The notes under the pieces: model-generated
The model's database searches: none
Told to the model about the DNA's origin: nothing
What the model saw: the letters and a program-made list of their open reading frames with translations, nothing else
Made by a program: the position numbers and the translations under genes
Shown here: one piece after another, positions 1 through 38,571 of the stretch
Layout: the number at the start of each line of letters is the position of its first letter
How positions within the stretch are numbered: position 1 is the first letter of the stretch
NCBI GenBank assembly: GCA_002928735.1
Contig: PERL01000019.1
Span: forward strand, 1 to 38,571
Origin: Hyphomicrobium sp.
Lineage (GTDB): Bacteria; Pseudomonadota; Alphaproteobacteria; Rhizobiales; Hyphomicrobiaceae
Length of the DNA: 38,571 nucleotides
Direction: 5' to 3'

Positions 1-189
1 GAATGCGTCACCCTCCGTCAGCAACTCTGCACCCCGCCCCACGTCACAAGACGCCTCTTAAGCGACGCCCCCTTCAATGAGGGACGGAGATGCGGGGAGT
101 GTAGCGGATGGCAGTGGGGGCGGGGATAAGTGCGCAAACTTTTCTCGCAACGTGCGCACAACTCAAGGCCCGCTGCCTCGCCCCCTCCC

Positions 190-906
190 TTAGTCGTCTC
201 CGCGCCGGTCCAACATCACAGCCGTCGGAGCGTCCAGTGTCCAGATGACGCCCGCCGTCTGAAAGTCGTGGGTCACCTTCCCGGAAACAGCGGACGCGAT
301 GAGTTCCTGAACCAACCGTCCGCCGAACCCGCGCCGTTCGGGCGGCGTCACGGGAGGTCCGTCGGCCTCACGCCATTGCAGCTGAAACCGGTCTCCGCCA
401 GCAGCCGGTACGACGGTCCACGCGATATGCACCCGGCCCCGCGGAACCGAGAGTGCCCCATACTTGAGGGCATTGGTAGCAAGCTCATGAATGGCAAGAC
501 CGATCCAATGTGCGGCATGGGTCGACATGTTCAACTCCGGCCCGTCGAAGGAATTTTCCGTTCCGCCGGCAATCGCCGCTAATTGAGTGTGGATGAGCTC
601 ATGTATTTCAAGGCCCCGCCAGTTATTGGCGATTAGCCGGTCGATGGATTGGCAGTAGGACGAAAACCGGGCGGCGAACCGCTGATCAAACTGTTCCTTC
701 GTCGCGCAATGGATCATCGTCTGGCGCGATAGGGCCTGGATGACCGACAGCATGTTCTTCATGCGGTGCTGAAGTTCATCCATGTCGACAGTTGCTTTCG
801 CGCCGGCGCTACGCGCGAATGGAAGCTGACCGTTAGCCGGTGGGTTCGAACTCCTGAAGTCCTCAGCATAACTCCCTCGTTCGACCGACGGCTTGTAGCT
901 AAACAT
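190..906 (-). CDS. HWE-family sensor histidine kinase, no sensor domain
   Basis: Predicted cytoplasmic histidine kinase of 238 aa that would autophosphorylate on His and pass the phosphate to a response regulator. The dimerisation/phosphoacceptor motif is DELQHRMKNMLSVIQA with His47; the N-box reads HELATNALKYG and the G1 region has the W-R-E triplet (LQWREADG) that names the HWE family. No transmembrane segment, PAS or GAF domain is present: only about 40 residues precede the catalytic core, so the input must come from a partner protein. I chose the ATG at 906 because a GGGAG ribosome site lies just upstream; the longer reading from 1068 would overlap the preceding gene. It follows the 86-aa gene by 52 bases on the same strand. 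Family call is firm; the partner regulator is unknown and no receiver gene is adjacent. Confidence 0.85.
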   Translation of the reverse strand: MFSYKPSVERGSYAEDFRSSNPPANGQLPFARSAGAKATVDMDELQHRMKNMLSVIQALSRQTMIHCATKEQFDQRFAARFSSYCQSIDRLIANNWRGLEIHELIHTQLAAIAGGTENSFDGPELNMSTHAAHWIGLAIHELATNALKYGALSVPRGRVHIAWTVVPAAGGDRFQLQWREADGPPVTPPERRGFGGRLVQELIASAVSGKVTHDFQTAGVIWTLDAPTAVMLDRRGDD

Positions 907-958
907 AGCGAACTCCCACCCAAATACTGCGACTACCAAAGTTAGACCGTCGACCCCA

Positions 959-1219
959 TCACCGTACTGGTCTGGAACGGCGGACGGAATTTCCGCCTGC
1001 GATGATCCGGTCGAGAATGGCCGCCGCCTCCCGATGCAGCGCAACGTGTTCCGATGTTTCACCGGCACTTCGATGGGCGGTGGCGGCGTCCGTGATCACA
1101 TCAATGGCATCCTTTTCACTGATGATCCGAAGATCGCCCAACGCCAGCAGCAGCGACTCGCAGATCGACAAAGCAGCAAGACCGGACGCAGAATTCGATG
1201 TGTCGATGGAATGCGTCAT
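959..1219 (-). CDS. Small conserved-looking hypothetical protein, 86 aa
   Basis: I do not recognise the family. The protein is predicted soluble and mostly helical, with an acidic, alanine-rich sequence (for example DAIDVITDAATAHRSAG) and a basic tail ending in RRSRPVR. It has no signal peptide, membrane segment or cysteine pair. The ATG is preceded by GAGG and AGGTG stretches. It lies 52 bases upstream of the sensor-less HWE kinase on the same strand, so the two are probably co-transcribed, and it could be the kinase's regulator or an accessory subunit; that role is inference from position only. The Crp/Fnr gene is divergent, 152 bases away. Confidence 0.6.
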   Translation of the reverse strand: MTHSIDTSNSASGLAALSICESLLLALGDLRIISEKDAIDVITDAATAHRSAGETSEHVALHREAAAILDRIIAGGNSVRRSRPVR

Positions 1220-1371
1220 TCACCTGTACCTCGCGGACGCAAGACGGACCTCCGCCTCAACGACAGTCGAATACTATGATCTTGTGGATAGCGGTGTGCT
1301 AACTCAGGCTAGCGACCCTCATAAAAAATGAGCTAAATGCTCGCAGCGGGCTTCAGTAGTGGACTGGATAA

Positions 1372-2103
1372 ATGCCTGAAACCGGCGGCTTTCTAGAGCG
1401 CAAACTCAGTACGTTCGTCCGCTTGTCGGAGGAGGAAAAGCGATGCTTGAGTGAGATTCAACAATCGCCGATGTTGGTTAAAAGCGGTCATGAATTGACC
1501 CGGCAGGGTGAAAGCACTCACGTAGCTTATATTCTGCAGCAAGGCTGGGGTTGCAGTTTCAAAGACCTGCAGGACGGCAGCCGGCAGGTGATCGCTTTTC
1601 CGGTTCCAGGCGATTGCGTCGGATTGCGAAGCGTTCTCCTACGCACATCGGACCATGGGTTCACGACGATAACGGACGCTCAGGTGAGCCGCTTTGAAGT
1701 CGCGCGAATCCTCGAGATCTTTGACCAGTTTCCCCATCTCGGATCGGCAATTCTTTGGGCGACATCGCGCGATGAGGCGATCACCGTCGAGCATTTGGCC
1801 AGCATTGGGCGGCGGACCGCCATCGAGCGCACGGCGCATTTCTTTTTGGAATTGAGCGATCGTCTGCGATTGGTCGGGCTGGGCAGCGAAACGGAATTTG
1901 AATGCCCCCTGAACCAATACATCCTGGCTGACGCACTGGGCCTCAGCGCCATTCACGTCAATCGTGTGCTGCGCGAGTTAAGGGAAGTCAAATTGCTGAC
2001 GTTCCAGGACCGTCGCGTCGTCATCCATGACCGCCGCGGATTGATCGATCTGGCCGGATACGAAGAGGTCGATCAGACCCCGATATTGGAGAGAAAAAGC
2101 TGA
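1372..2103 (+). CDS. Crp/Fnr-family transcriptional regulator
   Basis: Predicted 243-aa DNA-binding regulator. Residues about 15 to 150 read as a cyclic-nucleotide-binding-like beta barrel (VKSGHELTRQGESTHVAYIL, then QVIAFPVPGDCVGL). A long dimer helix follows, then a winged helix-turn-helix around residues 190 to 220 (LADALGLSAIHVNRVLRELR) that matches the recognition helix region of the family. The N-terminal cysteine cluster of true FNR proteins is absent, so a 4Fe-4S oxygen sensor is unlikely; the ligand is unknown. It is divergent from the 86-aa gene and kinase, and the shared 152-base gap holds a short inverted repeat (CTCAT-N6-ATGAG, 1318-1333). Confidence 0.88.
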   Translation: MPETGGFLERKLSTFVRLSEEEKRCLSEIQQSPMLVKSGHELTRQGESTHVAYILQQGWGCSFKDLQDGSRQVIAFPVPGDCVGLRSVLLRTSDHGFTTITDAQVSRFEVARILEIFDQFPHLGSAILWATSRDEAITVEHLASIGRRTAIERTAHFFLELSDRLRLVGLGSETEFECPLNQYILADALGLSAIHVNRVLRELREVKLLTFQDRRVVIHDRRGLIDLAGYEEVDQTPILERKS

Positions 2104-2257
2104 ACGCGCATGGGACGGCCTAATGCCGCCCTCCCAAAATTACAGATCCCGCCCCCCTGTTCCCCCCGTGACAGCGCGGCGGCCGCACCTCCCCTATACC
2201 TGTCCTCATCGAAGTGAACCGGCCCTGAGCGGCCAGCAACGGAAAGAGGATACGCCG

Positions 2258-2512
2258 ATGTTCAAGTCCATCTCCAAGCCCGCCGCCCTGATCCTGGCTC
2301 TGACCGCCGGTGCGTTCGGCGCACTTCCCGCCGAAGCCGGTGGCCGCGGCAAGGAATATTTCTCCCAGACGTACGTGTCGAAGAAGCCCATGCACGGCTA
2401 CGAAGGCCGCGCCGGCGACTACTATTGCAGCTACGTCCGCATCCCGGTTCACAAGACGATCAACGGCCGCATGAAGGTCGTCGCCTGGACGCTGCAGCAG
2501 CACTGCTACTAA
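2258..2512 (+). CDS. Small secreted protein, 84 aa, unknown function
   Basis: Start chosen at the ATG at 2258 because it follows a GGAAAGAGGA ribosome site and opens a clear signal peptide: MFKSISKPAA, a hydrophobic run, then a likely cleavage after ALPAEA near residue 27. The mature part is about 57 residues, basic and tyrosine-rich, with two cysteines (YYCSYVR and QQHCY) that could form a disulphide in the periplasm. I know no family with certainty. It stands alone between the Crp/Fnr gene and a stem-loop terminator, so it is probably its own transcription unit. Confidence 0.75.
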   Translation: MFKSISKPAALILALTAGAFGALPAEAGGRGKEYFSQTYVSKKPMHGYEGRAGDYYCSYVRIPVHKTINGRMKVVAWTLQQHCY

Positions 2513-2552
2513 GCATTCGGAGCTTCCCCCCCTTTTCCCACAAAAGCGCGCG

Positions 2553-2580
2553 CGGCCCTGGAGCAATCCGGGGCCGTTTC
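2553..2580 (+). terminator. Stem-loop terminator after the 84-aa secreted protein
   Basis: CGGCCC-T-GGA pairs with TCC-G-GGGCCG around a GCAA tetraloop (T opposite G as a wobble pair), giving a 10-pair stem followed by a short TTT. It sits about 40 bases after the small secreted protein gene. Confidence 0.6.
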
Positions 2581-2637
2581 GCGTCGCGCTACGCGCGCGG
2601 ACCAAGTGTGCGGGACCGCGCGCGTGTCAAGATTGCG

Positions 2638-3324
2638 CTATCGCGCCCGCCCCAAGGTCGCGACGGTGCAGTCAATCAACTCCAGCATGTCGTTGGTGGA
2701 GAGTTGCGCGCCGGCCCGCTTGGCCTCCGTCCGGAACTCCGGCCGGTCGTCACTGGAGAAGATGAAAAATGGGATCGGATTGCCCGCCCCGCGCAGTGCC
2801 GCGAGCAACTCGTATCCCGCCCGATTATTCGTGCCCCGGCCCATGTCGGAAATGACGAGATCGAACATGCGCCCCTGCACGGACGCCAGCGCCGCCTCCG
2901 TGCTCGTCACCTGCACCACGTCGAGCATCAGTTTGCGCAGCGCCCGCATGGCCAGTTCGTTGTTCGCCGGGTTGTCGTCCACCCACAGGATGGACCGCCC
3001 GATCAAGTGATTGGTCATTTGCGGATCGAAGGCCCGTTCCACCGTCGCGCGCAGCCGGCCCATGTCGACCCCGCCATCCCCGGTCTTCGCCTGCCAGTCG
3101 CGCGCCGCGGTCGCCGCCGCCGTCATGGCCTCTTCCTGCAACTGAAACCGCAGCGGCCCCACGTTGACGCTGCGAATGGCGTTCGCCCGCCACGCCCGCC
3201 AGATCAGAAAACCGCCGAGCGTCCAGCCGAGTAGATTGACGATGGCGCTCAGCGCTTCGGCCGCGTCGAACATGGCGCGGTTCTCGGCAACGAATGTCAG
3301 AAAGGCTTGGGCGAAATCCGGCAC
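2638..3324 (-). CDS. Membrane-anchored receiver-domain protein (atypical response regulator)
   Basis: A 228-aa protein with one predicted membrane segment near residues 26 to 44 (LSAIVNLLGWTLGGFLIW), a linker, and a C-terminal receiver domain from about residue 110. The acidic pair is D116-D117 (SILWVDDNPAN), the phosphoacceptor is Asp160 (DLVISDMGRG), and the strand-4 Ser is present (FFIFSSDD). The usual strand-5 lysine is not seen: the equivalent region reads GAQLSTND. There is no output domain, so the receiver itself, fixed at the inner membrane, is the likely functional end. It starts 4 bases after the periplasmic-protein gene ends, so the two probably form an operon. Phosphorylation chemistry may be altered without the lysine. 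Confidence 0.8.
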   Translation of the reverse strand: MPDFAQAFLTFVAENRAMFDAAEALSAIVNLLGWTLGGFLIWRAWRANAIRSVNVGPLRFQLQEEAMTAAATAARDWQAKTGDGGVDMGRLRATVERAFDPQMTNHLIGRSILWVDDNPANNELAMRALRKLMLDVVQVTSTEAALASVQGRMFDLVISDMGRGTNNRAGYELLAALRGAGNPIPFFIFSSDDRPEFRTEAKRAGAQLSTNDMLELIDCTVATLGRAR

Positions 3325-3328
3325 GCGC

Positions 3329-3988
3329 CTACCACGCGTCGCGCCAGAGCGGCAGCGCCATGGCGCCGTTCGGGATCGTCACCGTGCCGCGCTTATCGAC
3401 GCCGCCGTTGACGCCAAGTTCGCCCGCGAATTTGTTGACAATGTCGGCTTTCAGCCCCGCCGAGGCATCCCCCGCGAATTGCAGCGCGTATTCGAACCGG
3501 CCGACCGCGAGGCGCACGATCTGGAATTGATTGCGGTTCGTGTCGCCCTTCGGGTTGGCCGAACCCAGGCAGCGCTTGCGCAGTTGCACGAGCTTGCTCT
3601 CGTCATACTCATAGACAGTGCCCGTGAAGGTGAGGTTCACACCCGTCACGTATTGGCCCTTGAACGACGCATTGAGAATGTTCGCCCAGCCAGCCGAAAG
3701 CCCGAACGACTTCTGATCGTGCGAGGTGAAGGCCGCGCCCTCGAGCGCCTGGCTAAATCCGTCCTCGTCGAACTTGGCGCGGCAGCGCACCATGTTCACC
3801 TTGAGCAGCCGGTCGCCGGTGCGCTGATACGTGCGCTTGTCGAGATGCCCGCGCGCAATCGTGCCCGGCGTGTAATACGCTAAAGGCGGCGACATGCGGA
3901 TGACGTTGAGATTATCGAAGATCGAATCCGCCGCAGCCGGACCGCTGACAGCCCAAAAAGATAGAAACGCAAACCCGAACCGACGCAT
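3329..3988 (-). CDS. Secreted/periplasmic protein of unknown function, 219 aa
   Basis: Start at 3988 is chosen for its GGGGTGA ribosome site and because it opens a signal peptide (MRRFGFAFLSFWAVSGPAAA, cleavage near residue 21). The mature protein begins DSIFDNLNVIRMSPP and holds two cysteines (MVRCRAKF and RKRCLG). The sequence is beta-rich, with alternating hydrophobic residues in VTGVNLTFTGTVYEYD. I do not recognise the family. It is upstream of, and almost touching, the membrane-anchored receiver gene, which suggests a shared envelope function. A start further upstream is open but would bury the signal peptide. Confidence 0.7.
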   Translation of the reverse strand: MRRFGFAFLSFWAVSGPAAADSIFDNLNVIRMSPPLAYYTPGTIARGHLDKRTYQRTGDRLLKVNMVRCRAKFDEDGFSQALEGAAFTSHDQKSFGLSAGWANILNASFKGQYVTGVNLTFTGTVYEYDESKLVQLRKRCLGSANPKGDTNRNQFQIVRLAVGRFEYALQFAGDASAGLKADIVNKFAGELGVNGGVDKRGTVTIPNGAMALPLWRDAW

Positions 3989-4101
3989 CACGATCACCCC
4001 CGCACAACAACGGGTGCAATCTAGCCGGTCCCCATCCTGCGGGAGAAGCGCAGCCATGGCCGCGGCGTGTAATTCGCCCCCGTTGTAACCTTAAAGCAGC
4101 A

Positions 4102-4125
4102 CCCCCGCCCGGTGAGGGGCGGGGG
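4102..4125 (-). terminator. Candidate terminator after gltA
   Basis: A perfect nine-pair stem, CCCCCGCCC with GGGCGGGGG, and a six-base loop, about 7 bases past the gltA stop. On the minus strand it is followed only by a weak TTT, so termination may need help. Confidence 0.5.
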
Positions 4126-4131
4126 CTCAGG

Positions 4132-5442
4132 CTAAAGCGGGAATTCGCGGCGTGGCGGGCCGACATAGAGCTGCCGCGGCCGGCCGATGCGCTGTTCGGG
4201 ATCTTCGATCATCTCGCGCCACTGCGCGATCCAGCCGACGGTGCGCGCCACGGCGAAGAGCACCGTGAACATTTCAACCGGGAACCCGATCGCCCGCAGC
4301 GTAATACCCGAATAAAAGTCGATGTTAGGATAGAGCTTCTTGGAGACGAAATACTCGTCCTGCAGTGCGATCTTTTCCAATTCCATCGCCACCCTGAGGA
4401 GCGGATCGTCGCGCTTGTCGAGCGCATCCAGCACCTCGTGACAGGTCTTCTGCATCACTTTCGCGCGCGGATCGTAGTTCTTGTAGACCCGGTGCCCGAA
4501 GCCCATGAGCCGGAAGCCGGACGACTTATCCTTCGCCTTGGCGATATACTCCGGAATGCGTTCGACCGTGCCGATCTCCTGCAGCATGGTGAGCGCTGCT
4601 TCGTTGGCCCCGCCATGCGCCGGACCCCACAAACACGCGATGCCTGATGCAATGCACGCGAACGGATTGGCGCCCGACGAACCGGCAAGCCGCACCGTTG
4701 AAGTCGACGCGTTCTGTTCGTGATCGGCATGCAGGATGAAGATGCGGTCGAGCGCGCGGGCCACCACCGGATTAACGATGTAGGGCTCGCACGGCACCGC
4801 AAAGCACATCTGCAGGAAGTTCGACGTGTAGTCGAGATCGTTGCGCGGGTAGATGAACGGGTGACCGATGGAGTACTTGTACGCCATCGCCGCAATCGTC
4901 GGCATCTTGGCGATCATCCGGTTGGTCGCAACGCGCCGGTGCTCGGGATTATTGATGTCGGTCGAGTCGTGATAGAACGCCGACAGCGCGCCGACAACGC
5001 CGACCATGACCGCCATCGGATGCGCGTCACGGCGGAACCCGGTGTAGAACCGCGTCATCTGCTCGTGCACCATCGTGTGGTTCGAGATGGTGCGCCGGAA
5101 TTCGCGGAACTGCTCGTTCGTCGGCAGTTCACCGTTGAGCAGAAGGTAGCACGTCGCCAGGAAGTTCGAGTGCTCGGCGATCTGTTCGATCGGGTAGCCG
5201 CGATAGAGCAACTCGCCCTTGTCGCCGTCGATAAAGGTGATCTTCGAGGCGCAATTGGCCGTCGAGGTGAACCCCGGATCGTAAGAAAAACAGCCGGTGT
5301 CCTTATACAACTTTCCGATGTCCATGACCGACGGGCCGATGGAGCCGTGGCGCAGAGGAAACTCGGTCGGCTTGCCCTGATAGGTCAGCGTCGCGCTCTC
5401 TCCGCTCGCTTCGGCGGTGGGGGGCTGTTCCTGGTACGTCAT
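4132..5442 (-). CDS. gltA: Citrate synthase (type II)
   Basis: Condenses acetyl-CoA and oxaloacetate to citrate in the cytoplasm, the entry step of the TCA cycle. At 436 aa it matches the length of the large Gram-negative hexameric enzymes. Diagnostic stretches are [18 protein letters not shown], the histidine regions [16 protein letters not shown] and [10 protein letters not shown], and [18 protein letters not shown] containing the active-site His. The ATG at 5442 follows an AAGGAGA ribosome site; an in-frame extension to 5550 lacks conserved sequence. It lies downstream of gltX on the same strand with 164 bases between, where a promoter can be seen, so it is probably transcribed on its own. 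Confidence 0.97.
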
Positions 5443-5520
5443 GGATCGTCTCTCCTTCACCCGGGACCGCGTTGGCCGACCCAGCCTATGCTTGCGGTCT
5501 ACAATGGTGCACTGCGCAAC

Positions 5521-5550
5521 ATCATATCGCGGGTGCACACGATTGGCCAA
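5521..5550 (-). promoter_or_regulatory. Candidate sigma-70 type promoter of gltA
   Basis: On the minus strand, TTGGCC and TATGAT are separated by 18 bases, with the -10 hexamer matching five of six consensus positions. It lies about 80 bases upstream of the gltA start in the gltX-gltA gap. The -35 match is only partial. Confidence 0.4.
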
Positions 5551-5606
5551 TGCTGCCTAAGAACAAACCGCTGCCTGGAATTAAGGCTCACACGGCCCCT
5601 ACATCC

Positions 5607-7142
5607 TTAAGACATGTGGTCTTTCAGCCGGGCAATGGCCTCGTCGCGGCCGAGCACGGCCATGACGTCGAACACCGGCGGCGAAACGGTCCGTCCGGTC
5701 AGCGCCGCGCGCAATGGCTGCGCGACTTTTCCGAGTTTCGCCCCCGTCGTCTCCGCATGCGTCCGCACCGCAGCTTCCAGATCAGCCGCCGTCCAAGCGG
5801 AAGCGGCCTCAAGCTGCGGGAGAAGCCCGCCGATCAGGCTCTTTGCCTCAGCATCGATCAGCTTTGCCGCCTTTTCATCCAGCTTCAAGGGCCGCTCTGC
5901 GACAAGATAGAGCGCTCCTGAGACGAGATCGGCCAGCGTCTTGGCCCGCTCCTTCAGCGATGGGATCGCCGCCGCGAACCGGTCCCAGCCCTTCGCTTCG
6001 AACCGCTGCGCTAAATCCGCTCCGGTCTGAACATCCGGCAACACGGACGCGACCTCGCGGGCGAGCGCGATATCCGAACGCGGCGGCGCCTTCGGATCCG
6101 GCGTGATGACGGCGAGTGCCACGAAATCCAGATGCGGAAGCATGTCGCGCACGCGCCGCACAAGTTCGGCATCATCCGACTGGCGGATGTAATGCGCGTT
6201 GAGGTCGTCGAGCTTCTTGAAGTCGAACCGCGACGCGCTCTTGTTGATGTCGTCGATGTCGAACCACTGGATCAACTGCTCCGTCGACATGATCTCATCA
6301 TCGCCATGGCTCCAGCCGAGCCGCACGAGATAGTTGCGCAACGCGACGGGCAGATAGCCCATCGAGCGGTATTCCTCGACGCCCTGCGCGCCGTGCCGCT
6401 TCGACAGCTTCGCCCCGTCTGCTCCGTGAATAAGCGGCACGTGCGCCCACACGGGAACGCGCCAGCCCATGGCGTTGTAAATCTGCGTCTGCCGCGCCGC
6501 GTTGGTGAGATGGTCAACCCCGCGCACGACGTGTGTGATCCCCATGTCGTGATCGTCGACGACCACGGCGAGATTGTAGGTCGGGTTGCCGTCCGAACGC
6601 AGGATGATGAGATCGTCGAGATCCTTGTTGGCGAACGTCACGCGGCCTTGGCAACGATCGTCCACAACCGTCTCGCCCTCGCGCGGGGCCTTGAGCCGGA
6701 TCGTGTGCGGCACGCCGGCCGGTGCTTCGGCTGGATCGCGGTCGCGCCACGGCGAACGAATGGTCAGCGGACGCTTTTCTGCTTCCGCCGCTTTGCGCAT
6801 CTCATCGAGTTCCGCCGCCGTCAGATAGCACTTGTAAGCGTTCCCAGATGCCAGCAGCGCTTCCGCCACCTCCCGATGCCGGGGCGCCTGCGCGAACTGC
6901 GAGACGGGCTCACCCTCCCAGTCGAGTTCCAGCCAGGTCAATCCATCGAGGATCGCCGCCACCGCCGCCGGATTGTTGCGTTCCCGGTCGGTATCCTCGA
7001 TGCGCAGCAGAAACCGCCCGCCGCGTCCCTTGGCATAGAGCCAATTGAACAGCGCCGTGCGGCCGCCGCCGATATGCAGGTAGCCGGTGGGGGAGGGCGC
7101 AAACCGGACAACGGGTTTGCCGCTCTCAGTCGTTGTGCTCAT
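5607..7142 (-). CDS. gltX: Glutamyl-tRNA synthetase
   Basis: Class I aminoacyl-tRNA synthetase of 511 aa that charges tRNA with glutamate. The N-terminal HIGH-type signature is [20 protein letters not shown] (a Gly replaces the more common Ala in HIGGA), and the KMSKS-type loop is AKLSKRHGA. The anticodon-binding region fills the C-terminal third. Start at the ATG at 7142 puts the signature near residue 12, as usual in the family; a longer in-frame reading to 7349 would run into the divergent comEC gene. Many alphaproteobacteria carry two GluRS-like genes with different tRNA preference; which type this is cannot be told from motifs alone. Confidence 0.96.
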
Positions 7143-7214
7143 GAGCGTCTTCGTTTGTTGGGGAACTGTGGGATGATGCACCCCTGTAGCACACGCATTG
7201 CGGGCGGTTAAAGG

Positions 7215-9575
7215 GTGATGTCGCAGGGCGGGAACGAGGCCGCGGGCGGTCCACACGGCGGGGTTGGCCACGGCGCTGGCGCGCTTGCCGCCGCCCGTGG
7301 GGGTGGCCCGCTGCGGCGGACGGCAAGACGTCTGTTTCGGCCCCTGCACGAGGCGCTAACCGCCAATCTTGCCGAGGAACGGCCGCGCTTCGTCAACTGG
7401 CTGCCTGTCTTTTTCGGTCTCGGCATCTGGTGCTACTTCGCCGTTGTATCCGAACCGGCCCCGGCCGCCGCAGTCCTGCCACTGGTCGTGGGGCTCGCGC
7501 TCATGGTCTTCGCCCGCCCCGGCGGCTTGGCCCGCATCGCCGCCGCCGCCCTCGTCGTCGCCGGCCTCGGCTTTGCCGCCGCCAAGATGCGAACGGCCTG
7601 GGTCGGAGCCCCCGTCCTCGACCGGTCGTTGCGGGCCGTCGAACTCACCGGCGTGCTCGAACGCCGCGAACCGCACGCCAAACGCGGCGAACGCCTGACC
7701 CTCAGCCTGATCTCGATGTCGGATGTCGAACCTGAGAGGTTGCCCGCCCGCGCGCGCATTCGGGTCATGGCGCCGGCCGGAGATGTCGCTCCCGGCGACG
7801 TCTTGAAACTCACAGCCACCGTCTCGCCGCCGTCGATCCCGGCCCTGCCCGGTGGCTTCGATTTCGCCCGCTCGGCATACTTTGAGCGCATCGGCGCTGT
7901 CGGCTACGCCTTGAAGCCGCCCGAGAAGGTGACGGCCACCGTCGCACCCGAACCCAATCTCGCCCTTCGCCTGCGCGCATCCATCGAGGACCTGCGCCAA
8001 ACCATCGGCCGCCGAATCGAAGCAGCCCTCCCCGGCGAACGTGGCGCGATGGCGGCCGCCCTTATCACGGGAGAACGCGGCGGCATCTCGCAAGATACGA
8101 CCGACGCTTACCGCGACAGCGGCCTGATTCACATCCTCTCCATCTCCGGTTTGCACATGGTCATCATGGCCGGTGCGGTTTTTGCAATCCTGCGCTTCGG
8201 CCTGGCGGCCATCCCGGCCCTCGCGCTCACGCAGCCGATCAAGAAATGGGCCGCCGCCGGCGGCGCCATCGGCGCGGTCCTCTATTTCGCGATCTCAGGC
8301 GGCTCGGCCGCAACGCTGCGCGCAGCCATCATGATGGTGGTGTTCTTTTTAGCCGTCATCCTCGGCCGTCCGGCCATCGCCATGCGCAACGTCGCCATCG
8401 CCGCCCTCATCATCCTCGCCATCGCGCCCAACAACCTGCTTGATGTCGGCTTCCAAATGTCGTTCGCAGCCGTCGCGGCCCTCGTGGCGTCCTATGAAGC
8501 CATCCGTGGCCGCATGGCCCGCAACGGAGTAACGCCGGGGCCCGTTATGCGCTGCGCGCTCTTCCTGGGCGGCATTCTGTTTTCGACCCTCATAGCCGGC
8601 CTCGCCGTCACGCCGCTGTCGGTCTACCACTTTCACGCCATGCAGCATTATGCGCCGCTCGCCAACCTGATCGCGGTCCCAGTCTGCAATCTGGTTGTGA
8701 TGCCGGCAGCACTCGCCACGCTCGTCGCGCTGCCCTTCGGACTTGAAGCAGCGCCGCTCTGGATCATGGGGCACGGGATCGATGCCATGGGCTGGGTCGC
8801 CCGCGAGGTCGCAGCCCTTCCCGGCGCTGTCACCCACATTCCAGAAATACCAACGTTGGCTTTTGCGCTCGCACTCGCCGGCGGGCTCTGGCTCGTCCTT
8901 TGGCAAAGACGCTGGCGGTTGGCCGGTCTCCCCCTCATCGCCGCTGGCCTCGCCTGGGCACCCGCTGCCGCCAAACCCGACATCCTCATCGGCCGCGAAG
9001 GTGCGATCCTAGCCGTGCGCGACGCCCAAGGCCGGCTAGCAGCCCACGCAGAACGACCCTCAACCTTTGAGTTGAAGCGCTGGCTCGAACGCGACGGCGA
9101 TGCGCGCGACCCCAAGGAACTCCGCAAATCGTCCAGCTTTCGCTGCGATCCGTCAGGCTGCGTGACTGAGGCACACGGCGCGACCATCGCGCTGTCGCGC
9201 AATCCCGCAAGCCTCGCCGACGACTGCACCCGTGCCAAAATTCTAATCGTCAACGGCGAGCGGCCGGTGGCATGCAACGCCCCCCACATCTACGACCGCC
9301 AGACGTTGCGCCGAACGGGAACCGTCGCCATGACCCGCGAGCCCGATGGAACCTATCGCATTGAAACCGTCGCCGACGCGCGCGGCCTGCGCCCATGGTC
9401 GACACCGCCACCGCCGCGCCAGCCCCGCACCAGGAGCGAACCGCAGCCAGCGCCCGGCACTCCGCCGCGGTCACCCGCGGATCTGACCACGGCGAGCAAG
9501 CAGCCAGACTCCGATGCCGCCGTCATTGACGAACCGCCGGAGCTCCGCCCCGAAATCGAAGATGAGGGACCTTGA
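7215..9575 (+). CDS. comEC: ComEC/Rec2-family inner-membrane DNA channel protein
   Basis: Predicted polytopic inner-membrane protein of 786 aa, family role being passage of single-stranded DNA in natural transformation. The hallmark competence-domain motif is seen in [18 protein letters not shown] and [15 protein letters not shown]. An N-terminal membrane pair and OB-like region (residues about 55 to 240) precede about eight further membrane segments. The C-terminal part, from about residue 590, sits where the metallo-beta-lactamase-like domain lies, but no HxHxDH metal site is visible, and it ends in a proline-rich tail. Start may be GTG 7215 or ATG 7218. It is divergent from gltX and ends 5 bases before the convergent lexA. 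Confidence 0.9.
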
Positions 9576-9580
9576 GCCCC

Positions 9581-10297
9581 TCAATACTTGCGGATGAGCC
9601 CCACGAGCCGGCCCTGAATATCGACCTGATCCGGCCGGAAGATGCGCGTCTCGAAAGCCGGGTTCGCGGCTTCCAGAGCAATCGTCGAACCCTTCTTGCG
9701 CAGCCGCTTGAGCGTCGCTTCTTCCTGCTCAACCAGCGCCACGACAATGTCGCCGTTGTCGGCCGAATGGCAGCGCCGGATGATCACCGTGTCGCCGTCG
9801 TGAATGCCGGCTTCGATCATCGAGTCGCCCTTCACTTCGAGCGCATAATGCTCCCCTGACCCCAGCATGTCGGGCGGGCAGGCAATGTCGTTGGAATGGT
9901 TCTGGATGGCGCTGATCGGTACGCCCGCCGCGATCCGGCCCATCAGAGGCACCGAAACAGTGCGCGCATCCGCGAAGTAGGAGGGCGTTGGCTCCGGCGA
10001 TCGCTTGTCGCCCTCGATCACACTCGGCTGGAAACCGCGTCGCGGCGGCTCCGGCGCCGATGCGGCCACCGTCGGGGCCGAATTCTCTGGCAGCTTGATG
10101 ACCTCAATGGCCCGCGCCCGGTGCGGAAGCCGGCGGATGAACCCGCGCTCAACCAGCGCCGTGATCAGACGGTGAATGCCGGACTTCGATTTCAGATCAA
10201 GTGCATCGCGCATTTCGTCAAAAGAGGGCGGAACCCCTTCGTCCTGCATCCGGGCGTGGATGAACAGCAAAAGCTCTTTTTGTTTCTGTGTCAGCAT
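9581..10297 (-). CDS. lexA: LexA repressor
   Basis: SOS-response repressor of 238 aa. N-terminal winged helix ([20 protein letters not shown], then [18 protein letters not shown]), a low-complexity linker around residues 70 to 110, and a C-terminal self-cleavage domain. The scissile bond is Ala124-Gly125 (GRIAAGVP), the nucleophile Ser159 (KGDSMIEAG) and the general base Lys197 (EATLKRLRK). RecA filaments trigger the cleavage. The ATG at 10297 gives the standard MLTQKQ start; an upstream in-frame start at 10348 adds unconserved residues. A LexA-type box lies 86 bases upstream, so autoregulation is expected. The stop is 5 bases from that of comEC. Confidence 0.97.
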
Positions 10298-10382
10298 GGC
10301 TGAATCAGGTGCTCCGGGTTCGAGGCCGCGGGACGCCGCGGCGGGCACGCCTCTTTGGACAAATCACGAACGTACCCTAGCT

Positions 10383-10397
10383 GTTCCCCTCCCGTTC
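10383..10397. promoter_or_regulatory. LexA (SOS) box, GTTC-N7-GTTC
   Basis: GTTCCCCTCCCGTTC is an exact match to the direct-repeat operator GTTC-N7-GTTC known for LexA of alphaproteobacteria. It lies between the divergent lexA (86 bases to its ATG) and kdsA (92 bases to its ATG). Autoregulation of lexA is the likely job; an effect on kdsA is possible. Confidence 0.75.
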
Positions 10398-10489
10398 CGC
10401 AAGCCCCCCGGAAATTTCCCACATATTGACGACACGCGCACGCTCACGCCGGCTGTTAACCAGCCGTGTTCCCACGCTATAAGCGTCCC

Positions 10490-11353
10490 ATGAACAAGCC
10501 CGACACACTCTCCCCCGCAGCCGTCGTCCATGCCGGCCAGGTGACGTTTTCCAATGATGCGCCGATCGCGATTCTGGCGGGTCCCTGCCAGATGGAAAGC
10601 CGCCAGCATGCGCTCGAAATGGCCTCCGCGCTGAAGGAGATCGCAACGCGCCTCGGCATCGGCCTCGTCTACAAGTCGTCCTACGACAAGGCCAACCGCA
10701 CGTCGCTATCGGGCAAACGCGGCATCGGCCTCGACGCGGCACTCCCTGTCTTTGCCGAAATACGCGAAACATTAGGCCTACCCGTCGTCACAGACGTGCA
10801 TGAGGTCGGCCATTGCGCCCTGGTCGCCCCCGTCGTGGACGTTCTCCAAATCCCAGCTTTTCTCTGCCGCCAGACCGATCTGCTCATCGCCGCCGCGCAA
10901 ACCGGACGCGTCGTGAAAATCAAGAAGGGCCAGTTTCTCGCGCCCTGGGACATGAAGAACGCCGTCGCCAAAGTCGTTGGTAGCGGCAATCCGAATATCC
11001 TCCTCACCGAGCGCGGCGCCTCCTTCGGCTACAACACGCTCGTCGCCGATATGCGTTCACTCCCGATCATGGCGGAGACCGGCGCACCGGTGATTTTCGA
11101 CGCCACCCATTCCGTGCAACAGCCGGGCGGGCAGGGGACGAGTTCGGGCGGCGATCGCCGCTTTGTGCCCGTGCTTGCGCGCGCCGCCGTCGCGGTTGGC
11201 GTCGCGGGTCTCTTCCTCGAAACCCACGAAGCCCCCGACCGCGCTCCGTCCGATGGACCCAACATGGTGCCACTGGCTGACTTCGAAAGCCTCGTGCGCG
11301 AGTTGATGGACATCGACGCCGTCGTCAAAAAACAGAAACGCGCGCGATCCTGA
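10490..11353 (+). CDS. kdsA: 3-deoxy-8-phosphooctulonate synthase (KDO-8-P synthase)
   Basis: Joins phosphoenolpyruvate and arabinose 5-phosphate to give KDO-8-phosphate, a precursor of the lipopolysaccharide inner core; cytoplasmic TIM barrel, 287 aa. Family stretches include IAILAGPCQMESRQHALEMA, YKSSYDKANRTS, PVVTDVHEV, QIPAFLCRQTDLL, KKGQFLAPWDMKN and FDATHSVQQPGG. The ATG at 10490 gives the usual length but has no clear ribosome site; a GTG at 10466 is possible. It is divergent from lexA and stands alone, away from the pyrG-eno neighbourhood often seen in other alphaproteobacteria. A cysteine follows the proline in GPCQ. Confidence 0.96.
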   Translation: MNKPDTLSPAAVVHAGQVTFSNDAPIAILAGPCQMESRQHALEMASALKEIATRLGIGLVYKSSYDKANRTSLSGKRGIGLDAALPVFAEIRETLGLPVVTDVHEVGHCALVAPVVDVLQIPAFLCRQTDLLIAAAQTGRVVKIKKGQFLAPWDMKNAVAKVVGSGNPNILLTERGASFGYNTLVADMRSLPIMAETGAPVIFDATHSVQQPGGQGTSSGGDRRFVPVLARAAVAVGVAGLFLETHEAPDRAPSDGPNMVPLADFESLVRELMDIDAVVKKQKRARS

Positions 11354-11450
11354 GGGATCAGCGCGCGTCACCGATGCGATAACCGAAGTTGTGGGAGACA
11401 AATCGCGGCGCCGGGCCGAACCTCCGGCGCTACGTACAGGCGTGGCCGGA

Positions 11451-11672
11451 CTATTCGCCGGCGATAAAGAGCGCCGCCGTGTGGATGACGCGGGAGTAGG
11501 CGAAATCCTCGGAAGCGGAAGGGGTCGCGAGATGATGGCTGGCAAATGAGTGGGCGGCGGGCACGTGAACAGCGGCATTGAGTGCAGCTGTGCTCGTGAC
11601 CGTCACAAGCAAGCCGAAGGTATAAGCGCACGCAAGTGCGCCGATGGCTCGCAGGATGCTGTCGATGGACAT
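11451..11672 (-). CDS. Possible small single-pass membrane protein, 73 aa
   Basis: A short reading frame beginning MSIDSILRAIGALACAYTFG, with one hydrophobic segment (residues about 8 to 32) that could be a membrane anchor or signal sequence, and a histidine- and alanine-rich remainder. A GAGG ribosome site stands 9 bases before the ATG. No family is recognised. It lies downstream of rpoE-chrR on the same strand, but the chrR terminator separates them. A longer in-frame start at 11741 is possible. The coding call rests on the ribosome site and the hydrophobic pattern only. Confidence 0.45.
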   Translation of the reverse strand: MSIDSILRAIGALACAYTFGLLVTVTSTAALNAAVHVPAAHSFASHHLATPSASEDFAYSRVIHTAALFIAGE

Positions 11673-11860
11673 GGGGTCAGACCTCGCTTGGGCGGAACGA
11701 GACGGAAGAGACGTCCAAGACGCGAAACGAGACATCTGCATCGTGCCAGATTCGAAGCCCGTCCGAACCCATTCACTTTGCCGAAAGAGAGGTAAACAAG
11801 ATCTTAATGGTAAGCGTTTTGTAAACGAGCCAAACGCGACGGCGCGGTCGAGTAGACAAT

Positions 11861-11892
11861 AAAAAAGCCACCAGCCGGAGCCGGTGGCTTTC
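11861..11892 (-). terminator. Rho-independent terminator of rpoE-chrR
   Basis: AAAGCCACC and GGTGGCTTT form a perfect nine-pair stem about 20 bases after the chrR stop. On the minus strand the stem runs into a T tract (TTTTTT), the classical arrangement. Confidence 0.85.
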
Positions 11893-11913
11893 AAAAACGA
11901 AGATGGACGGGAC

Positions 11914-12546
11914 TTACAGCCCCGCAAGCGGCTGCAACAAACGGGCGATCATGCCTGTGAAGCGCGGCTTCTCATCGGACGCCGCCAAGCAGATGCAGCC
12001 ATGGACCGGATCGGCAATGGGCCGGTGCTCGGCATCGTCGCCCAGATCCGCCACGTCACCGCGCCGGAACGTGCCGTACTCATCTGAATACGATCCATCG
12101 AGGATCAACGTCAGTTCCGAACCGCCATGCCCATGCTCCGGCAGCTTCGTGCCGGGCGCCACCTTCAACAAGCGAAGATCGCCCTTCGCACCCGACGAAA
12201 GCGGGATCGGATAATGCCAGACGCCGGGCGCGGCGCGGCGCCACGGAACCTCATCGAAGCGGCCGTTGAGAGCCGCATGCAGAGCGGCCGGCATCTCGCA
12301 GGCTTCCGCTTCGTCAGCTGTCGCCTCGCCAGCCCGGAACGCAACGACGGGCGCGTCCCGCGTCACCGGTTCAGGCTTAAGCCCCTCGAACAAAGCTTCG
12401 CCGATCAGCGCATGCTGCTTCAGCTCCGCACGGCAGCGTGGGCACACCGCGAGGTGGGACGACACGACGGCGGCCAGCGCCTCCGGCTGACTGCCGGCAG
12501 CACAGCTCATGAGGGTCGCGTCATCAAGGTGGTGGGTGATCTTCAT
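11914..12546 (-). CDS. chrR: ChrR-type zinc-binding anti-sigma factor with cupin domain
   Basis: Predicted cytoplasmic anti-sigma factor of 210 aa. The N-terminal anti-sigma domain carries the zinc motif H-x3-C-x2-C (SHLAVCPRCRAEL, residues about 30 to 42). The C-terminal half is a cupin barrel with metal-ligand candidates in PGTKLPEHGHGGSELTLIL and a later His (DPVHGCICLA). In Rhodobacter sphaeroides this architecture holds RpoE inactive until singlet oxygen triggers its loss; the same role is inferred here. Its start is 4 bases after the rpoE stop, so the pair is co-transcribed and presumably made together. The N-terminal Zn motif and two-domain order make the call firm; the triggering signal is not shown by sequence. 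Confidence 0.9.
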   Translation of the reverse strand: MKITHHLDDATLMSCAAGSQPEALAAVVSSHLAVCPRCRAELKQHALIGEALFEGLKPEPVTRDAPVVAFRAGEATADEAEACEMPAALHAALNGRFDEVPWRRAAPGVWHYPIPLSSGAKGDLRLLKVAPGTKLPEHGHGGSELTLILDGSYSDEYGTFRRGDVADLGDDAEHRPIADPVHGCICLAASDEKPRFTGMIARLLQPLAGL

Positions 12547-12550
12547 GGTT

Positions 12551-13150
12551 TTAACGAATGTCCTCGACGGCTTCTTTCACCTTCTGGTACGCCAGCCTCA
12601 TACGCGACTTCACCGTACCCAGCGGCAATCCGAGCCGCTCCGCAATTTCACTGTGTGACAGCCCTTCTACGTACGACAGGGTCACGACTTCGGACTGATC
12701 CGGCGGCAAGGTTGCGAGCACCGCCCTCACTTTGTCGCGCCGTTCGCGCTCCGTGACTTCCTCTTCCGGGCTCGGCCCGTCGGAAGCTTCCTCGTCGCGA
12801 TCCTCCGGCAAGGGCTGCCAGGAGACCTCGCGCCGCAAACGGTCGATGCGCAGGTTGCGCGCGATCGTGAAAATCCATGTCGTCGCGCTCCCCTTCTCGT
12901 CGGAGTAAAGCTGCGCTTTACGCCAGACGGTCAGGAGCGTCTCCTGCGCGAGGTCTTCGGCCGTCGTCGCGTCAGCCCCCTGCCGCATCATGTAGGATTT
13001 GACGCGGGGGCCGTAGAGCTCGAACAGCTTGCGGAATGCCTCGACATCCCGGCTTTGAGCAACTTTCTGCAGGAGGTCGGACATGGCCCTCGGTATCTTG
13101 ACGGGATACGGGTGCCGGCTGGCACGCGCGCTCTCCAGAACCTGAACCAT
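12551..13150 (-). CDS. rpoE: ECF sigma factor, RpoE of the RpoE-ChrR type
   Basis: Extracytoplasmic-function sigma factor of 199 aa. Region 2 spans residues about 38 to 105 (LFELYGPRVKSYMMRQG, DLAQETLLTVWRKA, TWIFTIARNLRIDRLRR); region 4 is about residues 145 to 195 (LPPDQSEVVTLSYVEGLSHS, then AERLGLPLGTVKSRMRLA). I chose the ATG at 13150 because GAGG lies seven bases before it and a sigma-type promoter ends 25 bases upstream; a second ATG at 13084 would leave an odd leader. It forms an operon with chrR, and the promoter implies positive autoregulation. Divergent from the antiporter gene. Confidence 0.93.
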   Translation of the reverse strand: MVQVLESARASRHPYPVKIPRAMSDLLQKVAQSRDVEAFRKLFELYGPRVKSYMMRQGADATTAEDLAQETLLTVWRKAQLYSDEKGSATTWIFTIARNLRIDRLRREVSWQPLPEDRDEEASDGPSPEEEVTERERRDKVRAVLATLPPDQSEVVTLSYVEGLSHSEIAERLGLPLGTVKSRMRLAYQKVKEAVEDIR

Positions 13151-13175
13151 AGCTTAACCTCGCTTCCGATGCCAA

Positions 13176-13204
13176 ACTTACGGCGGCTTCATGAAACCGG
13201 ATCA
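13176..13204 (-). promoter_or_regulatory. Predicted RpoE-dependent promoter of rpoE-chrR
   Basis: On the minus strand the sequence reads TGATCC, 18 bases, TAAGT. This matches the RpoE/ChrR target pattern known from Rhodobacter (TGATCC-N18-TAAGA-like) in all but the last base. It ends 25 bases before the rpoE ATG, leaving room for a short leader with the GAGG ribosome site. Confidence 0.75.
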
Positions 13205-13227
13205 GCCGGCCCCCGCCAGGACACCCG

Positions 13228-15039
13228 ATGCAGGACGTACAACTGAGCTCAATTGCGGTTCTGCTCGCAGCCGCAGCGATCGCCGCCCCCATCGCCCGCA
13301 CGCTAGGGATCGGCACGGTGCTCGGCTATCTGGCCGCCGGCGCCATCGTCGGCCCCTTTGGCCTGGGCGGGCTCTTTTCCACCGGCGAAGCCAAAGAAAT
13401 CCTGCATTTGGCCGAATTTGGCGTGGTGCTCCTGCTCTTCCTGATCGGCCTCGAATTGCGCCCTTTGCGTCTCTGGTCCATGCGCGGCGCGATCTTTGGT
13501 CTGGGCGGCGCACAGGTTGCCATCACGGCCATTCTGCTGACGGCCATCGCGCTTGGCTTTGCGTTGCCTTGGAAGAGCGCCTTGTTCATGGGCCTCGCCC
13601 TTGCACTTTCGTCCACAGCCTTTGCCTTGCAGGTGATGGAAGAGAACGGCGAACTTGCCACCAAACATGGACGATTGGGATTCGCCGTCCTGCTATTTCA
13701 GGACCTCGCGGCCATTCCCCTCATCGCTCTGGCTCCGCTGTTCGCCGTCGCCTTCGTTGCCGACGCGCCGCAACTCGATCTTTTTGCCGCCGCTAAAACC
13801 ATCGGCGTAATCGCGGCCGTCGCCGGAATTGGGTGGTTGACCCTCGACGTCTTTATTCGCCTCGTCGCTCAGACCCGCGTCCGCGAAGCCATGACGGCCG
13901 CGGCCCTCCTCACGGTCGTCACGGCAGCCGCCATCATGCAGTGGGCCGGCGTCACAGCCTCACTGGGCGCCTTCATCGCCGGCGCGCTGTTGGCAGAAAG
14001 CTCCTACCGCCATCAGCTCGAAGCCGACATCCAGCCCTTTGAGGGCCTTCTGCTTGGCCTCTTCTTCACAGCAATTGGCATGTCGCTCGATCTCGACCTG
14101 CTCGTCGCCAGTTGGCGCGAAGTTGTGATCTTCGCCGCCATTCTCGTCGCGGTGAAAGCGATTGTTCTATATGGCCTCGGCCGCTGGCAGGGACTGAACA
14201 GCCGCGGTGCGCGCCGCCTCGGCCTGTCCTTGAGCCAAGGCGGCGAATTCGCCTTCGTGCTCTTTGCGGCAGGCTTCAGCGCCGGTGTGCTGACCAAGGA
14301 CACGCAATCACTCCTCGTCCTCGTCGTCACCGTCTCGATGATCGCGACACCCTTCCTGCTACTCATCGACAGCCGCCTGACGCGCAAGACGCCCGCGACG
14401 CAAGCCTACGATGCGCTCCCCGAAAGCACCGGCCACGTCGTCATCGCCGGCTTCGGCCGCTACGGTCAGATCGTCGCCCGCATCCTGCGCGCGCGAAAAA
14501 TCCCCTTCACCGCCCTCGACATCGACGCCGAGCAAGTCGAACTCGTCAAAAAATTTGGGTCTGAAGCCTTCTTCGGCGACGCCTCCCGCCCCGACATTCT
14601 GGAAGCCGCCAAAGTCGGCGACGCGCGTGCCCTCGTGCTCGCCATCGACGACGTGGAGGCGTCGCTGCGCATTGCCGAGTTCGTGACGTCGACGTGGCCG
14701 AAGGTGCCCATCTACGCCCGCGCCCGCAATCGCAACCACGCGCACCGCTACCTCGATCTCGGCGTCGCCCGCGTCCAGCGCGAAACCTTCCTCTCAGCGC
14801 TCGAAACAACCAAGCAACTTCTAAAAGGTCTGGGCGACACCGACCGCGAAGCCGAACGCACCGTCAAAACCTTCCGCGCCCACGACGAACGCCGCCTCGC
14901 CGAAGACTACAAACATTACACCGACATGGAAAAGATGCAGGCCAAAGCCCGCTCCGACGCCGCCACACTCGAAAACCTTTTCGAAGAAGACGCGAAAGAA
15001 ACGGCAGCCGCAGCAGCAAAGGCGAAGGCAGCGGAGTAG
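13228..15039 (+). CDS. KefB/KefC-type monovalent cation:proton antiporter (CPA2)
   Basis: Predicted inner-membrane antiporter of 603 aa, exchanging K+ (or another monovalent cation) for H+. About twelve membrane segments fill residues 1 to 385 (start MQDVQLSSIAVLLAAAAIAA; GTVLGYLAAGAIVGPFGLG; LSSTAFALQVMEENGEL; FQDLAAIPLIAL). A TrkA-N/RCK nucleotide-binding domain follows from about residue 405 (HVVIAGFGRYGQIVARIL, ALDIDAEQVELVKKFG, FFGDASRPDILEAA), then a charged, probably coiled C-terminus. The ancillary KefF/KefG-type subunit gene is not adjacent. It is divergent from rpoE, whose promoter lies in the 77-base gap. Kef proteins are gated by glutathione adducts in enteric bacteria; that is not shown here. 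Confidence 0.92.
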   Translation: MQDVQLSSIAVLLAAAAIAAPIARTLGIGTVLGYLAAGAIVGPFGLGGLFSTGEAKEILHLAEFGVVLLLFLIGLELRPLRLWSMRGAIFGLGGAQVAITAILLTAIALGFALPWKSALFMGLALALSSTAFALQVMEENGELATKHGRLGFAVLLFQDLAAIPLIALAPLFAVAFVADAPQLDLFAAAKTIGVIAAVAGIGWLTLDVFIRLVAQTRVREAMTAAALLTVVTAAAIMQWAGVTASLGAFIAGALLAESSYRHQLEADIQPFEGLLLGLFFTAIGMSLDLDLLVASWREVVIFAAILVAVKAIVLYGLGRWQGLNSRGARRLGLSLSQGGEFAFVLFAAGFSAGVLTKDTQSLLVLVVTVSMIATPFLLLIDSRLTRKTPATQAYDALPESTGHVVIAGFGRYGQIVARILRARKIPFTALDIDAEQVELVKKFGSEAFFGDASRPDILEAAKVGDARALVLAIDDVEASLRIAEFVTSTWPKVPIYARARNRNHAHRYLDLGVARVQRETFLSALETTKQLLKGLGDTDREAERTVKTFRAHDERRLAEDYKHYTDMEKMQAKARSDAATLENLFEEDAKETAAAAAKAKAAE

Positions 15040-15059
15040 CGCGCGCCTCTCTCTCCCCC

Positions 15060-15104
15060 GTCATCCCGACGCGCGCCCACCCCCAAATGTCATCCTCGGG
15101 CTTG
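15060..15104 (+). repeat. Intergenic repeat fragment, left flank of the R-M island
   Basis: Two tandem starts, GTCATCCCGAC (15060) and GTCATCCTCGGGCTTG (15089-15104), resemble the common alphaproteobacterial intergenic palindrome of the GTCATCCCGGGCTTG type. The second stretch recurs in the opposite orientation at 18466-18481, beyond the restriction-modification genes. Confidence 0.5.
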
Positions 15105-15228
15105 CCTGCCCCGGCGCAGGCCGGTGTCCAGAGCACCCATGGTTCAACAGTCTCGAACCCGGCGGGGGTGGCAGGGACGGCGGCAGTGTTCTAGTTTCGG
15201 GTGCAGATTTTAGGGTGGGCGGGGCAGG

Positions 15229-16164
15229 ATGCGCGCGGAAGAGTTTATTACGAAGTGGAAGAATTCCGATCTCAATGAAGCACAGGGGGCAAAGCAGCAT
15301 TTTCTGGAGCTGTGCGACGTTCTCGACGTGCCAAAGCCGAAGACGACGCGGGCCGATGGCTACGGCTTCGAGGTGAACGTCGATAAGTCCGGTGGTGGCG
15401 CCGGATATGCGGATGTCTGGAAGAAGGGCTGCTTTGCCTGGGAGTATAAAAGCCCCGGAAAGAATCTTGGCGAGGCGCTGAAGCAACTCAAGCTCTACGC
15501 CAGCGATCTCGAAAATCCGCCGCTTCTCATTGTATCCGACATGCGCAGGATCGAATTGCACACGAACTGGACCAACATGGTCCAGGAAAAGCACGTGCTC
15601 GAGATTGATGAATTGGCCGATGTGCGGCTTCGGCAGAAGCTCAAGTGGGCGTTCGACGAAACGACACTGCCAGAATTGAAGCCTCGGCGTTCGGCCAACG
15701 CCACGACAGAAGAGGTCGCCGAAAAGTTTGTCCGCATCGCGCAGAATCTGCGCGAGATGGGGCACGATCCCGAAAAGGTCGCGCACTTCGTCAACCGGAT
15801 GGTCTTCTGCATGTTTGCGGAAGATGTGGACCTGCTGCCGAAGAAAATGTTCCAGCAGATGCTGGAAGCAAGTCTCCACGAGCCTAAGCAGTTCGTGCGC
15901 AATGCCGAACAGCTCTTCAAGGCCATGGCCGAGCGCGACGGCATGGTGGGCTATCAGGCCATCGAGTGGTTCAATGGTGGACTTTTTGAAGACGGCACGG
16001 CGCTCCCCCTGTCCGAAGTTGACATTCGTGTCGCGCTCGACGCTGCCCAACAGAATTGGGCCGAGATCAACCCCTCGATCATGGGCACGCTGTTCGAGCG
16101 CGGGCTGGACCCATCGAAGCGCTCGCAGTTGGGTGCGCACTATACGACGCCGAGAAGATCATGA
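15229..16164 (+). CDS. Type IIL enzyme, N-terminal nuclease and helical part (311 aa)
   Basis: This piece carries the DNA-cutting half. The catalytic signature is Asp62 and Glu72-x-Lys74 in GYADVWKKGCFAWEYKSPGK, followed by the KQLKLYASDLENPPLLIVSD strand typical of the MmeI-like nuclease fold. The rest is helical (EEVAEKFVRIAQNLREMGHD; FVNRMVFCMFAEDVDLLPKK), the spacer that links to the methyltransferase. It ends LGAHYTTPRRS; the GAHYT motif belongs to the methyltransferase junction and contributes to the SAM site in related enzymes. In this family cutting needs the methyltransferase part for DNA recognition, so this fragment alone is probably inactive. It begins 189 bases after the antiporter gene. 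Confidence 0.75.
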   Translation: MRAEEFITKWKNSDLNEAQGAKQHFLELCDVLDVPKPKTTRADGYGFEVNVDKSGGGAGYADVWKKGCFAWEYKSPGKNLGEALKQLKLYASDLENPPLLIVSDMRRIELHTNWTNMVQEKHVLEIDELADVRLRQKLKWAFDETTLPELKPRRSANATTEEVAEKFVRIAQNLREMGHDPEKVAHFVNRMVFCMFAEDVDLLPKKMFQQMLEASLHEPKQFVRNAEQLFKAMAERDGMVGYQAIEWFNGGLFEDGTALPLSEVDIRVALDAAQQNWAEINPSIMGTLFERGLDPSKRSQLGAHYTTPRRS

Positions 16165-18143
16165 TGATCGTGCGGCCGGTGATCATCGAACCGCTGTTGC
16201 GCGAGTGGGCGGAGGTGCGGGGGCAGATAGAAGCCCAGTTTGCAAAGGCCAAGGAAGCCAAGGAGGCGCGACCTACGGGCAAGGCTGACCCCACCCGTTT
16301 CTATCAGGGCCGGCGGCAGGTGGAAGAAGCAGCCAAGCGCGAAGCCCGGCGCTTGATGGATGAGTGGATAGAACGGCTGAAGAACTTCCGTGTGCTCGAC
16401 CCGGCGTGCGGCTCCGGCAATTTTCTCTATGTTGCGCTGAAAGAGCTGAAGAACATCGAACTTCGGACGAACTTCGAGTTTGAAGAGATCTCACGCGAGT
16501 ACGACGTGCCGGTCGGCATGTTTGTGCCAAGCGTCGGGCCGGAGTGCGTGAAGGGCATCGAGATCAACCCGTTTGCGGCGGAGTTAGCGCGCGTTTCGGT
16601 GTGGATCGGTGAAATCCAGTGGATGCGCGAGAAGGGCTTCGGTGTTTCGAAGAACCCGATCCTGAAGTCGCTGGAGACTATCGAGTGCCGCGATGCGCTG
16701 CTCAACCCGGACGGTACAGAAGCCGAATGGCCCGAGGCGGATGTGATTATTGGGAACCCGCCGTTTTTGGGTGACAAGAAGATGATTTCAGCAATGGGGG
16801 CTGATTACGTTGGGAGACTTCGAGGCGTTTTTGACGATCGGTTGGCAGGCGGCGCCGATTTTGTCTGCTATTGGTTCGCCAAGGCGGCGGATCATTTGTC
16901 TGCCTCGCGAACAGATCTTTGTGGGTTTGTAGCAACTAATTCAATTCGTGGTGGTGCTAACAAGTCGGCCCTCAGTGGAGTGGCGAAAGTAGCTCGCTTT
17001 TATGCCGTTTGGAGTGACGAGCCTTGGACCGTTGACGGTGCAGCAGTTCGCGTCTCAATAGTTTGCTTCGAACGCGGTGAAGAGAATGATGTTTTCTTGG
17101 ACGGCAAGCCTGTCGCGCGAATTTTTTCTGACTTGACCAGTGACGTAGATGCTGGCCGCGCCGATGTTCTGTCGTCGAATCTCGCAGTAGCGTCGAACGG
17201 TATATCGAAGAAAGGCGCGTTCGACATTGAGGGCGAGACTGCGCGCAACTGGATACTATCGCCACGGAATCCAAATGGCCTGGGAAACGAGAGCGTTCTG
17301 CGTCCTTGGTTCAACGGGGCGCACGTTGTCCAACGATGGAATGACAAATGGATTATCAACTTCGGAGAATTGGTTGAGTCAGAGGCAGCGTTGTTTGAAA
17401 AGCCTTTCGGTCATGCGAAGCAATTCGTTCATCCGGAGCGACAAAACAGTCGGGCTTCCGGTGAGAAGAACCGTTGGTGGCTGTTAGCTCGCCGTGCTCC
17501 GGCGCTATTTTCTCGACTTAAGTCTTGCTCGCGCATGTTAGTGACACCTGAGGTCGCCAAACATCGTGTTTTTGCCTGGCTGCCGACGAGTGTAGTGCCG
17601 GATAAAAACTTAGTCGTGTTCACCCGAGATGATGATACTTCGTTTGGTGTGCTGCAGTCCAAATCGCACCGTCTTTGGTCTTTGCGTTTGGGCACGTCGT
17701 TGGAAGACCGCCCCCGCTACACACCCACCACCTGCTTCGAAACCTTCCCCTTTCCCGAGGGCCTCACGCCGAATATCCCGGCGGCGGATTACGCAAACGA
17801 TCCGCGCGCGATCGCGATTGCCAAGGCGGCGGCGCGGTTGAACGAGTTGCGGGAGGCCTGGCTCAATCCACCCGATCTCGTGCAGCGCGTGCCGGAGGTC
17901 GTGCCGGGGTATCCGGATCGCATTCTGCCGGTGGACGACGCGGCGGCGGCCATCCTCAAGAAGCGCACGCTCACCAATCTCTACAACGAGCGGCCCGCGT
18001 GGCTCGACATGGCGCACAAGGATTTAGATGCAGCGGTCGCCGCCGCCTACGGCTGGCCCGCCGATCTCTCCGACGATGAGATTTTGGAGCGGCTGTTCAA
18101 GCTCAATCAGGAGCGGGCTGCGAAGCAGGGTGGCACGCCATGA
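16161..18143 (+). CDS. Type IIL enzyme, C-terminal N6-adenine methyltransferase part (660 aa)
   Basis: Methyltransferase half, beginning MMIVRPVIIEPLLREWAEVR if translated from the ATG at 16161, whose last bases overlap the preceding TGA (ATGA, 16161-16164). A weak GAGAAG site lies upstream. SAM motif I is DPACGSGNFLYVAL (from 16398), the acceptor motif ECVKGIEINPFAAELAR follows, and catalytic motif IV is NPPFLGD (from 16755), the class typical of N6-adenine methylation. The target-recognition region, about 17000-17690, is visibly poorer in GC than its surroundings. If made alone, the piece lacks the GAHYT motif. It overlaps the next gene by four bases (ATGA at 18140). Confidence 0.75.
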   Translation: MMIVRPVIIEPLLREWAEVRGQIEAQFAKAKEAKEARPTGKADPTRFYQGRRQVEEAAKREARRLMDEWIERLKNFRVLDPACGSGNFLYVALKELKNIELRTNFEFEEISREYDVPVGMFVPSVGPECVKGIEINPFAAELARVSVWIGEIQWMREKGFGVSKNPILKSLETIECRDALLNPDGTEAEWPEADVIIGNPPFLGDKKMISAMGADYVGRLRGVFDDRLAGGADFVCYWFAKAADHLSASRTDLCGFVATNSIRGGANKSALSGVAKVARFYAVWSDEPWTVDGAAVRVSIVCFERGEENDVFLDGKPVARIFSDLTSDVDAGRADVLSSNLAVASNGISKKGAFDIEGETARNWILSPRNPNGLGNESVLRPWFNGAHVVQRWNDKWIINFGELVESEAALFEKPFGHAKQFVHPERQNSRASGEKNRWWLLARRAPALFSRLKSCSRMLVTPEVAKHRVFAWLPTSVVPDKNLVVFTRDDDTSFGVLQSKSHRLWSLRLGTSLEDRPRYTPTTCFETFPFPEGLTPNIPAADYANDPRAIAIAKAAARLNELREAWLNPPDLVQRVPEVVPGYPDRILPVDDAAAAILKKRTLTNLYNERPAWLDMAHKDLDAAVAAAYGWPADLSDDEILERLFKLNQERAAKQGGTP

Positions 18144-18427
18144 TTGAGTTGATGATGATGGCGGTCGCTTTGATTTTGCCGGCGCTGCTCGGCGTGGCAC
18201 TCGCCAAGCATTCCCGGTCCGCCATGGACCAACATGATCTTTTCTACGACCCATATTGGATTGCGGGTGGGTTTGCCCTCGTCATTTGTGCGGGCTTGTT
18301 TGGCGCGTTGTCCGAAGAGGCGGCAAAGTCACTGGGGCATTGGGTGCGTTACATCGGCGGGCTGAGTGCGATTATTGCACTCGTCGGCTTTGCCGTCGGC
18401 CGGTTTGTCGTCAAGGGGGAGGATTAG
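18140..18427 (+). CDS. Small three-segment membrane protein coupled to the R-M gene, 95 aa
   Basis: Unrecognised small inner-membrane protein. Three hydrophobic segments are seen, near residues 2 to 22 (IELMMMAVALILPALLGVAL), 40 to 57 and 70 to 88 (YIGGLSAIIALVGFAVGRFV), with a short charged loop (KHSRSAMDQHDLFYDP) between the first two. Its ATG overlaps the methyltransferase stop (ATGA, 18140-18143), so it is translationally coupled to the restriction-modification gene. A role in the defence locus is inference from that coupling; it may equally be an unrelated passenger of the island. It is followed by an intergenic repeat that closes the island. Confidence 0.6.
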   Translation: MIELMMMAVALILPALLGVALAKHSRSAMDQHDLFYDPYWIAGGFALVICAGLFGALSEEAAKSLGHWVRYIGGLSAIIALVGFAVGRFVVKGED

Positions 18428-18454
18428 CGCAATATCTGTACCTGTCGCGCGATG

Positions 18455-18481
18455 GGTCCCGGGAACAAGCCCCGGGATGAC
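18455..18481 (-). repeat. Intergenic palindromic repeat, right flank of the R-M island
   Basis: CCCGGG arms (TCCCGGG, loop AACAAGC, CCCGGGA at 18458-18478) form a seven-pair hairpin. Read on the minus strand it starts GTCATCCCGGGGCTTG, 15 of 16 identical to 15089-15104 on the plus strand, so the island is bracketed by inverted copies. Confidence 0.55.
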
Positions 18482-18631
18482 AGCGGTGGGTCGAGCGCGA
18501 TGGTGCATCAAACTCGCCCGCGCGCACCCCGCCCCGCGTGTCAAAACTATGGCGCTCGCGCCCCCTTTAATTCTTCTTCATCTCCGATCCATCATCCCCA
18601 CGCGCCACGTTCGAAGCCTCGTTGTGTCCCC

Positions 18632-18689
18632 CCCACACCCGCAAGACGAGTGTGGGCCAGCAGCCCCACACGCGCCTGCGCAGTGTGGG
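18632..18689 (+). promoter_or_regulatory. Leader with four alternately complementary 7-mers before the fasciclin gene
   Basis: CCCACAC (18632-18638), GTGTGGG (18650-18656), CCCACAC (18665-18671) and GTGTGGG (18683-18689) alternate, so hairpins 1:2, 2:3 and 3:4 exclude one another. The last element ends 11 bases before the GAGG ribosome site of the next gene. The layout is that of an attenuator or translation switch; function is inferred. The rest of the 285-base gap upstream (18428-18631) holds only the repeat listed separately. Confidence 0.4.
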
Positions 18690-18712
18690 CCATCAAACAA
18701 GAGGTCTCCCCA

Positions 18713-19183
18713 ATGAAGTTCGTCAAACTCATCGCCGCTGCTGCGGTGCTTGCGCTGTCGGCGGCATCCGCCAGTGCAGCCAACATCGTCGAGACGGCCA
18801 AGAGCGCCGGTCAGTTCAAAACGCTGCTGACGGCCGCCAAGGCCGCCGGTCTCGTGCCCGCCCTGAAGAGCAAGGGCCCGCTGACCGTGTTCGCACCCAC
18901 CGACGCCGCCTTCGCCAAGCTGCCGAAGGGCACGGTGGCCTCGCTCTTGAAGCCCGAGAACAAGCACAAGCTTGCCCGCCTCTTGAAGTATCACGTCGTC
19001 GCCGGTGAAATTGAAGCCGCCGACATCAAGCCGGGCCGCAGCCACGTGAAGACGCTGGCCGGCAAGTCGGTCACGGTCCGCAAGCACGGCGGCGTGACGG
19101 TCAATGGCGCCCGCGTGGTCACCGCCGACGTGGGCGCCTCCAATGGTGTCATTCACGTCATCAATCGCGTTCTCATACCATAA
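18713..19183 (+). CDS. Secreted fasciclin (FAS1) domain protein
   Basis: A 156-aa exported protein. Signal peptide MKFVKLIAAAAVLALSAASA with cleavage near residue 23, then a single FAS1 domain filling the mature chain. Its two conserved stretches are GPLTVFAPTDAAFAKLPKGT and NGVIHVINRVLIP, with LLKYHVVAGEIEAADIK between. FAS1 domains take part in adhesion or cell-surface interactions; single-domain secreted forms are common in alphaproteobacteria, with roles mostly unknown. The ATG at 18713 is fixed by a GAGG site and the signal peptide. Its leader has alternating complementary 7-mers. It is a single gene after the R-M island. Confidence 0.9.
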   Translation: MKFVKLIAAAAVLALSAASASAANIVETAKSAGQFKTLLTAAKAAGLVPALKSKGPLTVFAPTDAAFAKLPKGTVASLLKPENKHKLARLLKYHVVAGEIEAADIKPGRSHVKTLAGKSVTVRKHGGVTVNGARVVTADVGASNGVIHVINRVLIP

Positions 19184-19230
19184 TGACGCGGGGGTAGGTC
19201 CACAAAGCACCGGCTCACGTTATACTGTCA

Positions 19231-19333
19231 TCGCGGGGGCCGGTCCGGCAGGGATCGGCCCTCGCAATCTTACGAAGAGAAGCCAAATCTTCCGACAGAT
19301 GGGGGCGCCCTGGGGAACTGGGGCGCCCTTTTT
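19231..19333 (+). ncRNA. Candidate structured small RNA between the fasciclin gene and tkt
   Basis: TATACT at 19221-19226 could serve as a -10 element, though no good -35 is seen. Directly after it lies a ten-pair hairpin (GCGGGGGCCG with CGGCCCTCGC, 19233-19265, one G-T wobble), an A-rich unpaired stretch, and a stem-loop followed by TTTTT. A transcript of about 100 bases would have the layout of a terminated small RNA. It could instead be the structured 3' end of the fasciclin mRNA. It matches no RNA family that I recognise. Confidence 0.3.
19301..19333 (+). terminator. Rho-independent terminator upstream of tkt
   Basis: GGGCGCC and GGCGCCC arms around a TGGGGAACT-containing loop, followed by TTTTT. 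It ends transcription of the fasciclin gene and/or the candidate small RNA about 110 bases before tkt. Confidence 0.75.
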
Positions 19334-19442
19334 GCACCTAATGCTGGTCCCGGGCCCGTAGACGCGCCCGCCTCCCGCCGCTAAACCTGCCCCGCCGGCG
19401 GGAAAATGTGTCCCACGGCCGAGACCTAGGGGACGTGGGCGA

Positions 19443-21416
19443 ATGGCGGATACGAAGACGGCGGTCAGCACCAAGCAGATGGCGGACGCCATCCGTGTGC
19501 TGTCCATGGATGCGGTGCAGAAGGCGAACTCCGGCCATCCCGGCATGCCGATGGGCATGGCCGACGTGGCCACCGTCCTCTTCTCCGAGCACCTCCGCTT
19601 CGACCCGACCGATCCGGCTTGGCCCAACCGCGACCGCTTCGTGCTCTCCGCCGGTCACGGGTCGATGCTGCTCTATTCGCTCCTCTATCTCACCGGCTAT
19701 CCCGGCATGACGATCGAGGAACTGAAAAACTTCCGCCAACTCGGCTCCAAGACGGCCGGCCATCCCGAATTCGGCCACGCCGCCGGCATCGAGACGACCA
19801 CGGGTCCGCTAGGTCAGGGGATTGCCAACGCCGTCGGCATGGCACTCGCCGAACGCATGCTCGCCGCACGCCAAGGCGCCGACCTCGTCAATCACCATAC
19901 GTATGTCATCGCAGGCGACGGCTGCCTCATGGAAGGCATCAGCCATGAAGCGATTTCGCTCGCCGGCCACCTGAAGCTCGGCAAGCTCATCGTCTTCTGG
20001 GACGATAACTCGATCTCCATCGACGGTCCGACCAACCTGTCCGTCTCCGACGATCAGCTGAAGCGCTTCGAAGCCTCGGGCTGGAACACAATTGCCATCG
20101 ACGGCCACGACCATGCGGCCATCTCTGAAGCGATCAAAAAGGCCAAAGCCGATCCGTCCAAGCCCTGGCTCATTGCCGCCCGCACCATCATCGGCTACGG
20201 CGCACCCACCAAGCAAGGCACCAAGGACACCCACGGCAGCCCACTGGGCGCGGAAGAAATCGAGCGCACGCGCCAAGCGCTGGGCTGGACCGCCCCGCCC
20301 TTCGAAATTCCCGCCGATATTCTCGCCGCCTGGCACGCCGTCGGCGCCAAGGGTCATCAGTTAGGAACGAAATGGCGCAAGGCCGCCGGCAGCTGCTGCG
20401 AGCCGGACCTCCACGTCGACGATAAGGCACTCGTTGCGGCGATCGAAGCTGCCAAGAAACAGTTCGAAGCCGACCCCGCCAAACGCGCCTCCCGCGTCTG
20501 GTCGCAGATGACGCTGGAACATCTGATCCCGGCCATCCCGCAACTCGTTGGCGGCTCCGCCGATCTGACGCCCTCCAACGGCACCAAGACCTCGCACTAC
20601 AAACCCGTCTCGCCCGGCCAGTACGACGGCAACTACGTCCACTTCGGCGTCCGCGAACACGCCATGGCGGCTGCCATGAACGGCATCGCGCTGCACGGCG
20701 GACTCATTCCCTTCGGCGCGACGTTCCTCGTCTTCACCGACTATTGCCGCCCGTCCATCCGCCTCTCGGCTCTCATGGGCATCCGCTCGATCTACGTCAT
20801 GACGCATGACTCGATCGGCGTCGGCGAAGACGGCCCCACGCATCAGCCCGTCGAGCATCTGGCCGCACTGCGCGCCATCCCTGGCCTGCAAGTGTTGCGC
20901 CCCGCCGACGCCATCGAAACGGCGGAAGCTTGGCACATCGCGCTGTGCTCCAACAATCGCCCCACCGTCATGGCGCTGACCCGCGACGCCGTACCAACCA
21001 AGCTGCGCGCTGGAGCGGTCGAAGAAAACCTCTCCGCCAAGGGCGCCTATGTCGTCAGCGGCGGCGACAAGCGCGACGTGACGATCCTCGCCACCGGCTC
21101 CGAGGTCGCCATTGCGGTGGAAGCTGCAAGCCTCCTGGCAAAAGACGGTATCAACGCCGCCGTTGTCTCGATGCCCTCCTTCGAACTCTTTCGCGAACAG
21201 CCCGGCGCCTACAAGGACAGGGTGCTCGGCCACACCCCCCGCATCGCCGTCGAAGCAGCGATCGCCCAGGGCTGGCACGAGTGGCTGCGCCCTGGCGACA
21301 CCTTCATTGGCATGAGCGGCTTCGGCGCCTCGGCTCCTGCCAAGAAACTCTACGAACACTTCGGCATCACCGCCGCCAAGGTGGCGGACGCCGCCAAGGC
21401 GAGCCTCAAGGCCTAG
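19443..21416 (+). CDS. tkt: Transketolase
   Basis: Thiamine-diphosphate enzyme of 657 aa that moves two-carbon ketol units between sugar phosphates in the pentose phosphate or Calvin pathways. N-terminal features: [20 protein letters not shown] and [20 protein letters not shown]; the thiamine-diphosphate motif is [14 protein letters not shown] with [10 protein letters not shown]. The pyrimidine-binding domain has [20 protein letters not shown], and [20 protein letters not shown] is the substrate region. It heads a run with pgk and gph. In many relatives a glyceraldehyde-3-phosphate dehydrogenase gene sits between tkt and pgk; here it is absent and a strong hairpin occupies the gap. Confidence 0.97.
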
Positions 21417-21430
21417 ATCAGACCAACGCA

Positions 21431-21465
21431 GCTTCCGGCCGGCGCCCCGCAGGGGAGCCGGAAGC
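21431..21465 (+). other. Stable intercistronic hairpin between tkt and pgk
   Basis: GCTTCCGGC pairs with GCCGGAAGC (nine pairs), and the inner CCCC-GCA-GGGG can extend the stem. No T tract follows, so this is more likely an mRNA processing or stability element than a terminator. It lies 19 bases before the pgk ATG. Confidence 0.5.
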
Positions 21466-21484
21466 GGCTCACGGAAAAAGCACA

Positions 21485-22684
21485 ATGAACCTCGACAAAC
21501 TGAAAACGACCGACGGCATCGATGTCTCGGGCAAGCGCGTGCTCTACCGCGCCGATCTTAACGTCCCGGCCAAGGACGGCGTCGTCACAGATGCCACACG
21601 CCTGGAACGCGTCGTCCCCGGCCTGCAAGCGCTCTCCGCACGCGGGGCGAAAGTGATCGTGCTATCCCATTTCGGCCGCCCGAAAGCCGGACCCGATAAA
21701 GAGAATTCTCTAGCCCCCGTCGCCGCCGCGTTGGGCGGCCTCTTGCGCCGTCACGTCTCGCTCGCTGGCGACTGTATCGGCCAGCACGCGCATACGATCG
21801 TCGATGCCATGAAGCCCGGCGACATCTGCGTTCTGGAAAACACCCGCTTCCACAAAGGCGAGGAAAAGAACGACCCCGCCTTCACCGCGGCGCTGGCAGA
21901 ACTGGGCGACATCTTCGTCAATGACGCGTTCTCCGCCGCCCACCGCGCGCACGCCTCCACCGAAGGCCTGACGCATCATCTGCCGTCCTATGCCGGCCCG
22001 CTGATGATGGAAGAAATCAACGCGCTCAAAGCCGCCCTCGAAGTGCCGCAGCGTCCCACCGCGGCTGTCGTCGGCGGTGCAAAAGTCTCCAGCAAAATCC
22101 CGATCCTGAAAAATCTCGTCGCCAAGGTCGACAAGTTGATCATTGGCGGCGGCATGGCCAACACCTTCCTGCAGGCCCAGGGCCTCGATGTCGGCAAATC
22201 GCTGTCCGAACCCGACTTCCACGATATCGCGCGTGAGATCATGGCCGCAGCCAAAGCGCGCGGTTGCGATGTTCTCCTGCCCACCGACGCCGTCATCGCC
22301 CGCGAATTCAAAGCGGGTGCCGCTTCGGAAACCGTGAGCGTTACCAACGTCCCCGCCGACGCCATGATCCTCGACATCGGCCCCGCCTCCGTCGCCAACA
22401 TGACCGCCCACCTCCGCCAGTGCCGCACACTGCTTTGGAACGGACCCATGGGTGCGTTTGAAATCGCGCCCTTCGGCGAAGGCACCTTCACGCTCGCCCG
22501 CGAGACGGCCATGCTGACCAAAGCCGGGTCACTCCTCTCCATCGCCGGCGGCGGCGACACGGTAGCGGCGCTCAATGCAGCCGGCGTCACCAGTGATTTC
22601 TCCTACGTCTCGACCGCCGGTGGCGCCTTCCTCGAATGGCTGGAAGGCAACGAGCTGCCGGGCGTGGCGGCGCTCGCGCGGTGA
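21485..22684 (+). CDS. pgk: Phosphoglycerate kinase
   Basis: Transfers phosphate between 1,3-bisphosphoglycerate and ADP in glycolysis/gluconeogenesis; cytoplasmic, 399 aa, standard length. Signature stretches: [89 protein letters not shown] and [17 protein letters not shown] (nucleotide site). The ATG at 21485 gives the normal N-terminus ([10 protein letters not shown]). The stop overlaps the next start in a GTGA, so gph is translationally coupled. The same frame is open further upstream inside tkt, but that is shadow reading. Confidence 0.97.
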
Positions 22685-23373
22685 CACCGATCCGCGCCGT
22701 CGTCTTCGATCTCGATGGCACGCTGATCGACAGCGTTCCCGACATCGCCGCGGCGCTGAACCTCTGCCTCGCCGCTGAAGGACGATCACCGCTCACGGAA
22801 AACGGTGTCGCCAAACTCGTGGGCGGCGGCGCCCGCGAACTCGTCGCCCGCGCGCTAGGCGATGCAACTCCTGACGCCAAAATCGACCGTGTGCATGCGG
22901 ACTTCCTTGCCCACTACGACGCCGAACCCGTCACGCGAACGCGCCTCTATCCCGGTGCCCGCGAACTGCTGATCGAACTGCGCGACGCCGGCCTCCCGCT
23001 CGCGATCTGCACCAACAAACCCCAACACCTGACGGATCTGATCCTCACCCGCCTCGACCTCGCGGCATTTTTTTCCGTGATCTGGGGCGCCGCTCCCGGC
23101 CAGCCCCTCAAACCGGACGCCGCCTGCCTGCGTACAGTATGCACGAACCTAGGCAGCTCGCCGGCCGAGACGGTCATGGTCGGCGACAGCCATACGGACA
23201 TTGACGCGGCCCGAGCAGCCGGTTGCCCCTCGATCCTGGTCGCGCACGGCTACGAGCAGCGCCCGCTGGCGTCGCTGGGGGCCGATGCCCTGGTGGCGGG
23301 GCTTGCCGAAGCCGGTCTCGAAATCGCCCGCTGGCGTGGCGATGTACAATCGTGGTTGCGCCAGCCCGCCTGA
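22681..23373 (+). CDS. gph: Phosphoglycolate phosphatase (HAD family)
   Basis: HAD-superfamily hydrolase of 230 aa, predicted to dephosphorylate 2-phosphoglycolate. Motif I is [16 protein letters not shown] with the nucleophile Asp; motif II is in [11 protein letters not shown]; motif III Lys lies in LKPDAACL; motif IV is [16 protein letters not shown] use the GTG at 22681, giving the start [13 protein letters not shown]; it overlaps the pgk stop as GTGA. The coupling to tkt-pgk fits sugar-phosphate metabolism. Other HAD substrates cannot be excluded, but length and motif spacing fit Gph well. Confidence 0.88.
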
Positions 23374-23418
23374 GGGCCTAGCTCACCTCACGACCTCAAC
23401 CCGAAAGTCGGAACCCGG

Positions 23419-24231
23419 ATGTTCGCCGAAGCCCATCTCTACCCCGGTGTCGCGCTGGCAGGACTCGTCAGCTTCCTGTCGCCGTGCGTGCTGCCGCTCG
23501 TCCCACCTTACCTCGGCTACATCGGCGGCACGACGATTGACGGGCTCACGGCGGAGAAGGGGCTCGAGACCCGCGTCTGGCGCCGCGTTGTCATCGCGTC
23601 GATGTTTTTCGTGCTGGGCTTCACCACCGTCTTCATCGCGCTGGGCGCAACCGCCTCTGCGCTCGGCCAGTTCGTGCAGGAATACCGCGCCCAATTGGGC
23701 TACGTCGCCGGCACCGTCATCATTCTCTTCGGCCTCCACTTCTTGGGCGCCCTGCGCATTCCGTTGCTTTACTCCGAAAAGCGCGTTCATACCGAAGTCG
23801 ACGGTGCCAGCTTCGCCGGAGCCTACGTCATGGGCCTCGCCTTCGCATTCGGCTGGACGCCCTGCATCGGTCCGATCCTCGCCACCGTTTTGGCGCTCGC
23901 CGCCAACGCCGACAGTCTCGGCGCCGGTGTGCGTTTGCTTGCAGTTTACTCGCTCGGCCTCGGCGTTCCCTTCGTGCTAGCAGCCGTCGCCATTCGCCCG
24001 TTCCTCTCCTTCATGAACCGCTTCAAGCGGCACTTGGGCCTCATGGAGAAAATCATGGGCGCGCTGCTCGTGCTCACCGGCATCGCTTTCCTGAATATCT
24101 TCGACGGCTTCTCCATCAACGCCTTTGGCCAGTGGATGATCGAAACATTCCCAGGCCTGACGACGTTGGAAGAAAAGTTCACCCCTACCGATCTCCAGCG
24201 TGAAATCATGAACCAGCGCCCCAGCCCCTGA
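23419..24231 (+). CDS. ccdA: CcdA-type thiol-disulphide transmembrane transporter
   Basis: Inner-membrane protein of 270 aa with about six membrane segments that passes reducing power from cytoplasmic thioredoxin to the periplasm, chiefly for cytochrome c maturation. The two redox-active cysteines are in the paired motifs LSPCVLPLVPPYLGYIGG (segment 1) and GWTPCIGPILATVLAL (segment 4), the pseudo-symmetry expected of the family. It is longer than the smallest CcdA proteins by a C-terminal extension. It lies 45 bases after gph and 14 before thiD, so it may close the first run or start a ccdA-thiD unit. No other cytochrome c genes are adjacent. Confidence 0.93.
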   Translation: MFAEAHLYPGVALAGLVSFLSPCVLPLVPPYLGYIGGTTIDGLTAEKGLETRVWRRVVIASMFFVLGFTTVFIALGATASALGQFVQEYRAQLGYVAGTVIILFGLHFLGALRIPLLYSEKRVHTEVDGASFAGAYVMGLAFAFGWTPCIGPILATVLALAANADSLGAGVRLLAVYSLGLGVPFVLAAVAIRPFLSFMNRFKRHLGLMEKIMGALLVLTGIAFLNIFDGFSINAFGQWMIETFPGLTTLEEKFTPTDLQREIMNQRPSP

Positions 24232-24245
24232 TCAAGGAGGCTCGA

Positions 24246-25073
24246 ATGACGACCCCGCTCCCTAAAACGCCGATCGCGCTGTCGATCGCCGGGTCCGATC
24301 CATCCGGCGGCGCCGGCATCCAGGCTGACCTCAAAACGTTCTCAGCGCTTGGCGTCTATGGCACAACGGTCATCACCGCGCTCACCGCGCAGAACACGCA
24401 AGCCGTCACCGGCATCCATGCAGTGCCGCCTGACTTCATTGCCCTGCAAGCCGAAACGCTCGCCGCCGACATCGACGTGACCGCAGCCAAGACCGGCATG
24501 CTCGGCGATGCCGTCACCGTCGCCACCGTCGTCTCCATCCTTCAGAAATATGAGTTCGGCCCCGTCGTCGTCGATCCCGTCATGGTCGCGACGAGCGGCG
24601 ACGTGCTGCTCGCCCCCGATGCGATTGCCGCCGTGCGCAATCTGCTGATCCCGCTCGCGACCCTGATCACGCCCAACCTGCACGAAGCCGCCAAGCTCCT
24701 CGGCGTGCCGCCAGCCACATCGGTCGAAGAGATGGAAGCCCAGGCCATTCGCCTCGTCGAACAGGGCGCCCACGCCGCCCTCGTTAAAGGCGGCCACGCG
24801 ATGGGCGATATGGCCGTCGATGTTCTGGTATCAGCCTCTGGCATCTCCCATCACGCCGCCCCACGCATCGACACGCCCAACACCCACGGCACCGGCTGCA
24901 CGCTCTCCGCCGCCATCACCGCCGAACTGGCCAAGGGCGAAACCCGCCTCGACCTCGCCGTCCAGCGCGCCAAGGACTACCTCTCCCAAGCCCTCGATGC
25001 GGGCCGCACGCTCCAAGTCGGCAAGGGCAACGGCCCCGTCGATCACCTTCACACGCTCCGTTTCCCGGCTTGA
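24246..25073 (+). CDS. thiD: Hydroxymethylpyrimidine / phosphomethylpyrimidine kinase
   Basis: Phosphorylates hydroxymethylpyrimidine and its monophosphate in thiamine biosynthesis; 275 aa, ribokinase fold. Motifs: IAGSDPSGGAGIQADLKTFS at the N-terminus, VVDPVMVATSGDVLL, TLITPNLHEAAKLLG, and the C-terminal anion-hole motif DTPNTHGTGCTLSAAI. A strong AAGGAGG ribosome site precedes the ATG. It is 14 bases after ccdA and probably co-transcribed. The product feeds thiamine diphosphate, the cofactor of the nearby transketolase, though no other thi gene is in the window. Confidence 0.95.
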   Translation: MTTPLPKTPIALSIAGSDPSGGAGIQADLKTFSALGVYGTTVITALTAQNTQAVTGIHAVPPDFIALQAETLAADIDVTAAKTGMLGDAVTVATVVSILQKYEFGPVVVDPVMVATSGDVLLAPDAIAAVRNLLIPLATLITPNLHEAAKLLGVPPATSVEEMEAQAIRLVEQGAHAALVKGGHAMGDMAVDVLVSASGISHHAAPRIDTPNTHGTGCTLSAAITAELAKGETRLDLAVQRAKDYLSQALDAGRTLQVGKGNGPVDHLHTLRFPA

Positions 25074-25174
25074 ATCCCGAACAGTGCTGTCGGCCCAGTG
25101 TGATCAATTCGCATCATGAGACATTTCGGTGTGCCCAGTCGGCGTGCGGTCCCTTGCGACTGCCCCAGCTTTCT

Positions 25175-25308
25175 GCAACTTTGATCCCGAAACGTGATCT
25201 CGGGGGAGCTGTCACGTTGGGGGGAGAGCCGCGAAGCGATCAGGGACGCTGCCGCAGGCTCAACATGAAAACCGGTCCGGGCCATCCGGGCCGGTTTTCT
25301 CGTTTTTG
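25175..25308 (+). ncRNA. Candidate structured RNA with terminator, between thiD and the FadL-type gene
   Basis: Within a 401-base gap (25074-25474), AACGTGA and TCACGTT (25191-25218) form a stem with an inner CTC-GGGG-GAG. Next, GAGCC and GGCTC (from about 25227 to 25262) enclose a small AGCG/CGCT stem, and a terminator follows directly. Three nested or serial helices ending in a T tract suggest a small RNA or a terminated riboswitch-like leader. No known family was recognised, and a -35/-10 pair (TTGCGA, 17 bases, AACTTT) is weak. Confidence 0.35.
25267..25308 (+). terminator. Rho-independent terminator
   Basis: AAAACCGG and CCGGTTTT (25268-25298), with inner CCGG/CCGG pairing, followed by CTCGTTTTT. 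It ends the thiD unit and/or the candidate structured RNA, and lies 167 bases before the next gene. Confidence 0.75.
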
Positions 25309-25393
25309 AGGCCATATTAGCCTCCGTTCTGTACAAGTCGCTTCCTCGCCACACTGCACTGCAAAAACCGCTGGTTGTGCTGTGAAAACGGGC

Positions 25394-25417
25394 ACGCCGC
25401 AGTTGTGGCTGCGGCGT
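25394..25417 (+). other. Hairpin in the leader of the FadL-type gene
   Basis: ACGCCGCA and TGCGGCGT form a perfect eight-pair stem with an eight-base loop, 57 bases before the start codon. It has no T tract. It could be an mRNA leader structure or a protein-binding palindrome. Confidence 0.35.
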
Positions 25418-25474
25418 CCAGTCGCTTAACTGCCCTCAAAACCGGTCAACCGGAAAAGTTACGGGGGTCAACGT

Positions 25475-26755
25475 ATGCGAGCAGCATCAAAACTGAAGCG
25501 GACGGGGCGCGCGCTCTGCGTATCAGCGCTGGCCATGGCAGCCACCGCAGCCCCGGCGCTGGCCGGCGGCTTCGACGTCCGCGAGCAATCGGCCCTTTTC
25601 CAGGGCATGTCCTTCGCCGGCGCCGCAGCAGGCGGCACGGCGCTGTCCTCCATGTTCTGGAACCCCGCCGCCGCCGGCTACGTCAGCGACGGCATCACCA
25701 TCGATTCTAGCTACTCGCTCATCATCCCGCGCGCGGAAGTGACGGTGGAGTCAATTAGCGGCGGCATTCCGATCAATGGCGATCCATCCGTTGACGTTGG
25801 CCGCGACGCACTCGTGCCCGCCAGCTACGCCGCGTATCGCTTCAGCGACGATCTTGTTTTCGCTATCAGCATGAATTCGCAATTCGGTTTGACGACGAAG
25901 CCAGACAGCTTCTCTTGGGCGGGCGATCTGTTGGGCCGCACATCGAAAGTGTTCAGCATCAATGCGGTGCCCACGGTTGCCTATCAGATTGCACCAGGCG
26001 TCCAAATCGGTGCGGGTGTCCAAGTTCAATATTTGGAACTCAAAGCCTTTAAAGCTTCGGGCGGAATACCAGGAACACTAGGAAATGCCGTTACAACAAA
26101 CCTGGAAGGTGATGACATCGGCGTTGGGTATACCCTTGGCATTAACCTCACACCCGCAGCCGGAACCTCCATCGGCCTCGGCTTCCGTTCGTCCATACGG
26201 CACGATGTGGACGGCGAATTCACCGCGCCGGGGTTCAATCCATCAATTGCCGCCGATATCGAATTGCCCGAGAAGCTAACGCTTGGCATCCGCCAGGACC
26301 TTGCCCCCGGTATTCGCGCGCACGCAACGGTCGAGTGGACCAATTGGAGCCGATTGGGTGTGATCCCGATTCAGGGCTTGCCCCCTCCAGCAGCACTTGA
26401 TTTTCAATGGGAGGATGGCTGGTATTTCGCGGTGGGCGGTGAATACGACTACAGCGACAAGCTCACGCTACGCACCGGCTTCGGTTACGAAATCTCGCCG
26501 ATCCGCGAACCCTCCCAACGTCTCGTTCAGTTGCCCGACAATGACCGCTATTGGCTGAGCGCCGGCGCCAGTTACGAACTGGGCGACTTCATGGGTCTTC
26601 TGAAAGACGCGAAGGTGGACGCCGCCTATACCCACATTTTCGTGGAGGAGGGCGACTTCTCTCGCCACCCCTCCGGAGGTCCGGCCCCCGTCTTCACCGG
26701 CAGCACCGACAGTGCCGTCGACATTATCTCCATCGGCATTCGCTCGAAGCTCTAA
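25475..26755 (+). CDS. FadL/OmpP1-family outer-membrane channel
   Basis: Predicted outer-membrane beta barrel of 426 aa that lets hydrophobic compounds (fatty acids in E. coli FadL, aromatics in TodX-type members) cross the outer membrane. A signal peptide ends near residue 30 (ATAAPALAGG). The mature N-terminus FDVREQSALFQGMSFAGAAA is the plug-like start of the family, followed by the conserved MFWNPAAAG (NPA motif). Alternating-residue strands fill the rest, ending IDIISIGIRSKL. The substrate cannot be told. It has a 5' leader with a hairpin and its own terminator, so it is a single-gene unit. Confidence 0.88.
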   Translation: MRAASKLKRTGRALCVSALAMAATAAPALAGGFDVREQSALFQGMSFAGAAAGGTALSSMFWNPAAAGYVSDGITIDSSYSLIIPRAEVTVESISGGIPINGDPSVDVGRDALVPASYAAYRFSDDLVFAISMNSQFGLTTKPDSFSWAGDLLGRTSKVFSINAVPTVAYQIAPGVQIGAGVQVQYLELKAFKASGGIPGTLGNAVTTNLEGDDIGVGYTLGINLTPAAGTSIGLGFRSSIRHDVDGEFTAPGFNPSIAADIELPEKLTLGIRQDLAPGIRAHATVEWTNWSRLGVIPIQGLPPPAALDFQWEDGWYFAVGGEYDYSDKLTLRTGFGYEISPIREPSQRLVQLPDNDRYWLSAGASYELGDFMGLLKDAKVDAAYTHIFVEEGDFSRHPSGGPAPVFTGSTDSAVDIISIGIRSKL

Positions 26756-26794
26756 ACCGTCGGGCTTCCAGCCGGGCATGAAATTAAGCTAGAG

Positions 26795-26820
26795 AGGGCC
26801 GGCCGCGCGCCGGCCCTTTT
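26795..26820 (+). terminator. Rho-independent terminator of the FadL-type gene
   Basis: AGGGCCGGC and GCCGGCCCT form a nine-pair stem about 40 bases after the stop, followed by TTTT. Confidence 0.8.
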
Positions 26821-26856
26821 GCTTGGACGCGCTTTGAACAAGGCCGGCGACCAAAC

Positions 26857-28074
26857 GTGACGGACAAGCCCACCCCCATAACCCATCGCTTGCCCGATCC
26901 CGGCGCGGACTACGGCCAGCGCATCGCGCTCTATTTCGCCGCCATGTTCGTCATCTACGGCGTCCTGATCCCGTTCCTGCCGGTCTGGCTCGACGGTCGC
27001 GGGCTCGACGCCAACGAAGTCGCCATCGTCATGGCCGTCCCCTTCATCCTCCGCCTCGCCGTCACGCCCACCGTCGCCATCTTCGCCGATCGCCTGGGCG
27101 CGCACCGGCTGTTTATCATCGCCTCCGCCTGGGCCGCGTTGGCCGCCAGCCTTGCACTCGGCGGCATGACCGGTTTCTGGCCGATCCTGCTCATCGCCGC
27201 ACCGCTCTCCCTCGCCGCCGCCACCATGATGCCCCTCGTCGAAGCCATCGCCGTCAAGGGCGTGCGCCTGTACGCCCTTGACTATGGCCGCATGCGGCTC
27301 TGGGGCTCGCTCTCGTTCGTGGTCGTTGGCCTCATCGTCGGCGCTCTGATCGACCGCAGCGGATCGGAAGCCGCCCTATGGGTCATGATCGCCGGAACCT
27401 TTCTCACCGTCGCCGCCGCACACGCCCTGCCGCACGCGCCCGCAGCCCCCATCGACACGGCCGCAGCTTCAACCCCGCCTCGCAGCGTCACCCGCGAGGT
27501 TCTCCGCCTTCTCCGAATGCCGGTGTTCCTCGCGTTCCTGATCGCCGCCAGCGCCGTTCAGGCCTCGCATGCCATGTTCTACACTTTCGGCGCGCTCCAC
27601 ATGCGCGACCAGGGCATATCTGGCGCGTGGGTCGGCGCGCTGTGGGCAATCGGCGTACTGGCCGAAGTCGCGCTGTTTGCCGTCGCCGGCTCTCGCTTTC
27701 GCCATTTGAAACCCGATACGCTGCTCGCCATCGGCGCGGCGGCCGCAATCCTGCGCTGGGCGGTGATGACGCTCGATCCGCCACTCGCACTCCTCGTCCC
27801 CCTGCAGCTCCTGCACGCGCTGACCTACGGCGCGACGCACTTGGGCGCGATCCTCTTCGTCGCCCGCGCCGTTCCCGACGATGTCTCCGGAACAGTCCAA
27901 GCGCTCTACGCGACGTTTGCATCCGGCGTTGCCATGGGCATCGCAACCTGGGCGTCGGGACCGCTCTTCAATGCATATAAGGGTGGCGCGTACGCGTCGA
28001 TGGCCGGCCTCGCCGCCGCGTCTCTCGCCGCCGCCCTCGTCATTCGCGCCCGCTGGAACCAGGGCACACTGTAA
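26857..28074 (+). CDS. MFS transporter, phenylpropionate-permease-like
   Basis: Predicted 12-segment major facilitator of 405 aa. The start is a GTG (26857). The N-terminal segment QRIALYFAAMFVIYGVLIPF leads to LPVWLDGRGLDANEVAIVMA, which resembles the nucleoside:H+/3-phenylpropionate transporter subgroup (MFS_1-like). The RMRLWGSLSFVVVGLIVGAL stretch is the usual fifth-segment signature of that subgroup. Substrate is unknown. It ends 4 bases before the convergent epimerase gene, with no terminator between; it follows the FadL-type channel on the same strand but after a terminator, so joint uptake of one compound is a guess. Confidence 0.85.
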   Translation: MTDKPTPITHRLPDPGADYGQRIALYFAAMFVIYGVLIPFLPVWLDGRGLDANEVAIVMAVPFILRLAVTPTVAIFADRLGAHRLFIIASAWAALAASLALGGMTGFWPILLIAAPLSLAAATMMPLVEAIAVKGVRLYALDYGRMRLWGSLSFVVVGLIVGALIDRSGSEAALWVMIAGTFLTVAAAHALPHAPAAPIDTAAASTPPRSVTREVLRLLRMPVFLAFLIAASAVQASHAMFYTFGALHMRDQGISGAWVGALWAIGVLAEVALFAVAGSRFRHLKPDTLLAIGAAAAILRWAVMTLDPPLALLVPLQLLHALTYGATHLGAILFVARAVPDDVSGTVQALYATFASGVAMGIATWASGPLFNAYKGGAYASMAGLAAASLAAALVIRARWNQGTL

Positions 28075-28078
28075 AGCC

Positions 28079-29053
28079 CTAGCCCCACAACGCCCGCTGC
28101 GCCGGCTCGATGATCCCGTCGCGGATGACGATGCCGGGCTGGCGGTCTTTGGCCAGCAGCAAGGGCCCGTCGAGATCGACCCACCGCGCGTACTGCGCCA
28201 CCAGCATGGCCGGCGCCACACCCAGCGACGTTGACACCATCGACCCCGCCATGATGTCGAGCCCCGCCGCTCGCGCCGCATCCGCCATGGCGAGTGCTTC
28301 CGTGAGACCGCCTGCCTTGTCGAGCTTGATGTTGACCGCATCGTAGCGGTCGACCAGCGCGGTGATGTCGGACGCCACATGCGCGCTCTCATCCGCGCAA
28401 ATGGGCAGCGGCCGGTCGCGCGTGCCGAGCGCACCATCGTCTTCGGCCGGCAACGGCTGCTCGATCGTCTCAAAGCCGCAGTCGGCCGCCACCGCCAAAA
28501 GCGGATCGAGCATCGCAAGAGTCCAAGCTTCATTGGCATCGCCGACAAGCCGCGCATCCGGACGCGCCGCGCGCACCATGCGCATCCGCGCGTCGTCCCC
28601 AGCCCCACCCAGCTTCAGTTTCAAAAGCTTGAGATGCGGCACCCGCCGCGCTGCCTCCGCCATCGCCTCCGGCGTATCGAGACTGAGCGTGAAGCAGGTT
28701 TCGCGCGCGCCCGGCTCGGGCCGCTTCATCAATTGCGCCACCGGCACGCCCGCCAGCTTGGCCTCTAGATCGAACAGCGCGCAGTCGAGCGCATTACGCG
28801 CCGCACCGGGCGGCAAGAGGCGCGCCAGATCACCATGCGAGGCCGGTGCCCCCGCCGCTTCGATCGCCGCAGCTGTGGCCTCCGCCGTTTCGCCATAGCG
28901 CGCATAGGGAACGCACTCGCCGCGGCCGTCGACGCCCCCCTGGCTTAGGGTGACGACCACAACGCGCGCCTCCGTCTTGGCCCCGCGCGCAATCACGAAC
29001 GGCTGCGCAAGAGACCAGGATTCGATGGCCACGCGGATCGTGCGATCAGTCAT
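28079..29053 (-). CDS. Enolase-superfamily dipeptide epimerase / N-acyl-glutamate racemase-like
   Basis: A 324-aa protein of the muconate-lactonizing subgroup of the enolase superfamily, resembling L-Ala-D/L-Glu epimerase (YcjG) and the N-acetyl-D-glutamate racemase DgcA. Catalytic motifs: LKLKLGG (KxK), metal ligands in LVGDANEAW, FETIEQPLP and PICADES, the second base in NIKLDKAGGLTEAL, and GSMVSTSLG near the C-terminus. The reaction is predicted to invert the alpha-carbon of a glutamate-containing substrate, either murein peptide or an acylated amino acid. It follows the GPR-like gene by 30 bases on the same strand. The DgcN partner is not next to it, which favours a murein-peptide role. 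Confidence 0.85.
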   Translation of the reverse strand: MTDRTIRVAIESWSLAQPFVIARGAKTEARVVVVTLSQGGVDGRGECVPYARYGETAEATAAAIEAAGAPASHGDLARLLPPGAARNALDCALFDLEAKLAGVPVAQLMKRPEPGARETCFTLSLDTPEAMAEAARRVPHLKLLKLKLGGAGDDARMRMVRAARPDARLVGDANEAWTLAMLDPLLAVAADCGFETIEQPLPAEDDGALGTRDRPLPICADESAHVASDITALVDRYDAVNIKLDKAGGLTEALAMADAARAAGLDIMAGSMVSTSLGVAPAMLVAQYARWVDLDGPLLLAKDRQPGIVIRDGIIEPAQRALWG

Positions 29054-29083
29054 GAGAAAGGATCCCGAACCTCAGCCAATCGG

Positions 29084-31894
29084 TCAGGACAACCGGCCCG
29101 TGGCATGAGCAAGGAACAAATAAACGCGGCCGGAATCCGACATCAAATGGATCTGCGACGACCGTCCCGACGGATCGCGCTGATCGAGGTCGCGGCGCAC
29201 GCGCTCGAAGTCTTCCAGGTAGCGCGACAGCGTCGCCTTCAAATTGGCATCGTTGGGCAGCGCGCGCGTGATGTCGTCGAAAGCTTGCCGCCCTTCCGCC
29301 GAATAAAGCCCGCGCGAAAGCACGTTTCGGTGCCCGGCGTTGATGCGCGACCACAGCGCCGATGTCGTCGCCTGATCGAGCGCGCGGGAGACAACATCGA
29401 TATCGAGCCGGAACGAAGCCTGCCGCTGCATCTGCGGCGGCGGTGCCAGCGGTGGGGGAGCAGATCGCGGCGCCCCGCCACCTTGCTCTTCATCGCGCGA
29501 CGCACGCGCCAGCAAATCGCCAAGCGACCAACCTTCCCGGCCATTCTCGCCCGGTGCCGGACGCGAGAGTTGCGACAAGGCCGGCTGTTGTGGCGCCGGC
29601 TGCTGCTGAGACGGCGGCTGGGCAGGCGCCGGCGCGATGTAAGGCGCGGCGGGCGGTGGCAAAGATGCCATCGGCGGGGGCGGTGATCCGACAGGACGCG
29701 CCACGTCGCGAGCCTGCATCGTGCGCTGCGTGAGATTGGCCAGCGTATCGAGCGCTTTCAATTGGTCCGACAGGGCGCGACGCATCTGATCGGCGCTGTC
29801 GCGCGTGGCGAGCGGCAACTGATCCAGCTGATCCTTGAGTCGGGCCTGCTCGCTGGCGATTTCCGCAGCCGTCCGGGCCGCCCGCTGACGCACCTCGTCG
29901 GCGGTTTGATCGACGCGCGAGGAGAGCGAATCGAGATCGCGCGTGACGCTGGATGACACGGTGGCGAAGCGGTTGCGCAATTCGTCGAGACGGCGCCCGC
30001 TCTCCGCGTCCGTCTCTAATTTCAAGCGTTCCAGATCGGCCAGCGCATTGCGCCGCGTCGCCTCCGCCTGCAGCCGGATCTCTTCCGCCGTCGAACGCGC
30101 CTTCAGCTCGGCCTCCGACAGCGACCCCTCGATCGTCGACGAATAGCCCTGTACGAAGCGGCCGAATTCTTCCGCTTTGCCTGAGAGATTGTCCAACGTC
30201 TGCGACAGCGCCGCATGACGCGTCTGCAGCGTGTTGTCGATCTTGAAGTTGACCGACTCCAGCGCGTTGGCCGCCCGCATGATGGTCTGGCCTTGGTTCT
30301 CGAACCGGTTCGTTACCGAGTTGATCTGGCCGAGCAGGTTTTCAGAAACGTTGCGCAGCATTTCCGACTGGCTCGCCAGCCCCTCGATCGCCTTGAGCGA
30401 CTGCTTGGTAATGTTCTCGGACGACCGCCGCACGGCACTGATCCCGGCGACGAGTTGCTCGTCGAGATCGTGCGTCTGGCGCTGGATCGTGTCGCTGAAC
30501 ACCCGCGCGTGGTTCTCGAGCGCCGAGGTCAGCGCTTCCGACCGTTCCGAAACGGCATAATCGATCGCCTGCGTCGAGCGTTGGATCGACTGATCAAACA
30601 GCATCAAGCGCTCGCTGAAGGCATTGTCGAGTGCGCGTGTGCGTTCGATGAGCTGCGTGTCGAGGATCTGCGCCCGATTGGCGAGCGAGCTGTCGAGAGC
30701 CCGTGCGTACTCCTCGAACACGGTCTGCAAGTTCTGCGTCCGGCCGTCGAGGGAGGTGTTGAGATTGTCCAGGTAATCCTGGAACGCGTTTTGAATGGTC
30801 TCGGTCCGCGAACTCAGCGCATCCGCCAGCGCCGACGTATAGCCGACGAGCACCGCGTTCATTTCCTCGGTGCGCTGCCCGAGTGTCGTCTCCAGCCGGT
30901 CGGCGCTGGCGCCAACGGCACTTTCGAGCGACGTGAGGTTTTCACCCGCGTTCTGAATGATGGTCGCGAGCTTGATCTGCTGGTTCGACAAACGGTCGAT
31001 CAGCTGGGGAATTTCCGTTCCCAGCGACCGCAGCGTATCGGTCACCCGCTCTGATGTGCCAAGTAGCGCGCCCCGCTCGCCCGACAACTCCTGAATAAGC
31101 CCGCGGATCTTGCGCTCGTTCTCTTCGTAGGAGCGTTCCAGCGCAGCCACTTCGTTGTGGACCAGTGCTTCAAGTTCGCCCGCCCGTCCCAGTGCGCGCG
31201 AGACGGCATCGTTCATGAACGAAACCTGCCGCCGCACCGCTTGTCCGAGTGAGGCGATCGACTGCTCCGCCATGCGATCGGGTTCGGCCAGGCGGATGGC
31301 CACTTCGGTCATGGTCGATGACCTCAGCCGTAATTCTTCCGCGCGCCACGCCAGGAGAGCAAGGAACCACATCACCGCGACCGGTACGACGAGCGCCGCG
31401 AACAGCAGGAACGTCGAGGGATCGGAGAGGATCGCCCCGAAGCCCTGACCCTCGGCGACCTTGGCCGAGAAAATCATCCAGCCGAATACGGCCGTGAGCA
31501 GGCCCCATCCGATGCTCGCGTACATGGCGTAACGGAATGGCGTTCCGTCGGGCTTCTGATCGAGCGCGTAAATCAACCCGCCGATCGACGGGACGTCATC
31601 GTTCGCAGCCACTTGCCCACGCGGCGGACCGGCTGGCCGCCGGCGCGCCGCACGCCGTTGCGTGGTCTCGCCGCTATCGGTATCCATGTCAGGGGCGGGC
31701 GGAGGCGAGGGCGGCACGGCCACGGCGGCCTTCGACCGGCGTCCTTTACCTTCAGGCTTCGGGGGCGACGGGAGCGGGGGTGGCAAAGCGGCGGGCGGCC
31801 CGCCGGAAGGAAGCGGCTCGGACGCGGACGGCGACAGCGGGGGCGGCACCGGCAAACCCGGCGGCTCTCGCGAAGCTTTGTTGTCTTGCGCCAT
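29084..31894 (-). CDS. Growth pole ring-like (GPR/RgsE-type) membrane coiled-coil protein
   Basis: A 936-aa protein with a proline-rich cytoplasmic N-terminus (to about residue 95), two membrane segments (about 123-143 and 161-183), and a very long helical region. Residues 323-487 are 15 uninterrupted 11-residue repeats of the type LDxxLxxRxxx (for example LDSSLANRAQI, LDTQLIERTRA), giving an apolipoprotein-like pattern. Further coiled coil follows to about 730, then a proline/glutamine-rich linker and a folded C-terminal domain of about 110 residues ending SDSGRVYLFLAHATGRLS. Layout and C-terminus recall the GPR protein of Agrobacterium and RgsE of Sinorhizobium, which ring the growing pole; those are about twice as long. 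Function is inferred from this resemblance. Confidence 0.65.
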   Translation of the reverse strand: MAQDNKASREPPGLPVPPPLSPSASEPLPSGGPPAALPPPLPSPPKPEGKGRRSKAAVAVPPSPPPAPDMDTDSGETTQRRAARRRPAGPPRGQVAANDDVPSIGGLIYALDQKPDGTPFRYAMYASIGWGLLTAVFGWMIFSAKVAEGQGFGAILSDPSTFLLFAALVVPVAVMWFLALLAWRAEELRLRSSTMTEVAIRLAEPDRMAEQSIASLGQAVRRQVSFMNDAVSRALGRAGELEALVHNEVAALERSYEENERKIRGLIQELSGERGALLGTSERVTDTLRSLGTEIPQLIDRLSNQQIKLATIIQNAGENLTSLESAVGASADRLETTLGQRTEEMNAVLVGYTSALADALSSRTETIQNAFQDYLDNLNTSLDGRTQNLQTVFEEYARALDSSLANRAQILDTQLIERTRALDNAFSERLMLFDQSIQRSTQAIDYAVSERSEALTSALENHARVFSDTIQRQTHDLDEQLVAGISAVRRSSENITKQSLKAIEGLASQSEMLRNVSENLLGQINSVTNRFENQGQTIMRAANALESVNFKIDNTLQTRHAALSQTLDNLSGKAEEFGRFVQGYSSTIEGSLSEAELKARSTAEEIRLQAEATRRNALADLERLKLETDAESGRRLDELRNRFATVSSSVTRDLDSLSSRVDQTADEVRQRAARTAAEIASEQARLKDQLDQLPLATRDSADQMRRALSDQLKALDTLANLTQRTMQARDVARPVGSPPPPMASLPPPAAPYIAPAPAQPPSQQQPAPQQPALSQLSRPAPGENGREGWSLGDLLARASRDEEQGGGAPRSAPPPLAPPPQMQRQASFRLDIDVVSRALDQATTSALWSRINAGHRNVLSRGLYSAEGRQAFDDITRALPNDANLKATLSRYLEDFERVRRDLDQRDPSGRSSQIHLMSDSGRVYLFLAHATGRLS
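30434..30928 (-). repeat. Fifteen tandem 33-base (11-residue) coding repeats
   Basis: The codons for residues 323-487 of the GPR-like protein encode 15 consecutive 11-mers with a hydrophobic residue at position 1, mostly followed by D/E/N/Q/T, and often R or E near position 8. The DNA is diverged, so the repeat is kept at the protein level. Confidence 0.75.
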
Positions 31895-32198
31895 CGTCCC
31901 GATATGTCCCCGTGCGCCCGGCGGCGCAGCCCCACCGTCACTGATAGCTCAAGTAAAGCCCGACCCTCAAATCCGAATTGAGGGTCGCGCACCACTGAAT
32001 GCGTGTAATCCGTCAACGTGGTAACAGCGGCCGATAGCCCGGTTTTAGGGCCAAATGAAGGTACCCTGACAATCCGTGGCAATGCGGCAAGTCTTTGTTC
32101 ACTGTCATAACAGAACGCGCCAACCCTTTAGCTCTGTTTAGAGACCATGCTGCCACGATCCCGATCCTAATGAGGTGGCTTCGTGCGGGAGCGCGGCA
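31895..32198. other. Divergent intergenic region, GPR-like gene to HPt gene
   Basis: This 304-base gap must hold the promoters of two divergent genes. I see a short palindrome-like stretch (GTTC-N12-GAAC, about 32097-32116) and a CTCT-N4-AGAG inverted repeat (about 32132-32143), but no convincing promoter pair, RNA or reading frame. Confidence 0.4.
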
Positions 32199-32612
32199 AT
32201 GCTCGACAATCCGGAAATGCTGCAGAGCGATTTGACGCCCGGCATGGTCGTGGCGGCCGGCCAGCCTGCGGCCATTGACCATGCCCATCTCCGCCGCTAC
32301 ACGATGGGTGACCTACAACTCGAACGCGAAGTCCTCGACCTCTTTGCCAGCGAATTGCCCCGCACCCTGGCCAGTCTGCAGGCGGCCGCCACCCCCAAGG
32401 ATTGGAAGATGGCGGCCCACACCTTGAAAGGATCCGCCCGCACCGTGGGAGCTTGGCGCGTGGCCGCCGCAGCGGTTGATGCCGAGCGCATATCCGACGT
32501 CATCGGCGACACGTCTGGCAAGCAGGCCGTCCTCGTGTCGTGTGAATGCGCTGTTAGTGAGGCCGTCGGCTACATTTCGGCCCTCGCAGCCCCGCAGACG
32601 CTGCGCCGCTAA
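32199..32612 (+). CDS. Stand-alone HPt (histidine phosphotransfer) protein
   Basis: A 137-aa soluble protein with one HPt domain. The phosphoacceptor is His74 in the canonical MAAHTLKGSARTVGA motif, preceded by the helix EREVLDLFASELPRTLASLQ. Such proteins pass phosphate between receiver domains in multistep phosphorelays. The ATG at 32199 has a GGGAG site; a GTG at 32175 is the alternative. No hybrid kinase or receiver is adjacent, so its partners are unknown; it lies upstream of the ferredoxin gene on the same strand, 162 bases apart. Confidence 0.85.
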   Translation: MLDNPEMLQSDLTPGMVVAAGQPAAIDHAHLRRYTMGDLQLEREVLDLFASELPRTLASLQAAATPKDWKMAAHTLKGSARTVGAWRVAAAAVDAERISDVIGDTSGKQAVLVSCECAVSEAVGYISALAAPQTLRR

Positions 32613-32774
32613 CGAACCGGCAAGCCGCTTCCCGCTGCGCGCCCATTGCGCCTTGAATTCGCATCTGCCTCCGTCTAAGGCCTTGGCCCAACGGCGGCAG
32701 TGCGCTCCAGCACGACATACCGGGGCAACACATCGAGCCGCCCCCAAACGCGACTGGCACAGAGCAGAGGCGAG

Positions 32775-35464
<2,690 letters not shown>

Positions 35465-35532
35465 GGACGGGGGCCCCGGTAAAAATTGCCGTGCGATGAT
35501 CCCATGGGAGCAAGGCGGGTGCCAGCAACGCA

Positions 35533-35560
35533 AACGGCGGCCCGCTAAGCGGCCGCCGTT
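35533..35560 (-). terminator. Strong stem-loop after the lipoprotein gene
   Basis: AACGGCGGCC and GGCCGCCGTT form a perfect ten-pair stem with loop CGCTAAGC, 45 bases past the lipoprotein stop. The T tract on the minus strand is short (TTTG). Confidence 0.6.
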
Positions 35561-35605
35561 GCAAAAAGTCGGCAAAGGAAGTCTTAACAGCGCCGGACGA
35601 ACGCT

Positions 35606-36157
35606 TTAGCCGCCCATCGCTTCGGTCTGCTTCTCCCACCAGTCGCCGGTCCCGAATTTCGGTCCCGAATCCGTACCAGCTCCACCCCAATTCGAGAACC
35701 AACCGGGCTCTTCCGGCTGCTTCTTCACCTGCGCCGGCGTGTAATCGCCCGCCAGATGCCGGGTCAGATTTGCCTTGATGTCGGCGGTCTTGTCGGGCGT
35801 GCAGTATCCGGGCTGGCCGGCAACGGCCTTCGCGACCCCGTTATAGGCCGTGTCGTACACCTTCTCGACCCGCGGGATATCCGCCGCCGAAACGGCCGCT
35901 GCTTCGCTGGACAAGAACGTCGTCTTAAGCTTCACCGGATCGAAGTTATAGCCGCATTTCACGGCGCGTGCAGACGTTGATCCGACCTGGAAGGCCCGCG
36001 TGGTGGGATCGCCCGCCGGATTGGCCGCAACCGCAGCCGGAGCCGCAGCGTTCTGCTGCCCGCCGCCGAACAGCGAACCGGTCGACATCCCGGATGAACT
36101 GGAACAGCCACCCAAAAGCAGCACCGCGCCAAGCGCGACGAACCGATGCCCCGTCAT
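35606..36157 (-). CDS. Predicted lipoprotein, 183 aa, unknown function
   Basis: Start at 36157 is chosen because it gives a lipoprotein signal: MTGHRFVALGAVLLLGGCSS, with the lipobox LLGGC and the acylated Cys at residue 18. A serine/glycine/alanine-rich linker (about residues 19 to 50) is followed by a helical domain with two cysteines (VKCGYNF and GYCTPDKT) and a tryptophan-rich C-terminus (GWFSNWGGAG, TGDWWEKQTEAMGG). I do not recognise the family. It lies 100 bases downstream of the VWA-protein gene on the same strand, so the two may be co-transcribed. Confidence 0.75.
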   Translation of the reverse strand: MTGHRFVALGAVLLLGGCSSSSGMSTGSLFGGGQQNAAAPAAVAANPAGDPTTRAFQVGSTSARAVKCGYNFDPVKLKTTFLSSEAAAVSAADIPRVEKVYDTAYNGVAKAVAGQPGYCTPDKTADIKANLTRHLAGDYTPAQVKKQPEEPGWFSNWGGAGTDSGPKFGTGDWWEKQTEAMGG

Positions 36158-36257
36158 TTTCCAAGCCCCGAATCTCTGGATCACCCCGTCATGGAAGCGA
36201 TCCGGTCCCCGCCCGTCAACCGCGCACCCGAATTGCGGCGGGGACAAGGCAATTTCC

Positions 36258-37433
36258 TTAACGCAGCAGTGTCCGGATGGCCGTCTCCAACCCCTCCAGC
36301 GTGAGCGGATACATCCGCCCCCCCATCAGCCGCTGCATGATACCGATGGACGGCGTCCAACTCCAGTGCTGGTCGGGGAGGGGATTGAGCCACACGGCAT
36401 TGGGGTAGCTGGTCAGCGCCCGGTTCATCCAGATATGCCCAGCCTCCTCGTTCATGTGCTCCACCGAACCACCCGGATGCGTGATCTCGTAGGGGCTCAT
36501 GGACGCATCGCCGACGAAGATCAGCTTGTAATCGGACGGATAAGTGTGCAGCACATCCCAGGTCGGGATCGTCTCCGTGTAGCGCCGCGCATTGTCCCGC
36601 CACACCCGCTCATAGAGGCAGTTGTGAAAGTAGTAGTATTCGAGATGCTTGAATTCGCTGCGCGCGGCTGAGAACAACTCCTCGACGCCCTTGATGTGCC
36701 AGTCCATCGACCCGCCCACATCGAAGAACATCAAAACCTTCACCGCATTGCGCCGCTCGGGCCGCATGTGAATGTCGAGGTGACCCTTCTCCGCCGTGCC
36801 GCGAATGGTGCCGGCCAGATCGAATTCATCCGCCGCACCCGAGCGCGCGAATTGCCGGAGCCGCCGCAGCGCCACCTTGATATTCCGCGTGCCCAATTCA
36901 ACATCGCCCGCGAGATCTTTGAACTCGCGCTTGTCCCAAACCTTGATCGCGCGCTGGTGCCGGCTTTCATGCTGCCCGATGCGAATGCCGGCCGGGTTAT
37001 AGCCATACGCCCCGAACGGAGACGTGCCGCCTGTCCCGATCCACTTGTTGCCGCCTTGGTGCCGCTCCTTCTGTTCCAGAAGACGCTCGCGCAGCGTCTC
37101 CATAATTTTCTCCCAGCCTCCCAGTTCCTCGATCTTGGCTTTCTCTTCGTCGGTGAGATAGAGCGCGGCCACCGCCCGCAGCCACTCGTCGGGAATGTCG
37201 GCCTCGATCGCCTCGCTCATCAGGTCGAGGCCCTTGAACACATGCCCGAACACTTGATCGAATTTGTCGAAGTGCCGCTCGTCCTTAATGAGCGTGAGCC
37301 GCGCCAAATAATAGAAATCCTCGACTTTGCCGTTGGCGCAACCCGCATCCATGGCCTCCAACAGCGCCAGATATTCCTTCACGGAGACCGGCAGCCGGGC
37401 CGAACGCAACTCTGAGAAAAACTTGGTGAGCAT
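36258..37433 (-). CDS. CoxE-type von Willebrand factor A domain protein
   Basis: A 391-aa cytoplasmic protein of the VWA_CoxE group. The N-terminal part is helical (MLTKFFSELRSARLPVSVKE), a linker with WIGTGGTSPFGAYGYNPAG follows, and the VWA domain starts near residue 230. The metal-site motif is FFDVGGSMDW (residues 238-244), where the usual DxSxS reads D-V-G-G-S. CoxE-like proteins usually work with a MoxR-type AAA+ ATPase in protein or metal-centre maturation, but none is found beside this gene. The ATG has no clear ribosome site and is preceded by a GGGGTCAG inverted repeat. Confidence 0.85.
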   Translation of the reverse strand: MLTKFFSELRSARLPVSVKEYLALLEAMDAGCANGKVEDFYYLARLTLIKDERHFDKFDQVFGHVFKGLDLMSEAIEADIPDEWLRAVAALYLTDEEKAKIEELGGWEKIMETLRERLLEQKERHQGGNKWIGTGGTSPFGAYGYNPAGIRIGQHESRHQRAIKVWDKREFKDLAGDVELGTRNIKVALRRLRQFARSGAADEFDLAGTIRGTAEKGHLDIHMRPERRNAVKVLMFFDVGGSMDWHIKGVEELFSAARSEFKHLEYYYFHNCLYERVWRDNARRYTETIPTWDVLHTYPSDYKLIFVGDASMSPYEITHPGGSVEHMNEEAGHIWMNRALTSYPNAVWLNPLPDQHWSWTPSIGIMQRLMGGRMYPLTLEGLETAIRTLLR

Positions 37434-37449
37434 TGCAAAATCTTAGATC

Positions 37450-37481
37450 GGGGTCAGCCTCCTGAGAAGGGGTCTGACCCC
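37450..37481. repeat. Inverted repeat GGGGTCAG ... CTGACCCC
   Basis: An eight-pair perfect inverted repeat with a 16-base spacer, between the porin and the VWA gene. The half-site GGGGTCAG also occurs at 11673-11680. It could be a mobile-element-related palindrome or a leader hairpin of the VWA gene. Confidence 0.4.
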
Positions 37482-37494
37482 ATTATCTCAAAAC

Positions 37495-37525
37495 GGAAAA
37501 GGGCCGCCCGTTTCCGGGCAGCCCT
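37495..37525 (-). terminator. Rho-independent terminator of the porin gene
   Basis: On the minus strand AGGGCTGCCCG and CGGGCGGCCCT form an eleven-position stem with one mismatch around GAAA, followed by TTTT. It lies 26 bases after the porin stop. Confidence 0.85.
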
Positions 37526-37550
37526 CAACCAGATGGGAGCTCTGATCAGA

Positions 37551-38571
37551 TTAGAAGTTGATCAGACCACCGACGCCGACGTACTGGAAATCTTCCAGAC
37601 CGCCAGCACCAGCAAAGGCCGCATCATCATTGGTTTCAATCGACAGATGACGGTACTTGACCCAAACCGACATGGCAGCAGCATCAACCTCCTGCACGAC
37701 ACCGAGACCCCAAACTTCGGTCTCGTCTTCCGTGAGAAACGGGTTGCCAGCAACCGCGAGGTCAGCCTGGGACAGGGCGTCCTCGCCCTGAGCGTTCAGG
37801 TACTCGCCGTAGAACACCGTCGCGCCGAGGTGGTTGAACTTCGTCCGAAGACCCGCCTTGATGTAGTGGGTATCGGACTCGCCAGACGTGTCGTTCGGGA
37901 AGACGCTGGCCACGTTATCGATCTCGTTATGCCCATAGTTGTAAAGGGCAAAGAGACCGGTAGCAACGTGCTGAACATAAACGCCAAGCTGGAAGTACTC
38001 GTTGTCGCCACTCTGCCCCAAACCGGCGTTAACGCCCGTCTGCACCTGATCCGTCCACTCGTTGTAAGCCGCAGCAACTGCCAGCTTAAAGCCATGGTGC
38101 TCGCCAGCGTAGCGACCAGCAACATCCCACATGTCGTCTTCACCCCAAGAGGCGCTGACCGAGAAGCCACCGAACGTGGGGGAGTCGTAACGGACGACGT
38201 TGCGCGTCAGGCCGTTGCAGTCGCCCCATGCGCCGCCCTGGCCACCGCAGTAGCCGCCGCCCCAAACGAGGCCGCTGTTGCCGCCGTTACCGGTCCGGAT
38301 TGCGAACGAGTTGACGTCGTACGCGACCCAGTTGGCGGGAACGAGCGAGCCCGAACCGTCGACGAGGATTGCGGTGTTGTCAGACGCCTGCGACTGCTTG
38401 CCGACGCCCAACTTGCCGAGTTGGTCAGACTTGACGAACCAGTAAGATTGTAGCGTCTGGACGCCGCTCGTCGTACCGACGAGAGCAGCAGGACCGACAG
38501 GTCGATCAGCGTTAATCGTCAGCGAATCCGACGAGATGGCCTCGATGTGCAGGACGTAGCCAGCCGACCAG
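37551..38571 (-). CDS. Outer-membrane porin, N-terminus cut by the window edge
   Basis: At least 339 codons on the minus strand are open to the window end, so the signal peptide lies outside. The protein has the alternating aromatic/hydrophobic strands of a 16-stranded trimeric porin (for example FGGFSVSASWGEDDMWDVAG, HHGFKLAVAAAYNEW, FALYNYGHNEIDNVA) and ends in the classical C-terminal Phe (YVGVGGLINF) used for outer-membrane insertion. It is acidic (many D/E) and contains two nearby cysteines (GGYCGGQGGAWGDCNG) that could form a disulphide in an external loop, which is unusual for porins. It would carry small hydrophilic solutes across the outer membrane. A TTG at 38411 is in frame but is not the start. 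Confidence 0.85.
   Translation of the reverse strand, partial: WSAGYVLHIEAISSDSLTINADRPVGPAALVGTTSGVQTLQSYWFVKSDQLGKLGVGKQSQASDNTAILVDGSGSLVPANWVAYDVNSFAIRTGNGGNSGLVWGGGYCGGQGGAWGDCNGLTRNVVRYDSPTFGGFSVSASWGEDDMWDVAGRYAGEHHGFKLAVAAAYNEWTDQVQTGVNAGLGQSGDNEYFQLGVYVQHVATGLFALYNYGHNEIDNVASVFPNDTSGESDTHYIKAGLRTKFNHLGATVFYGEYLNAQGEDALSQADLAVAGNPFLTEDETEVWGLGVVQEVDAAAMSVWVKYRHLSIETNDDAAFAGAGGLEDFQYVGVGGLINF

Follow-up and report, generated by a model that had tools for sequence, protein, structure and literature searches.

The window (the whole 38,571-nt stretch of DNA that was analysed) carries an MmeI-like (type IIL-type) gene that is read as two open reading frames (ORFs), 15229-16164 and 16161-18143. 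The features on which the following sections rely are:

15159 to 18451, no strand assigned: inserted block with the restriction-modification gene, recognised by its absence from the congeneric genomes G003, G002 and G004 and by its GC content
15229 to 16164, plus strand: N-terminal piece with the MmeI nuclease domain and helical spacer, GAHYT and then a short wrong-frame tail (Pfam, translation)
16132 to 16146, plus strand: GAHYT codons (MmeI residues ~312-316), stranded on the nuclease piece (alignment)
16144 to 16152, plus strand: site of the frame break, where a base present in G382 is missing; the aligner sets the gap at 16146 (nucleotide alignment)
16161 to 16164, plus strand: ATGA, a new stop over an in-frame ATG, from conserved K-I-M-M codons (sequence, homologue codons)
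16161 to 18143, plus strand: C-terminal piece, i.e., the methyltransferase without GAHYT, the target recognition and the C-terminal domains (Pfam)
18140 to 18427, plus strand: 95-aa ORF inside the block, membrane-like as judged by eye, its ATG lying over the stop of the C-terminal piece (ATGA)

A gene in two reading frames

The upstream ORF encodes 311 amino acids, its translation ending in ...LGAHYTTPRRS*, while the downstream ORF, counted from the ATG at 16161, encodes 660 amino acids with the N-terminus MMIVRPVIIEP. The TGA at 16162-16164 overlaps the ATG at 16161-16163, so that the gene is indeed split exactly at an ATGA, as a preliminary description of this DNA had it. The fused gene of about 971 amino acids that was postulated there agrees with the sum of both pieces (311 + 660 = 971) and with the similar length of the uninterrupted counterpart (954-964 residues) in G382, a genome of the same family and the closest relative found. 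Nucleotide alignment with G382 opens a gap of a single base at window position 16146, in line with the missing base previously proposed near 16147; the other small gaps set by the aligner are in diverged stretches or offset each other. No single-base run longer than two occurs within 16132-16170, and no slippery heptamer was seen by eye at the junction. A purine-rich stretch lies immediately upstream of the ATGA overlap.

The cut lies inside the methyltransferase domain

In Pfam, the N-terminal piece matches PF20464 (E 5e-11) and PF20465 (E 6e-15), i.e., MmeI_N and the MmeI spacer, and the C-terminal piece matches PF20473 (E 3.6e-33), PF20466 (E 6e-8) and PF20467 (E 1.4e-5; 25.6 bits, just below its cut-off of 27). 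The MmeI domain order (nuclease, spacer, methyltransferase, target recognition, C-terminal) is present across both pieces; in G382, all domains stand in one chain, whereas the window gene loses the frame at ~16146. PADLOC returned the same best model for both pieces, the type IIG enzyme-methyltransferase PDLC03627, among solved structures both match MmeI (5hr4) best, and NCBIfam gave weak matches only, all under cut-off. The earlier assignment to the MmeI type (type IIL-like) therefore holds as one made by domain architecture only; type IIL is defined by modification of one strand only, which protects the host. The genome itself has one gene with the MmeI methyltransferase family, the one in the window.

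The nuclease motif D-x9-E-x-K (PD-(D/E)XK) and the adenine methyltransferase motifs I and IV (DPACGSGNF and IIGNPPF) are all present, confirming that both halves keep their catalytic residues. GAHYT, part of the motif X that helps to hold the methyl donor, aligns to MmeI residues ~312-316. In the domain description of MmeI, the spacer covers residues 156-300 and the methyltransferase domain residues 301-620 (PMC4833311), and the cut is thus located inside the methyltransferase domain and not between domains. Upstream of the break, the downstream frame does not encode GAHYT, whichever start is taken, but unrelated residues, so any product of that frame would be without it. The motif sits on the nuclease ORF and is split off the methyltransferase piece, as had been noted before. 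Neither piece, therefore, has the complete methyltransferase domain including GAHYT in one chain that we expect of a DnmA-like orphan.

Relatives are open across the junction

The homologue set consists of the best 80 of at least 574 relatives, of which 79 reach the junction (L016 is cut by a contig end). In 79 of 79 spanning loci among these best 80, GAHYT and the methyltransferase stretch that follows it are in one open frame. Within the order, 18 of 397 genomes (own included) have a match at E <= 1e-60. The N-terminal and C-terminal parts of G382 are 75% and 62% identical, respectively, to those of the window gene, and its junction is open, with no shift, in the sequence GAHYTDAEKIMMIVRPV. 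Searches with the N-terminal part at E <= 1e-50 gave matches in 14 of 385 genomes of the class and in 6 of 398 of the phylum, own included in both counts. With the exception of the window's own genome and G268, these matches have reported open frames of at least 465 residues, the shortest of which (G605) continues into the methyltransferase up to the contig end.

We checked 69 further loci from other genomes, among them several that represent one and the same gene. GAHYT was located in 48, and all of these stay open for at least 60 residues beyond it; the shortest, a distant (31%) copy in G029, stops 60 residues past the motif. The remaining 21 fall short of the junction, carry a variant of the motif, or belong to the broken copies of G268, G404, G900 and G014 (at most partly checked by eye). 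The window's split occurs in none of the 69, the motif being found in only 48. The alignment with homologues that the preliminary description had proposed as a check thus gives a break not common to relatives, the 79 spanning loci and G382 being unbroken at the junction. A split common to relatives, the mark of a natural two-gene form, is not what the 79 open loci have, and we reject an evolved, shared split, which none of the 69 further loci carries either. The literature searched contained no type IIL gene with a split at the same place, although the print record could still hold one.

Relatives broken at other points

Interruptions elsewhere in the gene are present among the relatives. Four of the 79 loci (L019, L033, L044 and L069) have in-frame stops 258-293 residues after GAHYT; these stops fall in one 35-residue stretch, and the homology continues beyond them in the same frame. 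In L065, the frame changes in the N-terminal part; G170 is open at the junction and has a stop ~210 residues after GAHYT; G404 has a frame change within the methyltransferase part. In the MmeI-like gene of G900 (L178, about 2190-4616, minus strand), an in-frame deletion removed the junction; the spacer now runs directly into sequence past motif I of the methyltransferase, and the frame stays open over 825 residues. The G014 copy is cut after residue 260, near a contig end, and is followed by sequence resembling a transposase end. G268 has an in-frame TAG in the N-terminal part as well as its own frame break, a few codons beyond that of the window, different in place and outcome and without a stop/start overlap. 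Lying so near, the G268 break counts against "each broken elsewhere" in a strict sense.

Plasmid searches matched 397 records; three of the 15 listed (H3, H4 and H15) were opened, chosen mostly for two features under or beside the match, a selection that gives no rate. The homologues on these plasmids of Azospirillum thermophilum, Lichenicola cladoniae and Roseinatronobacter sp. S2 are each annotated as two neighbouring MmeI-type ORFs, like the window gene, but the three interruptions lie elsewhere, each at its own point: one is a frame change, and in the other two cases the ORFs share a frame. In Roseinatronobacter sp. S2, the break is upstream of GAHYT and the second ORF keeps the motif, unlike in the window. 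The broken gene of the Azospirillum thermophilum plasmid (L180 2848-6985) adjoins a cas9 that is annotated as two overlapping ORFs.

Origin of the ATGA overlap

K-I-M follows GAHYT in 57 of the 79 homologue loci, often as (D/E)KIM. Where a further M comes next, the two codons ATG ATG hold both an in-frame ATG and a TGA one frame over, overlapping as ATGA; all 17 homologues with K-I-M-M have it. With the frame shifted as in the window gene, 21 of the 79 unbroken homologues would have a stop/start overlap (TGA over an in-frame ATG), corresponding to 20 of the 77 distinct junctions, and 19 of these 21 potential overlaps fall at the same codon; the other shifted frame would give such an overlap in 0 of 79. 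The exact overlap is therefore expected from the conserved codons when a frame loss of such kind occurs just upstream. The ATGA is a by-product of conserved K-I-M-M, with no sign of selected translational coupling, an origin under which re-initiation at the ATGA may still take place. Where a frame is broken, a perfect overlap of stop and start may look designed and yet be only the shadow of conserved codons.

The gene lies in an inserted block

The block lies between two genes identified with Pfam, on one side that of a cation/proton antiporter (13228-15039) and on the other that of a fasciclin (18713-19183). In G003, which lacks it, the counterparts of window positions 15158 and 18452 are only 49 bases apart, and the block is also missing from G002 and G004. 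Its GC content is 57.7% versus 63.2% for the window. No repeats at the block ends were reported in window 14900-18800. Between the same two neighbour genes, G005 carries a different, uninterrupted MmeI-like gene of 1213 amino acids, 30-32% identical, while G001 has no counterpart of the antiporter gene above 34% identity. The antiporter/fasciclin slot (L129, L130, L131, L132), where the G005 gene is non-orthologous, is perhaps a small turnover site for MmeI-like genes. The window gene does not occur throughout its genus. The turnover of MmeI-type genes is illustrated here by one slot that is occupied, filled differently in one congener and empty in three, and by several relatives that are broken.

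On another contig of G004 (L134 6184-6520), two fragments ~100 bases apart are 86-90% identical to parts of window 17995-18129, at the end of this gene; they are what is left of a close relative and may have spread together with a small repeat. The ORF at 18140-18427 belongs to no Pfam family and has no homologue among the loci compared. Promoter and terminator scans gave 2 and 7 hits versus 0.9 and 4.1 in shuffles, respectively.

Conservation of the pieces and quality of the assembly

Of the positions conserved at the 95% level, the N-terminal piece of the window gene has lost 3 of 56 (rank 6 of 85, median 0; G382: 4 of 57). For the C-terminal piece, the figure is 4 of 157, which ranks 20 of 85 against a median of 1.3% (G382: 3 of 157). 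At the 90% level, the losses are 7 of 101 and 11 of 201, respectively, as compared to 11 of 101 and 8 of 201 in G382. Advanced decay of either piece is thus not seen: the losses exceed the medians but are comparable to those of G382, so the break, if real, would be recent. The near-intact pieces fit a very recent break and would fit equally an assembly error or continued use.

Some 33 kb of the window align to the sister genome G003 at 90-91%. We tested 39 sister ORFs, 11 of which have no match of >75% identity; of the 28 that do, some over part of the ORF only, 27 align in one frame, the lone exception being found where a short ORF near 32730 begins. Frame errors are therefore uncommon in this stretch, and a generally noisy assembly is unsupported at the protein level. 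The many raw nucleotide gaps versus G003 were judged to be mostly intergenic, poorly conserved or offsetting. Unlike most of the window, the stretch 37416-38450 has many small gaps against G003 and is fast-diverging or non-coding.

Probably a recently broken gene

We consider it probable that a horizontally gained MmeI-type gene has become a pseudogene or near-pseudogene through a single, recent loss of frame by one base directly behind GAHYT. We infer that the break is real in the cell, recent and inactivating, and that the gain was horizontal. An MmeI-type restriction-modification gene would have entered the genome by horizontal transfer and then, recently, have lost its frame by a single base just past GAHYT. 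The upstream piece would be nuclease and spacer only and should not cut specific sites, having neither a complete methyltransferase nor a target recognition domain. The downstream piece could arise by re-initiation at the ATGA overlap and would most likely be inactive, since it lacks the beginning of the methyltransferase domain and GAHYT with it. The whole restriction-modification system would be lost, and since cutting and modification would go at the same time, the host would probably suffer no harm. On this analysis, there is most likely no active restriction enzyme, and methylation is probably absent, as reported for Cj0031/Cj0032 (PMC3526280); what remains is most likely a broken MmeI family gene of an ordinary kind.

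A missing base may also be an assembly or sequencing error, the organism having an intact one-chain MmeI-type enzyme of ~971 amino acids. Both pieces are otherwise intact, with a conservation about that of G382, and all 79 spanning homologues (among the best 80 of at least 574) are open at this point, as would be expected of an error; against it, 27 of 28 matched sister ORFs are single-frame, the longest base run at the break is two, and several kin are broken too. We hold an error to be rather unlikely and, in our judgement, a real mutation is clearly the more likely of the two.

The preliminary description had also considered a two-subunit form or an orphan methyltransferase, a reading that the comparison does not support: no examined homologue shares the split, the cut is within the methyltransferase domain, and the ATGA is explained by the K-I-M-M codons. 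Its alternative, damage rather than design, is made the more likely by the open junction of the relatives, the cut inside a domain and the origin of the ATGA from conserved codons. A working split enzyme, whose two pieces are made by translational coupling across the ATGA and then join again, or else an orphan methyltransferase started at 16161, would draw on the overlap and the purine-rich stretch directly upstream, on the conserved positions mostly kept in both pieces, and on DnmA of B. subtilis, a relative of MmeI described as persisting as an orphan methyltransferase (PMC9973331). We regard either as very improbable, since GAHYT is severed from the rest of its domain, the overlap is accounted for by conserved codons, every relative examined is without the split, and a frameshifted type IIG gene is reported to have shown no methylation (PMC3526280). 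The more particular case of a real, tolerated break, where ATGA-coupled pieces re-associate and the nuclease chain supplies GAHYT in trans, is more improbable again; beyond the explained ATGA and the good state of both pieces, a split enzyme finds little support. On/off switching or programmed frameshifting at the junction would have a parallel in H. pylori genes, type IIG among them, described as switched by frameshifts in base runs (PMC3936762), but is scarcely credible here: the junction has no base run longer than two, a slippery heptamer was not seen by eye, and G382 reads through unshifted. With no slippage-prone repeat in 16132-16170, slippage and phase variation are rejected.

Comparison with known systems

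The Campylobacter jejuni NCTC 11168 pair Cj0031/Cj0032 is phase-variable at a base run. Like the window gene, it is a type IIG gene split by a frameshift into two neighbouring genes (PMC3526280). Its frameshift was confirmed by SMRT reads and the corresponding modification is described as absent (PMC3526280), whereas the break in the window is read from the assembly sequence. In H. pylori, a type III methyltransferase gene split by a frameshift is likewise reported to give no methylation (PMC3936762). DnmA (YeeA) of Bacillus subtilis, an MmeI homologue, is an orphan from a relic restriction-modification system; it is described as an active methyltransferase without the nuclease motif, in an account that mentions no break inside the methyltransferase domain (PMC9973331). 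MmeI itself (PDB 5hr4; PMC4833311) has, as described there, the same domain order as the window gene, with which its nuclease D-x9-E-x-K and its GAHYT align; in contrast to the one-chain MmeI, the window gene consists of two ORFs, with the frame lost just after GAHYT.
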